The translations under genes and the position numbers were made by a program. A stretch of DNA of 64,000 nucleotides from Megamonas hypermegale (GTDB taxonomy: Bacteria; Bacillota; Negativicutes; Selenomonadales; Selenomonadaceae), in the NCBI RefSeq assembly GCF_900187035.1, contig NZ_LT906446.1, forward strand, positions 1,860,001 to 1,924,000, written 5' to 3'. Each line of letters opens with the position of its first letter. Position 1 is the first letter of the stretch. This document shows positions 1 to 64,000 of this stretch, piece by piece. The notes under the pieces were generated by a model. The model did no database searches. It was given only the letters and a program-made list of their open reading frames with translations, and was not told the origin of the DNA.

Positions 1-1119
1 ATCCAACTCTTCACCTTTGTTTTTTTCCAGACCATTGGAGAACTCCACCGACGAAGATTTTATAGCCGTAATGGTAATTCCTTCAAAGACAGAACTAATA
101 AGCGATAACGGTTCATTCACTTTCAACGTATACGTTTTTATCGGTTTATCCTTCATAATATGATGAAACGTCACATAATCATTGCGTTTCATATTAACGA
201 TTTTCAGTTTTTCTTCATTATGCGACAACGATTCAAAATGTTCTTTTGCTATGCCTTTTATAAGATTTTGATTAAACGCATCGCAGGCATCAAGTTCGTA
301 AATCAGATTATGATAATCTCGTGTTTGATATTTATTTTTTCCTTTTCCTTTCGTTATCTCCGGAAAAGTTGCCCCGAAACGAATGATACATTGCGGTTTT
401 ATCTTTTCGGTTATAACGGAAAACGCCTTCTGCCCTTTGGAAAAGCGGTGCGGTTCATCAATAATGACAACCGGCCGTGTCGCTTCTAATGCACGAAGCG
501 GCTGATAAAAACTTTCTACGCCGTAATCATAGTCATCACGCGAAAGCATTTTTCCACTCGTTAAAAGTTGCATATTCACGAGCAGTACATATATTTTCTT
601 TTTATCCTGACACGAACCTATAACAAAATCACGTACGGATGCAGGAAAATATCTTTTTCCTTTTTTATTTTTCTGTGCTTCCAAAGTTAAAAGCTCAATA
701 TTACTGTCATAACCGCATACATCGGCAAAATGTTTCTGCGTATAACTGTCTTCAATGAACTGCTTTGTCCCCGCCTTTATGGACAGACTTGGCACAACGA
801 TAATAAATTTATTCATTTTATACTGCCTGTGCAATTCATAAATAGTATTCGTATATACATATGTTTTTCCCGTACCCGTTTCCATTTTTATATCAAGATT
901 AAGATAATTTTCTATATCATTACTGCCTCTGTGCTCTGCAATAATTTTTTCCTGCTGTTTTTTTATATTCTTCAGCAAATTTTTTGATTGAAGATTTATA
1001 ACGGGATTTTGATAATACTCCTGCAATTTATCGCTTATCTCTACATTTTCAAATACGGCACTTATCGCTTCAACTGCCTTTTGCTGATGAGAAAGTCCCT
1101 TTTCAAGTATAAGTTCCAT
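1..1119 (-). CDS. res: Type III restriction enzyme, Res subunit (5' part, cut by window edge)
   Basis: The frame is open from an ATG at 1119 to the window edge, giving about 373 N-terminal residues. It holds a superfamily 2 helicase Walker A (TGTGKT, residues 81-86) and a DEAD-like Walker B (IDEPHRF, near residue 215). This is the ATP-dependent translocase part of a type III restriction endonuclease, which works in a complex with Mod; the C-terminal nuclease domain lies outside the window. The start has an RBS (GGAGATATT) and lies 11 bp after the mod stop, so the two genes form one operon. The helicase motifs and the mod neighbour make the call firm; whether the gene is intact cannot be seen. 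Confidence 0.9.
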   Translation of the reverse strand, partial: MELILEKGLSHQQKAVEAISAVFENVEISDKLQEYYQNPVINLQSKNLLKNIKKQQEKIIAEHRGSNDIENYLNLDIKMETGTGKTYVYTNTIYELHRQYKMNKFIIVVPSLSIKAGTKQFIEDSYTQKHFADVCGYDSNIELLTLEAQKNKKGKRYFPASVRDFVIGSCQDKKKIYVLLVNMQLLTSGKMLSRDDYDYGVESFYQPLRALEATRPVVIIDEPHRFSKGQKAFSVITEKIKPQCIIRFGATFPEITKGKGKNKYQTRDYHNLIYELDACDAFNQNLIKGIAKEHFESLSHNEEKLKIVNMKRNDYVTFHHIMKDKPIKTYTLKVNEPLSLISSVFEGITITAIKSSSVEFSNGLEKNKGEELD

Positions 1120-1130
1120 ATAATATCTCC

Positions 1131-3002
1131 TCAATATCTTATATCAATATTCACGGCAATATTTCTGTCTGTTACTTTCAATCTGTGCAGATTGTCTTTA
1201 ATCATTTGCATTTGTGTCCATGTGAAACTGTATCCGAACACAATTAAATTTTCAGGATTGAACATTCCATCGCCGTCATATTTTTCAATCAATGCCTGTA
1301 TAGCTTCATCATCAAAATTATCATAGATAAAGTACAAATGCTTCTGGCAGTGATAAGCCGTATATTCGCCGAATTTCACTATTTCAACTTCCGGGCTAAA
1401 GCCGTAACCGTCATAAACAAGCCATGTAGTAAGTACCGTTTTAGCCCCGAACATATTAAGTATATGATTATCCGAAATCAAATTTTCATCCGGTTTAAAT
1501 TCTTCCAATGTGTCGAATACATTATCACTTACATCATTAAGCACATAATGCTTAAATCCCAAATCTGCCGCAGTATCAGGATTTTCCTCTCTAATCTTTT
1601 TTGCGGCACGCACAATACGCTCCCTACCTATCTCATCAATAGTTCTGTATCCAGCCTTATAAGCAGGTTTATTTTCCGCAATCTCCTCCGCCAGCTGAAC
1701 CATAATAAACTTACGATTTCCGTTATCTTTTGCATTTAAATCCATAACAGCATGGGCAGTAGTTGCCGAACCGGAGAAAAAATCTAATATTATATCATTT
1801 TTACCTGTTGATAATCGAACTACCCTTGATAATAAAGGCACACCTTTAGGATCATTAAATATACCTTTTCCCATTAAGTTTGCCAATTCCTCATTATTCC
1901 CATGAGAATGACCTACTACTTCATAACTCCAAAAAGTTCCACATGTAACACCATTTCGTACTTCCGATAAATATGTTTTCTTATCAATTCCACCATTTTC
2001 GTTAAAATATAATTCACCAGAATTGTATAATTCTAATAATCGTTCTTTTGAATATCTTGGATATCGTCCAGTAGGAGCTTTCCAAACAACACCATTTGGA
2101 AATGTTATTTCATATAAATTATTTTCATTTCCACTTCTTGCATGTAATGGTGTTGGTTTCCATGCTCCCTTAGGATCATTATCTTTATTTCTATACATTT
2201 TATTTTGTTTTTCTGTTCTATCTAATAAATTTAAGTTAAAATTAGAACGATTTTTGGCAAAACAAGTTATATGTTCATGCTGATAAGATACATCTGTATC
2301 ATTTGAAACTGTATATTTATTATTCCATATAAAATCAGCTACAAAATTTTCTTCACCGAAAATTTCATCACAAAGTAATCTTAAATTTGCCTGTTCATTA
2401 TCGTCTATAGAAATAAAAATAACTCCGTCATCGGTCAGTAAATCGCGGGCAAGTAAAAGTCGCGGATACATAAAAGTAAGCCATGCCGAATGAGAGGCAC
2501 TGCCTCTTTTCGTCAAATCGAGCACTCTTTGTGCTTCATCTTCATCTATACTCAATCTTTCCGCCAGCTCTTCTGCTTTAAAATCAAAACTGTCTTTATA
2601 GACAAAGCCGTCCGTGCCTGTATTATACGGCGGGTCGATATAAATGCACTTTATCTTTCTGATATACGATTTCAAAAGATGTTTCAACGCATCGAGATTG
2701 TCGCCTGTAATATAGATATTTTCGCTATCTTTATTTTCACTTTTTGCATTATGTTCTTCATTCGGTGTAATAACCGTTTCCGTATCCAAACTCGCCAGCA
2801 TACGGGCATAACTTTTACCCAGAAAATGAAGCCCGTACCCTTCATTTCTGATATTTATTTTGCCTTTCAATAAAGATTGAAACTTTTCCATATCAAAAGT
2901 ATTATCCTCATTAAAACACTGCGGTATAACTTCTTTTAATTTTTTCATCTCATATGTGCCTGCATTCACTTTTTCATTCTTATCTACAATATCACGTATC
3001 AT
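1131..3002 (-). CDS. mod: Type III DNA methyltransferase, Mod subunit
   Basis: A 623-residue beta-class adenine/cytosine-N4 methyltransferase. The catalytic motif IV DPPYNTG is at residues 123-129 and precedes the AdoMet-binding motif DFFSGSATT (407-415), the order typical of type III Mod. Residues roughly 225-390 lie between them and should be the target recognition domain. Mod recognises and methylates one strand of an asymmetric site and guides Res for cleavage. The gene is followed 11 bp later by res. No simple-sequence repeat that would make it phase-variable is visible. The DNA coding the recognition domain (about 1800-2340) looks clearly more AT-rich than both flanks, hinting at domain exchange. 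Family call is firm; target site is unknown. Confidence 0.93.
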   Translation of the reverse strand: MIRDIVDKNEKVNAGTYEMKKLKEVIPQCFNEDNTFDMEKFQSLLKGKINIRNEGYGLHFLGKSYARMLASLDTETVITPNEEHNAKSENKDSENIYITGDNLDALKHLLKSYIRKIKCIYIDPPYNTGTDGFVYKDSFDFKAEELAERLSIDEDEAQRVLDLTKRGSASHSAWLTFMYPRLLLARDLLTDDGVIFISIDDNEQANLRLLCDEIFGEENFVADFIWNNKYTVSNDTDVSYQHEHITCFAKNRSNFNLNLLDRTEKQNKMYRNKDNDPKGAWKPTPLHARSGNENNLYEITFPNGVVWKAPTGRYPRYSKERLLELYNSGELYFNENGGIDKKTYLSEVRNGVTCGTFWSYEVVGHSHGNNEELANLMGKGIFNDPKGVPLLSRVVRLSTGKNDIILDFFSGSATTAHAVMDLNAKDNGNRKFIMVQLAEEIAENKPAYKAGYRTIDEIGRERIVRAAKKIREENPDTAADLGFKHYVLNDVSDNVFDTLEEFKPDENLISDNHILNMFGAKTVLTTWLVYDGYGFSPEVEIVKFGEYTAYHCQKHLYFIYDNFDDEAIQALIEKYDGDGMFNPENLIVFGYSFTWTQMQMIKDNLHRLKVTDRNIAVNIDIRY

Positions 3003-3100
3003 GCTTAGCCTCCTGTTTTATCTTTTTATATTATTATATACCTATTTTAAATTCGTTCTAGAATTAGAAATATTATTTTACCATAATTTATCTTTTGCCA

Positions 3101-3140
3101 AAATAAAAAACCGCAAAGAATTTATCATTCCTTACGGTTT
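3101..3140 (-). terminator. Rho-independent terminator of the HAD gene
   Basis: On the minus strand a stem AAACCGTAAGGAAT pairs with ATTCTTTGCGGTTT and runs into a T tract just after the HAD phosphatase stop. Confidence 0.8.
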
Positions 3141-3147
3141 CTATTCA

Positions 3148-3795
3148 TCATATTCCCTGCAAAATTTCTTTCGGCGAACCTGCTGTAAAATCCGGCTTAG
3201 CTTCCATAAGTTCCTTTTCCGTGCCATAGCCGTACGTAACAGCCATACTTTTCAAATCGAAATTTTTAGCACCGAGTATATCGAATTTCGTATCGCCAAT
3301 CATCAATACTTCATCCGTATTTTCTATTTTGTTCGTCTTCAATACATAATCAAGCACCTGAATTTTAGTTATGCGGCTGCCGTCCGTCAGTGAACCGCCG
3401 ATAAAATCAAAGTACTTTTCCAAATCATGCTGCGCCAAAATATTATGAGCGAATTTTTCCGGCTTAGATGTCGCTACCATGAGATATTTTCCTTGATTTT
3501 TCAATTGCTGTAATACTTTATCAATACCCGTATACATTTCATTTTCTAAAATACCCTTTGTTTCGTAGTATTCACGAAAAACCAAAACGGCTTCTAAACT
3601 TTTTTCAGCTGAAAAACCATAGCATTTTGCAAATTGCTGATTGAGTGGAGGTCCTACAAAACTTCTAAGCACAGCTTCATTCGTTTCATCTATGCCATAT
3701 TTTTTCAAAGCATATTTAACGGCATTCATTATGCCTTTGCCAGATTCAATCAATGTTCCGTCTAAATCAAATAATATATATTTAAATTTACTCAT
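3148..3795 (-). CDS. HAD-superfamily phosphatase (phosphoglycolate phosphatase-like)
   Basis: A 215-residue HAD hydrolase of the Gph/PpaX type. Motif I is FDLDGT near residues 9-14 with the nucleophile and acid/base aspartates, motif II is in VATSKPEKF, and motif IV is MIGDTKFD. The cap between motifs I and II is the helical type that accepts small phosphate esters or pyrophosphate. The ATG at 3795 has GGAGATG upstream; an in-frame GTG 18 bp earlier has no RBS and would overlap it. It is a single gene with its own terminator, between the R-M system and tRNA-Gln. Exact substrate cannot be read from sequence. Confidence 0.87.
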   Translation of the reverse strand: MSKFKYILFDLDGTLIESGKGIMNAVKYALKKYGIDETNEAVLRSFVGPPLNQQFAKCYGFSAEKSLEAVLVFREYYETKGILENEMYTGIDKVLQQLKNQGKYLMVATSKPEKFAHNILAQHDLEKYFDFIGGSLTDGSRITKIQVLDYVLKTNKIENTDEVLMIGDTKFDILGAKNFDLKSMAVTYGYGTEKELMEAKPDFTAGSPKEILQGI

Positions 3796-3827
3796 CGCGC
3801 ATCTCCATTTCACCTATTTTTATATAC

Positions 3828-3854
3828 AAAAAAACGCCGCTATAAAAGCGACGT
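3828..3854 (-). terminator. Terminator downstream of tRNA-Gln
   Basis: Minus-strand hairpin CGTCGC..(loop)..GCGGCG followed by seven T residues, about 12 bp after the tRNA CCA end. Confidence 0.8.
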
Positions 3855-3865
3855 AAATTTCTAAA

Positions 3866-3941
3866 TGGCAGGGGTAGCTGGACTCGAACCAACGCATGCG
3901 GGATTCAGAAACCCGTGCCTTACCAACTTGGCGATACCCCT
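3866..3941 (-). tRNA. tRNA-Gln (anticodon CUG)
   Basis: The 76-nt cloverleaf has a 7-bp acceptor (AGGGGTA with TACCCCT), G73 and an encoded CCA. The anticodon loop is TTCTGAA, which puts CTG at the anticodon, and the T arm carries GGTTCGAGTCC. The top pair of the anticodon stem appears to be a U-U mismatch, the only irregular pair. It is transcribed alone from its own promoter and terminator. CUG reads CAG, the minor glutamine codon in this AT-rich DNA. Confidence 0.93.
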
Positions 3942-3961
3942 ATATCTTGCTGACTTATAAT

Positions 3962-3990
3962 ATTATATTAGCCTAAATACATTTTGTCAA
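3962..3990 (-). promoter_or_regulatory. Sigma-70-type promoter of tRNA-Gln
   Basis: Consensus -35 TTGACA and -10 TATAAT on the minus strand separated by 17 bp, ending about 20 bp before the mature tRNA 5' end. Confidence 0.85.
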
Positions 3991-4007
3991 CATCTAAATC
4001 GAAAAAT

Positions 4008-5018
4008 TTAACAAATACGCGGTATTTGTTCGCCTTGTGGCATATCAACAATGCGAATTCCACCAACTGCTGTTTTTAGTCCTACTTCACCAATAGCCTT
4101 ATCTATTACTTTACCAATTACACAAGCATGTTTACCATATTCATACTTATGCATAATGGATAAGACTTTATCTGTATCTTCTGCATTAACGAAAGCAATT
4201 AATTTCCCTTCATTTGCTAAATACAATGGGTCAAAACCTAATATATCACAAAAACCACGTACTTCTTCTCGAACTGGTATCGCTTCTTCTTCTAATAATA
4301 TTCCCACTTTAGCTTGTTCTGCTATTTCATTTAATACAGCAGCTGTTCCGCCACGTGTTGGGTCACGAAGTACAGCGATATTCGGTACAGCAGTAAGCAT
4401 TTCTTTTACCATATGATTAAGTGGTGCACAATCCGTTTTAACTGTATCTGGCAATTCTAAATTATGGCGTGATGCCATGATAGTTGCCGCATGGTCGCCA
4501 AGATAACCGCTCACAATGATATTTTGTCCAGCCTTAGCATTAAGTGGTGAAATATCTACATTATCAATGCGTTCACCCACACCAGCTGTATTGATAAAAA
4601 TTCCATCTGCTGAACCTTTGTTTACAACTTTTGTATCACCTGTAACGATATAAATTCCAGCTTCATCAGCTGCACGGCGCATAGTAGATACAATCTCACG
4701 CAAATCCTTAATAGGGAAGCCTTCTTCTATTATCATGCCTACAGAAATATACTTAGCTACAGCACCTGTCATAGCTAAATCATTTACTGTTCCGCATACA
4801 GCTAATTTGCCGATATTTCCACCAGCAAAAAAGAGCGGTTTTACTACATACGAATCTGTCGTAAAAGCTATTTTATTCGTTGATAAATCAAGCTTTGCTC
4901 CATCGTGCATTTCACGCAAATACTTATTATCAAAAGCCGGCAATAATACCTCTTTCATCAATTCATGACCTGCCGCGCCACCGCTACCGTGTGCCATCGT
5001 TATTATTTCTTCTTGCAC
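4008..5018 (-). CDS. hypE: Hydrogenase maturation protein HypE
   Basis: A 336-residue PurM/AIRS-fold protein. It begins with the conserved MAHGSGG segment and ends PRIC, whose terminal cysteine is carbamoylated by HypF and dehydrated to thiocyanate, the source of the cyanide ligands of the NiFe site. The GTG start at 5018 is preceded by AGGCGGTGA. It is the last gene of the hyp run, 18 bp after hypD. No convincing terminator is seen before the tRNA-Gln promoter. Length and both termini are typical, so an active protein is expected in the cytoplasm. Confidence 0.97.
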   Translation of the reverse strand: MQEEIITMAHGSGGAAGHELMKEVLLPAFDNKYLREMHDGAKLDLSTNKIAFTTDSYVVKPLFFAGGNIGKLAVCGTVNDLAMTGAVAKYISVGMIIEEGFPIKDLREIVSTMRRAADEAGIYIVTGDTKVVNKGSADGIFINTAGVGERIDNVDISPLNAKAGQNIIVSGYLGDHAATIMASRHNLELPDTVKTDCAPLNHMVKEMLTAVPNIAVLRDPTRGGTAAVLNEIAEQAKVGILLEEEAIPVREEVRGFCDILGFDPLYLANEGKLIAFVNAEDTDKVLSIMHKYEYGKHACVIGKVIDKAIGEVGLKTAVGGIRIVDMPQGEQIPRIC

Positions 5019-5036
5019 AAAATCACCGCCTATCTA

Positions 5037-6137
5037 CTATTCAAAATGGAATGTTCTCGCTCCGTATTTATACCATGCTGCACATGTTCCTTCTACTGAT
5101 ACCATGCACGAACCAACAGCATGCATCGGCGTGCATACTTTGCCAAATAAAGGACATTGTGTCGGTTTTACTAAACCTCTTAATACTTCACCGCAACGGC
5201 AACCCGGTGCATCTTTAGATATTTCTTTTTCCACTGGAAGCACTTTTAAAGCATCAAAATCAGCAAAAGCTTCATTGACATCAAGTCCCGAATTTTCTAT
5301 TTTACCTAAACCGCGCCAATTCGCATCAGACAATTTATATACCATTTGCATGATTTTCTGTGCTTGAATATTGCCCTCATCTTTTACAACGCGTTTATAC
5401 TGATTTTCTATCTGAGCTCTATGTTCATAAAGCTGTTTTGCTAGCATATACACAGAAGCTAAAATATCGAGCGGTTCAAAACCAGCTACTACGGCTGGCA
5501 AATGATAATCTTGCGCTATAAATTCAAATGGCTTTCTGCCTGTTATAACACAAACATGACCAGGCAATAAGAAACCATCAACTTTTACATTATGCTCAGA
5601 CAATAATGCTTTAATTGCTGGCGGTGTCAATTTATGTGCTGTTAACACATAAAAGTTTTTTATATTCTGCTGTTTTGCAGTAAATATAGTTGCAGCAGCT
5701 GTTGGAGATGTCGTTTCAAAGCCAACAGCCAAGAAAATAACTTTTTTTGTAGGATTATCTTTCGCTATTTGCAAGCTATCTAATGGTGAATAAACAACTC
5801 TTATATCTGCGCCTTCTGCTTTCACTGCGTTTAAACTAGAAGTTGTACCAGGCACTTTGAGCATATCACCAAAAGTAGCAATGATTACATCTTTTTGACG
5901 TGCATAGGCAATAGCCGTATCAAGATAATCATTCGGTGTAACACAGACAGGACAACCTGGACCACTGACAAGTTCTACTTTTTCTGGCAATAATTGACGA
6001 ATACCCGCGCGAAAAATAGCTACTGTATGCGTTCCACATACTTCCATAAAACGCACTGGTCTATCAATCATTCTATCTATTTCTTTAAGAAAGAAGTCCG
6101 CTGCCTGTTTTGTCTGCTTCGCTGTAAGTGTCGCCAT
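5037..6137 (-). CDS. hypD: Hydrogenase maturation protein HypD
   Basis: A 366-residue iron-sulfur scaffold on which, with HypC, the Fe(CN)2CO unit is assembled. Signature MEVCGTHT is at residues 31-38 and GPGCPVCVTP at 59-68; a cysteine cluster near the C terminus (CRCGEVLRG, CPLFGKVC) binds the 4Fe-4S centre. The ATG at 6137 lies inside the end of hypC, a 53-bp overlap, so translation of the two partners is probably coupled. All key cysteines are present. Confidence 0.97.
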   Translation of the reverse strand: MATLTAKQTKQAADFFLKEIDRMIDRPVRFMEVCGTHTVAIFRAGIRQLLPEKVELVSGPGCPVCVTPNDYLDTAIAYARQKDVIIATFGDMLKVPGTTSSLNAVKAEGADIRVVYSPLDSLQIAKDNPTKKVIFLAVGFETTSPTAAATIFTAKQQNIKNFYVLTAHKLTPPAIKALLSEHNVKVDGFLLPGHVCVITGRKPFEFIAQDYHLPAVVAGFEPLDILASVYMLAKQLYEHRAQIENQYKRVVKDEGNIQAQKIMQMVYKLSDANWRGLGKIENSGLDVNEAFADFDALKVLPVEKEISKDAPGCRCGEVLRGLVKPTQCPLFGKVCTPMHAVGSCMVSVEGTCAAWYKYGARTFHFE

Positions 6138-6351
6138 CAGGATTTAGCACCTCTTTCAATAATTCACTAGTTATGCGCGCTTCTTCTTCATCAATCACTT
6201 GAATAGCAAATCCAGCGTGCATTAAAATATAATCGCCTTCTTTAGCTTCTGGCAAAAGCATCATGCTGATATCACGACGAATGCCTTCAACTTCAACTGT
6301 AGCCATCATATCTTTTTTCTCAATAACTTTAGCAGGTACTGCCAAACACAT
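6085..6351 (-). CDS. hypC: Hydrogenase maturation chaperone HypC
   Basis: An 88-residue HypC/HybG/HupF protein. The start is set at 6351 because the family needs cysteine at position 2 (MCLAVPAKV), and an AGGGG RBS precedes it; a longer reading from 6369 would bury that residue. HypC carries the iron moiety between HypD and the large-subunit precursor. After the usual core the protein has a short polar tail of about 16 residues, encoded by DNA that also encodes the start of hypD. Confidence 0.96.
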   Translation of the reverse strand: MCLAVPAKVIEKKDMMATVEVEGIRRDISMMLLPEAKEGDYILMHAGFAIQVIDEEEARITSELLKEVLNPDGDTYSEADKTGSGLLS

Positions 6352-6369
6352 TGCCCTGTCCCCTCTCAT

Positions 6370-8658
6370 TTAAACATTTAAATCCACTAAATCATTTTTA
6401 TATCGTTTTAAAGCAACAGCGGCTTGTCCTAATGATATTCCGCCATCATTTACTGGCACTTTTTCATTCATATATAAATTAAAATCATGGCTCAATCGAT
6501 TGTATAATAATTCCATGAGCGTCATATTTAAACAAACACCACCACTGAAAACTACAGTCTTTATGCCCGTATCTATGCCTATTTTATCTATAATATCGCC
6601 AATTGCTTGAGCCAAAGTCAAATGAAATGATTTTGCCGAATATCTTAAACCTTTATTCAACTTCAAATCATATAATGATTTATATGTCTGTCTTAGATTT
6701 AAAATATACTGCCCATCATCCATACATATATCAAATGGTAAAATTTCTCCGTCGCTATCGTAAGCAGCTCGTTCTAATTCTATAGCAGCTTGTCCTTCAT
6801 AATTTATCTTATGGCATATTCCAAGCAAAGCCGATACAGTATCAAACACTCTGCCCGCACCTGAAGATAGTGGTGCATTAAGGCCATTTTTTGCTGCTTG
6901 AATTAATAATCGCCAATTAGGTTTTAATAATTCCGGATATTTTTCAGCAATTTCATCACCGTAAATATCATACGCTTGATAAAGTGCTAATCGCCATGGT
7001 TCTTTCACCGCTTTTGCACCACCTGGAAGTGGCATATATGCAAAATGACCAACTCTCTTATAAGAAAGCAAATCAGCCACCATGAACTCACCGCCCCATA
7101 TATTACCATCATCACCGTATCCCGTTCCATCTAAAGCTACGCCGATGACTTTTTCATTAAAATCATGTTCTGCTAGTACAGAAGCTATATGGGCATGATG
7201 ATGCTGTACTTGTACACATGGCAGATTTAATTGCTTAGCATATTTTGTAGAAAAATATTCTGGATGCATATCACAAGCGATTAAATTTGGGCTTATATCG
7301 AATAACTTTTTAAATAAAGCAATACTTTCTTTATAAGCATTGTTCACTGCCATATTCTCTAAATCACCGATATGTTGACTTAAAAAAGCTTTATCATTTT
7401 TCGTCAGACAAAATGTATTTTTAAGCTCTGGACCACAGGCTAAAACAGATATTTCCTTGCATTTTAAACTGCCTAAATTTATCGGTGCTGGTGCAAAACC
7501 ACGACTGCGTCGTATTAAAATCGGCTTATCTTTAAAAATCCTAACGACAGAATCATCTACACGCGTATTTATCAAACGATTATGCACTAATTTATAATCA
7601 GCAATCTCTTTTAAATGAGAAAAAACCTCTTCATCGCGATATACGATTGGTTCATCGCTTAAATTAGCACTCGTCATCACAAATACATCATCATCATTTA
7701 AAAGCAAACAATGTATAGGCGCATATGCGAGCATTACACCTAAATACGCATTATGCGGTGCAACTTTTTCAGCTAAATTATACTGCTCTGATTTTTTTAA
7801 TAGCACAATGGGAGCTGATGATGATTTAAGCATTTTTTTCTCTTCATCATTTACTTTGCATAGCTTTTTTATAGTTTCCATATTCGTTGCCATTACAGCA
7901 AACGGCTTGTCTTCGCGAATTTTGCGCTGTCTTAGTTTAGCTACAGCTTCACTGTTAAAAGCATCACAAGCTAAATGGTAACCGCCAATTCCTTTTACAG
8001 CTACAATAGCTCCCTGCTTAATTAAATCATGTGCTTTAGCGATGACATCATCACAAATTATTTCCGTTTCACCAAATAAACGATAATGTGGTCCGCAAAT
8101 TTCACAAGCATTTGGCTGAGCATGAAATCTCCTATTTAATGGATTTTCATATTCAGCTAAACACTCATCACACATGATGAAATCTTTCATAGTCGTATTT
8201 TTACGGTCATACGGCACATCTTGCACTATTGAAAAACGTGGTCCACAATTGGTGCAATTTGTAAAAGCATATCTATATCTTCTATTATTTTTATCATTTA
8301 TTTCTCGCCTGCAATCATCACATATTGCTAAATCCGGAGAAATAAGCGTTTCTCTTTCTACAGCTTTAGGACTTGCTTTAATAATAAAATCTATCTCTTC
8401 GCCACTTAATGGCAAATTCTTTACATCTATATCTGAAACGAATGAGGCAGGTGGAGCTAAAAGCTTTATCCCTTTTAAAAACTGCTCTAACTGCTCACCT
8501 TGTGCTTCAATTAAAACGCCTTCACTATCATTTAATACGTAGCCTGTTAAATTATGCTCTTTTGCCAAACGATAGATAAACGGTCTAAAGCCTACACCTT
8601 GCACAATACCTCTTACACGAATTTTATACCGTTTTAAGCCCGATATTGTTCTACCCAT
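6370..8658 (-). CDS. hypF: Carbamoyltransferase HypF
   Basis: A 762-residue protein with all four HypF domains in order: acylphosphatase (residues 10-95, VRGIVQGVGFRPF), two zinc-finger units (CDDC..CTNC and CDEC..CEIC, about 113-190), a YrdC-like domain (about 205-385) and a Kae1-like domain containing QHHHAHIASV and DGTGYGDDG. It converts carbamoyl phosphate to carbamoyl-AMP and passes it to the HypE terminal cysteine. The start overlaps the end of the endopeptidase gene by 25 bp, and hypC follows 18 bp after its stop. Full length, no lesion seen. Confidence 0.97.
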   Translation of the reverse strand: MGRTISGLKRYKIRVRGIVQGVGFRPFIYRLAKEHNLTGYVLNDSEGVLIEAQGEQLEQFLKGIKLLAPPASFVSDIDVKNLPLSGEEIDFIIKASPKAVERETLISPDLAICDDCRREINDKNNRRYRYAFTNCTNCGPRFSIVQDVPYDRKNTTMKDFIMCDECLAEYENPLNRRFHAQPNACEICGPHYRLFGETEIICDDVIAKAHDLIKQGAIVAVKGIGGYHLACDAFNSEAVAKLRQRKIREDKPFAVMATNMETIKKLCKVNDEEKKMLKSSSAPIVLLKKSEQYNLAEKVAPHNAYLGVMLAYAPIHCLLLNDDDVFVMTSANLSDEPIVYRDEEVFSHLKEIADYKLVHNRLINTRVDDSVVRIFKDKPILIRRSRGFAPAPINLGSLKCKEISVLACGPELKNTFCLTKNDKAFLSQHIGDLENMAVNNAYKESIALFKKLFDISPNLIACDMHPEYFSTKYAKQLNLPCVQVQHHHAHIASVLAEHDFNEKVIGVALDGTGYGDDGNIWGGEFMVADLLSYKRVGHFAYMPLPGGAKAVKEPWRLALYQAYDIYGDEIAEKYPELLKPNWRLLIQAAKNGLNAPLSSGAGRVFDTVSALLGICHKINYEGQAAIELERAAYDSDGEILPFDICMDDGQYILNLRQTYKSLYDLKLNKGLRYSAKSFHLTLAQAIGDIIDKIGIDTGIKTVVFSGGVCLNMTLMELLYNRLSHDFNLYMNEKVPVNDGGISLGQAAVALKRYKNDLVDLNV

Positions 8659-9110
8659 TTATCAACTACTTCCTTAACTTTTTGAGCTACTGGTTCAATT
8701 TTTTCAGCGATAGCTGATGTGAGTTCAGTTCCCATAGATACAACATCTGGTTTTACACCCATAACGATTATTTCATCTACAGGATTATCAGTGAGTTTTA
8801 ATACAGCTAACATATCATTAACGCCTAAATCATGTACAGACATTTTATTTTTAAAATAAGCGTTCAATTCATCACCTGTAAATTGATAAAAATCACCAAC
8901 ATTGCCATCAATATCGATTGCATCAATGAACAATAATTTTTTAGTTCCAGCGATATATGGCATTAAATCCATACCTAAAGTACCGCCATCGAGAATTTGT
9001 ACAAAATCAGGATAATTAGTTATTTTTTGCAAGTATTCAGCACATCTTACGCCAAAGCCTTCATCTTGCATGATGATATTGCCGATACCTACAACTGAAA
9101 TATCTGCCAT
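8634..9110 (-). CDS. Hydrogenase maturation endopeptidase (HyaD/HybD family)
   Basis: A 158-residue member of peptidase family M52. The N terminus GIGNIIMQDEGFG contains the conserved acidic residue that reads nickel, and DGGTLGMDL and the histidine in SVHDLG are also family features. It should remove the C-terminal peptide of the hydrogenase large subunit after nickel insertion. Only one such protease is present and only one large subunit, so the pairing is likely. It sits between hypB (1 bp away) and hypF (overlapping). Confidence 0.93.
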   Translation of the reverse strand: MADISVVGIGNIIMQDEGFGVRCAEYLQKITNYPDFVQILDGGTLGMDLMPYIAGTKKLLFIDAIDIDGNVGDFYQFTGDELNAYFKNKMSVHDLGVNDMLAVLKLTDNPVDEIIVMGVKPDVVSMGTELTSAIAEKIEPVAQKVKEVVDKWVEQYRA

Positions 9111-9111
9111 T

Positions 9112-9786
9112 TTATTTTCCCCTATTTAATCGTTCTTGTTTTTTCTTAAATTCACTGCGAATAAAATCACACCATTTATCTATCCCTTGACCATTAGAAG
9201 CAGCTGTTTCCATGATTTCAAGCTGTGGATGAATGCATTTTAAATCGTGCTTTGCGCTTTCCATATCAAAATTAGTAAATGGTAAAATATCTACTTTATT
9301 TAAAATAGCGGCTTGTGATTCCTTAAATATAATCGGATATTTTAAAGGCTTATCATCACCTTCTGTGATACTGAGCACTGTAACCTTCATATCTTCGCCT
9401 ACGATAAATTCAGCAGGACAAACGAGATTACCTACATTTTCAATAATCACTACATCAAGATTTGCCAAATCTAAATCATCTAATACTTCTTTGACCATCG
9501 GTGCATCTAAATGACAGCCACCATTTGTATTAATTTGAATTACTGGCACATTATGCTGTGCTATTCTATCTGCATCTTTATCAGTAAATAAGTCGCCTTC
9601 GATTACTGCCAAGCGCAAATCACTTTTTAAATTAGCAATTGTCTTTTCCAATAAAGTTGTTTTTCCTGAACCTGGTGAACCTAATAAATTTATCGCTAAT
9701 ACACCATTTTTATCAAACAATGCTTTATTTTCACTTGCTACCATATCATTTCTGCCAAGAATATCTTGCATTACAGGTATATCCAT
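9112..9786 (-). CDS. hypB: Nickel-insertion GTPase HypB
   Basis: A 224-residue SIMIBI-class GTPase. The P-loop GSPGSGKT is at residues 36-43, and NTNGGCHLDA carries the cysteine and histidine of the G-domain metal site at the dimer interface. It delivers nickel with HypA. The protein lacks both the histidine-rich N-terminal stretch and the N-terminal CxxCGC nickel motif found in some HypB proteins. A motif of that kind instead opens the small protein encoded at 10178-10420. ATG overlaps the hypA stop by 1 nt. Confidence 0.96.
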   Translation of the reverse strand: MDIPVMQDILGRNDMVASENKALFDKNGVLAINLLGSPGSGKTTLLEKTIANLKSDLRLAVIEGDLFTDKDADRIAQHNVPVIQINTNGGCHLDAPMVKEVLDDLDLANLDVVIIENVGNLVCPAEFIVGEDMKVTVLSITEGDDKPLKYPIIFKESQAAILNKVDILPFTNFDMESAKHDLKCIHPQLEIMETAASNGQGIDKWCDFIRSEFKKKQERLNRGK

Positions 9787-10127
9787 TATTCCGCCTCCAA
9801 AGACTCAACTCGAAGCTCTCGCCCTGATATAATCTCCATGCGCAAAGATTTACATTTGGGACAAGTAAAATTATATCTTTCAACTTTAGTTTCATTTCCA
9901 CAATCCATGCATTTAGCTACCAATGGTATGTGTTTCAAAACAAGTTTTGCATTTTCTGCTTTCGTTCCTTTTGATAATGATTCAAAACAAAATTCTAGCG
10001 ACTCTGGTACAACGCCTGTCATTTCTCCAACTAAAATCGAAATTTCTGTTACTTTTTTCGCTTCATTTTTATCCGCATAACTGAGAACAATATCTAATAT
10101 TCCCTCAGCTAATGCCATTTCATGCAT
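9786..10127 (-). CDS. hypA: Nickel metallochaperone HypA
   Basis: A 113-residue HypA. It begins MHEMALAEG, with His2 as the nickel ligand, and has the structural zinc site as two CxxC pairs (CMDC and CPKC, about residues 73-93). It works with HypB to load nickel. It is the first gene after a strong hairpin that separates the maturation genes from the structural genes, and its stop overlaps the hypB start. Confidence 0.95.
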   Translation of the reverse strand: MHEMALAEGILDIVLSYADKNEAKKVTEISILVGEMTGVVPESLEFCFESLSKGTKAENAKLVLKHIPLVAKCMDCGNETKVERYNFTCPKCKSLRMEIISGRELRVESLEAE

Positions 10128-10141
10128 AATAACAATAACAA

Positions 10142-10172
10142 AACAGCCGGGAAATTAACCCGGCTGTTTAAT
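10142..10172 (-). terminator. Hairpin between hydrogenase structural and hyp genes (terminator or processing site)
   Basis: A 10-bp perfect stem (AACAGCCGGG with CCCGGCTGTT) on the minus strand is followed by TTTTGTTATTG, a weak T tract. It lies between the stop of the small CxxCGC gene and hypA. It could end part of the transcription or stabilise the upstream mRNA so that structural subunits are made in excess over maturation proteins. Confidence 0.65.
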
Positions 10173-10177
10173 TCTCC

Positions 10178-10420
10178 TTATAACAAAGCAGTTAACCCAC
10201 GCTGAGAAAATTCAGCAGTCAACTGAGTTAGCGGTGTTTTTGCAGGATTATAATTAATCGTTGTTTCACCGTTATGCGCATGAATATGAACGTTATATAC
10301 TCCCGGTAAACCTAATAAACTTTCTTTAAGTTCTTTAGCATTTTCCTTTGTATATCCTTCAACTTTAAATCTTAATTTATTACCTTTTCCACCAAAAAGG
10401 CAACCACAAGTAAGACACAT
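10178..10420 (-). CDS. Small HMA-like protein with N-terminal CxxCGC, hydrogenase-linked
   Basis: An 80-residue protein, starting with ATG at 10420 after GGAG. It opens MCLTCGC, then a segment of about 65 residues whose pattern (KLRFKVEGYT.., an amphipathic helix, LPGVYNVHIHAHNGETTINYNP) resembles a heavy-metal-associated ferredoxin fold without its usual internal CxxC. The opening heptapeptide closely resembles the nickel-binding N terminus of E. coli-type HypB. It follows the cytochrome b gene by 14 bp and precedes the hyp genes. A metal-handling role for hydrogenase assembly is an inference; no established name is known to me. Confidence 0.75.
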   Translation of the reverse strand: MCLTCGCLFGGKGNKLRFKVEGYTKENAKELKESLLGLPGVYNVHIHAHNGETTINYNPAKTPLTQLTAEFSQRGLTALL

Positions 10421-10434
10421 TAATGAACATCTCC

Positions 10435-11172
10435 TTAGTCTTCAGCAATCTTACCGTCTTTATCTTTAAGGTCATCAATATCGGATGGAACATGTGCTAA
10501 AGTTTTTGCACCAGAGAACATACTACCTGCTTCACCTTCACGTTCCATAAGGTCAGCTCTAAATACCATATAAACATGACCCATAGCAAAGAATATGATA
10601 AACCAAGCAAAGCAATGATGTACCCAGTGGAAAATCATTTCACCATACATACCAATAGACCAGCCAAAAATCGTTGCAGGAAGTCCTGTTGAATTTGGCA
10701 TAAAATACATAGCAAAACCTGTTACAATTTCAACTAAAACCATAACATATAATGCTAAATATGAACCACGAGCTAATGGATTACGCAAATATGGCTTATG
10801 AGAATACTTCAATAAGCTATAGTGAAGCCCTACTTCTACCATTTCTTCCATATATTTTGTTGTCCAGAATTTAGGAAGTAGACGGTCGCCTCGATTGATA
10901 ATCCAACCATAAATACGCAATACAAAAGATGCTGTAAATATAAAGCCCAGCAAGAAATGTACATTACGTACTAAATCCAAAGATAAACGCCAATCTGCTA
11001 AAGCTGGTTCAACCCCAGGACCACCAGAAACAGGATCCATGATCCAAAGACCAGTTACAAATAAACCAGCTATGCACCATACCATAATCCAATGAAATAT
11101 TCTAAGAAACGGACTAAAAATATAGTACTTTCTTAATTGTCCTTCTGGATGAATAACTTTTACTCTAGCCAT
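10435..11172 (-). CDS. NiFe hydrogenase b-type cytochrome subunit
   Basis: A 245-residue membrane protein of the HyaC/HydC family. It has about four transmembrane segments, with candidate haem histidines in FLRIFHW, VRNVHFLLG and the paired HH and GHVY of the C-terminal half. It anchors the small subunit and passes electrons from hydrogen to the quinone pool. Its ATG overlaps the large-subunit stop by 8 bp, which implies coupled translation. The C-terminal tail (about 25 residues, charged) should be cytoplasmic. Confidence 0.93.
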   Translation of the reverse strand: MARVKVIHPEGQLRKYYIFSPFLRIFHWIMVWCIAGLFVTGLWIMDPVSGGPGVEPALADWRLSLDLVRNVHFLLGFIFTASFVLRIYGWIINRGDRLLPKFWTTKYMEEMVEVGLHYSLLKYSHKPYLRNPLARGSYLALYVMVLVEIVTGFAMYFMPNSTGLPATIFGWSIGMYGEMIFHWVHHCFAWFIIFFAMGHVYMVFRADLMEREGEAGSMFSGAKTLAHVPSDIDDLKDKDGKIAED

Positions 11173-13069
11173 TTAAACCACCCCTAATATAAGGGTCAGT
11201 ATTAACTGTTGTTATTGTTCTTCCCTTCGCATCATATAAGTGAGTAGCACAAGCTATACATGGGTCAAAAGAACGTACAGCTCTAACAATTTCCAATGGT
11301 TTTTCAGGAATTTTTACAGCGGTTTCCATCATAGTGCGTTCAAAAGCACCACGGCCAGCAACTTCATCACGTGGGCAAGCATTCCATGTTGTTGGTACTA
11401 CTGCCTGATAGTTACTACATTTTTTATCTTTAATTGCTACCCAATGGCTAAGAGCACCACGTGGAGCTTCATATAAACCTACGCCTTTTACTTCTTCTTC
11501 TGGCCATGTGGAAGGTTTCCATTTTGTAACATCAGCAGTATCTGTATCACCTGCAGCGATATTCTTAACAAGTTTATCGAAGAAGTATTTATTCATGCAA
11601 GCATTAAGCTGTGCATCTAAACCACGAGCTACTGTACGACCAAGTGTTGTTGGAAGCCATTTTTCTGGAGCTACATTGAGTAAACGAGAAATAGCATCTA
11701 CTTGGTCTACCATCATTTTTTCAGCCCAATTTGGTTGAATGAGATTTTGTTTAACTTTTGTATAAACGATAATATAACGAGCAAGAGGACCAACTTCAGC
11801 TGTTTTTCCGCGCCACATTGGTGTTTTAATCCAAGAATATTTACCTTGTTCATTGAGTTGTTCCCAATGACTCTTATTACCATTTTTATCACCAGTATAT
11901 TCAGCTTCAGATTTTCCATCCCAAGGATGAAGAGCATCGCCATCTTTATACCAAGAATGAGTTGTTGTTTCTGTCAATACTTCAGGGTCTTTCAAATCGT
12001 CAGAAGTAATATCTGTTACTTTTGCATTCATAACGCCAGCGCCAAAGTTTTCAACTACGGCATTGCAACGTATCATAATCTGACTAAACCATTCGCCATT
12101 ACCATTAGCTACGCCATTAAATGGTTCTTCTGGGAATGCACCAAAACCAAGTACACGGTCTTTAGCAAGTCCGCCACCATCAAGACCAGCACCTTTTTGT
12201 GCACAAATATGACCAATTGCTAAGAGGTCAGGTAAATAGAAGTTATTTACTAAATCCATGCCTAATCTAATAGCAGTATCTACAGCAGCTAATCTTTGGC
12301 TATTTATTGGAGCATTCATTTCATCCATAGAAATAGCGCATGGCATACCACCTACAACATAATGAGGATGTGGGTTTTTACCACCAAAAACAACATGTGG
12401 AATAACAACTTCACGCTGTTTATCGAGCATATTAAGATAATGAGCTACAGCCATTAAATGAACTTCTGGAGGAAGAATTTGATAATCTGGATGATCCCAC
12501 CAGTTAGCAGCAAAAATACCAAGCTGTCCGCCACTAACTAATGCTTGTACTTTATCTTTTACAGCCTGAAAATAAGCTGGTGTTGCTTTAGGAAATTCTT
12601 TTGGATATGCAGAAAAATCATAATCCATAGGACCTGCAAATGGTAATTTATAATTTGCAAGTACTGTATTTTGCAAATTAGCTGTTGCTGTTGGGTCAGC
12701 TTTTAAAGCTTCAATAGGACTTACCCAGTCTAAGGCATGTAAATGATAAAAATGTACTAAATGGTCATGAACAGTAAGAGTTGCTGCCATGATATTACGA
12801 ATGTAGTTTGCATTTTTAGGAATTTTAATGCCGAGTGCATCTTCAACCGCACGAACACAAGCAAGAGAATGTGAACTTGTGCAAACTCCACAAATACGTT
12901 GAATATATGCCCACAAATCGCGTGGGTCACGATTTTTAGCTATTACTTCTAAGCCTCTCCATGCAGTACCACTAGAAATAGCATCTGTTACTTGATTTCC
13001 TTGTACTTCAATTTCTACACGTAAATGACCTTCAATACGTGTTACTGGGTCTACTACGATATGTGCCAT
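11165..13069 (-). CDS. NiFe hydrogenase large subunit (group 1, uptake)
   Basis: A 634-residue catalytic subunit. RIEGHLRVEIEV opens the protein, the first nickel-ligand motif RICGVC gives Cys60 and Cys63, and the second is DPCIACATH with Cys604 and Cys607. Maturation should cut after His610 and remove a 24-residue tail, somewhat longer than the roughly 15 residues of E. coli HyaB. The protein is exported bound to the Tat signal of the small subunit. The gene is 6 bp after the small subunit and overlaps the cytochrome b gene. All four active-site cysteines are present. Confidence 0.96.
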   Translation of the reverse strand: MAHIVVDPVTRIEGHLRVEIEVQGNQVTDAISSGTAWRGLEVIAKNRDPRDLWAYIQRICGVCTSSHSLACVRAVEDALGIKIPKNANYIRNIMAATLTVHDHLVHFYHLHALDWVSPIEALKADPTATANLQNTVLANYKLPFAGPMDYDFSAYPKEFPKATPAYFQAVKDKVQALVSGGQLGIFAANWWDHPDYQILPPEVHLMAVAHYLNMLDKQREVVIPHVVFGGKNPHPHYVVGGMPCAISMDEMNAPINSQRLAAVDTAIRLGMDLVNNFYLPDLLAIGHICAQKGAGLDGGGLAKDRVLGFGAFPEEPFNGVANGNGEWFSQIMIRCNAVVENFGAGVMNAKVTDITSDDLKDPEVLTETTTHSWYKDGDALHPWDGKSEAEYTGDKNGNKSHWEQLNEQGKYSWIKTPMWRGKTAEVGPLARYIIVYTKVKQNLIQPNWAEKMMVDQVDAISRLLNVAPEKWLPTTLGRTVARGLDAQLNACMNKYFFDKLVKNIAAGDTDTADVTKWKPSTWPEEEVKGVGLYEAPRGALSHWVAIKDKKCSNYQAVVPTTWNACPRDEVAGRGAFERTMMETAVKIPEKPLEIVRAVRSFDPCIACATHLYDAKGRTITTVNTDPYIRGGLNG

Positions 13070-13075
13070 TATTTA

Positions 13076-14176
13076 TCAACCGTCCTTTCTTTCTTTGTTC
13101 TTTTCAAGCGCATCTCTTTTCTTTTTCTGAATAGCTGAAGTAGCTGCATGTCCTGCAATACCTACAGCCATCGCACCAAGAGCTACAGCACCAAGTGTAT
13201 CTACATTACCAAGACCTAACATATTAGCACCTGGAACTTCTGGCATACGTTCATAAAGTGGATCTTCATCCCAGAAGTTTTTATTTGTACAACCGATACA
13301 ACCCGCACCAGATTGAACAGGATAAGAAAGACCATTATACCAACGAAGATTACCACAAGAACTATAAGTTTCAGGTCCACGGCAACCTAATTTATAAAGA
13401 CACCAACCTGCTTTTGCGCCTTTATCATTGAAATCTTCTGCAAAAAGACCAGCATCAAAAAATGGACGACGATAGCAAGTATCATGAAGACGATTACCAA
13501 AGAACTGTTTTGGACGACCTTCACTATCAAGAGGCGGTAATTTACCAAACATAGCATAGTGAGCAATAACGCCTGTCATTACTTCTGGAATTGGTGGGCA
13601 ACCAGGTACATTTACAATTGGTTTATTTCCAATAATATTAGGTACACCTGTAGATTGAGTAGGATTTGGACGTGCTGCCTGAATACCTCCCCAACATGAA
13701 CAAGAACCATAATTAATAATAGCAGCGCAATGAGCAGCAGCTTCTTTTAATTGGTCAATAAAAGCATGACCACCTACCATACAATAGCCAGAATCAGCTA
13801 ATGCAGGTACTGCACCTTCTACAGCTAAAATATACTGTCCATCATATGCTTTGATAATTTCCTGTAAATGTTGTTCAAAAGGCTGACCACTAGCAGCTGC
13901 TAATGTATCATCATATTCAAGCGCAATCATATTAAGTACAACATCAGAAGCCATTGGTGCACCTGAACGAATAAATGCTTCTGTACAACCTGTACATTCA
14001 TGACCATGCAACCACACAACAACAGGTAATCTTTTTTCAGCAGCTTCTACAACATTAGATAACATTGTAGGTGCAATTCCAAGCATTGCAGCCATTGCTG
14101 TGCATGCTTTGATAAAGGAGCGTCTACTCATTCCTTTTTTCTGGTACATGTCCCAAATAGAACTATACTTTTCCAC
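13076..14176 (-). CDS. NiFe hydrogenase small subunit with Tat signal
   Basis: A 366-residue iron-sulfur subunit. The twin-arginine signal SRRSFIK is at residues 17-23, followed by a hydrophobic stretch ending near EAAEK. CTGC at 61-64 begins the proximal cluster ligands, and later cysteines fit the medial and distal clusters. A single hydrophobic helix near residues 322-345 should anchor it in the membrane, as in group 1 enzymes. The GTG start at 14176 follows AGGAGGG at ideal spacing. It is the first gene of the operon. The Tat export genes are not in this window. Confidence 0.95.
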   Translation of the reverse strand: MEKYSSIWDMYQKKGMSRRSFIKACTAMAAMLGIAPTMLSNVVEAAEKRLPVVVWLHGHECTGCTEAFIRSGAPMASDVVLNMIALEYDDTLAAASGQPFEQHLQEIIKAYDGQYILAVEGAVPALADSGYCMVGGHAFIDQLKEAAAHCAAIINYGSCSCWGGIQAARPNPTQSTGVPNIIGNKPIVNVPGCPPIPEVMTGVIAHYAMFGKLPPLDSEGRPKQFFGNRLHDTCYRRPFFDAGLFAEDFNDKGAKAGWCLYKLGCRGPETYSSCGNLRWYNGLSYPVQSGAGCIGCTNKNFWDEDPLYERMPEVPGANMLGLGNVDTLGAVALGAMAVGIAGHAATSAIQKKKRDALEKNKERKDG

Positions 14177-14538
14177 AATATCCCTCCTAGATAAATTAAA
14201 ATACTAGACCTGTTTTTCGCCCATAAAAATGCACGTAAAAAAATATTAGACCCAATATTTATATAAAAAAAATAATAAAAATATTATTCTTTTCCTAAAA
14301 AACCATTTCCTTTAATGTATAAAATTATGTACAAAATTTTATAATTTTTAACTATATTGTCATATATATTTATTATTATTATTAAACATTTTATAAAGTT
14401 TTCTTATACCTGTATTATAGTTCTGTCCTCGTTATATCGTCAAGTTTTTTCCTCATTAAAAAATTTGTTTACCTTATTAAATATAATAATAAAAAATCTT
14501 CCATAATAATTTATAAATAATTTATACATCATTTAATT
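14177..14538. other. AT-rich intergenic region: hydrogenase leader and upstream sequence
   Basis: No gene is seen in these 362 bp. The part nearer the hydrogenase (14177-14407) would be a leader of about 230 nt from the promoter at 14414-14443. It is very AT-rich and no riboswitch or strong hairpin was recognised in it. The rest lies after the stop of the YitT-type gene, for which no clear terminator was found. Confidence 0.6.
14414..14443 (-). promoter_or_regulatory. Promoter of the hydrogenase operon
   Basis: Minus-strand TTGACG and TATAAT separated by 18 bp, predicted start near 14407. It is the best promoter match upstream of the small subunit gene. Confidence 0.75.
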
Positions 14539-15411
14539 TTAATGGCCTTTTTTTCGACGTAATCTGCCTCCAACAATATCACTTACAGGATTAATCGTTA
14601 TAAATGCAGATTCATCTACATCTAGTACAATACTTTTTAAACTATCAATTTCTAAACGAGTAACAATACAGTATAAAATTTTACGCTTTTCTTTAGAATA
14701 ACCACCTTCACCATGCAAAAGCGTTACACCTTTATCCATTTGTTTCATTAATTTATCAGCAATTTCTTCATGTTGAGATGTCACTATCATAACTGCATAC
14801 GTTTCTTCTAATCCCTTAATTACCACATCTATCATCTTAGAAATTACAAAATAAGCAACAAGAGAATACATTGCTTTATCCCAACCAAAAATAAGACTTG
14901 CACTACTCAAAATAAATAAATTGATGAACATTACTATTTCACCAACAGAAAAAACTGTTTTTCTATCTGTTATAATTGCCACTATCTCTGTTCCATCAAA
15001 AGAGCCACCATTTCTGATAACCAGTCCAACACCTGTACCTGTTATAATACCCCCAAATACCGCCGCTAAAAAGAAATCATTTGTCACTGGCAAAACGGGT
15101 AAAAAGATGTTTGACCAAAACGATAAGCAAATGATGGAAAATGTTGTAGCTATAGCAAACGGCTTTCCTATATATTTATATCCTAAAAATAAAAATGGCA
15201 AATTAATCACAATTAAAAGTACACCAAAAGGAATGCCCGTTACCGCACTTAACATGATTGATATACCAACAACGCCACCATCAATAATATGATTAGGAAT
15301 TAAAAATACTTCTAGTCCCACTGCTGCTATAATAGCACCTATAAATAAATATAAATATTTTCTTACATAAAGACTTATTTTTCTTTTTTTCTGTATTGTA
15401 TCACTGCCCAA
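14539..15411 (-). CDS. YitT-family membrane protein (DUF161 + DUF2179)
   Basis: A 290-residue protein with five or six transmembrane segments in residues 15-205. GGSFDGTEI near 145 is typical of YitT/UPF0750 proteins. A soluble DUF2179 domain follows (about 215-285, LLHGEGGYSKEKRKILYCIVTR). The function of the family is not established. The only sensible start is TTG at 15411, with AGAGG 8 bp upstream. It stands alone between the divergent fru operon and the hydrogenase operon. Confidence 0.85.
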   Translation of the reverse strand: MGSDTIQKKRKISLYVRKYLYLFIGAIIAAVGLEVFLIPNHIIDGGVVGISIMLSAVTGIPFGVLLIVINLPFLFLGYKYIGKPFAIATTFSIICLSFWSNIFLPVLPVTNDFFLAAVFGGIITGTGVGLVIRNGGSFDGTEIVAIITDRKTVFSVGEIVMFINLFILSSASLIFGWDKAMYSLVAYFVISKMIDVVIKGLEETYAVMIVTSQHEEIADKLMKQMDKGVTLLHGEGGYSKEKRKILYCIVTRLEIDSLKSIVLDVDESAFITINPVSDIVGGRLRRKKGH

Positions 15412-15527
15412 TAAAAAAACCTCTTTCCCTAAAAGTTACCTAAAAATATCGTTATTAATATTATATCATTAATATTTTAAATTTATAAAGTTCATAATTT
15501 GACCGACTTTGAATTAGTTTTCTATGA

Positions 15528-15550
15528 AAATTGCAAATATATTGCAATTT
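15528..15550. promoter_or_regulatory. Inverted repeat, candidate FruR operator
   Basis: Two perfect 9-bp arms, AAATTGCAA and TTGCAATTT, flank a 5-bp ATATA spacer. The site ends 5 bp before the -35 box of fruR-fruK-fruA, a fitting place for the DeoR-family regulator encoded by the first gene. Confidence 0.7.
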
Positions 15551-15554
15551 ATGA

Positions 15555-15584
15555 TTGACTTTAACTGTTTTTGAATGATATAAT
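15555..15584 (+). promoter_or_regulatory. Promoter of fruRKA
   Basis: TTGACT and TATAAT with an 18-bp spacer, 22 bp before the fruR ATG. Confidence 0.85.
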
Positions 15585-15605
15585 GCAAGTAGAGAGGTGA
15601 GATAA

Positions 15606-16349
15606 ATGCTAACACAAGATCGTCATTCCACTATTTTAAATTTATTAAAGAAACAGTCCAGTGTAACATTAGCGGAATTAACTACATTACTTAACACCTC
15701 CGAATCTACTATACGACGCGATTTAACAGCACTTGACAAAGCCGGTAAATTGCGCAAAGTTTATGGCGGAGCTACTAGCTTAGATTTCTATACATCTACA
15801 GAAAAAGATATCCAAACTAAACATGATTTACAAATAACAGAAAAAAACTTAATTGCAAAAAAAGCAGCTAGTTTGATTGAAGAACATGATTTAGTTTATC
15901 TTGATGCTGGCACAACGACAGAACTCATTGTTAATTATCTTACACAGTACAATGCTACATATGTAACGAATGGTATTTCCCATGCCAATAAATTATCTGA
16001 ACGCGGTTTTAAATCCATAATCATTGGTGGACAATTAAAAAAATCCACTGGAGCTGTCATCGGCACAGTGGCAATCGAAAATTTGAAACCGTACAATTTT
16101 ACTAAAGGATTTTTCGGCACTAATGGTATAAGTACACAAGCAGGTTTTTCTACACCAGACCCAGTAGAAGCTTGTGTGAAAAAGACAGCTATGAAGCATT
16201 GTCAAAAGGCTTTTGTTGTGGCTGACTCTACAAAATTTGACCAAATAACTCCAATAACATTTGCAGATTTAGAAAATGCCACAATTATTACTGATATCTT
16301 AAAGGATAAAAGATATTTAGATTTTACAAATATTTTGGAGGTGCTCTAA
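15606..16349 (+). CDS. fruR: DeoR-family repressor of the fructose operon
   Basis: A 247-residue DeoR-type regulator. A winged HTH at residues 1-58 (ILNLLKKQSSVTLAELTTLLNTSESTIRRDL) is followed by a sugar-phosphate sensor domain with GGAT, YLDAGTTT and NGI motifs. Fructose 1-phosphate is the usual effector in this family. It starts the operon with RBS AGAGAGGTGAG, and its stop codon abuts the fruK ATG. An inverted repeat upstream of the promoter is a likely binding site, so autoregulation is expected. Confidence 0.9.
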   Translation: MLTQDRHSTILNLLKKQSSVTLAELTTLLNTSESTIRRDLTALDKAGKLRKVYGGATSLDFYTSTEKDIQTKHDLQITEKNLIAKKAASLIEEHDLVYLDAGTTTELIVNYLTQYNATYVTNGISHANKLSERGFKSIIIGGQLKKSTGAVIGTVAIENLKPYNFTKGFFGTNGISTQAGFSTPDPVEACVKKTAMKHCQKAFVVADSTKFDQITPITFADLENATIITDILKDKRYLDFTNILEVL

Positions 16350-17258
16350 ATGATTTATACTGTAACATTCAATCCAGCAATCGATTACATTGTTCGCATG
16401 GATAAATTCGTTGCTGGAGCAACTAATCGCGTAAACTATGAACAAGTTTTAGGCGGAGGCAAAGGTATTAATGTTTCTATCGTATTAAAAAATCTCGGCC
16501 TTGACAGCACTGCTTTAGGCTTCATCTCTGGTTTTACTGGTAAAGAAATCATTCGTCAACTTCATGGCTTTGGTTGCCAAAGTGATTTTATTGAACTGCC
16601 TAATGGATTTTCTCGCATAAACGTAAAAATCAAAACAGCAGAACAAGAAACAGAAGTAAATGGTCAAGGACCAGATATTCCACAAGAAGCTATTGATGAG
16701 CTCTTTGCAAAATTGGATAAATTGACTGCTGGCGATACACTCGTTTTAGCTGGTAGTATTCCAAAAAGTCTTCCTGATGATATTTACGAAAAAATCATGG
16801 CAAAATTAGAAAACCGTGGTATAAATATCGTTGTAGATGCTACAAAAAATCTTTTACTTAATGTATTAAAATATCATCCATTCTTAATCAAACCTAATAA
16901 TCATGAATTAGCTGAAATGTTCAACGTAACACTCAATAGTCATGATGATATTATTTTCTATGCTAAAAAATTACAGGAATTAGGCGCTAAAAACGTACTT
17001 ATTTCTATGGGTAAAGATGGAGCAATTTTAGTAGACCAAAATGGTTCCACAATCCATTCTCCTGTACCAAAAGGCAAACTTGTAAATTCCATCGGTGCTG
17101 GCGACTCTATGGTAGCTGGTTTCTTGACTGGATATTATGAAACAGGTGACTTTAAACGTGCCTTCTACATGGGTGTAGCAACAGGTTCTGCTTCCGCATT
17201 TTCTGAAAACCTTGCTACTCGTCCTGAAGTAGAAGCACTTTTAAAAACTTTAATTTAA
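16350..17258 (+). CDS. fruK: 1-phosphofructokinase
   Basis: A 302-residue PfkB-family kinase that makes fructose 1,6-bisphosphate from the fructose 1-phosphate delivered by FruA. N-terminal VTFNPAIDYIV, GGGKGINVS and the C-terminal anion-hole motif GAGDSMVAGF with the catalytic aspartate are intact. The RBS GGAGGTG lies inside the end of fruR. It is followed 18 bp later by fruA. Confidence 0.95.
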   Translation: MIYTVTFNPAIDYIVRMDKFVAGATNRVNYEQVLGGGKGINVSIVLKNLGLDSTALGFISGFTGKEIIRQLHGFGCQSDFIELPNGFSRINVKIKTAEQETEVNGQGPDIPQEAIDELFAKLDKLTAGDTLVLAGSIPKSLPDDIYEKIMAKLENRGINIVVDATKNLLLNVLKYHPFLIKPNNHELAEMFNVTLNSHDDIIFYAKKLQELGAKNVLISMGKDGAILVDQNGSTIHSPVPKGKLVNSIGAGDSMVAGFLTGYYETGDFKRAFYMGVATGSASAFSENLATRPEVEALLKTLI

Positions 17259-17276
17259 TATAAAGGAGATTTAATT

Positions 17277-19208
17277 ATGAAAATTACCGACATCTTAAAA
17301 CCAGTCAGTATAAAATTAAATGTTGCTCCACCAAAAAGCAAAGTTGAAGCAATTAATATATTAGCTGACTTAATGGAAAAAGGTGGCAATCTCAATAATA
17401 AAGAAGAATACGTTAAAGCTGTAATCGCTCGTGAAGAATCTGGTTCCACAGGTTTAGGCGATGGCATCGCTACACCTCATGCTAAAAGTAGTGCAGTTCG
17501 CGAAGCCGGACTTGCTGCTATGGTTGTTCCTGATGGTATGGATTTTGAAGCATTAGACGGCAATCCATCTCGCTTATTCTTCATGATTGCTGCACCAGAT
17601 AGTGCTAGCGATTTACACGTTCAACTTTTAAGTAAACTCGCTATGATGGTAATGGACCCTGATTTTAAAGAAGCTCTTATCAATGCAAAAACCGTTGATG
17701 AATTCTTAAAACTCATAAACGAAAAAGAAGAAGGTAAAACTTCTGAAGAAGAAGATAGTTCCACTACTGAAGAAACTCCAGCTGCAGCTCCATCACAAGA
17801 AACAAAAACTCAAGATGGCTATGAAATTTTAGCTGTAACAGCTTGCCCTACTGGTATTGCTCATACTTATATGGCTGCTGAATCATTAGAACAGCATGCT
17901 AAACGCAAAAATATTTCCATTAAAGTAGAAACAAACGGTGCTGGCGGTAGAAAAAATGTTCTCACTGACGAAGAAATTGCTAATGCAAAATGTATCATCG
18001 TTGCAGCCGACAAAAATGTACCAATGTCCCGTTTTAACGGCAAACATGTCATCATAACTAAAGTTGCTAACGGTATCAACAAAGCTGATGAACTCTTAGA
18101 TAAAGCAATGGCACAAGATGCACCAATTTATCATCATTCTGGAGATGATGGTGATAGCAGTTCTTCTTCCACTGAAAATGAAAGTATCGGTCGTCAAATC
18201 TATAAACACTTAATGAATGGTGTATCCCATATGCTTCCATTCGTTGTTGGTGGCGGTATCTTAATCGCTATTGCATTCTTAGTCGATGTATATGACCCAG
18301 CCAATCCATCAAACTTTGGTTCTAATACTCCTCTTGCTGCTTTCTTTAAAAATGTTGGCGGTGTTTCCTTCGGATTTATGCTTCCTGTACTTGCTGGTTT
18401 CATCGGTATGAGTATTGCTGACCGCCCAGGTCTTGTCGCTGGTTTCGTTGGTGGTGCTATGGCAAACACTGGCGGTTCTGGTTTCTTAGGTGCTCTCATC
18501 GCTGGTTTTGCTGCAGGTTATATCATCATTGGTCTCAGAAAAGTATTAAGCGTACTTCCAGCATCTCTTGATGGTATTAAAAACATTCTCTTATATCCTT
18601 TACTCGGTGTATTCTTAATGGGTGTAGCTATTACATTCATTATCAATCCTCCTGTAAGTGCTATTAACACATGGCTTGTTGAAACATTAAAAGGCATGGA
18701 CCCTAGCAGCCGTATCTTAATCGGTGCAGTTGTAGGTGGCATGATGTCCATCGATATGGGTGGCCCATTCAACAAAGCAGCTTATGTAACAGGTACAGCA
18801 CTTCTTGCTGATGGTGAATTTGGCGTTATGGCTTCTGTTATGGCTGGTGGTATGGTTCCTCCTATCGCTATTGCTCTTTGTACTACATTCTTCGGTAACC
18901 GCTTCACTGAAGCTGAAAGAAAATCTGGTCCTACTAACTATATAATGGGCTTATCCTTCATCACAGAAGGTGCTATCCCATTTGCTGCTGCTGACCCAGC
19001 TCGCGTTATACCATCCTGCGTTATTGGTTCTGCTATAACTGGTGCATTATCAATGGCATTTGAATGTACATTACGTGCACCTCATGGTGGTATTTTCGTA
19101 GTACCAACAATTGGCAATCCTTTAATGTATTTAGTAGCAATTGCTGTTGGTGCTGTTGTAAGTATGCTCTTACTTGCTATTTTGAAAAAACCATTAAAAA
19201 ATAAATGA
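17277..19208 (+). CDS. fruA: PTS fructose transporter, EIIABC
   Basis: A 643-residue three-domain permease. EIIA covers residues 1-150, with phospho-His68 in IATPHAK. An acidic Ser/Thr/Glu linker (151-180) leads to EIIB (about 182-280), with phospho-Cys190 in TACPTGIAH. EIIC (about 303-640) has around nine to ten membrane segments. It takes up fructose as fructose 1-phosphate. RBS AAAGGAGAT. It ends the operon, with a terminator 14 bp later. Confidence 0.95.
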   Translation: MKITDILKPVSIKLNVAPPKSKVEAINILADLMEKGGNLNNKEEYVKAVIAREESGSTGLGDGIATPHAKSSAVREAGLAAMVVPDGMDFEALDGNPSRLFFMIAAPDSASDLHVQLLSKLAMMVMDPDFKEALINAKTVDEFLKLINEKEEGKTSEEEDSSTTEETPAAAPSQETKTQDGYEILAVTACPTGIAHTYMAAESLEQHAKRKNISIKVETNGAGGRKNVLTDEEIANAKCIIVAADKNVPMSRFNGKHVIITKVANGINKADELLDKAMAQDAPIYHHSGDDGDSSSSSTENESIGRQIYKHLMNGVSHMLPFVVGGGILIAIAFLVDVYDPANPSNFGSNTPLAAFFKNVGGVSFGFMLPVLAGFIGMSIADRPGLVAGFVGGAMANTGGSGFLGALIAGFAAGYIIIGLRKVLSVLPASLDGIKNILLYPLLGVFLMGVAITFIINPPVSAINTWLVETLKGMDPSSRILIGAVVGGMMSIDMGGPFNKAAYVTGTALLADGEFGVMASVMAGGMVPPIAIALCTTFFGNRFTEAERKSGPTNYIMGLSFITEGAIPFAAADPARVIPSCVIGSAITGALSMAFECTLRAPHGGIFVVPTIGNPLMYLVAIAVGAVVSMLLLAILKKPLKNK

Positions 19209-19221
19209 TAGTAGTATATAA

Positions 19222-19259
19222 TAAATGCAGGTTTTTTAAGCCTGCATTTATTTTTTTAT
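19222..19259 (+). terminator. Terminator of fruRKA
   Basis: TAAATGCAGG pairs with CCTGCATTTA around a 9-nt loop, followed by seven T residues. Confidence 0.88.
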
Positions 19260-19550
19260 ACCTATACAATATATAAATTTATTCATCTTGAAAAAATACG
19301 CAATCTCTTATAAAATGGTATTAGAGATTATCATTGTACCAATTCATTTTAACTTAATAATATATATAGTTCATCAGTAGCAGTGATAATAATTTTATCC
19401 TTTCCATCATAGTTAAAATTTATATTTTAATAATTTTTTACTATTTTAAAATTATATTATAATCTTTAATTACAATCGAATAAATTCTAATTACAATTTT
19501 ATACTATCATTTTATTTATTAAACTTTTTATTATCATATAAACTAATTTA
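19260..19550. other. AT-rich intergenic region with direct repeats
   Basis: No gene in about 290 bp. Two exact copies of TAATTACAAT (19467-19476 and 19488-19497) are spaced 21 bp apart, start to start, in front of the STAS gene. A weak hairpin AATCTCT/AGAGATT sits near 19303-19330. No promoter stood out. Confidence 0.45.
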
Positions 19551-19568
19551 ATGGAGGTAGTTGTTATT

Positions 19569-19910
19569 TTGGAAATTCGCATCACAAAAAATGATAATCT
19601 TAACGTTATTTCTTTAAACGGAAAGCTTGATGTATTCGGTTCGGAACAAGCAAAAAAAGAAATATTAGATAAAATGACTACTCAAGAAAACATTATTATT
19701 GACATGTCTCATTGTAATTATATTTCCAACTACGGCTTATATTTATTATCTGTTATTGCCGATAAAGCTAAATTATTAAATATAAATGCTATTTTTGTTT
19801 CTATTACTGATAAAATATCAGAAATATTCTATTTAACAGGCTTCACTGATACAATCACACTTGCACCAACAGTAGAAGATGCTATTAAAGAATACGCTCT
19901 GGTATCTTAA
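19569..19910 (+). CDS. STAS-domain protein, atypical anti-anti-sigma-like
   Basis: A 113-residue single STAS domain. The preferred start is the TTG at 19569, because GGAGG (19553-19557) precedes it and STAS proteins commonly open M-E-I/V; the ATG at 19551 overlaps that RBS. Anti-anti-sigma factors have D-S-S-G-L at the phosphorylation loop; here the segment reads S53-N-Y-G-L57, so the normal phosphoserine is absent. It is 18 bp upstream of glgX and probably cotranscribed. A regulatory or scaffold role is possible, but partner and function are unknown. Confidence 0.82.
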   Translation: MEIRITKNDNLNVISLNGKLDVFGSEQAKKEILDKMTTQENIIIDMSHCNYISNYGLYLLSVIADKAKLLNINAIFVSITDKISEIFYLTGFTDTITLAPTVEDAIKEYALVS

Positions 19911-19928
19911 AAATAACGAGGTGTAAAC

Positions 19929-22025
19929 ATGCCCTTAGATGTACTGCCTACTGATACGTATCAACAATTTAAAATTAGACGTGGTTTTTTCCGTCTAAAC
20001 GGTTCTACTATTTTACCTGGCGGTGTAAATTTTTCAATCTATTCTTCTGGCGCAACCAGTTGTGAACTTATTCTCTTTAAAAATAATGCTAAAGAGCCCT
20101 TTGCTACTATCCCATTTCCCCCAAATTATCGTTTGGGCAATGTATTTGCTATGATTGTATTCGATTTAGATTATGAAAATATCGAATACGGTTTTCGTAT
20201 TGATGGCAAATACAATATCCGTAAAGGAGATATTTATGATAAAAGTAAAATACTCCTTGACCCTTACGCTAAAATGGTATCAGGACGCAATGAATGGGGC
20301 GTTTTGCCAGATAAAAATAATATTTTTCAATATCGTTCTAAAGTTGCAATCAATGATTTTGAACTAGAAACCGATCCACCTATTACAACCGCGCAAAATG
20401 ACCTTATAATTTATGAGGCTCATTTGCGTGGTTTTACACAGCATAAAAGTTCTGGTGTCAAACATCGTGGAACATATGCAGGCTTTATTGAAAAAATTCC
20501 TTATTTAAAAGAATTAGGCGTTAATGCTGTTGAATTTTTACCAATCTTTGAATTTGATGAAAATGAAGATGTTATAAATAATACAGTACGCTATGATAGT
20601 AAAGGGAACCGTTTATTAAATTATTGGGGATATAATCCGATTTCTTTCTTTGCTCCTAAAGCTAGTTATGCTGCCAGTGGCAAATATTCTATGCAAATTT
20701 ATGAATTAAAAAACCTCATAAAAGAACTTCACAAAAACGAAATTCGTGTTATTTTGGATGTTGTTTTTAACCATACTGCTGAAGGCGATAAAAGAGGTCC
20801 TTATATTTCTTATAAAGGCATAGATAATAAAGCTTACTATATACTAGGACCAAATGGCGAATACTACAATTTCAGTGGTTGTGGCAATACTTTAAATTGT
20901 AACAATCCAATTGTTCGTCAAATGATTCTAAATTGCTTACGTCATTGGATATCTGAATACCACATTGACGGTTTTAGATTTGACCTTGCCTCTATATTAG
21001 GACGAAACCAAGACGGTTCACCAATGAGTAATCCTCCACTTTTAGAGCTTTTAGCTTATGACCCATTGCTTAACAATACTTTATTAATTGCTGAAGCCTG
21101 GGATGCTGGAGGACTGTATCAAGTAGGCACATTCCCGTCATATGGACGTTGGGCTGAATGGAACGGTCACTATCGTGATGACGTCCGCCATTTTCTACGA
21201 GGCGATTTAGGCTATGCAAAAGCATTTACGGCTCGTCTTACCGGTTCTGAAGATATTTATAATCCGGCATATCGAGGTCATTATGCTTCCATAAATTTTG
21301 TTACCTGTCATGATGGTTTTACACTGTGGGATTTATTTTCTTACAATGAAAAACATAATGAAGAAAACGGCTGGAATAACACAGATGGTACAAATGATAA
21401 TATTAGTTGGAATTGTGGCGAAGAAGGCGCAACTTCTAACGTCGAAATATTAAAACTGCGTCGTAAAATGGTTCGTAATGCAGCAGCTATTTTACTTTGC
21501 AGCATAGGAACTCCAATGATTTTAGCCGGAGATGAATTCTGTAATTCACAATTTGGCAATAACAATGCTTACTGTCAAGACAACGAAATTTCTTGGCTTG
21601 ATTGGTCTTTATTAGAAAAGAATAAATCTATATTTGAGTTCTATAAAAGCTTAATCGCATTTCGTAAACAACATCCTGTATTCTCGCGTAGCTGTGAAGA
21701 AACACCAAAAGATTATCCAGCTGTAAGTTTACATGGTGTAGAACCTTGGAATTTCGATTATTCTTATACAAACAGAATTGTATGTGTTTTATTGACTGGT
21801 AAGACACGTGATGGACGAGATGATTTCATTTATATTTGCGTTAATTCTCATTGGGAAAATCATCGTCTCCACCTTCCGGCACTTCCTGATAATCATCCAT
21901 GGAAACTCGTCATCAACACTGATTTTGAAGACAAATCCTTTATTGATGAAAATGAACGTCCCGATGTTTATCATATTGGCATTATACCGCCTCGCTCAGT
22001 ATTGGTATATAATGCTATAATTTAA
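19929..22025 (+). CDS. glgX: Glycogen debranching enzyme (isoamylase-type, GH13)
   Basis: A 698-residue GH13 isoamylase/GlgX protein. An N-terminal CBM48-like domain (about 15-110) precedes the TIM barrel. The four GH13 regions are visible: DVVFNH, GFRFDLAS with the nucleophile aspartate, LIAEAWDAGG with the acid glutamate, and VTCHDGFTLWD. It cleaves alpha-1,6 branches of glycogen. RBS GAGGTG. Other glycogen genes are not in the window. It shares an apparent transcript with the STAS gene before it and desulfoferrodoxin after it (20 bp). Confidence 0.92.
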   Translation: MPLDVLPTDTYQQFKIRRGFFRLNGSTILPGGVNFSIYSSGATSCELILFKNNAKEPFATIPFPPNYRLGNVFAMIVFDLDYENIEYGFRIDGKYNIRKGDIYDKSKILLDPYAKMVSGRNEWGVLPDKNNIFQYRSKVAINDFELETDPPITTAQNDLIIYEAHLRGFTQHKSSGVKHRGTYAGFIEKIPYLKELGVNAVEFLPIFEFDENEDVINNTVRYDSKGNRLLNYWGYNPISFFAPKASYAASGKYSMQIYELKNLIKELHKNEIRVILDVVFNHTAEGDKRGPYISYKGIDNKAYYILGPNGEYYNFSGCGNTLNCNNPIVRQMILNCLRHWISEYHIDGFRFDLASILGRNQDGSPMSNPPLLELLAYDPLLNNTLLIAEAWDAGGLYQVGTFPSYGRWAEWNGHYRDDVRHFLRGDLGYAKAFTARLTGSEDIYNPAYRGHYASINFVTCHDGFTLWDLFSYNEKHNEENGWNNTDGTNDNISWNCGEEGATSNVEILKLRRKMVRNAAAILLCSIGTPMILAGDEFCNSQFGNNNAYCQDNEISWLDWSLLEKNKSIFEFYKSLIAFRKQHPVFSRSCEETPKDYPAVSLHGVEPWNFDYSYTNRIVCVLLTGKTRDGRDDFIYICVNSHWENHRLHLPALPDNHPWKLVINTDFEDKSFIDENERPDVYHIGIIPPRSVLVYNAII

Positions 22026-22045
22026 TAACATAAAGGTGAAAGCTT

Positions 22046-22420
22046 ATGTCACAAAAATTTTATATCTGTTCCCATTGCGGTAACATCATTGCTTTTGCAA
22101 AAAACAAAGGTGTTCCAGTTTTCTGCTGTGGTGAAAAAATGACAGAAATCATCCCTGGAACTAGTGATGCTGCCGTAGAAAAACACGTTCCTGTTATCGA
22201 ACAAGAAGGCAATATCGTTACTGTTACAGTTGGCTCTGTAGAACATCCAATGGTGCCAGAACACTATATTGAATGGATTTCATTAGAAACAACTATGGGC
22301 AATCAGCGCAAATTACTTGCACCAAACAAGGCTCCCAAAGCTCAATTTGCTTTGCTCGATGGAGAACAAGTAGTAGCAGCTTATGCTTACTGCAATCTCC
22401 ACAGTCTCTGGAAATCTTAA
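22046..22420 (+). CDS. dfx: Desulfoferrodoxin (2Fe superoxide reductase)
   Basis: A 124-residue class I desulfoferrodoxin. The desulforedoxin-like centre I has Cys8, Cys11, Cys27 and Cys28. The catalytic centre II has His47, His67, His73, Cys116 and His119, with Glu46 next to it. It reduces superoxide to peroxide in the cytoplasm, taking electrons from rubredoxin-type partners such as the rubrerythrin gene nearby. RBS AAAGGTGAAAG. A strong terminator follows. Confidence 0.95.
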   Translation: MSQKFYICSHCGNIIAFAKNKGVPVFCCGEKMTEIIPGTSDAAVEKHVPVIEQEGNIVTVTVGSVEHPMVPEHYIEWISLETTMGNQRKLLAPNKAPKAQFALLDGEQVVAAYAYCNLHSLWKS

Positions 22421-22423
22421 AAA

Positions 22424-22465
22424 AAAGTACGTTTCCTATTAAATAATAGGAAACGTATTTTTTTA
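22424..22465 (+). terminator. Bidirectional terminator between dfx and the dehydrogenase gene
   Basis: A 13-bp perfect stem (TACGTTTCCTATT with AATAGGAAACGTA) has A/T tracts on both sides and serves the two convergent genes. Confidence 0.9.
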
Positions 22466-23410
22466 TTTCTTATATCCTGTTGTAAAATCCACTTGATTAA
22501 TTAAATCTTTTCCAGTTAACAAACGACTTAAATTTTCTTTAGCAATATTTACAATATTATCGTGCGTAGCTGCTAAATGATATTGTCCTGCTGTATGCGG
22601 TGTGATATGAATATTTTCAACCTGCCACATACGACTTTCTTTTGGCAAAGGCTCTATTTCTGTAACGTCAACAGCAGCTCCTGCTAAATGACCACTTTCT
22701 ACCGCTTCAATCAAATCATCTTCTACTACAGCATTTCCACGACCTGCATTAACAAAAAAAGCTTTATCTTTCATTAAAGCAAATTTGTCTTTATCGAATA
22801 AATGGTAGGTTGCTTTAGTACCTGGCAAAATATTTACAACTACATCCACTTTAGGCAAATATTCTTTGAGATTATCTAAAGTTCCAAGTTCATCTACATA
22901 CTCAGGTTTATCGATAATACGCCTTTTTATACCAATAACTCTTGCCCCTAAAGCTTTTACTTTTTTAGCAAAATTGCCACCGATATCACCTAAACCTACA
23001 ACTAATATCACAGAATTACAAATAGATGTTACCTCGCCTTCATCATGCCATAAATTCTGCTTTTGATTATCATGATATTTATATAATTTCTTCTGCATAG
23101 CCATAAGCACAGCTAACATATATTCAGATAAAGCTAATCCATAAGCACCTGTAGCATTAGTTAATACAGCATTTTTCGGAAAAATACTCTCATCACAATA
23201 GCCATCTGTTCCCGCACTATTTAATTGCAATAGCTTAAGATTAGTAGCAAATTTTAATAAATCCGTCTTTACATTGCCTATTATCACATCTGCACTAGTG
23301 ACTAAATCTTTACTTGGATTTCGCTCATAAATAAAATTTTCATTTGGAAAATTCTCTTGCATAAGTTTTTTATGCTTTTGTTTAAATGGCATTACTACTA
23401 AGATATTCAT
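22463..23410 (-). CDS. D-isomer-specific 2-hydroxyacid dehydrogenase
   Basis: A 315-residue NAD-dependent dehydrogenase. The Rossmann motif VGLGDIGG lies near residues 135-142, and the catalytic Arg, Glu and His are in NAGRGN, TEIEP and TPHTAG. It may be a 2-ketoacid reductase such as a glyoxylate/hydroxypyruvate or lactate-type enzyme; the substrate cannot be told. The ATG at 23410 has AAGGAAGG upstream and avoids overlap with the upstream gene, unlike a TTG at 23440. It follows the M18 peptidase gene closely on the same strand. Confidence 0.88.
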   Translation of the reverse strand: MNILVVMPFKQKHKKLMQENFPNENFIYERNPSKDLVTSADVIIGNVKTDLLKFATNLKLLQLNSAGTDGYCDESIFPKNAVLTNATGAYGLALSEYMLAVLMAMQKKLYKYHDNQKQNLWHDEGEVTSICNSVILVVGLGDIGGNFAKKVKALGARVIGIKRRIIDKPEYVDELGTLDNLKEYLPKVDVVVNILPGTKATYHLFDKDKFALMKDKAFFVNAGRGNAVVEDDLIEAVESGHLAGAAVDVTEIEPLPKESRMWQVENIHITPHTAGQYHLAATHDNIVNIAKENLSRLLTGKDLINQVDFTTGYKK

Positions 23411-23423
23411 ATTTACCTTCCTT

Positions 23424-24710
23424 TCATCTAAATCCTTCAAAAAACGCTCTAACTAAAAATTCCAATGACTTTTGGTCATATTTACCCATCAGTTCCCTAG
23501 CTGAATGCATTGCCAATATCGGTACACCTATATCTAAAGTACGCATAGATAACAAAGCTGAAGCAATTGAACCTATAGTCGAACCACCAGGAATATCCGA
23601 ACGATTTACATACATTTGATAATCGATTTTATATTTTTCACATAAAGCCTTTATTATCGCTATAGCTTCGGCATCACCTGCATAAGACTGACTAGCTGCC
23701 ATTTTTATAGCTAAACCGTGATTTAGTATCGGTTTATTCGTCACATCATTTTTTTCTAAATAATTCGGATGAAGTGCATGTGCTACATCTATTGAAAGCA
23801 TAAAGCTCTTGGCTAAATCTGCTAAAAATACTTGTCTTGAATAACCACAAGCACTGTATATGCGTTCTAACATATTTGATAATATAAGTGAAGCTCCACC
23901 TTGTTTTGTTCTACTACCCACTTCTTCATTATCAAATAAAACGACTACATCAAGACCAGATTTTCTTTTATCTGAGATAATACCTTCTACGCAAGCTTTT
24001 ACAGAAGTTATATTATCCAGTCTAGGTGAAGATATAAACTCACTATTAAAACCTAAATAACATGGACTTTCTGTTTGGTAAACAGTTAAATCATAACTTA
24101 AAATCGCTTCTTTTTCACAATTTAATTGTTCTGCCAATAAATTTAACAGACAATCTTGCGCATCATCTTCATCACCTTGCATAAATGCAATCGGAAGCAT
24201 CTCTTTTTGTTTGTTTAAAGCCTTACCATCATTCACATTTCTATCCATATGAATAGCTAAATTTGGTATTGTCATCAAAGGTCGCCTAAAATCAACAAAC
24301 TCTACTTTAGGAGTAAAAACATCGTCTCCTTTTAAGGCAACTTTCCCAGCTAAAGAAAGCGGTCTATCGAGCCATGTATTTAAAATCATTCCGCCATAAA
24401 CTTCTACATTTAATTTTCCGTATTTATCTTGAATTATCTGCGCTTTCGGTTTTATTTTTAAACAAGGAAAATCCGTATGTGATACGGCAATGCGCATACC
24501 ATCACGCCTGGCTTGATGCGGTATAAAAGCAATAAGTGTAGAATCATATATTTTTACAAAATACTTTTTCTCTAACTCTATTTTCCAATCATTATCTAAA
24601 CTCAACTCTTCAAAATCATTTTTTATTAAATAATCTTGTGCTGTAAACACTGTATGATATGGTGACGTTGAACTACTTATAAAATTTAATAATGAACCTG
24701 TATAACTCAT
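23424..24710 (-). CDS. M18-family aminopeptidase
   Basis: A 428-residue zinc aminopeptidase of the ApeB/aspartyl aminopeptidase type. Metal and catalytic residues lie in VSHTDFPCLK, VVLFDNEEVGSRT and SIDVAHALHPNY. It trims N-terminal residues from peptides in the cytoplasm, with acidic residues favoured in some family members. Length is normal. It appears to form a two-gene unit with the downstream dehydrogenase (13 bp gap). No strong promoter was identified. Confidence 0.92.
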   Translation of the reverse strand: MSYTGSLLNFISSSTSPYHTVFTAQDYLIKNDFEELSLDNDWKIELEKKYFVKIYDSTLIAFIPHQARRDGMRIAVSHTDFPCLKIKPKAQIIQDKYGKLNVEVYGGMILNTWLDRPLSLAGKVALKGDDVFTPKVEFVDFRRPLMTIPNLAIHMDRNVNDGKALNKQKEMLPIAFMQGDEDDAQDCLLNLLAEQLNCEKEAILSYDLTVYQTESPCYLGFNSEFISSPRLDNITSVKACVEGIISDKRKSGLDVVVLFDNEEVGSRTKQGGASLILSNMLERIYSACGYSRQVFLADLAKSFMLSIDVAHALHPNYLEKNDVTNKPILNHGLAIKMAASQSYAGDAEAIAIIKALCEKYKIDYQMYVNRSDIPGGSTIGSIASALLSMRTLDIGVPILAMHSARELMGKYDQKSLEFLVRAFFEGFR

Positions 24711-24782
24711 AAAATCATTCCTTATCTATATTTTCATATCAAGACAATATACCATCATCTAAATTTTACTATATCTTTGTAC

Positions 24783-24818
24783 GAAAAAAAAAGACACAAT
24801 CATTCGATTGTGTCTTTT
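24783..24818 (-). terminator. Terminator of the rubrerythrin gene
   Basis: Minus-strand AAAAGACACAATC pairs with GATTGTGTCTTTT and runs into nine T residues. Confidence 0.9.
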
Positions 24819-24835
24819 CAATCCTATCTATATAA

Positions 24836-25381
24836 TTATTTACCGAAATAACGTTTTAAGAGGCCATTGAAACCACAGCCATGACGAGCTTCGTCTTTTG
24901 CCATTTCATGAACAGTATCATGAATTGCATCTAAGCCAAGTTCTTTAGCAAGAGTTGCAAGTTCTTTTTTACCAGCGCAAGCGCCATGTTCAGCAGCAAC
25001 ACGAAGTTCAAGATTTTTCTTAGTGCTATCAGTTACAACTTCACCGAGAAGTTCAGCAAATTTTGCAGCATGTTCAGCTTCTTCAAAAGCATAGCGTTTG
25101 TAAGCTTCTGCAATTTCAGGATAACCTTCACGTTCAGCAACGCGGCTCATAGCGAGGTACATACCAACTTCAGAGCATTCACCATTGAAGTTCTGCTGTA
25201 AACCTTCAACAATACGAGGGTCAACACCTTTAGCTACGCCAACACGATGTTCGTCAGCGAATACTAAATCGCCACTCTGTTCAACAAATTTAGAAGCAGG
25301 TGCTTTACAAATAGGGCACTGTTCTGGTGCACTTTCACCTTCATAAACATAACCGCAAACGCTGCAAACCCATTTTTTCAT
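24836..25381 (-). CDS. Reverse-type rubrerythrin (rubredoxin domain first)
   Basis: A 181-residue protein with a rubredoxin domain at the N terminus (Cys6, Cys9, Cys22, Cys25) followed by a four-helix diiron domain with paired EExxH and DExxH motifs (EEAEHA, DEARHG). This is the opposite domain order to classic rubrerythrin. It reduces hydrogen peroxide, completing the superoxide detoxification begun by desulfoferrodoxin. ATG at 25381 follows GGAGG. A long inverted repeat overlaps its likely promoter. Confidence 0.94.
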
Positions 25382-25421
25382 TATTAATTCCTCCAATTTA
25401 TATACACATTATTTAAATGAT

Positions 25422-25455
25422 TTGATGATATAGTATACACGCTGTATATCATCAA
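25422..25455. promoter_or_regulatory. Inverted repeat upstream of rubrerythrin, candidate operator
   Basis: Two perfect 11-bp arms (TTGATGATATA and TATATCATCAA) with a 12-bp spacer, 41 bp before the rubrerythrin ATG. On the minus strand, TTGATG and TATATC within the repeat are 17 bp apart and could be the -35 and -10. It does not match the PerR or Fur consensus. Confidence 0.6.
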
Positions 25456-25747
25456 TATTATTTCCTGTTATGGTTATATTATATGCTTATTACACTTATA
25501 AGACAAATGGTAAAAATATCAATTTTTCTTTTATTTTCTCTTAATTTCTTTTATTTTCTTCTTTTTTCTCTATTTTTTATAATTTAAAATATTTTTTTAT
25601 AAAATATTTTTTGTTTTTAATAGTAATTATCGATTATTTATGTAAATTTTACAGAAACTTTCATTTTTATGCTAAATTTTATGGTAAATATGATACAATT
25701 ATTACTGTAAAAAATAAAAAAAATCAAACTGTAGGAGGTTTTTCAAT
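25456..25747. other. AT-rich intergenic region before the PTS IIA gene
   Basis: No gene in about 290 bp. It consists mostly of T/A tracts. A possible -10 GATACAAT near 25690 precedes the PTS gene, but no convincing -35 is seen. The RBS AGGAGG is at 25732-25738. Confidence 0.45.
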
Positions 25748-26182
25748 ATGATTGGTATTATCGTTACTGGTCATGGTAGATTTGCTTCAGGATTAGCTTC
25801 TTCTATTGAAGTCATTGCTGGTAAACAAGATAAATTTGAAGCTATTGATTTTCCTGTAGGTTCTACAAACACAGACTTAGCCGAAGAATTAAAACAAGCA
25901 GTTGAACGATTGGATTGTTCTGATATAATTTTCTGCACAGATATCGCAGGTGGTACACCATTTAATCAAAGTGTAATTTTATCTACACATCTTGCAAACA
26001 GTAAAGTAATCAGTGGTACAAATATTCCTGTACTTTTAGAAGCTTTATTCAGCAGAACAAATCAAACTGCATCTAGTTTAGCTGAAATACTAGTTGATAG
26101 TCATCAATCAAGAATTCAGGTATTTCAATCTCGTTCTACACCAACTAATATTTCTAAATTAGCAGGTGGCATTGGTGAGTAA
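25748..26182 (+). CDS. PTS mannose-family EIIA protein (AgaF-like)
   Basis: A 144-residue EIIA of the mannose/N-acetylgalactosamine class. MIGIIVTGHGRFA places the phosphorylated histidine at position 9, and DIAGGTPFN is the second conserved loop. It transfers phosphate from HPr to an EIIB of the same family, none of which is in the window. Its end overlaps nagA, so the pair is probably involved in amino sugar use. Strong RBS AGGAGG. Confidence 0.88.
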   Translation: MIGIIVTGHGRFASGLASSIEVIAGKQDKFEAIDFPVGSTNTDLAEELKQAVERLDCSDIIFCTDIAGGTPFNQSVILSTHLANSKVISGTNIPVLLEALFSRTNQTASSLAEILVDSHQSRIQVFQSRSTPTNISKLAGGIGE

Positions 26183-27329
26183 AACAGCTATCAAAGCACA
26201 AAAAATATTTACGGAAACTTCTATTGAGTTAAACAAATATCTATTGCTCGAAGATGATAAGTTTGCTGGATTTATTGATAAAAACGATATAACATCTGAT
26301 ATAGAAGTTAAAGATTTTCCCAATTCGTATATATTACCAGGTTTAATTGATACGCATATTCACGGAGCTGTTGGTTGCGATACAATGGATAGCACTACTA
26401 ATGCCATTCAAAATATCAGTGATTATTTATTAACACAAGGAACTACTACTTGGATGCCAACAACAGTGACAGCACCTCTTTCAGATATTTATAATGCAAT
26501 TACTAACATAGCTAATTGCCAAAAGACTTTAAATAGCGCTCGTATTTTAGGTATGTTCATCGAAGGTCCCTATATCACCACACAGCATAGAGGAGCTCAT
26601 CCAGAAAAATTTATTCGTCCGTTAAATAAAGAAGAAATCCTTCATATGCAATCACTCGGTCCTGTAAAAACAATAATCATCGCACCTGAAAAAGAAAACG
26701 CTTTCACTTTTACAAATTGGATAACTAATAAATTAAATCTAAAAGTATCTCTTGGTCACAGCAGTGCTGATTATACAGAGGCTTGTGCTTGTTTTGATGC
26801 TGGTGCTGATGCTAGTGTACACACTTATTGCGCTATGGAACAAATGCATCATCGAAATCCTAATCTTTTGGGTGCAGCGCTCACTCGCGATGATATATAT
26901 GCTGAATTAATCGCCGATGGTATACATGTATCTTTACCTGCTATAAAAATTCTTTTAAATTGTAAACCAAAAGATAAAATAATTCTTGTAAGTGATGCTA
27001 TTCGTGCTACTGGCTTAAATGATGGACGCTATATGCTCGGCACATTGCCATTTAATGTAAAAAATGGAATTGCTCGCATCGATGATGGTAACCTTGCTGG
27101 CAGTACTACTACATTATTAAAAGAAATCAAACTTCTGATAGAGGATATTGGCGAAAAACCTATTAATGCAATTAATATGGCTTCGCTTAATCCTGCTAAA
27201 CGATTTAACATAGATAAATACTTAGGCAGTATTAAAAAGGGCAAATATGCTGATTTCATTATTATCAATAAAAATTATGAAGTTGAACAAACTTGGTTAA
27301 ATGGTAAATGTATTTTTACCAAAAAATAG
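26175..27329 (+). CDS. nagA: N-acetylglucosamine-6-phosphate deacetylase
   Basis: A 384-residue amidohydrolase that converts GlcNAc-6-P to glucosamine-6-P and acetate. Metal-binding DTHIHG, EGPY, GHSSADY and SDAIRATG are present in order. The start is uncertain among GTG 26166, TTG 26172 and GTG 26175. The last is preferred because AGGTGG is 5-6 bp upstream and it gives the usual short overlap with the PTS gene stop. AgaA (GalNAc-6-P) specificity is possible given the AgaF-like partner. Confidence 0.9.
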   Translation: MSKTAIKAQKIFTETSIELNKYLLLEDDKFAGFIDKNDITSDIEVKDFPNSYILPGLIDTHIHGAVGCDTMDSTTNAIQNISDYLLTQGTTTWMPTTVTAPLSDIYNAITNIANCQKTLNSARILGMFIEGPYITTQHRGAHPEKFIRPLNKEEILHMQSLGPVKTIIIAPEKENAFTFTNWITNKLNLKVSLGHSSADYTEACACFDAGADASVHTYCAMEQMHHRNPNLLGAALTRDDIYAELIADGIHVSLPAIKILLNCKPKDKIILVSDAIRATGLNDGRYMLGTLPFNVKNGIARIDDGNLAGSTTTLLKEIKLLIEDIGEKPINAINMASLNPAKRFNIDKYLGSIKKGKYADFIIINKNYEVEQTWLNGKCIFTKK

Positions 27330-27330
27330 C

Positions 27331-27371
27331 AAAAGCATTTCCTTAATTTGTTTTAGGGAAATGCTTTTTTA
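27331..27371 (+). terminator. Terminator after nagA
   Basis: AAAAGCATTTCC pairs with GGGAAATGCTTTT and is followed by T residues. Confidence 0.85.
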
Positions 27372-27385
27372 TATATGCTATATAC

Positions 27386-27415
27386 TTTGCAGTAAACAAG
27401 ATTTTATATTATAAT
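27386..27415 (+). promoter_or_regulatory. Possible promoter of yybS-gdpP-rplI-lonC-dnaB
   Basis: TTTGCA and TATAAT with an 18-bp spacer, 44 bp before the yybS ATG. The -10 is consensus, the -35 poor. Confidence 0.5.
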
Positions 27416-27459
27416 TAAATATTAGATTTTTCGATTTTTATTTATGAAAGGATTTTATA

Positions 27460-28410
27460 ATGACACATAATAAGCTACGACCTTTGACTGAAAGTAGCCT
27501 ACTTACTGCCATAACTGTAATTATTGCAATAGCTGGTCTGTACATTCCTTTTGTAATTTTATTTTGGACTTTGCCAATTACAATAATTACTGCTAAACAT
27601 CACCTTAAATACGGTTTAGCCAGCGTTTTAATATCAGGTATAATACTTTGTTTATTTTTAACACCTGTTACGGCTCTTCCGTTAATTTTTTCATCTACTC
27701 CTTTAGCTTTGACTTTAGGTATTGGTTTTAAATTAAAATGGTCAGCTGTAAAAATATTTGTCAGCAGTTTTATTGCCTCATTAATCGGCACAGCTTTATT
27801 TTTGATACTTACATTTTATTTAACAGGTATCAATATTTTTGTGGAACAATTGGAATCCTTTAAAACGGCTATGCTAGATACGAACGATATGTTCTCTTCT
27901 ATGGGAGTAACCTCCGAAGCAATGATAGATGCTAATAGACAGAGTCAACATATCATTGAAACATTAGCTCTTGTTTTACCTATGTTATTTGTTTTCAATG
28001 CTTTGTTAAAATTAGTTATTAATTACATGGCTAGTTCTTTCCTTTTAAAAAGATTAGGCACTACTGATATTAACACTCTACCACCATTTACCCTATGGCA
28101 TTTTCCCAAAATATTCATCTATATTTATGCCTTTTCATTAATTGGTATGTATTGGGGTTCTACGCGTGATATCAGTCTTTTATATCAAATTTCTTTAAAT
28201 ACTTATCTATGTGCTAATGTTATTGGTTTAATTCAAGGATTATCTGTTATCCGCTTTTTCTATAAACTTAAGAAATGGCCTACTGCTGTATGGATTTTTA
28301 TCATTGTAATGGTTTGTCTAAATATGATAATAGCTCAAATCGTTGCACTTGCAGGATTTTTCGATATGATAGTCGACTATCGTAAAAAAATCAAAACTGA
28401 CCGCAATTAG
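27460..28410 (+). CDS. yybS: YybS-like membrane protein (DUF2232)
   Basis: A 316-residue polytopic membrane protein, about eight hydrophobic segments, matching the DUF2232/YybS family in length and in the opening LTESSLLTAI. Its function is not established. The neighbour order yybS, gdpP, rplI, dnaB is the one known from Bacillus, which supports the call. RBS GAAAGGA. The gdpP gene follows 11 bp later. Confidence 0.82.
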   Translation: MTHNKLRPLTESSLLTAITVIIAIAGLYIPFVILFWTLPITIITAKHHLKYGLASVLISGIILCLFLTPVTALPLIFSSTPLALTLGIGFKLKWSAVKIFVSSFIASLIGTALFLILTFYLTGINIFVEQLESFKTAMLDTNDMFSSMGVTSEAMIDANRQSQHIIETLALVLPMLFVFNALLKLVINYMASSFLLKRLGTTDINTLPPFTLWHFPKIFIYIYAFSLIGMYWGSTRDISLLYQISLNTYLCANVIGLIQGLSVIRFFYKLKKWPTAVWIFIIVMVCLNMIIAQIVALAGFFDMIVDYRKKIKTDRN

Positions 28411-28421
28411 GAGGCTTCTTC

Positions 28422-30434
28422 ATGATTAGCAAATTATCCGTTTGGATAGATATTTGTATAACAATGATAGCATCTTTAGGTTTATTAATCGTATTATTGC
28501 AATATAACTGGTATATCTTTGGCGGAGGAGTCGTTTTATGGATATGCCTAATGTTATATCTTAAAGAACGCTGCATTGAACGCCGTCGAACATTAAAAAA
28601 ATACTATGAAAATATCATAAAAAATGTAAACGAACTTTCTAATTTTGCTTTAGAAAGACTACCTCAAGTTATTATAGTCATCAACAAAGAATCTCGTATT
28701 GAATGGTATAATCATGAATTTGAACGCTGGTTCAAGACTACACCTCAAATAGGTTCTTTTATTTATAATGTTTGGCCTAATATGCCTATTGATAAATTTT
28801 GGGGACGCGATGGCTCCTGCGTATTTTCTCAAGATAATAAATTTTATTGGATAACACATCGTCCCGTAATAAAAAACGCTGAAAATACCGAATTCATGGC
28901 ACTTTATATCTATGATGTAACAGAATATGAACATTTTAAATTAGATACAGCCATGCGTACACTTGTATTTGGTTACATCCAAATTGATAACTATGATGAT
29001 GTTATGCAAGGATTAAGCGAAGCCCAACGTACTTCTATTTTATTTGAAGTCAACAATCAATTAGATAAATGGGCACATAATCTCGGCATTTTACTGCGCC
29101 GTCTTTCTGACGATATGTACATTGTCATGATGGAACGCCATGCACTCGATTTGGCTATCAGTGAAAAATTTGATATTCTCGATAAAATTCGCAATTTACA
29201 TGGCGATAATAAGTATCCAATAACGCTCAGTATTGGTCTTGTACAAAGTCGTCCCAAAATGTCCATGGAAGCACTCGGTTCTCTTGCTCAATCTCATCTT
29301 GATTTAGCTTTAGGCCGTGGAGGCGACCAAGTTGCTGTAGACTTAGATGGCAAAGTTCAATTTTTTGGTGGTAAAGCTAAAGCTGTTGAAAAACATACAC
29401 GCGTTAAAGCGCGTGTTGTTGCTCATGCTATTTATGAACGCATGGAAAACTCTGACCTCGTCTTTGTCATGGGTCATCATAATGAAGATTTTGACAGCCT
29501 CGGTGCTGCTATCGGTGTTGCTCATATGGCACGCCAACTCGGAAAACCTGTTTATATCATCTTAAGTGATATGAATGAAGGTGTAGACAAATTAATCAAT
29601 CTATGCAAAACTGAAAAAGTCTTTGAAAATTTATTTATAACGACAAAAGAAGCATTGGCTATGACAGCTCTAAATCCAGTATTATTTGTAGTCGATACAC
29701 ATATACCGTATTTGGTAGCAGGAGCAGATTTATTATCTTCTATTAATAATGTCATCGTCATAGACCATCATCGTCGTTCTGAAAATGTAATTAAAAACGC
29801 TCTATTAATTTATATCGAACCATATTCTTCATCTACAAGTGAATTAATCACTGAACTTTTGATGTACTTTAATGAAAATGTACATCTTTCACGCTTAGAA
29901 GCAACCGCCCTTTATTCTGGTATTGTCGTTGATACAAAAAATTTCCGCGTAAATACTGGTGTTCGTACATTTGATGCTGTTTCTTATCTGCGTCGCTGCG
30001 GGGCAGACCCGGAAGCAGTTCACTATTTATTCCGCACAGATTATGAAGCAAACTTAGCTGTAGGTAAAGCTATCGCTAGTTCAAGATTTTATAAAGAAGG
30101 TCTTCTTGTTGCCGTTTGTCCTGAAAATACGGCAAATATCCAAGCTACATCTGGCAAAATAGCCGATGATTTATTATGTATTGAAAATGTCCGCGTCAGC
30201 ATTGTATTCTTTAAATTAAAAGATAATTTAATCGGAGTCAGTGCTCGTTCTACAGGAGAGGTAAATGTCCAAGTCATAATGGAACATTTTGGTGGCGGTG
30301 GTCATCAAAACGTAGCTGGAACACAAGTTAAAGACCGCGATTTAGACGATTTAAAAGCAGATATAGTAAATACTACTTTAAAATACATGAGAGAGGTTGA
30401 CGAAAATGAAAGTAATAATGCTACAAGACCTTAA
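28422..30434 (+). CDS. gdpP: Cyclic-di-AMP phosphodiesterase GdpP
   Basis: A 670-residue membrane protein. Two N-terminal helices (about 5-45) are followed by a PAS domain (about 75-165), a degenerate GGDEF domain (about 170-305), and DHH (about 340-500) and DHHA1 (about 590-655) domains. The DHH catalytic residues are in GHHNEDFDSLG, FVVDTH and IDHHRR, and GGGGHQNVAG closes the DHHA1 part. It hydrolyses c-di-AMP to pApA and so sets potassium and cell-wall homeostasis. Its 3' end overlaps rplI by 29 bp. Confidence 0.94.
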   Translation: MISKLSVWIDICITMIASLGLLIVLLQYNWYIFGGGVVLWICLMLYLKERCIERRRTLKKYYENIIKNVNELSNFALERLPQVIIVINKESRIEWYNHEFERWFKTTPQIGSFIYNVWPNMPIDKFWGRDGSCVFSQDNKFYWITHRPVIKNAENTEFMALYIYDVTEYEHFKLDTAMRTLVFGYIQIDNYDDVMQGLSEAQRTSILFEVNNQLDKWAHNLGILLRRLSDDMYIVMMERHALDLAISEKFDILDKIRNLHGDNKYPITLSIGLVQSRPKMSMEALGSLAQSHLDLALGRGGDQVAVDLDGKVQFFGGKAKAVEKHTRVKARVVAHAIYERMENSDLVFVMGHHNEDFDSLGAAIGVAHMARQLGKPVYIILSDMNEGVDKLINLCKTEKVFENLFITTKEALAMTALNPVLFVVDTHIPYLVAGADLLSSINNVIVIDHHRRSENVIKNALLIYIEPYSSSTSELITELLMYFNENVHLSRLEATALYSGIVVDTKNFRVNTGVRTFDAVSYLRRCGADPEAVHYLFRTDYEANLAVGKAIASSRFYKEGLLVAVCPENTANIQATSGKIADDLLCIENVRVSIVFFKLKDNLIGVSARSTGEVNVQVIMEHFGGGGHQNVAGTQVKDRDLDDLKADIVNTTLKYMREVDENESNNATRP

Positions 30435-30849
30435 AAAAGTTGGAAAAAAAGGCGATATCGTAGAAGTAGCCGAAGGATATGGTAGAAACTTCTTAATCGC
30501 TAAAAAATATGCTGTAGAAGCAACAAAACAAAATTTAAATGAAGCTCGTGCAAAACAAAAATCTGCTGAACGCAAAAAACAGCAGGCAAATGATGAAGCT
30601 CGCCTAATGGCAGCTCAACTTTCTCAAGTAGAAATCACAATTCCTGTACGAGTTGGTGAAGGCAGTAAATTATTCGGTTCTGTAACAAGTAAAGATATTG
30701 CCAATACTTTAAAAGAACAGCACAATATCGATATTGATAAACGTAAAATCGAAGTTAGAAGTATTACTTGCTTAGGTGATTATACTGCTACAATAAAAGT
30801 TCACCCTGAAATAAGTTCTACTATAACTGTTCACGTCATTGAAAAATAA
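30406..30849 (+). CDS. rplI: 50S ribosomal protein L9
   Basis: A 147-residue L9 with the typical opening MKVIMLQDLKKVGKKGD, the long central helix and the C-terminal globular domain. The ATG at 30406 has GAGAGG upstream; an earlier in-frame codon at 30397 is not expected for L9. It begins inside the end of gdpP. Confidence 0.97.
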   Translation: MKVIMLQDLKKVGKKGDIVEVAEGYGRNFLIAKKYAVEATKQNLNEARAKQKSAERKKQQANDEARLMAAQLSQVEITIPVRVGEGSKLFGSVTSKDIANTLKEQHNIDIDKRKIEVRSITCLGDYTATIKVHPEISSTITVHVIEK

Positions 30850-30860
30850 GTGAGGATATA

Positions 30861-32819
30861 ATGAGTATTTTTTCTCGTTTTTTCAAACAAAAGAATAACA
30901 ATAAACGTAAAAAGGCTGCTGTAAATATACAGCAGCCTACTATTTCCGCAAAAAAAGCGCAAAATGAACCAAAACCAATCGACCATGATATCGAAGCTTT
31001 ATACTCCATATTAATAGATATGGAAGGTTCTGACCGCCTTGTTTTAAAAGCAGGTAAACTCAATGCTTTAAAATTAATGCGTTCTGATAATAGAAATGAA
31101 CGCGTTTTAGCACTGCAAAAAATCATCTATGAAAATCCTACTTTAGACAAAGTTCCAACTGAAGCAGAAATCTCCGATTTAATCGCTGAAATGACAGAAT
31201 ACATGGCTAACCAAATGGCACGCCGTTCTTTGGAAGACCAACTAGAAAAGCGCATTGCTGCTAAAATGGAAGAAAATCATCAAGATTATATTGATGATAT
31301 TCGTCAACAAATCTTAAAAGAAGAAACACACGAAGTTGATACTCCACAATCTAAAGCAAAACTGGCTGAACTTGAGGCTAAAAACAAAATTCATTTGACT
31401 AAATCTGTCATGGAACTTTTAAGACCGCAAAGTTTAGATGAAATTGTGGGACAAGAACGCGCTATTCACGCTTTAAAAGCCAAATTAAGCTCTCCATATC
31501 CACAGCATTTATTATTATACGGTCCTCCAGGTGTCGGCAAGACAACAGCTGCTCGCCTCGTATTGCAAGAAGCTTGTAAGCAAGCACATACACCATTTAA
31601 AGAAGATGCACCTTTCATTGAAACTGATGGTACAACACTTCGCTATGACCCACGTGGCATAACAAATCCACTTTTAGGTTCTGTTCATGACCCTATTTAT
31701 CAAGGTGCTAGACGTGACCTTGCTGATGGCGGTATTCCAGAACCAAAACCTGGACTTGTAACAGATGCCCATGGTGGTATTTTATTCATTGATGAAATAG
31801 GCGAACTCGATGAAATGCTTCAAAATAAATTATTAAAAGTACTTGAAGATAAACGAGCATATTTTGACTCCGCTTATTACGACCCAACCGATGAAAACAT
31901 TCCAACATACATCAAAAAACTGTTTGATGAAGGTGCTCCAGCTGATTTCGTATTAATCGGTGCTACGACACGTGATGCAAGCTATATAAATCCAGCACTT
32001 CGCTCACGCTGCGCTGAAATTTACTTTGAACCACTCACACCAAAACACATTCAAACTATCGTTAAAAACGCTGCTACAAAATTAAACGCTAAACTTGATG
32101 ACAATGTAGCGCAATTAATCAGTGAATACACGATAGAAGGACGTAAAGCTATCAATATTTTAGCTGATGCTTATAGCAATGCCTTATCTAATAATGATGG
32201 CAATATTGATGATGTTATGATTAAAGCTGAAGATGTTTATACAGTAGCTCAAGTCAGCCGTTTATCACCATTTATCACCAAAAAAGCATCAGATAAAACA
32301 GAAGTTGGCAAGATTTTTGGCCTTGGTGTAGCTGGTTTTATCGGTTCTGTCATTGAAATAGAAGCTGTTGCATTTAAAGCGACTGAAAAAGGAAAAGGTT
32401 CTATCCGCTTTAACCAGACAGCTGGCTCTATGGCTAAGGACTCAGTATTTAATGCAGCTGCTGTTGTTCGCAAAGTAACGGGTGAAGATATTCATAATTA
32501 TGACATTCATATCAATATCATAGGTGGTGGCAATATCGATGGACCTTCTGCCGGCAGTGCTATTTTAACAGCACTTGTTTCTGCCATAACCAATAGACCG
32601 ATACGCCAAAATATCGCTATAACAGGTGAAATTTCCATCCAAGGCATGGTTCGTCCAGTCGGTGGAGTATTTGAAAAAGCGTATGGTGCCAGCCAAGCAG
32701 GCATAAAAACTCTTATAATTCCTGCTGAAAATGAACAAGATATACCACCTGATTTGCATGGACTTGACGTTCACACCGTAAAAACAGCACAAGAAGTACT
32801 CGATTTAGCTCTAGTTTAA
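30861..32819 (+). CDS. lonC: Lon-family ATP-dependent protease (LonC type)
   Basis: A 652-residue protein with a charged N-terminal region (1-175, partly coiled-coil), an AAA+ module with Walker A GPPGVGKT near 220 and Walker B ILFIDEIGE, and a C-terminal Lon serine-lysine protease domain with catalytic serine in GPSAGSA near 570. It lacks the LAN domain of classical Lon, which points to the LonC/spore-Lon-like subfamily. It lies between rplI and dnaB, a position not occupied by lon in Bacillus. No sporulation genes are visible nearby. Confidence 0.88.
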   Translation: MSIFSRFFKQKNNNKRKKAAVNIQQPTISAKKAQNEPKPIDHDIEALYSILIDMEGSDRLVLKAGKLNALKLMRSDNRNERVLALQKIIYENPTLDKVPTEAEISDLIAEMTEYMANQMARRSLEDQLEKRIAAKMEENHQDYIDDIRQQILKEETHEVDTPQSKAKLAELEAKNKIHLTKSVMELLRPQSLDEIVGQERAIHALKAKLSSPYPQHLLLYGPPGVGKTTAARLVLQEACKQAHTPFKEDAPFIETDGTTLRYDPRGITNPLLGSVHDPIYQGARRDLADGGIPEPKPGLVTDAHGGILFIDEIGELDEMLQNKLLKVLEDKRAYFDSAYYDPTDENIPTYIKKLFDEGAPADFVLIGATTRDASYINPALRSRCAEIYFEPLTPKHIQTIVKNAATKLNAKLDDNVAQLISEYTIEGRKAINILADAYSNALSNNDGNIDDVMIKAEDVYTVAQVSRLSPFITKKASDKTEVGKIFGLGVAGFIGSVIEIEAVAFKATEKGKGSIRFNQTAGSMAKDSVFNAAAVVRKVTGEDIHNYDIHINIIGGGNIDGPSAGSAILTALVSAITNRPIRQNIAITGEISIQGMVRPVGGVFEKAYGASQAGIKTLIIPAENEQDIPPDLHGLDVHTVKTAQEVLDLALV

Positions 32820-32845
32820 ACAAAAAGAAAAAGAGGTGATTAGAC

Positions 32846-34186
32846 TTGATAGATAGAATGCCTCCGCAAAATATCGAAGCAGAACAAGCCGTTCTCGGTG
32901 CTATGCTCATCTCTAAAGAAGCGATTGCTGAAGCGGCTCAAATCCTTGGTCCGAATGATTTCTACCGTGAAGCTCATCGTATTGTATATGAAACCATGCT
33001 TGATTTATCAAATAAAAATCAAGCTGTAGATAATCTGACAGTAATTGAACAATTAAATAAATCCGCACAATTAGAAAAAGTCGGCGGTATCGCTTTTGTT
33101 ACAGCATTAGCCAATACTGTTCCAACAGCTGCTAACGTAATCTTTTATGCTAAAATCGTCCGAGAAAAATCATTGATGCGCCGTCTCATAAATACAGCAA
33201 CAGCCATCGCTACCATGGGATATGAAGACAGCGAAGATGCTGATGCCATCATGGATAAAGCCGAAAAAATGATTTTGGAAATCTCTTCCAATCGCAAAAC
33301 AAGTGATTTCACGCCGATAAAGCAAATTGTAATTGATACATTTAGCAAAATAGAAAGCCTTTATGAATCAAAAGGCGGACTCACTGGGCTTTCTACAGGC
33401 TTTAAAGATTTAGATAAACTCACAGCTGGATTACAACCATCAGATTTAATACTCGTTGCAGCTAGACCTAGTATGGGTAAAACAGCTTTCACTTTAAATA
33501 TCGCTTCCCACGTTGCCATAAAAGAAAATAAACCTGTCGCATTTTTCTCACTTGAAATGTCTAAAGAACAATTAATGCAACGTATGTTATGCGCTGAAGG
33601 TCTTGTCGAATCGCAAAGACTGCGCGTTGGCGATTTAGATGAACAGGATTGGCAAAAACTTATTGCTGCTGCCGATAAATTCTCTAAAGCACCACTTTAT
33701 ATTGATGATACGCCTGGTATCACAATCATGGAACTGCGCTCTAAAGCTCGCCGCCTGCAACAAGAAAAAGGTTTAAGTCTCATATTAATCGACTATCTGC
33801 AATTAATGCAGGGACGCAATAATAAGGGCGGAGATAATCGACAACAAGAAATCTCAGAAATCTCTCGTTCCTTAAAATCATTAGCTCGTGAACTCAATGT
33901 ACCTGTCATTGCACTTTCTCAGCTCTCTCGTAGTGTAGAATCTCGTCAAATTAAAAAGCCAATGCTCAGTGACTTGCGTGAATCGGGCTCCCTTGAACAA
34001 GATGCCGATATCGTTATGTTCTTATATCGTGAAGACTATTATAACGCTGAAACAGAAAACAAAAATATCACAGACGTCATAATCGCTAAACACCGTAACG
34101 GTCCTGTAGATAGCATACAATTATTCTTTCATAAACAATTTACTAAATTTGCTGACCTTTTACGTACAAATGATGATAATATTTAA
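32846..34186 (+). CDS. dnaB: Replicative DNA helicase DnaB
   Basis: A 446-residue hexameric helicase. The N-terminal primase-interacting domain starts PPQNIEAEQAVLG, and the RecA-like domain has Walker A ARPSMGKTA near residues 210-218, Walker B LILIDYLQLM and the arginine-finger region LRESGSLEQDAD. The TTG at 32846 is chosen as start because AGAGGTGA lies 6-7 bp upstream; the ATG at 32858 is too far from it. No intein. Confidence 0.96.
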   Translation: MIDRMPPQNIEAEQAVLGAMLISKEAIAEAAQILGPNDFYREAHRIVYETMLDLSNKNQAVDNLTVIEQLNKSAQLEKVGGIAFVTALANTVPTAANVIFYAKIVREKSLMRRLINTATAIATMGYEDSEDADAIMDKAEKMILEISSNRKTSDFTPIKQIVIDTFSKIESLYESKGGLTGLSTGFKDLDKLTAGLQPSDLILVAARPSMGKTAFTLNIASHVAIKENKPVAFFSLEMSKEQLMQRMLCAEGLVESQRLRVGDLDEQDWQKLIAAADKFSKAPLYIDDTPGITIMELRSKARRLQQEKGLSLILIDYLQLMQGRNNKGGDNRQQEISEISRSLKSLARELNVPVIALSQLSRSVESRQIKKPMLSDLRESGSLEQDADIVMFLYREDYYNAETENKNITDVIIAKHRNGPVDSIQLFFHKQFTKFADLLRTNDDNI

Positions 34187-34194
34187 TCGCCTAT

Positions 34195-34234
34195 CACTTC
34201 CACTACTAATTATAAGCAGTGGAAGTTTTTTATT
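34195..34234 (+). terminator. Terminator after dnaB
   Basis: ACTTCCAC pairs with GTGGAAGT, followed by six T residues. Confidence 0.82.
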
Positions 34235-34246
34235 AATCCCTTTTGA

Positions 34247-34276
34247 TTGACACTAAAGCCAATTAAATGCTATGAT
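34247..34276 (+). promoter_or_regulatory. Promoter of purB-purA
   Basis: TTGACA and TATGAT with an 18-bp spacer; predicted start near 34283. Confidence 0.78.
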
Positions 34277-34310
34277 ATGAAGGTAAAAGCTACATAAAGA
34301 TTTTACAAAT

Positions 34311-34352
34311 AACTCAAATGTCGAAACAATCATTCCATTTGAGTTCTTTTTG
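34311..34352 (+). promoter_or_regulatory. Terminator-like hairpin in the purB leader (possible attenuator)
   Basis: A perfect 10-bp stem (AACTCAAATG with CATTTGAGTT, 15-nt loop) followed by CTTTTTG lies between the promoter and purB. A smaller hairpin, GTAAAA with TTTTAC at 34283-34306, precedes it. The leader is too short for a purine riboswitch, and no known class was recognised. Confidence 0.6.
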
Positions 34353-34408
34353 CTGTTATCAGTAGAAATTTTATAGCTGGTTTTTGAATATGAGGAGGAA
34401 ATTTTTAA

Positions 34409-35704
34409 ATGATTGAACGCTATACCAATCCTGAAATGGGAAGAATTTGGACTCTCCAACACGAATTTGAAGTAATGCTTGAAGTTGAAATTACAGCTTG
34501 TGAAGCAATGGCTGAACTTGGTCAAATTCCTGTAGAAGCTGCTAAAAACATTCGTGCTAAAGCAAAATTTGATTTAAATCGCGTTAAAGAAATTGAAAAA
34601 GTTACTAATCATGATATTATTGCATTCTTAACTAACGTTGCTGAATACGTTGGTGAAGACTCTAAATACATCCACAAAGGATTAACTTCCAGCGACGTTA
34701 AAGATACAGCGCTCGGCATTATGATGAAAAAATCCGCCGAAATCATCTTAGATGACCTCGAAAAACTTCGTGATGTTTTATTACGTCAAGCTAAAAAATA
34801 TAAACATACTGTTTGCATCGGTCGTACACATGGTATCCATGCAGAACCTATGACTTTTGGTTTAAAATTTGCTTTATGGTATGATGAAGTTTGCCGTGAT
34901 ATCGAACGTGTAAAACGTGCTAAAGATGTTGTTGCTGTTGGTAAACTTTCCGGTGCCGTTGGTACTTATTCCAACATTGACCCTCGTATTGAAGAAATTA
35001 CTTGCAAAAAACTTGGCATCACTCCTGTAAAACTTGCTACTCAAGTTATTCAGCGTGACCGTCATGCAGAATATATGACTACACTCGCTATCGTAGCTAG
35101 TACATTTGAAAAAATTGCAACTGAACTTCGCAATCTCCAACGTACAGATATTCGTGAAGCTGAAGAATACTTCCAACCAGGTCAAAAAGGTTCTTCCGCT
35201 ATGCCTCATAAACGTAACCCAATCACTGGTGAACGTATCAGCGGTATGGCACGCCTTGTTCGTGGTAATGCTATTGCTGCTATGGAAGATATCACTCTTT
35301 GGCATGAACGTGATATTTCTCACTCTTCTGTTGAACGTGTAATCTTACCAGATAGCACTATCAACGTTGATTATTGCTGCCGTAAATTAACTAATCTTTT
35401 AGATAAACTCCTCGTTTATCCAGAAGCTATGATGGCAAACCTCAATAAAACAGGCGGACTTATCTTCAGTCAGCGCATCATGCTCGCTGTTGTAAGCAAA
35501 GGCGTATTACGTGAAGAGGCTTATAAATGGGTTCAAAGAAATGCTATGGCTAGATGGCTCAAAGGCGAAGATTTCCGCACAAATGTAGAAAAAGACCCAG
35601 ATATTACAAAATATCTTACTAAAGAAGAAATTGACAACTGCTTTGATTATAAATGGTTCTTACGCAATGTAGATATGATTATGGCTCGTTTCGGCATTGA
35701 ATAA
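34409..35704 (+). CDS. purB: Adenylosuccinate lyase
   Basis: A 431-residue fumarase/aspartase-superfamily enzyme acting twice in purine synthesis (SAICAR to AICAR, adenylosuccinate to AMP). The signature GSSAMPHKRNP is intact, as are TSSDVKDTA and GRTHGIHAEP. RBS GAGGAGG. It is followed by purA 34 bp later, the enzyme making its adenylosuccinate substrate. Confidence 0.97.
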   Translation: MIERYTNPEMGRIWTLQHEFEVMLEVEITACEAMAELGQIPVEAAKNIRAKAKFDLNRVKEIEKVTNHDIIAFLTNVAEYVGEDSKYIHKGLTSSDVKDTALGIMMKKSAEIILDDLEKLRDVLLRQAKKYKHTVCIGRTHGIHAEPMTFGLKFALWYDEVCRDIERVKRAKDVVAVGKLSGAVGTYSNIDPRIEEITCKKLGITPVKLATQVIQRDRHAEYMTTLAIVASTFEKIATELRNLQRTDIREAEEYFQPGQKGSSAMPHKRNPITGERISGMARLVRGNAIAAMEDITLWHERDISHSSVERVILPDSTINVDYCCRKLTNLLDKLLVYPEAMMANLNKTGGLIFSQRIMLAVVSKGVLREEAYKWVQRNAMARWLKGEDFRTNVEKDPDITKYLTKEEIDNCFDYKWFLRNVDMIMARFGIE

Positions 35705-35738
35705 TAACTATAAAGCAAAAGAAAGGAAGTATTTTCAC

Positions 35739-37022
35739 ATGTCAACAGTCGTTGTAACCGGCACCCAATGGGGTGATGAAGGTAAAGGTAAAATCGTAGA
35801 CTATTTAGCAGAAAAAGCTGATATAGTTGTACGTTATCAAGGTGGCAGTAATGCAGGTCATACTGTTTCCGTAGACGGTAAGGAATTCAAACAAAGACTC
35901 ATGCCATCTGGTATGCTCTATGATAATAAAATTTGTGTCATCGCTAATGGTGTAGCTTTTGACCCTGAAGTTATTCTTCAAGAAATGGAAGCTCTTAAAA
36001 AAGACGGTTATAGTGTTGACGGACTGAGAATTTCCAATCGTGCTCATGTAGTTATGCCTTATCATCGCCTCATGGACGGACTTGAAGAAGAAAATAAAGG
36101 CGACCTTAAAATCGGTACAACAAAACGTGGCATTGGCCCATGCTATATGGACCGTGATAATCGTATCGGTATTCGCGTTTGCGACTTAATCGATAAAGAA
36201 ACTTTCAGCGAAAAATTAAAAACAGCTCTCGATGTTAAAAATCGTGAACTCGTAAAACTCTATGGTAAAGAACCATTAAGCTATGAAGATATCCGCACTG
36301 AATATCTCGGCTATGCTGAAAAACTCAAAAAATATGTAATCGATACATCTGCTTTCTTAAATAAAGAAATTAAAGCAGGCAAAAAAGTAATGTTTGAAGG
36401 TGCTCAAGCTACTATGCTCGATATCGACCATGGTACTTATCCTTACGTTACAGCTTCTCATCCAACAGCTGGTGGCGTTTGCTCTGGCGCTGGTGTAGGC
36501 CCTAACAAAATCGATAAAGTAGTAGGTATCGTAAAAGCCTATTGCACTCGTGTTGGTGAAGGACCATTCCCAACTGAACAGCTCAATGAAATCGGCGATA
36601 AAATCCGTGATTGCGGTCATGAATACGGCACAGTTACAGGTCGTCCTCGTCGTACTGGCTGGCTTGATGCTTGCGTAGTTCGCTATGCAGGTTACCTCAG
36701 CGGTATTGATTACATGGCTGTTACACGTCTTGATATCCTCGATACTTTCGATGAAATCAAAATGTGCGTAGCTTATAAATACAATGGTGAAATCTTAGAT
36801 GAAATGCCTGCAAGCTTAAAAGTTCTCGCTAATGTAGAACCAGTTTATGAAACATTTGCTGGTTGGAAAACAGATATCTCTGGCATTAGAAAATATGAAG
36901 ATTTACCAGAAAACGCTCGTAAATATCTCGAAAGAATGGCACAGGTTACAGGTATTGACCTTGGCTTTGTTTCCGTAGGACCAAACCGTGACCAGACAAT
37001 CATTCTTCATGATGTATTTTAA
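35739..37022 (+). CDS. purA: Adenylosuccinate synthetase
   Basis: A 427-residue GTP-dependent enzyme joining IMP and aspartate. The N-terminal QWGDEGKGK loop is present, and GTTKRGIGP and GRPRRTGWLD match the family. Start at 35739, preceded by AAAGGAAG; a longer reading from 35697 would overlap purB and add a non-conserved head. Confidence 0.97.
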   Translation: MSTVVVTGTQWGDEGKGKIVDYLAEKADIVVRYQGGSNAGHTVSVDGKEFKQRLMPSGMLYDNKICVIANGVAFDPEVILQEMEALKKDGYSVDGLRISNRAHVVMPYHRLMDGLEEENKGDLKIGTTKRGIGPCYMDRDNRIGIRVCDLIDKETFSEKLKTALDVKNRELVKLYGKEPLSYEDIRTEYLGYAEKLKKYVIDTSAFLNKEIKAGKKVMFEGAQATMLDIDHGTYPYVTASHPTAGGVCSGAGVGPNKIDKVVGIVKAYCTRVGEGPFPTEQLNEIGDKIRDCGHEYGTVTGRPRRTGWLDACVVRYAGYLSGIDYMAVTRLDILDTFDEIKMCVAYKYNGEILDEMPASLKVLANVEPVYETFAGWKTDISGIRKYEDLPENARKYLERMAQVTGIDLGFVSVGPNRDQTIILHDVF

Positions 37023-37034
37023 TTAACGATATAG

Positions 37035-37067
37035 AAAATCCCGAAGAAAATCTTCGGGATTTTTTTA
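37035..37067 (+). terminator. Terminator of purB-purA
   Basis: AAAATCCCGAAGA pairs with TCTTCGGGATTTT across an AAA loop, then T residues. Confidence 0.92.
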
Positions 37068-37101
37068 TTTCTATACTATAGACAATTTCTAATAACTTAT
37101 G

Positions 37102-37140
37102 AAAAAATCCCATAAAGCCAAAAGCTTTACAGGATTTTTT
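37102..37140 (-). terminator. Terminator of the YczE-like gene
   Basis: Minus-strand AAAAAATCC..GTAAAGC with GCTTTAT..GGATTTTTT, ending in six T residues. Confidence 0.8.
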
Positions 37141-37161
37141 ACTATAATTACAACGTAATAA

Positions 37162-37836
37162 TTATGATTGAGTTCTCATTTTATTAATTTTACATTGCTG
37201 TCTTAATTTGTCAATTCGTTTTATTCTTATCTTTAAAAGCATATTCATAAAGAATTTTACCAACATGCCTGTAGCAAATGCTGAAACGAGCGTTCCTTCA
37301 CGAATACCTTCTATAGTTCCAAAGTAATACAAAGATATCACTGCTGCAATCGCAACAAGAGACCAATCAAAAATAACTTTTATTTTACCAAAATCCAATT
37401 TCCAATGAGTAGCAATCGCATTTACTAATCCTTCACCAGGAAGCATAACGACTCTACCTAATAATTGGCAGGTAACACCTAAACCCATGAAAACACAGCC
37501 AATCAACAATACTAAAATATGTTGATAATACGCTTGTGGATGAAGCCAAGATAATATGTACATAAACAAATCGATAAATGCACAAAAAATAAATGTCATT
37601 GGTACTTGCAATATCTGTACCCATTCAAATTTACTGTGCAAAATAATCGGTTGTAAAATAAACATCAATGAACTAACTACAAAATTAAATTGCCCAACTG
37701 TAAATGGCAATGCCAAACTTAATACATATGGTACACTAGAAATTGGAGATGTGCCTAATGCTGACTTAATAATCAAAACAATCCCAAAGGACATAAACGT
37801 AAGTCCAATTAAAAAAATACCATATCTTTTTACCAT
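37162..37836 (-). CDS. YczE/YyaS/YitT-family membrane protein
   Basis: A 224-residue membrane protein with about five to six helices. The opening RYGIFLIGLTFMSFGIVL and the following LGTSPISS are typical of the YczE-like family. Biochemical function is not established. It ends in a basic tail. ATG at 37836. It stands alone with its own terminator and is only distantly similar to the YitT protein at 14539-15411, since it lacks the DUF2179 domain. Confidence 0.8.
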   Translation of the reverse strand: MVKRYGIFLIGLTFMSFGIVLIIKSALGTSPISSVPYVLSLALPFTVGQFNFVVSSLMFILQPIILHSKFEWVQILQVPMTFIFCAFIDLFMYILSWLHPQAYYQHILVLLIGCVFMGLGVTCQLLGRVVMLPGEGLVNAIATHWKLDFGKIKVIFDWSLVAIAAVISLYYFGTIEGIREGTLVSAFATGMLVKFFMNMLLKIRIKRIDKLRQQCKINKMRTQS

Positions 37837-38000
37837 GCAAATTTTCCTTTCTTTATTATATTTTACTTAACTACTTAACTATTTTAAAACTAATTTTCAA
37901 TTTTTTCAATAGCCCAAAATAATTATATTCTATATATTAATAATTAAAACTTATTAATTATTATTGTTTATTTATATATATTAACTGGTACACAACATAA

Positions 38001-38033
38001 AAAAACAGCACTATAAAATTAGTGCTGTTTTTC
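38001..38033 (-). terminator. Terminator of the DUF362 gene
   Basis: AAAAACAGCACTA pairs with TAGTGCTGTTTTT, with a T tract on the minus strand. Confidence 0.88.
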
Positions 38034-38046
38034 ATTAATTAAACGA

Positions 38047-39174
38047 TTAAATTTTTATTAATTTATATTGGCAAGTACCCAAACCAATTTTTTCAGCATG
38101 TTCGAGACATACACGCCAGTTTGTATTTGGATGTGTATTGTGGAAATGGTCATGTTTTGCAGCTTCAAGACTATCTTTTAAGATATTGTCTGCAAGTTCA
38201 GAACCAGCGATTACTGGTGCTTCATTTACGATATCTGCACAAGCTTGGTCAATAGCAACTGGGTCAAAAGAAGCAGCCATACCGAGATTTGGTACGATTG
38301 GCATATCATTTTCACCATGACAATCACAGTTTGGTGAAACATCAGTGATGATATTGATATGGAACTGTGGTCTATCATGAAGAATTGCCATTGCATATTC
38401 CGCCATACGGCAATTCAATAAATCTTCTGCATTCCAGTTGTTAGGGCTGATAGCATCAAAATGGCATGCACCAATGCAACGACCGCAACCTACGCATTTA
38501 TTTTGGTCAATAGTGCATTTTTTATCTGTGATAATTGGAGCACCATGTGCGCAAATACGTGCACAAGCACCGCAACCTACGCATTTTTCCGCATCAACAG
38601 AAGGTTTACCATCACAGTGCATTTCCATTTTACCAGCACGAGAACCGCCACCCATGCCGATATTTTTAATAGCTCCACCAAAGCCTGTCATTTCATGGCC
38701 TTTGAAATGAGATAAATCAATGATGATATCTGCATCCATGAGTGCCTGACCAACTTTAGCTTCTTTTACATATTCGCCATTTGGAACTGGTACGTATGCT
38801 TCATCTGTTCCCTTTAAACCATCTGCAATGATAATCTGACAACCTGTTGTAAATGGATTGTAACCATTTTCATAAGCAGCATCCATATGTTCAAGCGCGT
38901 TTTTTCTACGACCTACATATAAAGTATTGCAATCAGTTAAAAATGGTTTACCACCGCGCTGTTTTACTGCATCGGCTACAACTTTAGCAAAGTTTGGACG
39001 AAGATATGCTAAATTGCCTGGTTCGCCAAAATGAATTTTAATTGCGACAAATTTATTTTTGAAATCAATTTTGTCGATACCAGCTTTAACCATCAAACGA
39101 TTAAGTTTCTGTAACAAATTTTCTTTACCTGGATATGCTCGCATATCGGTAAAATAAACCTCTGCTTTTTCCAT
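38047..39174 (-). CDS. DUF362 protein with two 4Fe-4S ferredoxin motifs
   Basis: A 375-residue cytoplasmic protein. The DUF362 region (about 1-310) contains FVAIKIHFGEPGN, SHFKGHEMTGFGGAIKNIGMG and ISPNNW. Two ferredoxin motifs (CVGCGACARICAHG and CVGCGRCIGACHF, about residues 195-245) are inserted in it. Such proteins are common in strict anaerobes and are thought to be redox proteins of unknown reaction. No neighbour points to a pathway. ATG start near GGAGAG. Confidence 0.87.
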   Translation of the reverse strand: MEKAEVYFTDMRAYPGKENLLQKLNRLMVKAGIDKIDFKNKFVAIKIHFGEPGNLAYLRPNFAKVVADAVKQRGGKPFLTDCNTLYVGRRKNALEHMDAAYENGYNPFTTGCQIIIADGLKGTDEAYVPVPNGEYVKEAKVGQALMDADIIIDLSHFKGHEMTGFGGAIKNIGMGGGSRAGKMEMHCDGKPSVDAEKCVGCGACARICAHGAPIITDKKCTIDQNKCVGCGRCIGACHFDAISPNNWNAEDLLNCRMAEYAMAILHDRPQFHINIITDVSPNCDCHGENDMPIVPNLGMAASFDPVAIDQACADIVNEAPVIAGSELADNILKDSLEAAKHDHFHNTHPNTNWRVCLEHAEKIGLGTCQYKLIKI

Positions 39175-39284
39175 GAATATCTCTCCTATTACATAACTTA
39201 TACAACTTTATTTATCATAACATAAAACAAAGTCATTTTTCTATAGCCATTATATCCTATCACTTAAAGTTCACTATAAGTCAA

Positions 39285-39313
39285 ATAAAAAAGGAATAGG
39301 TTTTTCCTATTCC
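39285..39313 (-). terminator. Terminator of the DUF3793-flavodoxin operon
   Basis: GGAATAGG pairs with CCTATTCC across a 5-A loop, then six T residues on the minus strand. Confidence 0.85.
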
Positions 39314-39364
39314 CAAGACTTATATACATATTCTATTACGCACCGATTAATCTATATATTCATT

Positions 39365-39796
39365 TCATTTACTTTGCGCAAAGCGCATGCCAAATTCTTC
39401 AGATGAATTTAAACCATCTTCATCTGGAGCTTCATTTATTATCAAACCTTTTTCAAACAATTTAGCACCAGCATCTTTTACTTGTGCTTCCCAGCTTTCC
39501 ATCCATTCACCACTGCCCCAACCATAAGAGCCAAATAAACCCACTGATTTTCCATTTAAAAATTTTTCCATTTCATCGTATGCTGGTTGAAATTCGCATT
39601 CTTCTAAGACTTCATTGCCCATAGCAGGACAACCGAGTATTATTCCATCATATTTTTCTACAGAATTTATATCAAAATCGCTAACAAAAAATAAATCACA
39701 TACTGCGTTAGCTTTTTCTACACCTTTTTTAATGGCATTAGCCATAGCTTCCGTATTACCAGAACCACTCCAAAAAACAACTGCTACTTTATTCAT
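39365..39796 (-). CDS. Short-chain flavodoxin
   Basis: A 143-residue flavodoxin. The FMN phosphate loop SGSGNTEAMA is at residues 10-19, and the 50s and 90s loops (LGCPAMG and FGSYGWGSGEWM) are present. Flavodoxins replace ferredoxin under iron shortage. That fits the perfect Fur box in front of the two-gene operon in which it lies, 15 bp after the DUF3793 gene. RBS AGGAGGT. Confidence 0.94.
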   Translation of the reverse strand: MNKVAVVFWSGSGNTEAMANAIKKGVEKANAVCDLFFVSDFDINSVEKYDGIILGCPAMGNEVLEECEFQPAYDEMEKFLNGKSVGLFGSYGWGSGEWMESWEAQVKDAGAKLFEKGLIINEAPDEDGLNSSEEFGMRFAQSK

Positions 39797-39811
39797 AAAA
39801 ACCTCCTAAAT

Positions 39812-40381
39812 TCATACAGCTTTAACTAATTCTTCTATGGATTGTCCTCTCAATAAACAAGCACAATATCTATTTGAGCATTCCGCATATTTGTTAAAAA
39901 GTTCTTCAGCACGCTTCGTATCAGAATAAACCTTCCATTGCCCAGATATCTTGAAATGACGTCCACTATGCTCGATAAATCCCTTTACATCATCTAGTGG
40001 ATAGCCTAAAAATATGCCTATTTCATGAGGAAAACCTTTCTGCAATGACATTCTAATCTTTAAATAGCGTAAATACTGACTTAAATATCTACAATGTTCA
40101 TATCCATACGAACTTAAAAACTCTCGTATTTCCTTATTTTGTATTAATTGCTTTAAAGTATTTTTTCGATAAATAAACAGCAATAACCAATTTTCTGTTT
40201 CTGATAAAGTAAAAAAATAAATACCATTGCATTCCATACAAGTTTTATACTGATTTAAAATGCGTTGACAATTTTTTATTCTATTTTTATTAAAAGAAAT
40301 TAAATTGCCTGGTTTTATTCCTTCTAGTGTTGGTGCACCATGAAAAGCTAACATCGTTTCTACATTATCATATGATTTCAT
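39812..40381 (-). CDS. DUF3793 family protein, Fur-regulated
   Basis: A 189-residue protein of the DUF3793 family. It opens with the conserved pattern of a cysteine/histidine-type segment (AFHGAPTLEGIKPGNLISF) and contains GFPHEIGIFLGYPLDDVKGFI, the region most conserved among its relatives. Function unknown; family members often sit beside flavodoxin genes. The ATG at 40381 has GAGGG upstream. A GTG at 40444 would place the promoter and the Fur box inside the coding sequence and is rejected. Confidence 0.82.
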   Translation of the reverse strand: MKSYDNVETMLAFHGAPTLEGIKPGNLISFNKNRIKNCQRILNQYKTCMECNGIYFFTLSETENWLLLFIYRKNTLKQLIQNKEIREFLSSYGYEHCRYLSQYLRYLKIRMSLQKGFPHEIGIFLGYPLDDVKGFIEHSGRHFKISGQWKVYSDTKRAEELFNKYAECSNRYCACLLRGQSIEELVKAV

Positions 40382-40400
40382 AGTCCATCCCTCTTTTAAT

Positions 40401-40415
40401 TGATAATCATTATCA
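40401..40415. promoter_or_regulatory. Fur box (7-1-7)
   Basis: TGATAATCATTATCA is a perfect 7-1-7 inverted repeat identical to the classic Fur box core. It lies just downstream of the -10 and overlaps the early transcribed region of the DUF3793-flavodoxin operon, a repressing position. Confidence 0.9.
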
Positions 40416-40423
40416 TATTTGTA

Positions 40424-40452
40424 ATTATATAATAAATGAGACACATTTTCAA
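40424..40452 (-). promoter_or_regulatory. Promoter of the DUF3793-flavodoxin operon
   Basis: TTGAAA and TATAAT on the minus strand, 17-bp spacer, directly upstream of the Fur box. Confidence 0.85.
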
Positions 40453-40516
40453 TAAAAATTTTTATAAAATTAATATATAATAAAAAGTAGCTAAAATCTT
40501 ATCTGTAGGTGATACT

Positions 40517-41443
40517 ATGTATAAAAAACTATTATTCGACCAAAAATTAAATAGCGATACTGCTCTTTGTGAAATACTTCCACTGCTTCGTCAAAAAAAT
40601 TATGCAGTTGAATTTATAAATTTAGATAATGATACGCAAATAACCGACAAAGACACAAGTTTATTCATCGGTACAGATTTAGACAAGAACATTATCTGCC
40701 AAAAGTTAAAACTCGATTTTGGTTTAGCTACTTGGCAATGCAATTCAGTCAAACATATAAAGGCAAAATATTACTTTCGCCAACCATATGATATCTTAAA
40801 CTTACTGACTAGCATTGAAGAACCGTATAAAAATATGAAATGGCTTACTACGGCAATGGAGATGCAATTTATTGCTCAAGCAGGACTTGCCTATACAAAA
40901 GATAGATTTGACCATGAACGTTTTACTCGCTTAAGTGAAATGGCAGCAGAAATAATGGCTGAATATACTGATTTACCAAAAGAAAAAGTACAAAATCTCT
41001 TTTGCAATGAAACAGGATATCAAACACCAAAACTTGATACGCGCTCTGTAATTTTTAAAGATGATAAAATTTTGCTCGTCAAAGAAATAGATGGACGCTG
41101 GTCCATGCCAGGTGGCTGGGTAGATGTCAATCAATCTATCTGCGATAACCTCATTAAAGAAGCACGCGAAGAAGCAGGACTTAATGTCGTGCCAACACGT
41201 TTAGTTGCTATTCATGACCGCAATCGCCATAATACTCCGCTTTACGCATATGGCATCACTAAAATTTTCATGTTATGTGAAGTGGTCGATGGTCATTTTA
41301 ATCCTAATATAGAAACAAGCGAAAGCGCTTACTTTTCACTCGATAATCTGCCAAATCTTTCTGTTGGTAAAAATACAGAAGAACAAATTCGTTTATGTTT
41401 TGCTGCCTATAAAGATAAAAATTGGGTTCCTGTAATTGATTAA
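40517..41443 (+). CDS. NUDIX hydrolase with HAD-like N-terminal extension
   Basis: A 308-residue protein. Residues about 108-165 match the helical N-terminal region found in some NUDIX enzymes (WLTTAMEMQFIAQAGL), and residues about 175-300 form a NUDIX domain with box GGWVDVN..KEAREEAGL. In the box the first conserved acidic position is Gln, while EE is kept. Residues 1-95 resemble the second half of a HAD phosphatase (FIGTDLDKNIICQKL echoes the motif IV helix) but lack the DxDGT nucleophile. Substrate is probably a nucleoside diphosphate sugar; the role of the head is unknown. Confidence 0.83.
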   Translation: MYKKLLFDQKLNSDTALCEILPLLRQKNYAVEFINLDNDTQITDKDTSLFIGTDLDKNIICQKLKLDFGLATWQCNSVKHIKAKYYFRQPYDILNLLTSIEEPYKNMKWLTTAMEMQFIAQAGLAYTKDRFDHERFTRLSEMAAEIMAEYTDLPKEKVQNLFCNETGYQTPKLDTRSVIFKDDKILLVKEIDGRWSMPGGWVDVNQSICDNLIKEAREEAGLNVVPTRLVAIHDRNRHNTPLYAYGITKIFMLCEVVDGHFNPNIETSESAYFSLDNLPNLSVGKNTEEQIRLCFAAYKDKNWVPVID

Positions 41444-41452
41444 TGATTTATA

Positions 41453-41490
41453 AAAAAAGGCTTTGTATCTTAACTACAAGGCCTTTTTTA
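41453..41490 (+). terminator. Terminator of the NUDIX gene
   Basis: AAAAAGGCTTTGTA pairs, with one bulge, with TACAAGGCCTTTTT. Confidence 0.82.
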
Positions 41491-41568
41491 TAAAAATCAA
41501 TATAATTCAATTTGACTATATGTTATAATTAATAAGCAAAAAAATCTAAAAAGAAAAGATGTGATGTT

Positions 41569-42855
41569 TTGGACACAATGGCTTATGTAGCTATTGCAAT
41601 TTTTGTAATCGCTTATATTTTAATTATTTCCGAAAAAATCCAACGTACTGTTGTCGGTCTTACTGGCGCTATGTTAATGATTTTTGCAGGAATTTTGACT
41701 CAAGAACAAGCTATCCATCATATTGACTTCAATACCATCGGTTTACTCGCTGGTATGATGATTATCGTCAATATCACAAGTGAAACTGGCTTATTCAATT
41801 ATTTAGCTATTTGGTCAGCTAAAAAAGTCGAAGCCAATCCGATAAAACTGTTACTCGTTTTATCCGCACTTACTGCTATTTGTTCTGCATTCCTAGACAA
41901 TGTAACGACTGTATTATTAACTGTACCTGTTACATTCAGTATCACTTCACAATTAAAAGTACCAGTTCAACCATTCTTAGTTGCTCAAATACTCTCTTCA
42001 AATATCGGTGGTACAGCAACACTCATCGGGGACCCACCAAATATTATGATTGGTAGTGCTGTTCCTGAACTTGACTTTATGTCATTCATAACTAATTTAG
42101 GCGGCATATGTATTGTTATTTTCATCATAACAATGGCTATCTTAATTGCTATTTATCGCAAAAAATTAACTACTACACCTGAATTACAAGCTAAAATAAT
42201 GCAAATGAATGAAAAGAAAGAATTACGCGATACTACACTTTTGAAAAAATGTTTGATAGTTTTAGCACTCACAATTCTTACTTTTATGTTCCATTCTCAA
42301 CTTGGTTTAGAGTCTGCTTCTGTAGCACTTGGTGGTGCATCACTTCTGATGCTTATTTCCATCAGTACATATGAAGAATCCGTAGCTAAAATCTTAAGTA
42401 GATTAGAATGGCTTGCTATTTTCTTCTTTGTCGGTTTATTCGTATTAGTAGGCGGGCTAATGGAAACAGGCGTTATTAAAGCTATGGCAGTAGAAGCCTT
42501 CAATATCACAGACGGTGATGTTACAACAACTACCATGTTAATTTTATGGCTTAGCGCTATTGCTTCTGCTTTCATTGACAACATTCCATTCGTTGCCACT
42601 TTAATCCCAATGATAAAAGAAATGGGCGCTATGGGTATGACTAATCTCGAACCTTTATGGTGGGCTTTATCCCTTGGTGCTTGCTTAGGTGGTAATGGTA
42701 CTTTAATCGGTGCTAGTGCCAACGTAGTTGTAGCTGGTATGGCTAGTCAACACGGTCATAAAATTTCATTCATAAGTTATATGAAAATAGCATTTCCATT
42801 AATGATTTTATCAATCATTATTTCTAGCGCATACATTTATTTTAGATATCTTTAA
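41569..42855 (+). CDS. ArsB/NhaD-like anion or ion transporter
   Basis: A 428-residue member of the ion transporter superfamily, about eleven to twelve helices. Two inverted repeats each contain a conserved loop: SAFLDNVTTVLL with NIGGTATLIGDPPNIMIG, and SAFIDNIPFVATLIP with GGNGTLIGASANVV. Known relatives move arsenite, sodium or dicarboxylates; the substrate here cannot be assigned, and no ars genes are near. The TTG at 41569 and the ATG at 41578 are both possible starts; the RBS is weak. Confidence 0.85.
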   Translation: MDTMAYVAIAIFVIAYILIISEKIQRTVVGLTGAMLMIFAGILTQEQAIHHIDFNTIGLLAGMMIIVNITSETGLFNYLAIWSAKKVEANPIKLLLVLSALTAICSAFLDNVTTVLLTVPVTFSITSQLKVPVQPFLVAQILSSNIGGTATLIGDPPNIMIGSAVPELDFMSFITNLGGICIVIFIITMAILIAIYRKKLTTTPELQAKIMQMNEKKELRDTTLLKKCLIVLALTILTFMFHSQLGLESASVALGGASLLMLISISTYEESVAKILSRLEWLAIFFFVGLFVLVGGLMETGVIKAMAVEAFNITDGDVTTTTMLILWLSAIASAFIDNIPFVATLIPMIKEMGAMGMTNLEPLWWALSLGACLGGNGTLIGASANVVVAGMASQHGHKISFISYMKIAFPLMILSIIISSAYIYFRYL

Positions 42856-42876
42856 TAAACAAATATTTTACCGTTT

Positions 42877-42908
42877 AAAGAACAGGCAATATTGTCTGTT
42901 CTTTTTTA
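42877..42908 (+). terminator. Terminator after the transporter gene
   Basis: AAAGAACAGGCAAT pairs with ATTGTCTGTTCTTT, then T residues. Confidence 0.85.
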
Positions 42909-42996
42909 TTTTATTTTTATCAAAATACTTTTTTTATCATGATTCTCGCGGTATAATTTTTTCAGAAATAATTTGTTTAATAAGGAGAAAAGTTGT

Positions 42997-44805
42997 ATGA
43001 CAAAAACTGCTAAAGAATTACAAGAAGAAGGTTTATTATACGATGTATTCGATGAAGAATTAGCTTCTATAAAAGATAAAACATACGGTCTTGTAAATGA
43101 ATTAAGCCATGTTGATGCTTTAGATAAAACAACTGTTTTATCACTCGTAAATAAAATTGTCGGCAAATTTGGTACTGAAAGCTATATAGTACCACCATTC
43201 CGTTGTGATTACGGCCCTAATATCACAATTGGTGAACATTGTTTTATCAACTATAATTGCTGTTTTCTTGACTCAGCCAAAGTGACTATTGGCGATTATG
43301 TTTATATGGGACCAAATTGCAATATCTTCACACCTTGCCATCCTATTCATCATGAATTGCGTTGGGATAAAGTAACCGAATACGCTCTACCTGTAACAGT
43401 TGGTTCACACACTTGGATTGCTGGTGATGTAATCATAAATCCAGGCGTAACCATCGGCGAAGGCTGCGTTATCGGCGCTGGCTCTGTCGTAACAAAAGAT
43501 ATTCCAGATAACAGCCTTGCTGTCGGCAATCCTTGTAAAGTAATTCGACAACTCAATGAAGATGACAAAAAAATCGTTGAACAATTAACCCTAAATGATG
43601 ATACAAAAGATAATGTTTATAAACAAGAACACGGTTATATGTATTTTGTTATGGATAAGGCATTGCGCTCTCAAGTAGAAAACACAGTTCATTATGTAAA
43701 TATCTTGAATAAATTATCTAACAGCGAAATTCAGCGCCGCCGTGATTTCTTGCGTACATTTACCAAAAAATTCGATGAAGGAGCTATCATAAACAGTCCT
43801 TTTTATATGGAATTTGGCAATCACTTAGAAGTCGGTATCAATAGCATTATTGAGGGCGATTGCATAATGTTAAACAGCGGTCATATAAAAATCGGTGATA
43901 ATGTTTTAATTGGCCCTAAAACAAGCTTTTATACTCCAGTTCATCCATTTTTACCTGAGCAGCGTGAAACATGGATAGAGTACGCTAAACCTATTACTAT
44001 TGAAGATAATGTTTGGATTTGCGGTTCTGTAACGATTACTGGTGGCATCACCATCGGTGAAAATTCTATCATTTGTCCAGGAAGCGTCATCACTCATGAT
44101 GTACCTTCTAATACTATTGTTGCCGGAAATCCTGCCAAAGTAATCCGTAAAATCACTGAAGAAGATATCGCGCAATATAAACAAGAACTGGCTAAAGAAC
44201 AAAATACTACATTATCCGAAAAAGACAAAATGGAACAAGGTTATTGGTATAATACTTTTGATACCGAACTTATAAAATTACGCCAACAAAATGCTCCTAA
44301 AACAGAAGCTTATAGTAGAATATCTGCTAATACTCTTTGTTATAAAGATAAAATGGCAAAAGCCATCATAAATAATTTCGGTGAAAATGCCAATATAATA
44401 CCACCGTTTACTTGCACATACGGCAATAATATTTCTATCGGTGAAGCAACTATCGTAAATCACAATGGGGTATTCATTGATTCTAATAAAATAAATGTTG
44501 GCGCTCATGCTTTAATCGGTCCAAAATCTCTACTCAACTGCTCATTCCGCCCTTATGATATAGATGATAGAAATAATGGCATAGCTAAAACTTCCGCTAT
44601 AAATATCGGTGATGGGGCTTGGCTTGGTGGTAGAGTGACAGTATTACCTGGCATAACAATTGGCAAACACAGTGTAATCGGTTCTGGGTCAGTTGTAACA
44701 GAAAATATCCCTGATGATGTAGTAGCCGTTGGCAATCCTTGTAGAGTAATTCGCAAAATAACGGAAAAAGATAAACTCAATCCTTACAAAAATAAAAAAT
44801 CATAA
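42997..44805 (+). CDS. Triple-module hexapeptide (maltose/galactoside-type) acetyltransferase
   Basis: A 602-residue protein made of three consecutive copies of a maltose O-acetyltransferase-like unit, each normally a separate protein of about 185-210 residues. Each has a helical MAC-type head (ELQEEGLLYDVFDEEL, KQEHGYMYFVMDKAL, DKMEQGYWYNTFDTEL at about 8, 209 and 410) and a left-handed beta-helix with a closing GNPxxVIR. The catalytic histidine is present in modules 1 (His115, TPCHP) and 2 (His316, TPVHP) but replaced by Arg518 in module 3 (CSFRP). It probably acetylates a sugar. RBS AAGGAG before ATG 42997. Confidence 0.9.
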   Translation: MTKTAKELQEEGLLYDVFDEELASIKDKTYGLVNELSHVDALDKTTVLSLVNKIVGKFGTESYIVPPFRCDYGPNITIGEHCFINYNCCFLDSAKVTIGDYVYMGPNCNIFTPCHPIHHELRWDKVTEYALPVTVGSHTWIAGDVIINPGVTIGEGCVIGAGSVVTKDIPDNSLAVGNPCKVIRQLNEDDKKIVEQLTLNDDTKDNVYKQEHGYMYFVMDKALRSQVENTVHYVNILNKLSNSEIQRRRDFLRTFTKKFDEGAIINSPFYMEFGNHLEVGINSIIEGDCIMLNSGHIKIGDNVLIGPKTSFYTPVHPFLPEQRETWIEYAKPITIEDNVWICGSVTITGGITIGENSIICPGSVITHDVPSNTIVAGNPAKVIRKITEEDIAQYKQELAKEQNTTLSEKDKMEQGYWYNTFDTELIKLRQQNAPKTEAYSRISANTLCYKDKMAKAIINNFGENANIIPPFTCTYGNNISIGEATIVNHNGVFIDSNKINVGAHALIGPKSLLNCSFRPYDIDDRNNGIAKTSAINIGDGAWLGGRVTVLPGITIGKHSVIGSGSVVTENIPDDVVAVGNPCRVIRKITEKDKLNPYKNKKS

Positions 44806-44824
44806 TCTATCATTTTTAATTCAT

Positions 44825-44868
44825 AAAAAAGACACTTAATAGTAAATAACTACTAAGTGTCTTTTTAT
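44825..44868. terminator. Bidirectional terminator between the acetyltransferase and dacF
   Basis: Long stem AAAAAAGACACTTA with TAAGTGTCTTTTT plus an inner TAGTA/TACTA, with A and T tracts on the two sides. Confidence 0.9.
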
Positions 44869-44874
44869 TTTTTA

Positions 44875-46113
44875 TCAATATACATACTGTGCCAATAATG
44901 GATTAGTTTCTTCTGGAGCTGTTGTTTCACTCGTGCTCACATCTGTTGCTACATCAGAAGCAGTTTCAACATTTTCTTCATTATTATTTCTACCATTATT
45001 TATGTTATCATCTACATCATTAGATGCTTCTGTATTTGTAACTATCTTTTTAGTTGTATTTGTATCTTTTACTTTAGTTTCTTGTTTTTCAACTTTTTCT
45101 TCAACTGGTTGTTGAACTACATCCGCATCGTTTACCGTTTCACCATTCAAATTTTTGGCTTTACTGGCAATAGCAGCATCTAAAGCTGCTAAATTTTTAT
45201 TTGTTTCTCTACTATATTTTATTCTCTGTTCAGTAATTTTATTTAATTTAATTGTACTCGGTTTTACTACCGTTCTATCTTGCAATTCACTAGCGTCATA
45301 AAAACTAAAACCAAATTCCAACCATGCGGGTGCATCATCCCAACGATAATCATCATTATAAAATACAGCAATCATAGTTTTTAATCCTCTTGTAGCTGAA
45401 GCAACCAAACAATCACCTGCTGCATTAGTAAAACCTGTCTTTATACCGTTTGCTCCAGGAAAACCACTTTTTAAGAAACGATTGGTAGTTGTAACATATT
45501 TTGTACTACCATCCATGTATTTCATATTATAGGAAGTTCTTCCTACCATTTCTCTAAATAACGGATTTTTCATAGCATATGAAGCAATTATCGCCATATC
45601 ATGCGCTGTTGAATAATGGCCTTGTGCCGTCAATCCATGTGGATTAACAAAATGCGTGCGATATGCTCCTAATTCTTGAGCTTTATCATTCATCATTTTA
45701 GCAAATTCTGGAACAGAACCCGCTACTGTTTCAGCCACTGCTACAGCCGCATCATTACCTGATACTAAAAGCATTCCAGCTAATGCTTCACGTAAAGTAA
45801 TTTGGTCACCCATTCTAAGACCTAAAGAAGACGGTTCTGTATTTACAGCATTTCTAGAAATGACAAGCGGTTCATCTAATTTGCCACTTTCTAAGGCTAT
45901 AATTGCTGTCATTATCTTTGTCGTACTAGCCGGTGGCATTATTCTATCTTCATCTTTGCCATATAAGACACCATTATCATCCGCATCTATAAGACAAGCA
46001 GATACAGCACCAGTATCTGGATTTGGCAATGGCGCAGCAGCTGCCATTGCGCTAAAAATCAACATAAAACTTATCAATAAAGCACTTATTTTCTTTTTCA
46101 AAAACATCAACAT
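44875..46113 (-). CDS. dacF: D-alanyl-D-alanine carboxypeptidase (S11, PBP5-like)
   Basis: A 412-residue exported enzyme that trims peptidoglycan stem peptides. A signal peptide (1-27, KKK then hydrophobic to AAAAAP) leads to SxxK at ASTTK, SGN in VSGNDAA and KTG in IKTGFTN. After about residue 300 comes an extended low-complexity tail rich in Asn, Glu, Asp and Thr, in place of a clear membrane anchor helix. It follows metA by 15 bp and is probably cotranscribed. The symbol is by family resemblance only. Confidence 0.9.
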   Translation of the reverse strand: MLMFLKKKISALLISFMLIFSAMAAAAPLPNPDTGAVSACLIDADDNGVLYGKDEDRIMPPASTTKIMTAIIALESGKLDEPLVISRNAVNTEPSSLGLRMGDQITLREALAGMLLVSGNDAAVAVAETVAGSVPEFAKMMNDKAQELGAYRTHFVNPHGLTAQGHYSTAHDMAIIASYAMKNPLFREMVGRTSYNMKYMDGSTKYVTTTNRFLKSGFPGANGIKTGFTNAAGDCLVASATRGLKTMIAVFYNDDYRWDDAPAWLEFGFSFYDASELQDRTVVKPSTIKLNKITEQRIKYSRETNKNLAALDAAIASKAKNLNGETVNDADVVQQPVEEKVEKQETKVKDTNTTKKIVTNTEASNDVDDNINNGRNNNEENVETASDVATDVSTSETTAPEETNPLLAQYVY

Positions 46114-46128
46114 TTCGCTTCTTTCTAA

Positions 46129-47067
46129 CTATTTGCCACTTTTACGTGGTTCTTTTTTCAAATTATCAATATCATACGGTGTTTCTTGATATACATAATA
46201 ATTAAGCCAATTATTAAACAACAAATTAGCTACACTACGCCAACGGACAATAGGTTCTTTCGTTGGGTCATCATCTGGATAATAATTTATAGGAATGTGC
46301 ATATCCATGCCCGCTTTAATATCACGGTCATATTCACTTTTCAAGCTATATGGGTCATATTCAGCATGACCTGTGATGAAAAATTCATTATCCTTTAAAT
46401 TAGCAACGATATAGACACCAGCATCGCCTTCTGCCATGATAGTTAAATCATCTACTTTTTCTATATCTTCACGTTTTATGCTAATATGACGAGAATGTGG
46501 CACATAAAATTCATCATCAAAACCACGGAATAATTTTTCATTTTTTACGTTTAAATGATGTTTAAACACACCAAAAACTTTTTTACGTTCATAATATTTT
46601 TTTATACCATAATGGTGATACAGCCCTGCAAATGCGCCCCAACAAATATGGAAAGTTGACCAAACGTGGCTGCGACTCCAATCCATAATTTCACATACTT
46701 CATTCCAATATGCTACATCTTCATATTCCATACGTTCAACTGGTGCTCCAGTAATTATAAAACCATCATAAAATTTATCTCTTACATCTTCAAAAGTTCC
46801 ATAAAACTGAGATAAATATTGAATAGATGTGTGTTTTGGTAAATATGATTCCGTATATATAAAATCCACTTCAATCTGTAGTGGTGTATTTCCTAAAAGT
46901 CGCAAAAGTTGTGTTTCCGTAACAGTCTTATTTGGCATTAAATTTAAAATCAAAATTTTAAGCGGACGAATGTCTTGTTTATAAGCTCGTTCCGTGTCCA
47001 TTACGAAAATATTTTCACTTTCTAATATTTGTGCAGCTGGTAAACTGCTGGGAATTTTAATAGGCAT
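46129..47067 (-). CDS. metA: Homoserine O-acyltransferase MetA (predicted acetyl-CoA user)
   Basis: A 312-residue MetA-family enzyme, first committed step of methionine synthesis. Catalytic Cys142 is in HICWGAF, and the histidine-glutamate pair in GHAEYD. Residue 111 is Glu (GAPVE), the position that in Bacillus MetA selects acetyl-CoA over succinyl-CoA, so an O-acetyltransferase is predicted despite the usual annotation as succinyltransferase. It has its own promoter and a perfect palindrome at the transcript start, and is followed by dacF. Confidence 0.94.
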
Positions 47068-47094
47068 AGTATCACAACCCTTTCTTCTACAATA

Positions 47095-47120
47095 AAGCTC
47101 CCTTATGCATAAGGGAGCTT
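47095..47120. promoter_or_regulatory. 26-bp perfect palindrome at the metA transcript start
   Basis: The 13-bp half AAGCTCCCTTATG is followed at once by its exact reverse complement. It begins about where the metA transcript should start and ends 27 bp before the ATG. In RNA it would form a hairpin; as DNA it could be an operator. A weak T tract follows on the plus strand. No SAM or SAH riboswitch was recognised. Confidence 0.75.
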
Positions 47121-47127
47121 GTTTTCA

Positions 47128-47156
47128 ATTCTATCACAGGCATTTTTGCACGTCAA
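47128..47156 (-). promoter_or_regulatory. Promoter of metA-dacF
   Basis: TTGACG and TAGAAT on the minus strand with a 17-bp spacer; predicted start near 47121. Confidence 0.82.
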
Positions 47157-47321
47157 TTAATGTAGGCAATATCATTCGTCTTCATGCTAAAACTCCTAGT
47201 AATGTGATATAATTATCCAAAGTACTCTAAAACTCCTGTTTTAATGTAAATATATAAAAGATATTTCTAATTTATACAATTTACTAGAGTTTAAAGATAC
47301 TTCTAAGAAAGGATTTTTATT

Positions 47322-49508
47322 ATGTTAGAACAAAATATCATACCGCAGCTTGCCCAATTACTGCAATTAAAAACTAATCAAGTAGAAGCTGCTGTAAAAT
47401 TGCTAGATGAAAGCAATACTATTCCCTTTATTGCTCGCTATCGCAAAGAAGCAACAGGAGCAATGAAAGACGAACAACTTCGTGAACTTGATGAAAAACT
47501 CACTTATCTACGCAATTTAATCAAACGTCAAAAAGAAATAAAAAACAGTATTGAAGAACAAGGCAAAATGACCGAAGAGTTATCTCTTGCCATCGATAAA
47601 GTACAAAAATTACAAGACTTAGAAGATATCTATCTACCATATAAGCAAAAAAAACGTACTCGTGCTATGATTGCCAAGGAAAAAGGTCTTGAACCTTTGG
47701 CACAAACAATCTGGGCACAAGAATTGCAAAAAGGTGATATATCTTCACTAGCTAGTGATTATTTAAATGAAACTGTTACCTCTATTGATGATGCACTTGC
47801 TGGTGCAAATGATATCATTGCAGAAATGATTTCTGATAAAGCTGATATACGTGCCCAACTTCGTAAACACATTTGGCAATCCGGTCAACTTTCTGTATCT
47901 TATAACAGCGAACTTGATACAGAAGGAACTTTCTCTATGTATGAAGATTATATCGAACCAATTCGTACACTTCCTTCACACCGTATTTTAGCGATAAATC
48001 GCGGTGAAAAAAAAGAAATCTTAAAAGTAAAGCTTATATCTGATACAGATAAAGACATTCAAACTATAAGTAAATTTGTCATCACTAATAAATCCATTTT
48101 TGATGATTTTTTAATCACTGCGATAACAGATGCTTATAAACGCCTTATTTTTCCTGCACTAGAAAGAGAAATTCGCAATCAGCTGACAGAAAACGCAGAA
48201 AAACAAGCTATAACAGTATTCGCTTCTAACTTAAAACAATTACTATTACAAGCTCCGCTTGCAGGTCATACAGTAATGGGCTTAGACCCTGGCTATCGCA
48301 CTGGTTGTAAAATGGCAATAATTGACGCTACTGGGCAAGTTTTAGACCATGGCGTTTTGTATATAACGATGAGCGATGAAGCCAAACAAAAATCTGCTAC
48401 AAATCTCTTAAACTGGATAAAAAAATACAATGTTGATTTAATTTCCATCGGCAATGGTACAGCCTCATATGAAACAGAAGAATTTGTCGCTAATTTAATC
48501 CATGAACACAATTTACCTATTCACTATTTGATTACTAATGAAGCTGGAGCTTCCGTATATTCAGCCTCTAAATTAGCCATTGAAGAATTACCTGATTTTG
48601 ATGTTACCATTCGCGGTGCAGTTTCCATCGCGCGCCGCATTCAAGACCCATTAGCTGAACTTGTAAAAATTGAACCAAAAGCAATCGGTGTCGGTCAATA
48701 TCAACACGATGTCAATCAAAAAGAATTATCTCAGACATTAGATGCTGTAATTGAAACGGCTGTAAACCATGTCGGTGTAGAATTAAACACTGCTTCCGTT
48801 GCCCTTTTAAAACACATTGCTGGTATTAATGCCACTGTTGCTAAAAACATCATTAAATATCGCGAAGAACACGGTGCCTTTAAATCACGCAAAGAATTAT
48901 TAAAGGTTTCACGCTTAGGGCCAAATACATTTACCCAATGTGCTGGTTTTTTGCGAATTAATAATGCCGCTTTAGCTTTAGATAATACTTCCGTTCACCC
49001 TGAATCATATCCATTAGCTGAAAAAATACTTCAAAAACTCGGCTTTTCACTTTCTGATTTAAGCGATAAACACCAATTAGAACAATTAAAAATAAAACTA
49101 AAACTGCTCGATATTGAAAAACTTGCCGCTGATTTAAATGCTGGCATACCTACTGTCACTGATATTTTAGAAGCACTTACTAAACCAGGTCGTGACCCAC
49201 GCGAAGATTTACCTGCACCGCTGACTCGTCAAAATATCGTCAAATTAGAAGACATAAAACCAGGCACTATCATGCGTGGCACTGTTCGCAATATTACTGA
49301 TTTTGGCGTTTTCGTTGATATCGGCATAAAAACAGCTGGATTTATTCATATTTCTGAGCTTAGTAAGCGTTTTATAAAACATCCTTTAGACGTTGTATCT
49401 GTAGGTGATATCTTAAATGTAATCGTCATAAGTGTTGACCCTAAACGCAATCGTATTGGACTAAGCCTAAAACAAGTACCAAAGGAGAAAAATCATGTCC
49501 CTGCTTAA
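47322..49508 (+). CDS. tex: Tex-family RNA-binding transcription accessory protein
   Basis: A 728-residue Tex protein in the usual order: N-terminal helical region with IARYRKEATG, a YqgF/RNase H-like domain (DPGYRTGCKMA near 325), helix-hairpin-helix repeats (about 490-570) and a C-terminal S1 domain (about 645-715, GTIMRGTVRNITDFGVFVDIG). It binds nucleic acid and affects transcription and stress tolerance. RBS AAAGGA. Its end overlaps the cobT-like gene by 14 bp, so both are likely cotranscribed. Confidence 0.95.
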   Translation: MLEQNIIPQLAQLLQLKTNQVEAAVKLLDESNTIPFIARYRKEATGAMKDEQLRELDEKLTYLRNLIKRQKEIKNSIEEQGKMTEELSLAIDKVQKLQDLEDIYLPYKQKKRTRAMIAKEKGLEPLAQTIWAQELQKGDISSLASDYLNETVTSIDDALAGANDIIAEMISDKADIRAQLRKHIWQSGQLSVSYNSELDTEGTFSMYEDYIEPIRTLPSHRILAINRGEKKEILKVKLISDTDKDIQTISKFVITNKSIFDDFLITAITDAYKRLIFPALEREIRNQLTENAEKQAITVFASNLKQLLLQAPLAGHTVMGLDPGYRTGCKMAIIDATGQVLDHGVLYITMSDEAKQKSATNLLNWIKKYNVDLISIGNGTASYETEEFVANLIHEHNLPIHYLITNEAGASVYSASKLAIEELPDFDVTIRGAVSIARRIQDPLAELVKIEPKAIGVGQYQHDVNQKELSQTLDAVIETAVNHVGVELNTASVALLKHIAGINATVAKNIIKYREEHGAFKSRKELLKVSRLGPNTFTQCAGFLRINNAALALDNTSVHPESYPLAEKILQKLGFSLSDLSDKHQLEQLKIKLKLLDIEKLAADLNAGIPTVTDILEALTKPGRDPREDLPAPLTRQNIVKLEDIKPGTIMRGTVRNITDFGVFVDIGIKTAGFIHISELSKRFIKHPLDVVSVGDILNVIVISVDPKRNRIGLSLKQVPKEKNHVPA

Positions 49509-51414
49509 TCAAACTATAAAGAAGATAATGCCACCTGACCAACGCGCTATTAAATTTGTAAAAAATAAATTATCTCAAACTATGACTAATCCTGATGGAT
49601 TAGGTGAATTACAAAATATCTTATTGCGCTATGTTGGTATCACAGGACAAATAAAACCAGAAATCCCAAAAAAATTGACTATAATAACCTGTGCTGACCA
49701 TGGCGTAGCTGAAATGAATGTCAGTGCTTATCCGCAAGAAACAACCGCACATATGACACGTAATTATCTCGTCTCTAAAGGCGCTGTAGCTAATTCTATG
49801 TCCAATTTTTGCGGTTCTGATATGATTGTTGTTGACATGGGTATAAAAGCTCCTGTTGATGATATTCCAGGTCTTATCGACCATAAAATCGCTCCAGGCA
49901 CTAATAACTGCGCTAAAGGCCCTGCTATGACACGTGAACAAGCTATCGAAGCTATTGAAACAGGAATACAACTTGTAAATACGTACGCAAATAAAGGTTA
50001 TTGTTGCTTTTTACCTGGTGAAATGGGCATAGCCAATACCACTTCTAGCGCTGCCATCGTAGCTTGTCTTTGCAATTTAACGCCAAAACAAGCCACAGGT
50101 CGCGGTACAAATATTTCTGATGAAAGATTAGCTATAAAAATAGATGTCGTAAAACAAGCTTTAACTGTAAATAAACCAGACCCTACAGACGGGCTTGATG
50201 TCATGAGTAAAATAGGCGGATTTGAACTTGCTTGTATAACAGGCATAATACTAGGTGCCGCTGCAAATCACTGCTTTGTTGTCTTAGATGGTTTTAATAC
50301 TGGTTCAGCAGCATTAGTAGCACAAGCTATTTGCCCTGAAGTTACAAACTATCTGATGGCTTCTCATTTAGCAGCAGAACCCGCTCACAACGCCATATTA
50401 AAAAAGCTTAACTTATCACCTTATATGGATTTAAAATTTCGTCTTGGCGAAGCTACAGGTTCCTCAATCGCCGTAAACATCTTAGACTGTGCTATAAAAA
50501 CTTATCATTCTGTCTGTCAAGCTGCCCTAGCAGAAAAAGACAAATTGATAAAACCAAACATTCCTACAACAGATTTCGATACGAAAATGGCATTATTAAA
50601 ACAAGTACGCAATATCACTTTGCCAGACGAAGTAGCACGTGAAAAATGTAGAAATCGCATAGATAACTTGACTAAACCAATTTACAGTTTAGGTAAATTA
50701 GAAAATATAGCTGAAAATATTGCGGGAATTACACGACAAAAAAAACCAACTCAAGTTCGCAAAAAAATTCTTGTAATCACACCACAAGAAAGTTGCAGTG
50801 TTGTTCAGCATCGTTTGACACAAGCTTTTGCTTCTCATGCTAATGCAAATTATCATTTTACATCTATTCCTAAAAATTTAATGAAACCTCAAACCTTATC
50901 ATTTAGCTTATTACAAGGTATTTGCTACGGTTCTAAAATAAACAATATAGATGTTTTGGGTATCGCTTGTTGTGAAAATCATCCCAAAGAAATATGTGGA
51001 ACATTTAGTTTAACTATTAAACAACAACTTTGCAATTTTGATAATTCACTGCGCTATAGCAAACGCAAATTTTTATCATTAGAACCAAATCCTTATCTAT
51101 GTCAAATAGCATTTATGGCTGGCATAGCAATCGGTGCGGCAAGTAAAGGTATACTTGTTTTATCCGATGATATTCCATCTAGCATTGCTATCCGTTATGC
51201 ACTTCTTTTAGCGCCAACTATCAATCCTTATATCATGTTCGTTTGCCCAGATTATCTCAATTTGCATATCACAACAGGTGGTGGCTGCATCTGTGCTTTA
51301 GGCATGAAATTGATTGACGCTTCATTGCAAATGCTAAAAGATATGAAGACATTTGCTGAGGCTGATGTTGCTATTGCTAATGATGGCCCTGGAGCAAAAA
51401 TACAAACAAAGTAA
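49495..51414 (+). CDS. Fused double CobT-family phosphoribosyltransferase (candidate single-chain ArsAB)
   Basis: A 639-residue protein, nearly twice the usual 350. Residues 1-350 are a CobT domain with ADHGVAE, SAYPQETT and the catalytic Glu319 in RLGEATG, but with a decayed N-terminal motif (MTNPDGLGEL). Residues about 375-639 are a second copy with a good N-terminal motif (LTKPIYSLGKLE, 392-403) but ITTGGG where the catalytic Glu should be. CobT activates the lower ligand of cobamides. Tandem CobT homologues ArsA and ArsB of Sporomusa and Veillonella do this for phenol and p-cresol as a heterodimer; here the two are in one chain. RBS AAAGGAG. Confidence 0.85.
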   Translation: MSLLNQTIKKIMPPDQRAIKFVKNKLSQTMTNPDGLGELQNILLRYVGITGQIKPEIPKKLTIITCADHGVAEMNVSAYPQETTAHMTRNYLVSKGAVANSMSNFCGSDMIVVDMGIKAPVDDIPGLIDHKIAPGTNNCAKGPAMTREQAIEAIETGIQLVNTYANKGYCCFLPGEMGIANTTSSAAIVACLCNLTPKQATGRGTNISDERLAIKIDVVKQALTVNKPDPTDGLDVMSKIGGFELACITGIILGAAANHCFVVLDGFNTGSAALVAQAICPEVTNYLMASHLAAEPAHNAILKKLNLSPYMDLKFRLGEATGSSIAVNILDCAIKTYHSVCQAALAEKDKLIKPNIPTTDFDTKMALLKQVRNITLPDEVAREKCRNRIDNLTKPIYSLGKLENIAENIAGITRQKKPTQVRKKILVITPQESCSVVQHRLTQAFASHANANYHFTSIPKNLMKPQTLSFSLLQGICYGSKINNIDVLGIACCENHPKEICGTFSLTIKQQLCNFDNSLRYSKRKFLSLEPNPYLCQIAFMAGIAIGAASKGILVLSDDIPSSIAIRYALLLAPTINPYIMFVCPDYLNLHITTGGGCICALGMKLIDASLQMLKDMKTFAEADVAIANDGPGAKIQTK

Positions 51415-51418
51415 TAAA

Positions 51419-51434
51419 TGTTTCACGTGAAACA
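51419..51434. promoter_or_regulatory. parS: parS centromere site (ParB/Spo0J binding)
   Basis: TGTTTCACGTGAAACA is a perfect 16-bp palindrome identical to the parS consensus bound by ParB/Spo0J. It lies in the gap between the double CobT gene and the LysR gene. It implies that this region is close to the chromosomal origin. Confidence 0.95.
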
Positions 51435-51502
51435 TAATCTATTGCTAAAAATGATAAAATGTCTTAATATCATTATTAACAATAAAAAAATGGGGAATAA
51501 TT

Positions 51503-52387
51503 ATGACTTTACGACATTTAGCTATATTTATTAGAGTATGTGAAGAAAACGGCATAACAGCTGCTGCAAAAAAACTTCATATGACACAGCCTTCTGTTAG
51601 TCAAGTAATTCAAGAACTAGAGGCTCATTATCAAACACTTTTATTCGAACGTCTCGGTCGCCGAATTTTTATTACGGAAGCCGGTCGTCGCTTACTGCGT
51701 TATTCACGCAATCTGATAAACTTAAATTTGCAAACTGAACAAGCCATGCGTGCCTTTAATGAAGTTTATCATTTACGACTTGGTGCTAGTATCACTATTG
51801 GCAGTAGCATTTTAATAAATTTAATCAAACATATCACTGAAAATGACCCTTCTAAAGAAATTTTCTCGGAAATACACAATACATCCGAACTAGAAGAAAT
51901 GCTTTTAAATGATAATTTAGATTTAGCCCTCGTTGAAGGTGAAATTCACTCTGAATATCTTATTACTAAACCATTTATGGATGATGAACTTGTTTTCATC
52001 ATTAGCAAAAATCATCCACTTGCTAATAAAAAAATAACCTATGATGACCTAGCTAAATTAAAATTCTTCATTCGTGAAACAGGCAGTGGCACACGCGAAT
52101 TATTTGAACAAGTAATGCATCAACACAATGTTTATTATCAAACAGGTGGCATCTACAACAGCATGGAAGCTATAAAAAAAGCTGTTATTGCAGGTCTAGG
52201 TGTTTCTGTAATCTCCACAGAAGCCATAAAAGATGATTTAGATGCGCATAATTTAATAGCTTTTACTATGCCTGATTTAGTATTTAAACGCCAATTTAAT
52301 ATCGTTTATCACAAAAATAAATTTATTCCACCTGAAATGCAAGAAGTAATTGATATCTGCTTAAATTTAAAAAAAGAACTTAAATAA
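51503..52387 (+). CDS. LysR-family transcriptional regulator
   Basis: A 294-residue LTTR with the winged HTH at residues 1-60 (ENGITAAAKKLHMTQPSVSQVIQELE) and a substrate-binding domain from about 90. The FIRETGSGTRELFE segment resembles CysL/CbbR-like members that bind small anions or sulfur compounds. The RBS is modest (GGGGAA). It does not face a divergent target gene; its neighbours are the double CobT gene and the Mn riboswitch-terC unit, so the target is unknown. Confidence 0.88.
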   Translation: MTLRHLAIFIRVCEENGITAAAKKLHMTQPSVSQVIQELEAHYQTLLFERLGRRIFITEAGRRLLRYSRNLINLNLQTEQAMRAFNEVYHLRLGASITIGSSILINLIKHITENDPSKEIFSEIHNTSELEEMLLNDNLDLALVEGEIHSEYLITKPFMDDELVFIISKNHPLANKKITYDDLAKLKFFIRETGSGTRELFEQVMHQHNVYYQTGGIYNSMEAIKKAVIAGLGVSVISTEAIKDDLDAHNLIAFTMPDLVFKRQFNIVYHKNKFIPPEMQEVIDICLNLKKELK

Positions 52388-52406
52388 AATTTTACCTGTT
52401 TTTCAT

Positions 52407-52436
52407 TTGACAAAATAAATACTTATCAGATATAAT
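52407..52436 (+). promoter_or_regulatory. Promoter of the riboswitch-terC transcript
   Basis: TTGACA and TATAAT with an 18-bp spacer; predicted start near 52443, immediately before the aptamer. Confidence 0.9.
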
Positions 52437-52447
52437 CTAACCATGAT

Positions 52448-52584
52448 ATTAAAGGGGAGTAACTTCCTAGAGTTATTGTCAACAATCACTGTAGCTTTTA
52501 GCTTCTGGCAATAACATCGAACATATTTCGATAAGTGAGACTTTTAATACGCATATTATCTATGTGTATTAAAAGTCTTTTTTT
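52448..52584 (+). ncRNA. yybP-ykoY manganese riboswitch with terminator
   Basis: The aptamer opens AAAGGGGAGTAACTT and continues with TCAACAATCACTGTAGCTTT and a pairing GGCAATAACATCGAAC segment, the conserved landmarks of the yybP-ykoY Mn2+ sensor. It ends in an 18-bp terminator stem (52538-52555 with 52561-52578) and seven T residues. Mn binding should prevent termination and switch on terC, a member of the gene family most often found behind this element. Confidence 0.92.
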
Positions 52585-52617
52585 GTGCTCAAAACATTCA
52601 AGGAAAAGGAGATATCT

Positions 52618-53292
52618 ATGGAAATCTTATCAACTCAATTTTTATTTGCACTTGGTTCTATTATCTTATTAGACTTAGTATTAGCCGGCGATAATGCCGT
52701 TGTAATCGCTATGGCTTCAAGAAAACTACCTGAAAGCCTGCGAAGAAGAGCTATTTACGTCGGTACAGCTGGTGCCGTTGTCATTCGCGCTTTAATGACA
52801 CTTATCGCAACATATCTTTTAACCATTCCATTTTTACAAGCAATCGGTGGTTTAATCTTACTGCCAATCGCATTTAACTTGTTAAAACCAAATAAACACA
52901 GCTTAGATGAAGCTAATAAATTTGAAGCTTCCAGTAATTTTGCTACAGCTATTAAAACAATCATAATTGCCGATGCAGCCATGGGTATTGATAACGTTTT
53001 AGCTATCGCTGGTGCTGCACATGGCAATATGATACTCGTATTAACAGGACTTGCCATCAGCATTCCAATCGTTGTCTGGGGTAGCCAAATTATTTCCAAT
53101 TTGATGGATAGATTACCTATTTTAATCACTATTGGTTCTGCTATTTTAGCTTATACTTCTGCTACAATGATTTTACATGATAAAATAGTTGGTTCTTTCT
53201 TATTAAATTTAACTAACTACATGAATTATATCTTACCTGTAATCTTCATCGCTTCCATTGTCATTTATAGCCGAAAAGTTGCTGTTAAATAA
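52618..53292 (+). CDS. TerC/YkoY-family manganese exporter
   Basis: A 224-residue membrane protein with about seven helices. Conserved acidic motifs DLVLAGDNAVVIAMA (helix 1) and DAAMGIDNVLAIAGAA (mid-protein) are those of the TerC metal exporters. The Mn riboswitch in its leader supports manganese export. The ATG at 52618 follows AAGGAG; an upstream frame from 52585 would read into the terminator and is not used. Confidence 0.93.
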   Translation: MEILSTQFLFALGSIILLDLVLAGDNAVVIAMASRKLPESLRRRAIYVGTAGAVVIRALMTLIATYLLTIPFLQAIGGLILLPIAFNLLKPNKHSLDEANKFEASSNFATAIKTIIIADAAMGIDNVLAIAGAAHGNMILVLTGLAISIPIVVWGSQIISNLMDRLPILITIGSAILAYTSATMILHDKIVGSFLLNLTNYMNYILPVIFIASIVIYSRKVAVK

Positions 53293-53312
53293 TTAAAATC
53301 AATAAATTTAAC

Positions 53313-53347
53313 AAAAAAGGATACTGCTATAAGTAGTATCCTTTTTA
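53313..53347 (+). terminator. Terminator after terC
   Basis: AAAAAGGATAC pairs with GTATCCTTTTT. Confidence 0.85.
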
Positions 53348-53456
53348 TTTAAAAGGTATATCTTAATATATCAAAGGTAAATATATATTTTCTTATTGCT
53401 ATACATAAACGGAAATGATAAAATAATAAAGATATAAGTCTTGTGGAGGATGAAAA

Positions 53457-54722
53457 TTGGAAAAGTTGATTATACATGGCGGTCATGAATTGCATGGTCG
53501 TGTTAAAATTAGCGGTGCAAAAAACGCTGTACTTCCTATAATTGCTGCAACTCTTCTGGCCCAGGATAAGCCATGTGTTTTAGACGAAGTTCCTTACTTA
53601 AACGACGTCTGCACAATAGCTGAAGTTCTGCGTCAGCTCGGCGCTAAAGTCAACTTCAATCGTGATGAACACACTCTGTCGATTGACAGTACCGTACTTA
53701 AAACGGTTGATGCGCCTTACGATTTAGTTCGCAAAATGAGAGCTTCCTTTGTTATAATGGGACCTCTTTTAGCTCGCTATGGCAAGGCAAAAATTTCCAT
53801 GCCTGGGGGCTGTGCTATCGGAACACGTCCGATTGACTTACATTTAAAAGGCTTCGAAGCTCTTGGAGCGGAAATTGAAATCGGCCACGGCTTTATCAAT
53901 GCTACTGCACCAAATGGGCTTAAAGGTACTAGTATCTATCTCGATTTTCCAAGTGTAGGAGCTACAGAAAATATCATGATGGCTGCTTGTATGGCAGAAG
54001 GCCAAACTATTTTGGAAAATGCTGCTCAAGAACCAGAAATTATCGATTTAGCTAATTTCTTAAACATCATGGGTGCCAAAATTCGCGGTGCTGGTACTAA
54101 TGTAATAAAAATTACAGGCGTACCAAAACTTATAGGTCATAATTATACTATTATTCCAGACCGTATTGAAGCTGGTACATACATGGTAGCTGTAGCTATG
54201 ACTGGTGGAGATATCTATATAGAAAACGCTATCAGTGAGCATTTAAAACCTGTTATCGCTAAATTAAACGAAGCAGGCGTAACAATTCAAGAAGATATTG
54301 ATGGTATCCGTGTTAGCTGTAACAAGCGCCCCAAAGCCATTGATATCAAAACATTGCCATATCCTGGTTTCCCAACCGATATGCAAGCTCAATTCATGGC
54401 AATGCTCACAATAGCTGACGGAACAGGATTTGTTACTGAAACCGTTTTCGAAAATCGCTTTATGCACGTAGATGAATTAAAGCGTATGGGAGCTGTAATC
54501 CGAGTTGACGGACGCACTGCTATTGTAGATGGCGTACCAAAACTCACAGGTTGCCAAGTAAAAGCTACCGACTTGCGTGCTGGTGCTGCTATGGTTCTTG
54601 CAGGCCTTGTAGCTAGCGGTGAAACTCAAGTATCTTATATTCACCATATAGACAGAGGATACGATAATCTCGTTGCAAAACTCTGTGGTCTCGGTGCTGA
54701 TATTCGCCGTGTGGACAATTAA
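53457..54722 (+). CDS. murA: UDP-N-acetylglucosamine 1-carboxyvinyltransferase
   Basis: A 421-residue EPSP-synthase-fold enzyme for the first committed step of peptidoglycan synthesis. Catalytic Cys119 is in [10 protein letters not shown], so the enzyme should be fosfomycin-sensitive in principle. [20 protein letters not shown] and [12 protein letters not shown] are typical. The start is a TTG at 53457 with GGAGG upstream; no in-frame ATG is close. Monocistronic, with a terminator. Confidence 0.96.
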
Positions 54723-54742
54723 TTAAAGCTTTATAAGTAAAT

Positions 54743-54778
54743 AAATGGTCAAGATTTTCTATCTTGGCCATTTTTTTA
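54743..54778 (+). terminator. Terminator after murA
   Basis: AATGGTCAAGAT pairs with ATCTTGGCCATT (one G-U), then seven T residues. Confidence 0.88.
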
Positions 54779-54808
54779 TAAAAAAATTAGATGATTAGAG
54801 GTGTTATT

Positions 54809-55894
54809 ATGTTATGTACTAAAGAAAAATGTACTGGCTGTCTATCTTGTCTAAATATCTGCCCTAAAAATGCCATAAAAGCTATCACAGATGAACAAGG
54901 TTTTTGGCAAATGCAGATTGACGAAACAAAATGTATTAAATGCAAGCTCTGTCAAAAATCCTGTCCTGCACTCTTTAAACCCAATATAACTGATTTAGTT
55001 TCTAAAGTATATGCATGCTGGCATAAAGATAAAGCAAAACGCCAACAAGCAGCTTCTGGTGGATTATTCACTGCACTAATGCAAAATGCTCTAAAACATA
55101 ATTATTTTGTTTGCGGTGCTACTTTGACAAGTGATATGCAAGTAAAACATATCATAATCGACAAAATAGAAGATTATAAATTGCTAGTCGGTTCAAAATA
55201 CGTTCAAAGTAATTTAACAAACACATTTAAACAGATACGAGCACTTCTTTTAAAAGGTAATAAAGTATTATTTAGCGGTACACCTTGCCAAGTATCAGGA
55301 TTGTATACTTTTCTAAAAAAGAGATATGAAAACCAATTGTTCACTGTAGATTTATTATGTCATGGTGTTCCCTCACCTGAGATATTCAAAAAATACATTG
55401 CCCACATGGAACAACTTTATGATGATAAATTAATCAATTTTCAATTTCGCCATAAACCAGGTTGGCGTCGCTATCAAGTAATTTTAGAATTTACCAGTGG
55501 AAAACAAGATATAACATACAAAGACACCAGCCCATATATTCGTGGATTTTTAAAAGGCAATTTTCTTCGCCCTTCATGTTACGATTGTGATTATACATCT
55601 CTTAAACGATATAGCGATTTGACTATCGGCGATTTTTGGAATTACTTTGCTGATAATTCCACTGATATTGATGATGATAAAGGTATTTCCTTCATGTTAA
55701 TCAACAATGAAAACGGCAAAGCATTATTCGATTTAGCCAAAGATGATTTATTTTATCTAGCAAAAGACTTCAATCGCTCTACTTCTACTAGCCCTAGACT
55801 ACACAAACCAACAAAAAAACCTGCCACTTATGAACAATTTTGGCAGGATTATAACAATAAAGACTTTGAAAATATTATAAAAGAATATTTCTAA
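54809..55894 (+). CDS. FrhB/FdhB-like iron-sulfur oxidoreductase subunit
   Basis: A 361-residue protein with two N-terminal 4Fe-4S motifs (CTGCLSCLNICP and CIKCKLCQKSCP, residues 9-53) followed by the coenzyme F420 hydrogenase beta-subunit N and C domains (ASGGLFTALM, FSGTPCQVSGLY, LLCHGVPSPEIF, DLTIGDFW). Such proteins are flavin-linked oxidoreductases often tied to polysaccharide or ferredoxin metabolism; F420 itself is not expected in this organism. ATG 54809 has GAGGTG upstream and is preferred over ATG 54791. No partner gene adjoins. Confidence 0.88.
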   Translation: MLCTKEKCTGCLSCLNICPKNAIKAITDEQGFWQMQIDETKCIKCKLCQKSCPALFKPNITDLVSKVYACWHKDKAKRQQAASGGLFTALMQNALKHNYFVCGATLTSDMQVKHIIIDKIEDYKLLVGSKYVQSNLTNTFKQIRALLLKGNKVLFSGTPCQVSGLYTFLKKRYENQLFTVDLLCHGVPSPEIFKKYIAHMEQLYDDKLINFQFRHKPGWRRYQVILEFTSGKQDITYKDTSPYIRGFLKGNFLRPSCYDCDYTSLKRYSDLTIGDFWNYFADNSTDIDDDKGISFMLINNENGKALFDLAKDDLFYLAKDFNRSTSTSPRLHKPTKKPATYEQFWQDYNNKDFENIIKEYF

Positions 55895-55896
55895 CG

Positions 55897-55929
55897 AAAA
55901 AAGCCGGTACAAAATTGTATCGGCTTTTA
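55897..55929. terminator. Bidirectional terminator between the FrhB-like gene and rpsR
   Basis: AAAAAAGCCGGTAC pairs with GTATCGGCTTTT between convergent genes. Confidence 0.88.
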
Positions 55930-55941
55930 CTATCATATTTA

Positions 55942-56181
55942 TTATTCAGCTGTGAAAGGTAAAAGAGCGATGTTACGAGCTCTTTTAATTGCAACTGTAA
56001 CTTGACGCTGATGGCAAGCACAGTTACCAGAAATACGACGAGGTAAAATTTTACCGCGTTCAGTAATGAAACGACGGAGTTTTGCTACGTCTTTATAATC
56101 AATATGTTCGATTTTATCTGCACAGAAGCTGCAAACTTTTCTTTTTGGTCTTCTGTTTCTATCGCGTTTAACCAATGTCAT
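55942..56181 (-). CDS. rpsR: 30S ribosomal protein S18 (C+ zinc type)
   Basis: A 79-residue S18. The cysteines in CSFC and CACH match the zinc-ribbon C+ form of the protein. Core [17 protein letters not shown] and [10 protein letters not shown] are typical. Last gene of rpsF-ssb-rpsR; RBS AGGAGGG. Confidence 0.96.
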
Positions 56182-56189
56182 TACCCTCC

Positions 56190-56627
56190 TTAAAATGGTA
56201 TTTCTTCGTCAGGAGGTAACTCTGAACCGAAGGAAGCAGCTGCTCCTCCCATTGGAGATGGATTTGAATTATTCATTGGTGCTGCAGCATGAACAGGTGC
56301 TGCTCCAGTTGGTCTAGAACCCATGAATTCAATATCCTGCGCTACAACTTCTGTAACATAGCGTTTTGTTCCGTCCTGTGCATCATAAGAACGAATCTGC
56401 ATACGGCCTTCTACTAAAACCTGGCTACCTTTAACTAAGTTATTACCACATATTTCAGCAAGTTTATCCCAAACAACGATTGGAATAAAATCTGCCTGTT
56501 GCTGATCCGCATTGCGAACAAATCTACGATTTACTGCTAAAGTGAAGCTTGCCACCGCTTTTCCCGTCTGCGTGTAGCGTACTTCTGGGTCACGCACAAG
56601 ACGACCTGCTAATATTACTCTGTTCAT
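56190..56627 (-). CDS. ssb: Single-stranded DNA-binding protein
   Basis: A 145-residue SSB. The OB fold occupies about residues 1-105, starting [20 protein letters not shown] flexible tail rich in Ala, Pro, Ser and Asn ends in the acidic tip PPDEEIPF, which binds partner proteins. Placement between rpsF and rpsR is the standard Firmicute arrangement. RBS GGAGG. Confidence 0.96.
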
Positions 56628-56656
56628 AGCAATTTCCTCCCTGACAAATTTTATAA

Positions 56657-56944
56657 TTATTCTTCGTCTTCTCTAACGATCATATGTTTTAAAACTTCAT
56701 CAGTAATTTTCATTACACGGTCAAGTTCAGCAGCGCAAGCCGGTTCAGCTGTAAAGTTAAATAAGCAGTAGTAACCGTCTGTGCAATCTTTAATTTCATA
56801 AGCCAAACGTTTTTTGCCCCAACGATCTTCTTTGTCAATAGTTGCACCATTGTCAACGAGTAATTTGGAGAATTTTTCGATGACAGCATTAGTTGCTTCT
56901 TCATCCATTGGTCTTACGATAAAAATTACTTCATACTTTCTCAC
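56657..56944 (-). CDS. rpsF: 30S ribosomal protein S6
   Basis: A 95-residue S6 beginning [12 protein letters not shown]. The start is the GTG at 56944, with GAGGAGGTG 5 bp upstream. A longer reading from 56998 would run through the structured leader and is rejected. First gene of the rpsF-ssb-rpsR operon. The acidic end REDEE is usual for S6. Confidence 0.96.
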
Positions 56945-56957
56945 AAAAACACCTCCT

Positions 56958-57012
56958 CTTTGGACTATCGGCCCTTTACTGGGCAGGGAAGGTTTCACTT
57001 CTTGAAACCTGC
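56958..57012 (-). promoter_or_regulatory. Candidate S6:S18-binding leader of rpsF
   Basis: The minus-strand leader folds as a GGTTTC/GAAACC hairpin, then CCCTG, a CCCAGTAAAGGG hairpin and a following CCGATAG, directly before the rpsF RBS. S6:S18 autoregulatory leaders carry a bulged CCG that mimics the 16S rRNA site; the exact pairing was not computed. Confidence 0.55.
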
Positions 57013-57030
57013 TAAATACATAGCTTTTTC

Positions 57031-57059
57031 ATTATAGCACGCCCCTAATGCTAAAGCAA
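57031..57059 (-). promoter_or_regulatory. Promoter of rpsF-ssb-rpsR
   Basis: TTGCTT and TATAAT, 17-bp spacer, on the minus strand just after the MFS gene stop. Confidence 0.75.
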
Positions 57060-57060
57060 G

Positions 57061-58425
57061 TTATTTATTTTGTTTTTCTTTACCGCGCATTAATGAAGCT
57101 ATGAGACCTATGACGCACAATATACTAAACAATAAAAATGTATTTTTCGATGCTGCTAATATCATATCTACATATTGTTCCATGACTATATCTGCTGTAT
57201 ATATCGATAAGATAAGCGTTACAATCGCCATGCTGACAGCTTGCCCTATAAGGCGCATTACAGCCACTATAGAAGAAGCAATCCCATAAAATTCGGCTTT
57301 TACAGCTCCCATAATCGCATTATTATTCGGTGAAGAAAACAGACCAAAACCTATGCCGATAAAAGCTAAATTTATTCCAATGAGATAAAAAGAAGTAGTA
57401 CCACTCAAAAAGGAAAATAAAAATAAACCTATCATCATAATTCCCATACCAAATGAAGCAATTATGCGCGGTGAAAATTTATCAGATAATGCACCAGCTT
57501 TCGGTGATACTATCGCCATAAGACAAGGCTGAATTAACAAAAATGAACCAGCAGTAAAAGCATCCATACCTCTTACTATTTGCAAATATAAGGAAACCAT
57601 AAACCCAATAGCAAAAGTAGCACTATAATGAATGAGTGCAGCTAAATTAGACATTGCAAATACAGTATTTTTAAATAAAGATAATTTTACAAGTGGCGAA
57701 GATGATTTATTTTGTTCCCAAATAAATACTAAAAATAATACAAAAGCTACAATAGGGAAATAATGTACTATTTCATGGCGTGTCCAATCGGATAAACCAT
57801 ATAAAAATAACACAATCATTACCATATAAATAAAGCTTCCAACAAAATCAAACTTTTGCCCTTTTGCACCGTACCAATCCAATTTTACCTTCATCATTAA
57901 AATAAGATTTACAAGTAAAACTATACCTGTGAGCCAAAAAATCATACGCCAACCAAGATAATCTGTAATAAAGCCACCGATAAACGGCCCTAAAGACACA
58001 CCAGCATAAACAAACGAAACAGACATTCCCAATATCTTTCCACGTTTTCGCGCATCATAACAAGATACTAACAGTGCCATACTTGTTCCAAAAATCATAG
58101 ACATAGATACACCTTGTAAAAATCTCACAAATATAAAAGACAAAAAATGTTGCATTAACGCACAAATAAATGTCGTAACACAAATGCAAACAAGGCCTAT
58201 CATATAAATTTTTCGTCGCCCTTTAATATCAGATAATCTACCAAAAGGCAATAGACCTGCTGCCGAACCAATTAAAAAAGCCGTCACGGCCCAAGTTAAA
58301 ATATCTGGATTTAAATTAAAATCTTCAGCCATAGATGGAACTGCTACATTTATTGAACTTCCCATAAATGCACCAGTAAAAGAAGTTATCATCACTGCTA
58401 CAAGTATTCTTTTTTGCTGTCCCAT
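57061..58425 (-). CDS. MFS drug efflux transporter (DHA2/EmrB-QacA-like)
   Basis: A 454-residue membrane protein with about fourteen helices. The loop 2-3 motif GRLSDIKGRRK and the motif C-like SLGPFIGGF point to proton-drug antiport. It opens with a cytoplasmic MGQQKR. ATG 58425 follows AGGTGA; a GTG at 58434 would overlap that RBS. No regulator adjoins it. Substrate unknown. Confidence 0.85.
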   Translation of the reverse strand: MGQQKRILVAVMITSFTGAFMGSSINVAVPSMAEDFNLNPDILTWAVTAFLIGSAAGLLPFGRLSDIKGRRKIYMIGLVCICVTTFICALMQHFLSFIFVRFLQGVSMSMIFGTSMALLVSCYDARKRGKILGMSVSFVYAGVSLGPFIGGFITDYLGWRMIFWLTGIVLLVNLILMMKVKLDWYGAKGQKFDFVGSFIYMVMIVLFLYGLSDWTRHEIVHYFPIVAFVLFLVFIWEQNKSSSPLVKLSLFKNTVFAMSNLAALIHYSATFAIGFMVSLYLQIVRGMDAFTAGSFLLIQPCLMAIVSPKAGALSDKFSPRIIASFGMGIMMIGLFLFSFLSGTTSFYLIGINLAFIGIGFGLFSSPNNNAIMGAVKAEFYGIASSIVAVMRLIGQAVSMAIVTLILSIYTADIVMEQYVDMILAASKNTFLLFSILCVIGLIASLMRGKEKQNK

Positions 58426-58487
58426 TTTATTCACCTACTATTAGCAATATTTTGCCTTTATTCTATCAAAAAAACAGCTATAAAGAC

Positions 58488-58523
58488 AAAAAAACTTTGC
58501 TACTTAATTAAGTAGCAAAGTTT
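58488..58523 (-). terminator. Terminator of the small orphan gene
   Basis: A perfect 32-bp palindromic stem (AAACTTTGCTACTTAA and its complement) ends in seven T residues on the minus strand. Confidence 0.88.
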
Positions 58524-58552
58524 CTCTTTGAATTTCAATAACATCACAAAAA

Positions 58553-58780
58553 CTATATAGCAGCGGCAGAATTATTACATGTAGAAATGCGCCAAATACG
58601 TTCAAACGGATAATTCTTAAATAAATATCTCAAATCAAGATATTCATCGTTTAAAATAAAGGTTACACGTTTTAACTCTTTGCCTTTAGATATTCTCTTT
58701 AATTTATTAATATAATATGCTATTTCTACATCATCTAATTTACCATTTTGCATATATACTTTTATTCCTTCGTATACCAA
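58553..58780 (-). CDS. Small hypothetical protein
   Basis: A 75-residue protein of unknown function. The TTG at 58780 is chosen because AGGAGGTG lies 7 bp upstream; a reading from 58801 would include that RBS. It is charged and probably alpha/beta (VEIAYYINKLKRISKGKELKRVTFILNDEYLDLRYLF), with no signal peptide or metal motif. A good RBS and its own strong terminator argue that it is real. No relative was recognised. Confidence 0.68.
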   Translation of the reverse strand: MVYEGIKVYMQNGKLDDVEIAYYINKLKRISKGKELKRVTFILNDEYLDLRYLFKNYPFERIWRISTCNNSAAAI

Positions 58781-58930
58781 AATTAGACACCTCCTGCACA
58801 ATAGGCAAGTTTAGATATAAATAGTAGACATAAATAGTATTTTATATACCTGCAATTTTACACTATGCTTTGTAAAATGTCAAATACTTGTAAACAAATA
58901 TGTAATATATTGAAAATTCTTATACTTAAT

Positions 58931-58972
58931 AAAAAAACAGGATATTTTCGCGTCATTACTTGAAATATCCTG
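58931..58972 (-). terminator. Terminator of the M29 aminopeptidase gene
   Basis: CAGGATATTTCA pairs with a near-complementary GAAAATATCCTG, then seven T residues. Confidence 0.82.
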
Positions 58973-59021
58973 CCTTCTATAAATCTATGTTTTACGTTTT
59001 TTTATACAATATATAGAATAT

Positions 59022-60134
59022 TTATTTAAGATTTTCCGGATTTAAGCATTTTAGGTCGTCTACTACAAAAAGACCATCTTTACGAATTAGTTCATTGTCA
59101 AAATATATTTTTCCACCACCGTATTCACTTATCTGGATTAGTACCAAATCCCAATGAACAGCAGAACGATTAGTGTTATCGGCATCTTCATACGCACAAC
59201 CAGGTGTAAAGTGTAAACTACCACTTATTTTTTCATCAAATAAAATGTCCTTCATTGGAAAAGTAATATATGGATTTAAACCAAAAGAGAATTCTCCAAT
59301 ATAGCGTGCACCTTCATCTGTATCTAAAATTTTATTCAAAATATCTGTATGATTTGATGTAGCTTTTACTATTTTACCTTGTTCAAATGTAAGCGAAATG
59401 TTTTCAAAAGTCGTTCCCTGGTAGATAGTCGGAGTGTTATATGAAATAACCCCATTTACAGAATTTTTTACAGGAGCAGTATAAACTTCGCCATCAGGTA
59501 TATTGCAATCACCTGCACATTTTACGGCTGGCATACCTTTTATTGAAAAAGTGATATCTGTTCCTTCACCAACGATATGAACCATATCCGCATTTTCCAT
59601 GCGTTTTACTAAGGCATCCATAGCATCATTCATTTTATTATAATCAAGATTGCACACATTATAATAAAAATCACAAAAAGCATCGCTGCTCATATTAGCA
59701 AGTTGTGCCATTGCACCATTTGGATAGCGAAGCACACACCATTTTGTTTTAGGAACTCTAATATCACTATGCACTGGTTTCATCCAATATTTAGAATACA
59801 TTTCCATATTTTTAGCAGGTACATCACTAAGCTGACTCACATTTTCACTGCCACGAATAGCTATATATGCATCCATATGTTTCATGCGAAGTGATTCATA
59901 CTCAGCACAAAATTCCATTTGTTCTTTAGTTGCGCCAAGCAACAATTCACGCTGCATTCTTAAATTCTTTATAGTTAAAAATGGTATACCACCAACTTTA
60001 TACGCTTCTTGTATTAAAGCTTGCGCAAGCTCCATACCTTCATCAATAAGTTCAATTAAAAGTTTTTCACCTTTTTTTAAACGCACTGAATAATTTATTA
60101 AATTATGCGCCAATATTAAATTTCTATTATCCAT
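59022..60134 (-). CDS. M29-family aminopeptidase
   Basis: A 370-residue leucyl aminopeptidase of the thermophilic-aminopeptidase family (PepS/AmpS). Candidate metal residues lie in GEGTDITFSIKG, DGEVYTAP, FSFGLNP and SAVHWDLVL, the usual sequence of conserved blocks. It is cytoplasmic and trims peptides, the second peptidase in the window with the M18 enzyme. ATG at 60134. Monocistronic, divergent from the T-box unit. Confidence 0.92.
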   Translation of the reverse strand: MDNRNLILAHNLINYSVRLKKGEKLLIELIDEGMELAQALIQEAYKVGGIPFLTIKNLRMQRELLLGATKEQMEFCAEYESLRMKHMDAYIAIRGSENVSQLSDVPAKNMEMYSKYWMKPVHSDIRVPKTKWCVLRYPNGAMAQLANMSSDAFCDFYYNVCNLDYNKMNDAMDALVKRMENADMVHIVGEGTDITFSIKGMPAVKCAGDCNIPDGEVYTAPVKNSVNGVISYNTPTIYQGTTFENISLTFEQGKIVKATSNHTDILNKILDTDEGARYIGEFSFGLNPYITFPMKDILFDEKISGSLHFTPGCAYEDADNTNRSAVHWDLVLIQISEYGGGKIYFDNELIRKDGLFVVDDLKCLNPENLK

Positions 60135-60201
60135 TTTCTTACCTACTTTCTATAAAATTTACCATTTATTTATTTTACCATAAATTATTTTAAAAAAACT
60201 A

Positions 60202-60230
60202 TTGACAATTTTATAATATAAGATTATATT
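60202..60230 (+). promoter_or_regulatory. Promoter of the T-box leader
   Basis: TTGACA and TATATT with a 17-bp spacer; predicted start near 60237. Confidence 0.8.
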
Positions 60231-60236
60231 AAATTA

Positions 60237-60540
60237 CGATGAATTTTGTAATTTTGTAAAGATAAAATAAAGTATAAATCTAGAGATAGGAACAAGTAGT
60301 TTTTACTTAAAGCTTACAGAGAGCCATTGTTTTGCTGGAAAATGGTAGCTAAAAGAAAAATGAAAATCATCCTTGAAGATTTTAGCTGAAATCCAGTAAG
60401 CTAAAACGTTTGTTCTACGTTATAAGAAACACGTATTATGATGTACGTTGAAAAGCTGTTGTCTTCATAGTTAAGACAAAATCAGGGTGGTACCGCGGAA
60501 ATATAACCTCCGTCCCTTTATGGGACGGAGGTTTTTTGTA
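60237..60540 (+). ncRNA. T-box riboswitch controlling an MFS transporter
   Basis: The leader contains the stem I base AGCTTAC (60311-60317) paired with GTAAGCT (60396-60402), the AGAGAG kink motif (60318-60323), the T-box AGGGTGGTACCGCGG (60484-60498) and a terminator (AACCTCCGTCCC with its complement, 60505-60537). The specifier in GAAATCCAGTAAG reads AUC (Ile, 60391-60393) or, one base on, UCC (Ser). The UGGU tRNA-end motif calls for an A73 tRNA, which favours Ile over Ser. Uncharged tRNA should turn on the downstream transporter. Confidence 0.93.
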
Positions 60541-60583
60541 TTTATACTTAGTTTTACCAAAATTTTATTAGGAGGCACACAAA

Positions 60584-61912
60584 ATGGAACAAATCAATTT
60601 TTCAAGTTTAAAAAGAAAGCGTGATTTACATATTATTTTACCTGTATTTTTAGTTTCAATCATCGCTTGTATCGACCGTGTAAATATAGCTTATGCAGCT
60701 TTAACCATGACAGAAGATTTACCATGGCTTACACCTGAAATCTTTGGCGCTGGTGCTGGTATTTTCTTTATGGGATATTTACTTCTAGAAATTCCTGGTT
60801 CTTTGATTGCAGCCAAATATTCTGGTAGTAAATGGATTGCTCGTATCATGTTCACATGGGGTCTTGTTTGCGTACTTATGGCTTTCATGTCTACACAAAC
60901 TGAATTTTATATCTATCGCTTTTTACTTGGTGCATCCGAAGCTAGTCTTTATCCTGTTATTTATTCCGTATTATTTCCACGTTGGTTCACACCAAAAGAA
61001 CGCGCTCGTGCTACTTCTTTAATGCTCTCTTCTTTATTATTATCTACTATTATTGGTGCACCTATAGCTGGAGTTTTATTAAATACATCCATCTTAGGTA
61101 TGCATGGTTGGCAAGAATTATTTATTTTAGAAGCTGTTCCTGCTCTCATCTTTGCTGTAGTATTCTTCTTCTGGGTAAAAGATAGACCTGACCAAGTATC
61201 TTGGCTCAATGATGCTGAAAAAAAATATTTAACAGATGCATTCAATGAAGAACAAGCTCGTTTACAAAAAGTAAAAAAATATACTGTTATGCAAGCATTT
61301 ACTGATAAAAAAGTTTTAAAACTCTGCTTTATCTATTTCATGTGGGTAATTGGTTTTTGGGGTTTCAATTTCTGGATGCCAACTGTATTAAAAAGCCTTT
61401 CTGGCTGGTCAACGTCCATATTAGGCGGTGCTATTGCTATCCCAATGACTGTTGCTTTAATTGTTCAAATAATTGCAGGTTATACATCTACTAAAACAGG
61501 TGATAAAGTTTGGCATGTAGCTATTGCTATGTTTATCGGTGCTATCGGTCTTGGACTTAGCCCATTTGCAGGCAGTCCAACTGTTGCTTTATTTTTGATT
61601 TGCTTATCTGCAATCGGTATCTATGCTTCTATGGGTGTATGGTGGACAGTTCCTACTACATTTTTAACTGGTCCTGCTGCTGCTGGTGCTATCGGTCTTA
61701 TCAATTCTTGTGGTAATCTCGGTGGTTGGGTTGGTCCTTATATGATGGGCTTTATTAAAACAGAAACAGGTTCTTTTGATATCGGCTATTTTGCTATGGC
61801 AATATTTATGTTAATCGCTGGTATTACTACTCTTACTATAAAATATGGTTGGACTGGTAAAAAAAATTATCAACAAACTGAAACAGCAATGATGGCTTTG
61901 AATAAAAAATAA
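60584..61912 (+). CDS. MFS transporter, ACS-family-like, T-box regulated
   Basis: A 442-residue protein with twelve helices. The opening RKRDLHIILPVFLVSIIACIDRVNIAYA and the loop after helix 5 (LFPRWFTPKERARA) are typical of the anion-cation symporter family, whose known members carry organic acids and some dipeptides. Being the only gene behind the T-box, it is predicted to import an amino acid, a precursor or a peptide matching the T-box tRNA, probably isoleucine-related. RBS AGGAGGC. Confidence 0.88.
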   Translation: MEQINFSSLKRKRDLHIILPVFLVSIIACIDRVNIAYAALTMTEDLPWLTPEIFGAGAGIFFMGYLLLEIPGSLIAAKYSGSKWIARIMFTWGLVCVLMAFMSTQTEFYIYRFLLGASEASLYPVIYSVLFPRWFTPKERARATSLMLSSLLLSTIIGAPIAGVLLNTSILGMHGWQELFILEAVPALIFAVVFFFWVKDRPDQVSWLNDAEKKYLTDAFNEEQARLQKVKKYTVMQAFTDKKVLKLCFIYFMWVIGFWGFNFWMPTVLKSLSGWSTSILGGAIAIPMTVALIVQIIAGYTSTKTGDKVWHVAIAMFIGAIGLGLSPFAGSPTVALFLICLSAIGIYASMGVWWTVPTTFLTGPAAAGAIGLINSCGNLGGWVGPYMMGFIKTETGSFDIGYFAMAIFMLIAGITTLTIKYGWTGKKNYQQTETAMMALNKK

Positions 61913-61921
61913 TATATTAAT

Positions 61922-61967
61922 AAAAAAGGCTTAAATTACCGCAACAAGGTAATTTAAGCCTTTTTTT
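61922..61967. terminator. Bidirectional terminator between the MFS gene and rpe
   Basis: An 18-bp perfect stem (AAAAAGGCTTAAATTACC and complement) with A and T tracts; the rpe stop lies at its edge. Confidence 0.92.
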
Positions 61968-62631
61968 AAAGAGTATAATCTTTTGCTATTTCTGCAAATT
62001 CTTTAACTCTAGCAGAGATATCCTTAGCACCCATTACAGCAGAACCTGCTACAATAACATTAGCGCCAGCAGCAAAACAAGTCTTTATTGTTTCAGGATT
62101 TACACCACCGTCAACTTCTATATCATAATTATAATTATTTTCCTTGCGAAGTTTTACTAAATCTTTTACTTTTTCCATCTGGTCTTGCATGAATTTTTGA
62201 CCACCAAAGCCCGGTTCTACAGTCATAACGAGTACCATATCAAGTTCTGGTAAAAGTTCTTCAATCGTAGAAATTGGTGTTGCTGGTTTTAAAGCAATAG
62301 CTGCTTTCATACCTAAATCTTTTATTTTTGCTATAAGTTCTTTAGCATTTTCTGTAGCTTCAATATGGAAACAGAAAATATCTGCTCCAGCTTTAGCAAA
62401 TTGTTCTACATAACGTTCTGGTTCAATAATCATTAAATGTACATCAAATATTATTTTTGTGTATTTTCTAATAGATTGCACAACAGCAAGTCCAAAAGAT
62501 AAATTTGGTACAAATACGCCGTCCATAATATCTAAATGAAGATATGGTACATTTGCTTTGTCTAACTCTTCTAATTGCTGTTTTAAAATTCCAAAATCTG
62601 CGGCTAACAGTGATGGGGATAACTTATACAT
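61966..62631 (-). CDS. rpe: Ribulose-phosphate 3-epimerase
   Basis: A 221-residue TIM-barrel enzyme of the pentose phosphate pathway. Metal and phosphate residues are in LSPSLLAADFG, HLDIMDGVFVPN, VHLMI, VMTVEPGFGGQ and VDGGVN. Start at ATG 62631, with AAGGAAG upstream; the longer frame from 62679 adds a non-conserved head. It stands alone, divergent from the last MFS gene. Confidence 0.96.
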   Translation of the reverse strand: MYKLSPSLLAADFGILKQQLEELDKANVPYLHLDIMDGVFVPNLSFGLAVVQSIRKYTKIIFDVHLMIIEPERYVEQFAKAGADIFCFHIEATENAKELIAKIKDLGMKAAIALKPATPISTIEELLPELDMVLVMTVEPGFGGQKFMQDQMEKVKDLVKLRKENNYNYDIEVDGGVNPETIKTCFAAGANVIVAGSAVMGAKDISARVKEFAEIAKDYTL

Positions 62632-62822
62632 ATAATCGCTTCCTTTCATTTTTCTAAATTTATTGTAGACCAAAGTCAATATTTAGTCTACCAAAAACCA
62701 GTATTTAGGTATATAATCTTATTACTAAATCATTTGATTAGTATATAATTATCCCAAATAATTATATACATTATAATAAATATAAATAATTAACTATTTA
62801 AGTTAAGAAAGGAATGATCTAA

Positions 62823-64000
62823 TTGAGTTGGAAAGCTATTTTATCCATATTAACATGTAATGTCGTGTTAATGTCAGCCAGCTACACAATGCTAATTCCA
62901 TTCTTGCCTATGTATCTGATTCAAGAACTAGGCGTTCCAGCAGACCATGCTAATATGTGGTCAGGTGTAGTTTTTTCCATTTCATTTGTCGTTAGTGCTG
63001 TTATGGGGCCTATTTGGGGTAAATTATCCGATAAAAAAGGACGCAAATTAATGGCTATTCGCTCCGGTGCCGGACTCGCTATCGCTTATTTTCTTTGTGG
63101 TATCGTCAGCTCTCCATTTCAATTAATGCTTGCACGTGCATTTCAAGGTTTTGCAGCCGGTCTTTGGCCTGCTGAACTTGCTATCATGTCTGCTTATGCA
63201 CCAAAACAAAAACTTGGTTTTTGTATGGGCGTAATGCAAGGCGCATTAACTGCTGGTGGCGTCATCGGTCCACTACTTGGGGGCATCCTTGCTAGCGTTT
63301 TTGGTATGCGTATATCTTTTTTCATTGCAGCTGCAGCTCTCGGTATAATCACAATAATTACATTTATCTTCATTAAAGAACCACCACGTGTGGAAAAAAC
63401 ACCAGAACAAATACTCGTTGCTCAAAAAGCAGAACAAGTAAATCTATTAAAAATACCTATGATACGTCGCCTTTTAGAATGTGCTGTTGTCATTCAAATG
63501 GCAATCTTGATTTTACAACCAATCTTAACAATTTATATTGCTGAACTCAATCACAGCATGGAAAATGTTGTAATGTTATCTGGTATTGTATTTTCACTAG
63601 GTGGCTTTGCAGGCGCTATATCTTCACCGCTTTGGGGTAAATACGGTCAAGCTCATGGCTTTTTCCGCACTATGTGTATAACTCTCGCCATTTCAGGTAT
63701 AGTCTTAATCTTGCAATCAATTCCTGATACTTTAATACCTTTTGCTATATTACAATTTATGTGCGGTCTATTCTATGCAGGGGTATATCCTTCTATAAAT
63801 TCCATTCTCGTCAAAAAAAGTCCACCAGAACAACGTGGTCGTATATTCGGTCTGATGTTTTCAGCTCAACAAGTCGGTTCAACAATAGGACCACTCGTTG
63901 GAGGTCTTATCGGTACTTTTATCGGTTTGAAATTCGTCTTTATTTTCGCTGGTGCACTAATGTTCTTAACTAGTGCTTCCATGTACCTTAAACCACCTAT
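62823..64000 (+). CDS. MFS multidrug efflux transporter (3' end beyond window)
   Basis: The frame is open from a TTG at 62823 (RBS AAGGAA) to the window edge, about 392 residues, with no stop. It has at least eleven hydrophobic helices, motif A WGKLSDKKGRK, and GGVIGPLLGGI and GSTIGPLVGGL at the ends of helices 5 and 11, as in DHA1 drug antiporters of the LmrP/NorA-like type. The halves are similar, with PIWGKLSDKKG echoed by PLWGKYGQAHG. Only a short C-terminal part should be missing. Confidence 0.87.
   Translation, partial: MSWKAILSILTCNVVLMSASYTMLIPFLPMYLIQELGVPADHANMWSGVVFSISFVVSAVMGPIWGKLSDKKGRKLMAIRSGAGLAIAYFLCGIVSSPFQLMLARAFQGFAAGLWPAELAIMSAYAPKQKLGFCMGVMQGALTAGGVIGPLLGGILASVFGMRISFFIAAAALGIITIITFIFIKEPPRVEKTPEQILVAQKAEQVNLLKIPMIRRLLECAVVIQMAILILQPILTIYIAELNHSMENVVMLSGIVFSLGGFAGAISSPLWGKYGQAHGFFRTMCITLAISGIVLILQSIPDTLIPFAILQFMCGLFYAGVYPSINSILVKKSPPEQRGRIFGLMFSAQQVGSTIGPLVGGLIGTFIGLKFVFIFAGALMFLTSASMYLKPP

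Follow-up and report, generated by a model that had tools for sequence, protein, structure and literature searches.

In this study, we report a one-chain ArsA-ArsB fusion of 639 aa, encoded in a window of 64,000 nucleotides (the whole stretch of DNA analysed) from Megamonas hypermegale. Judged from its sequence, the gene is a fused arsAB and not a pair of ordinary CobTs. Both halves are orthologous to ArsA and ArsB of S. ovata, they are joined in a single frame, and their loss and conservation are reciprocal, half A being kept in its core and half B at its ends. The product is likely a nicotinate mononucleotide:base phosphoribosyltransferase that would act as a one-site pseudo-dimer, a phenol-type ligand being the likelier substrate.

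Reading frame and locus

The gene, its neighbour and its motifs are located in the window as follows.

47322-49508, + strand: tex, upstream neighbour, identity from reading; overlaps the fusion gene by 14 bases
49481-49487, + strand: Shine-Dalgarno-like AAAGGAG, ahead of the start codon and inside the tex end, read from the sequence
49495-51414, + strand: arsAB fusion gene, 639 aa, single stop-free frame, halves in the ArsA and ArsB clades
49495-50529, + strand: ArsA half, residues 1-345, phosphoribosyltransferase core intact by best PDB match and model fit
49585-49611, + strand: TNPDGLGEL, decayed counterpart of LTKPxxSLG near the N-terminus of the ArsA half
49723-49755, + strand: SAYPQETTAHM, Tyr aligned with Ser80 and Met with Gln88 of S. 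enterica CobT; not diagnostic
50014-50043, + strand: PGEMGIANTT, Glu aligned with Glu174 and Met with Leu175 of S. enterica CobT
50440-50460, + strand: RLGEATG, catalytic Glu319 (codon 50449-50451) at the place of S. enterica CobT Glu317
50530-50610, + strand: linker, residues 346-372, mostly of lower confidence in the model (pLDDT about 70 to residue 370)
50587-50589, + strand: in-frame ATG close to the homologous ArsB start
50611-51411, + strand: ArsB half, residues 373-639, assigned by clade and best PDB match
50668-50694, + strand: LTKPIYSLG, residues 392-400, retained ArsB N-terminal motif
50749-51285, + strand: eroded ArsB core, residues 419-597, of lower mean pairwise identity than the ends
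51268-51285, + strand: ITTGGG, residues 592-597, Glu lost; LGEGTG or LGEGSG here in S. ovata ArsB and CobT
51286-51402, + strand: retained ArsB C-terminal helix and tail, residues 598-636, with DMKTFAEA and NDGPGA

The sequence-only reading had placed two CobT-like halves in one 639-residue frame, and had set beforehand a stop or frameshift between them as its refutation. Neither was found when looked for, and direct reading of the 639 codons revealed no internal stop. A sequencing error is excluded because 33 relatives of the same family, as well as the window's own genome, carry matches to A and to B within a single frame; together with one shorter form identified by eye, this gives a fusion in 35 of the 37 family genomes sampled, own included. 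In an overlapping class-wide sample of 200 genomes, an ArsA match was located in a frame of at least 486 aa in each of the 45 genomes from the window's family, the ArsB part having been checked in the genomes of the earlier sample only. The Pfam model DBI_PRT covers the entire chain with 441.6 bits (374.9 with half A alone and 80.3 with half B alone).

Of 52 fused loci, 28 have a tex homologue ahead of the fused gene, a count which includes the window's own and two duplicates. N-terminal frame extensions of about 180 residues at two loci (L029 and L042) were first taken as extra domains but on reading resemble tex DNA in another frame, and a tex match lies just upstream in both. No cobalamin riboswitch was matched at the Rfam gathering threshold between positions 40000 and 56000 of the window.

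Orthology of the two halves

Half A grouped with S. ovata ArsA within the ArsA clade, with a starred SH-aLRT support of 99 in the quick tree and 100/99 (starred) in the careful tree. Half B was found on one side of a branch opposite CobT and ArsA (100/100, starred), in the company of nine split ArsBs and the B halves of 16 further fusions, subject to the unusual letter composition of the window's B half for the model of the careful tree. The halves do not, then, group with ordinary CobT, the other outcome named in advance as fatal to the fusion claim, and that claim is upheld by both clade placements together with the stop-free frame. The best PDB match of half A was 4hdk_A (ArsA) with 379 bits, CobT reaching 224 at most, and that of half B was 4hdk_B (ArsB) with 94 bits against 40 for CobT.

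Reciprocal loss and conservation

The model of the window's chain was superposed on 4hdr_A with a Z of 51.5 (335 aligned residues, rmsd 1.7), and the A half is 51% identical to S. ovata ArsA over 335 aligned residues. As the earlier reading had it, the first half retains Glu319 (RLGEATG, residues 316-322) without LTKPxxSLG; the catalytic Glu is kept in all 50 fused A halves, and loss of the N-terminal motif is not new to the window, since it is already gone in S. ovata ArsA (VLQSAGSLG) and retained in ArsB. KPxxSL-type patterns were detected in two of the 50 A halves, both chance matches on reading, and M[AKRSN][TS][FY] in none of the 50 A-half ends plus linkers. Mean pairwise identity among A halves was 0.575 in the core, and 0.284 and 0.208 at the ends.

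The B half shows the opposite pattern, with a mean pairwise identity of 0.511 and 0.537 at the ends, and of 0.261 (residues 419-540) and 0.393 (residues 541-597) in the core. LTKPIYSLG and, at the Glu place, ITTGGG were confirmed at residues 392-400 and 592-597, and all 50 fused B halves contain both a KPxxSL-type motif and M[KRS][TS]F. This half is CobT-like without being a full CobT: at about 270 aa it is some 80 residues shorter than the 350 of S. ovata ArsB, which retains LGEGTG, and phmmer aligned it to ArsB in two end stretches only (residues 9-69 and 169-271 of a 271-aa piece). Fusions of the Pectinatus type have gone further, with a B half of 121-129 aa, essentially the two ends, in a chain of 477-478 aa, and some fusions outside the family (L012, L024 and L032) still keep a Glu near the lost ArsB place. 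Neither half shows the ordinary CobT layout, in which one chain combines the core and catalytic Glu with the two end motifs, the A half being without both end motifs and the B half without Glu and part of the core. The complementary decay noted earlier is a correct pattern, although it was partly inherited from the split ArsA/ArsB pair.

Predicted structure and mechanism

Modelling of the 639-aa chain had been proposed as a check, and AlphaFold2 gave a confident model (pLDDT 93.2, pTM 0.94), as it did for a Pectinatus-type fusion (pLDDT 94.8, pTM 0.95). The chain would fold as an intramolecular pseudo-dimer with a single working active site, producing the alpha-riboside phosphate of the cobamide lower ligand. 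Catalysis would fall to the ArsA half, with its NaMN-binding core and with Glu319 as general base. The ArsB half would serve as a small domain in cis, in which the N-terminal KPxxSLG helices and the C-terminal MKTF...DGPGA tail are predicted to close the ArsA base pocket, in the manner of the partner chain in homodimeric CobT; the worn-down half retains the parts that probably complete the ArsA active site. The ArsB core would be a relic, free to erode, and a structural or regulatory role is possible for it in the window because it still folds confidently in the model.

Known systems share parts of this arrangement. The S. ovata ArsAB structures (PDB 4hdk, 4hdm, 4hdn, 4hdr, 4hds) contain two chains where the window has one. 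S. enterica CobT (PDB 1d0s, 1jh8, 4kq series) shares the core fold and the Glu174 and Glu317 places, and its base pocket is completed by the partner chain (PMC9561151, excerpt); it is, however, a homodimer in which every chain carries the core as well as the end motifs, whereas one site per chain is predicted here. In archaeal CobT (M. jannaschii, PDB 3l0z, 6pt8, 6pu6) the pocket is formed by a single chain, with Asp52 as general base (PMC9561151, excerpt); this protein has one CobT domain and is about 15% identical to the fusion. It was aligned to residues 38..619 of the window model (Z 28.1, 290 aligned, rmsd 2.8) and 42..456 of the Pectinatus-type model (Z 26.3, 290 aligned, rmsd 2.9), in both cases starting in the ArsA core and ending within the C-terminal end of ArsB, these alignments being known by their first and last residues only. 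Foldseek's own superpositions of archaeal CobT were poor (rmsd 5.3-9.4), and the fold searches returned one best chain per entry, mainly A-half matches. The BluB/CobT2 fusion of Propionibacterium freudenreichii (626 aa) likewise joins a CobT covalently to a part of lower-ligand metabolism, but it unites DMB synthesis with activation (PMC4657239, excerpt), whereas the window's fusion joins two CobT paralogues.

Alternative explanations

Three other accounts of the chain were considered. NCBIfam calls half A a CobT, TIGR03160 giving 357 bits for half A and 414 for the whole chain against a cut-off of 319, as would suit two ordinary CobTs joined by a recent tandem duplication unrelated to ArsAB. 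The trees contradict this, each half falling in an old clade of its own, alongside S. ovata ArsA and ArsB respectively, so that we give it next to no credence; the TIGR03160 cobT equivalog model fails to distinguish ArsA from CobT. If the ArsB half were instead a passenger in decay, with the ArsA half working by itself or in an A-A dimer of separate chains, the eroded ArsB core, its Glu lost in the window and the core nearly gone in Pectinatus, would be accounted for. Decay should then be even, yet all 50 fusions have retained both ends, the very parts that the A half is without, which makes a passenger improbable. The in-frame ATG at 50587, close to the homologous ArsB start, could also yield free ArsB beside the full chain. 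Reading of the sequence revealed nothing resembling a Shine-Dalgarno sequence ahead of it, and by eye the Met is missing from L002, L003 and L012, among other alignment rows, while L031 has it; production of two proteins is very unlikely. The one-site pseudo-dimer is preferred.

Lower ligand and host pathway

Phenol or p-cresol is the more probable ligand, with DMB or other benzimidazoles as possible ones; the phenolics are favoured because the characterised orthologues attach both and because the fusion is the sole CobT homologue found in the genome, where no second CobT was detected. V. parvula ArsAB prefers phenolic bases (PMC4657239, excerpt). The window's A half has all three residues at the Tyr80/Met88/Met175 places, the set changed in engineered CobT. 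Among 16 ordinary CobTs, a sample chosen by likeness to the query and possibly biased, Tyr80 was present in 7, Met88 in 13 and Met175 in 14, and seven more distant second CobTs of the same class had Tyr in 0/7, Met88 in 0/7 (Gln instead) and Met175 in 7/7. The residues being usual in the ordinary CobTs sampled, they do not decide for phenolics and were dismissed as proof of phenol use.

The host genome has cobU, cobS, cbiJ/H/F/T/E/D, cbiA and cobQ over the NCBIfam cut-offs, and cbiC-, cbiG- and cobC-type proteins below them. The same fused enzyme might work with a benzimidazole, DMB or adenine without attaching phenol, a reading which we hold to be quite possible, if short of probable. The commonness of the pocket residues speaks for it, as do the ability of ArsAB to activate DMB and other benzimidazoles (PMC8123684, excerpt) and the title of PDB 4hdr, an ArsAB-DMB structure. 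Against it, BluB was over its cut-off in none of 60 genomes, which gave only nitroreductase-like matches below it (best in the own genome 34.1 bits, cut-off 150), and the one ThiC-like protein of the own genome exceeds the thiC cut-off (642 bits, cut-off 460) but not that of BzaB (639, cut-off 700). ThiH, also counted against it, is present (519.5 bits, cut-off 380). ThiH releases p-cresol (PMC9046217, excerpt), and the host enzyme is a possible source; such a supply cannot be general, because ThiH is over its cut-off in just 15 of 37 family genomes. Tyrosine phenol-lyase, a phenol source, had no match in the own genome.

Candidate producers of phenolyl cobamides

Phenolyl cobamides are reported at 16% in human faeces and 20-34% in bovine rumen in excerpts of PMC8123684, which give two organisms only as known makers and a table of 15 species without Selenomonas, Megamonas, Schwartzia or Pectinatus. 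In a genome survey, the capacity to make them was credited only where two adjacent cobT genes were annotated, and 27 species were found (PMC6461909, excerpt). The window's locus, with one frame, lacks this arrangement, which is the gene layout scored in that survey and not a definition of the enzyme; one-chain ArsAB would be missed by surveys that require two separate cobT genes. The family-wide fusion, in a family with rumen members, is a candidate for the missing producers, and would, if the ligand assignment is true, make Selenomonadaceae unrecognised makers of rumen and gut phenolyl cobamides. A fused ArsAB was not found among the titles and abstracts listed in searches of the openly licensed PMC literature, and prior publication is possible.

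History of the fusion

The fusion-history tree (31 rows, 20 fused representatives and 11 split) needs four changes, of which starred branches force at least three, and a single fused clade had a p-AU of 0.006; a single origin of the fusion in the class was ruled out on these grounds. The direction would be fusion and not splitting, because the outgroups are split. For the clade that holds the window's gene (17 fused rows, 100/98), a single origin is consistent. For the loss of the ArsB core in Pectinatus and one further genome, G018, which has a very long branch, one clade had a p-AU of 0.064, and the idea of two independent losses was set aside.

It is evenly balanced, in our estimate, whether a two-site dimer became a one-site single chain through duplication, specialisation of the copies, fusion on repeated occasions and removal of the inactive core, the pocket lid in cis being the C-terminal remnant of a former partner, and the Selenomonadaceae being phenolyl-cobamide makers. 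Living relatives in the class would then form a natural series, with a dimer losing one of its two active sites and the inactive half shrinking to the portion that serves the remaining one: an intact pair with cobS between, a split ArsA/ArsB, a fusion with eroded core, and minimal forms, namely Pectinatus and one form of 394 aa, with little beyond the lid.

The arsAB fusion gene and its phylogenetic placement

The fused gene and the gene directly 5' of it were annotated as follows:

47322-49508, + strand, tex (named by reading of the sequence)
49495-51414, + strand, arsAB fusion gene, a single open frame of 639 codons

The two genes overlap by 14 bases, and AAAGGAG precedes the start of the fusion gene, within the final codons of tex. 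A tex homologue was found immediately 5' of the fused gene in 28 of the 52 fused loci, including that of the window; the functions of the two genes seem unrelated.

The Pfam DBI_PRT model spanned the whole 639-codon chain (441.6 bits). The best solved-structure match of the A half (residues 1-345) was S. ovata ArsA, at 379 bits (CobT, 224 at most), and that of the B half (residues ~373-639) was S. ovata ArsB, at 94 bits (CobT, 40), the latter match covering only two stretches, 9-69 and 169-271, of the 271-residue query. A quick tree of 99 rows recovered a 61-row clade (SH-aLRT 99*) comprising, among others, S. ovata ArsA, the window's A half and the A halves of the 49 further fusions. A careful 50-row tree, in which the letter make-up of the window's B half was unusual, grouped the fused A halves with the split ArsAs (100/99*) and placed 17 sampled fused B halves and nine split ArsBs on one side of a branch supported at 100/100*. 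The sequence-only reading had proposed a natural ArsA-ArsB fusion in one chain, to be refuted if both halves grouped with ordinary CobT. Since the A half fell in the ArsA clade in both trees and the B half in the ArsB clade in the careful one, the question was answered in favour of ArsAB. As judged from its sequence, the fused protein is an ArsAB by descent and probably one by action. The layout used in one genome survey, two adjacent genes, was the sole tested ArsAB feature that the fused gene failed. As far as the searchable open literature shows, the one-chain form, its family-wide spread, the recurrence of fusion and the reduction of ArsB appear to be new.

Distribution and origin of the fusion

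The sample comprised 60 related genomes, the M. hypermegale genome included, of which 37 belonged to Selenomonadaceae and 23 did not. A and B matches lay within one frame in 34 of the 37 family genomes, M. hypermegale among them, and inspection by eye revealed an even shorter fusion in G018, thus giving 35 of 37. In the other two, the locus was cut by a contig end (G031) or no match was found (G026, 82% complete).

ArsA and ArsB arrangements in the 23 genomes outside Selenomonadaceae
Fused (7/23): G037, G040, G042, G045, G049, G051, G052
Split ArsA and ArsB (9/23): G041, G046, G047, G048, G053, G054, G055, G057, G059
cobS between A-like and B-like genes, by coordinates (5/23): G038, G043, G044, G050, G058
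Other CobTs: G039
No CobT homologue: G056

In G054, cobS also sits between the split ArsA and ArsB; this position, together with that in G038, G043, G044, G050 and G058, suggests that the pair came from cobT duplication around cobS. In a class-wide sample of 200 genomes, which shares genomes with the 60-genome sample, the ArsA match lay in a frame of at least 486 aa in all 45 family genomes, by frame length alone. Named members are Schwartzia, Pectinatus cerevisiiphilus, Pectinatus brassicae, Anaerovibrio, Quinella (placed in Veillonellaceae by NCBI ranks) and unnamed Selenomonadaceae.

A tree built on concatenated ArsA and ArsB (31 rows) needed four changes to explain the fused state, at least three of them on starred branches, and rejected a single clade of all fusions (p-AU 0.006); the fusion therefore probably arose repeatedly. 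For the window's own clade, one origin is sufficient. In Streptomyces loci (L076, L083, L085, L091 and others), the CobT homologue occupies the end of open frames that are very long, at about 670-1970 aa; these may be genuine fusions or spurious open frames caused by high GC.

Proposed division of labour between the halves

Motifs were counted in 50 fusions, two duplicates having been dropped. The earlier observation that the catalytic Glu is kept in the first half and replaced in the second was borne out: the A half carried it in 50/50 fusions, and the window's B half has Gly (ITTGGG) in its place. A Glu near the lost B-half place is still found in a few fusions outside the family (L012, L024, L032). 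The KPxxSL-type motif was present in 50/50 B halves and, by pattern, in 2/50 A halves, both chance matches on reading; M[KRS][TS]F occurred in 50/50 B halves and 0/50 A halves. Conservation is reciprocal, lying in the core of the A half (mean pairwise identity 0.575; ends 0.284 and 0.208) and at the ends of the B half (0.511 and 0.537; core 0.261 and 0.393). Split ArsBs kept the KP motif in 9/9 and the C motif in 8/9, the ninth ending at a contig edge; split ArsAs had them in 5/9 and 1/9, which points to motif loss in ArsA having already begun in split pairs.

Pectinatus-type fusions (477-478 aa) retain just 121-129 aa of B. Quinella-type fusions (L059, L064, L087, L101) lack the N-terminal ~55 residues of the ArsA half and keep the ArsB end motifs. 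At L045 (G018 contig 83, about 1200-2661), a 394-aa arsAB-like form lacks the ArsA N-terminus, and roughly 100 aa are left of its ArsB part. Immediately upstream, the DNA resembles, by eye, the end of a tyrosine recombinase. L045 could represent either a minimal enzyme or a copy in decay.

Predicted structure and proposed mechanism

AlphaFold2 models of the window protein (32 aligned sequences; pLDDT 93.2, pTM 0.94) and of the 478-aa Pectinatus form (28 sequences; pLDDT 94.8, pTM 0.95) scored highly, so both halves are confidently placed in one body. Superposed on ArsA (4hdr_A), the modelled A half gave Z 51.5 and rmsd 1.7 over 335 aligned residues. The base pocket is described as built by both chains in S. 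enterica CobT and by one chain in M. jannaschii CobT (PMC9561151). In both the window model (38..619, Z 28.1) and the Pectinatus model (42..456, Z 26.3), the alignment of single-chain archaeal CobT began in the ArsA core and stopped within the ArsB C-end, end points only being given, and Foldseek's own superpositions onto the models were poor. This alignment is compatible with a placement of ArsB's two terminal segments above the ArsA pocket.

The fused chain is best read as an intramolecular pseudo-dimer with one active site, in which the ArsA half would bind NaMN and the base and use Glu319, the N- and C-terminal pieces of the ArsB half would close the pocket, and the ArsB core, left without an active site to support, would decay. 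Orthology and reciprocal conservation argue for the single site; the fold is predicted, the pocket geometry would be that of CobT, by analogy, and the activity is putative.

Cobamide pathway and lower ligand

Characterised ArsAB orthologues are described as attaching phenol and p-cresol (PMC6461909, PMC8123684), with a preference for phenolic bases reported for V. parvula ArsAB (PMC4657239). In the M. hypermegale genome, cobU, cobS, cbiJ/H/F/T/E/D, cbiA and cobQ scored over curated cut-offs, cbiC-, cbiG- and cobC-type proteins scored below them, and a single methylmalonyl-CoA mutase-type gene was found. The P0001 search of this genome returned the arsAB fusion locus alone. PF02277 gave four matches, the two listed lying inside the fusion gene, and the fused protein has an equal number of DBI_PRT-type stretches; the fusion is taken as the sole CobT homologue.

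BluB was over cut-off in 0/60 genomes, and the sole ThiC-like protein of M. hypermegale scored as ordinary thiC. ThiH, reported to release p-cresol (PMC9046217), was found there at 519.5 bits and is a possible internal source of p-cresol; but it was over cut-off in only 15/37 family genomes. On balance, the lower ligand is somewhat more likely phenolic than not.

Tyr80, Met88 and Met175, the residues changed in an engineered CobT crystallised with p-cresol according to the titles of 4kqj and 4kqk, are all carried by the fused protein. They decide nothing on the ligand, because they are commonly found in the remaining sampled CobTs as well (7/16, 13/16 and 14/16, respectively; second CobTs of the class, 0/7, 0/7 and 7/7).

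Another frame in the window

42973-44805, + strand, 610-aa frame, apparently three tandem maltose/galactoside-type O-acetyltransferase units (named by reading)
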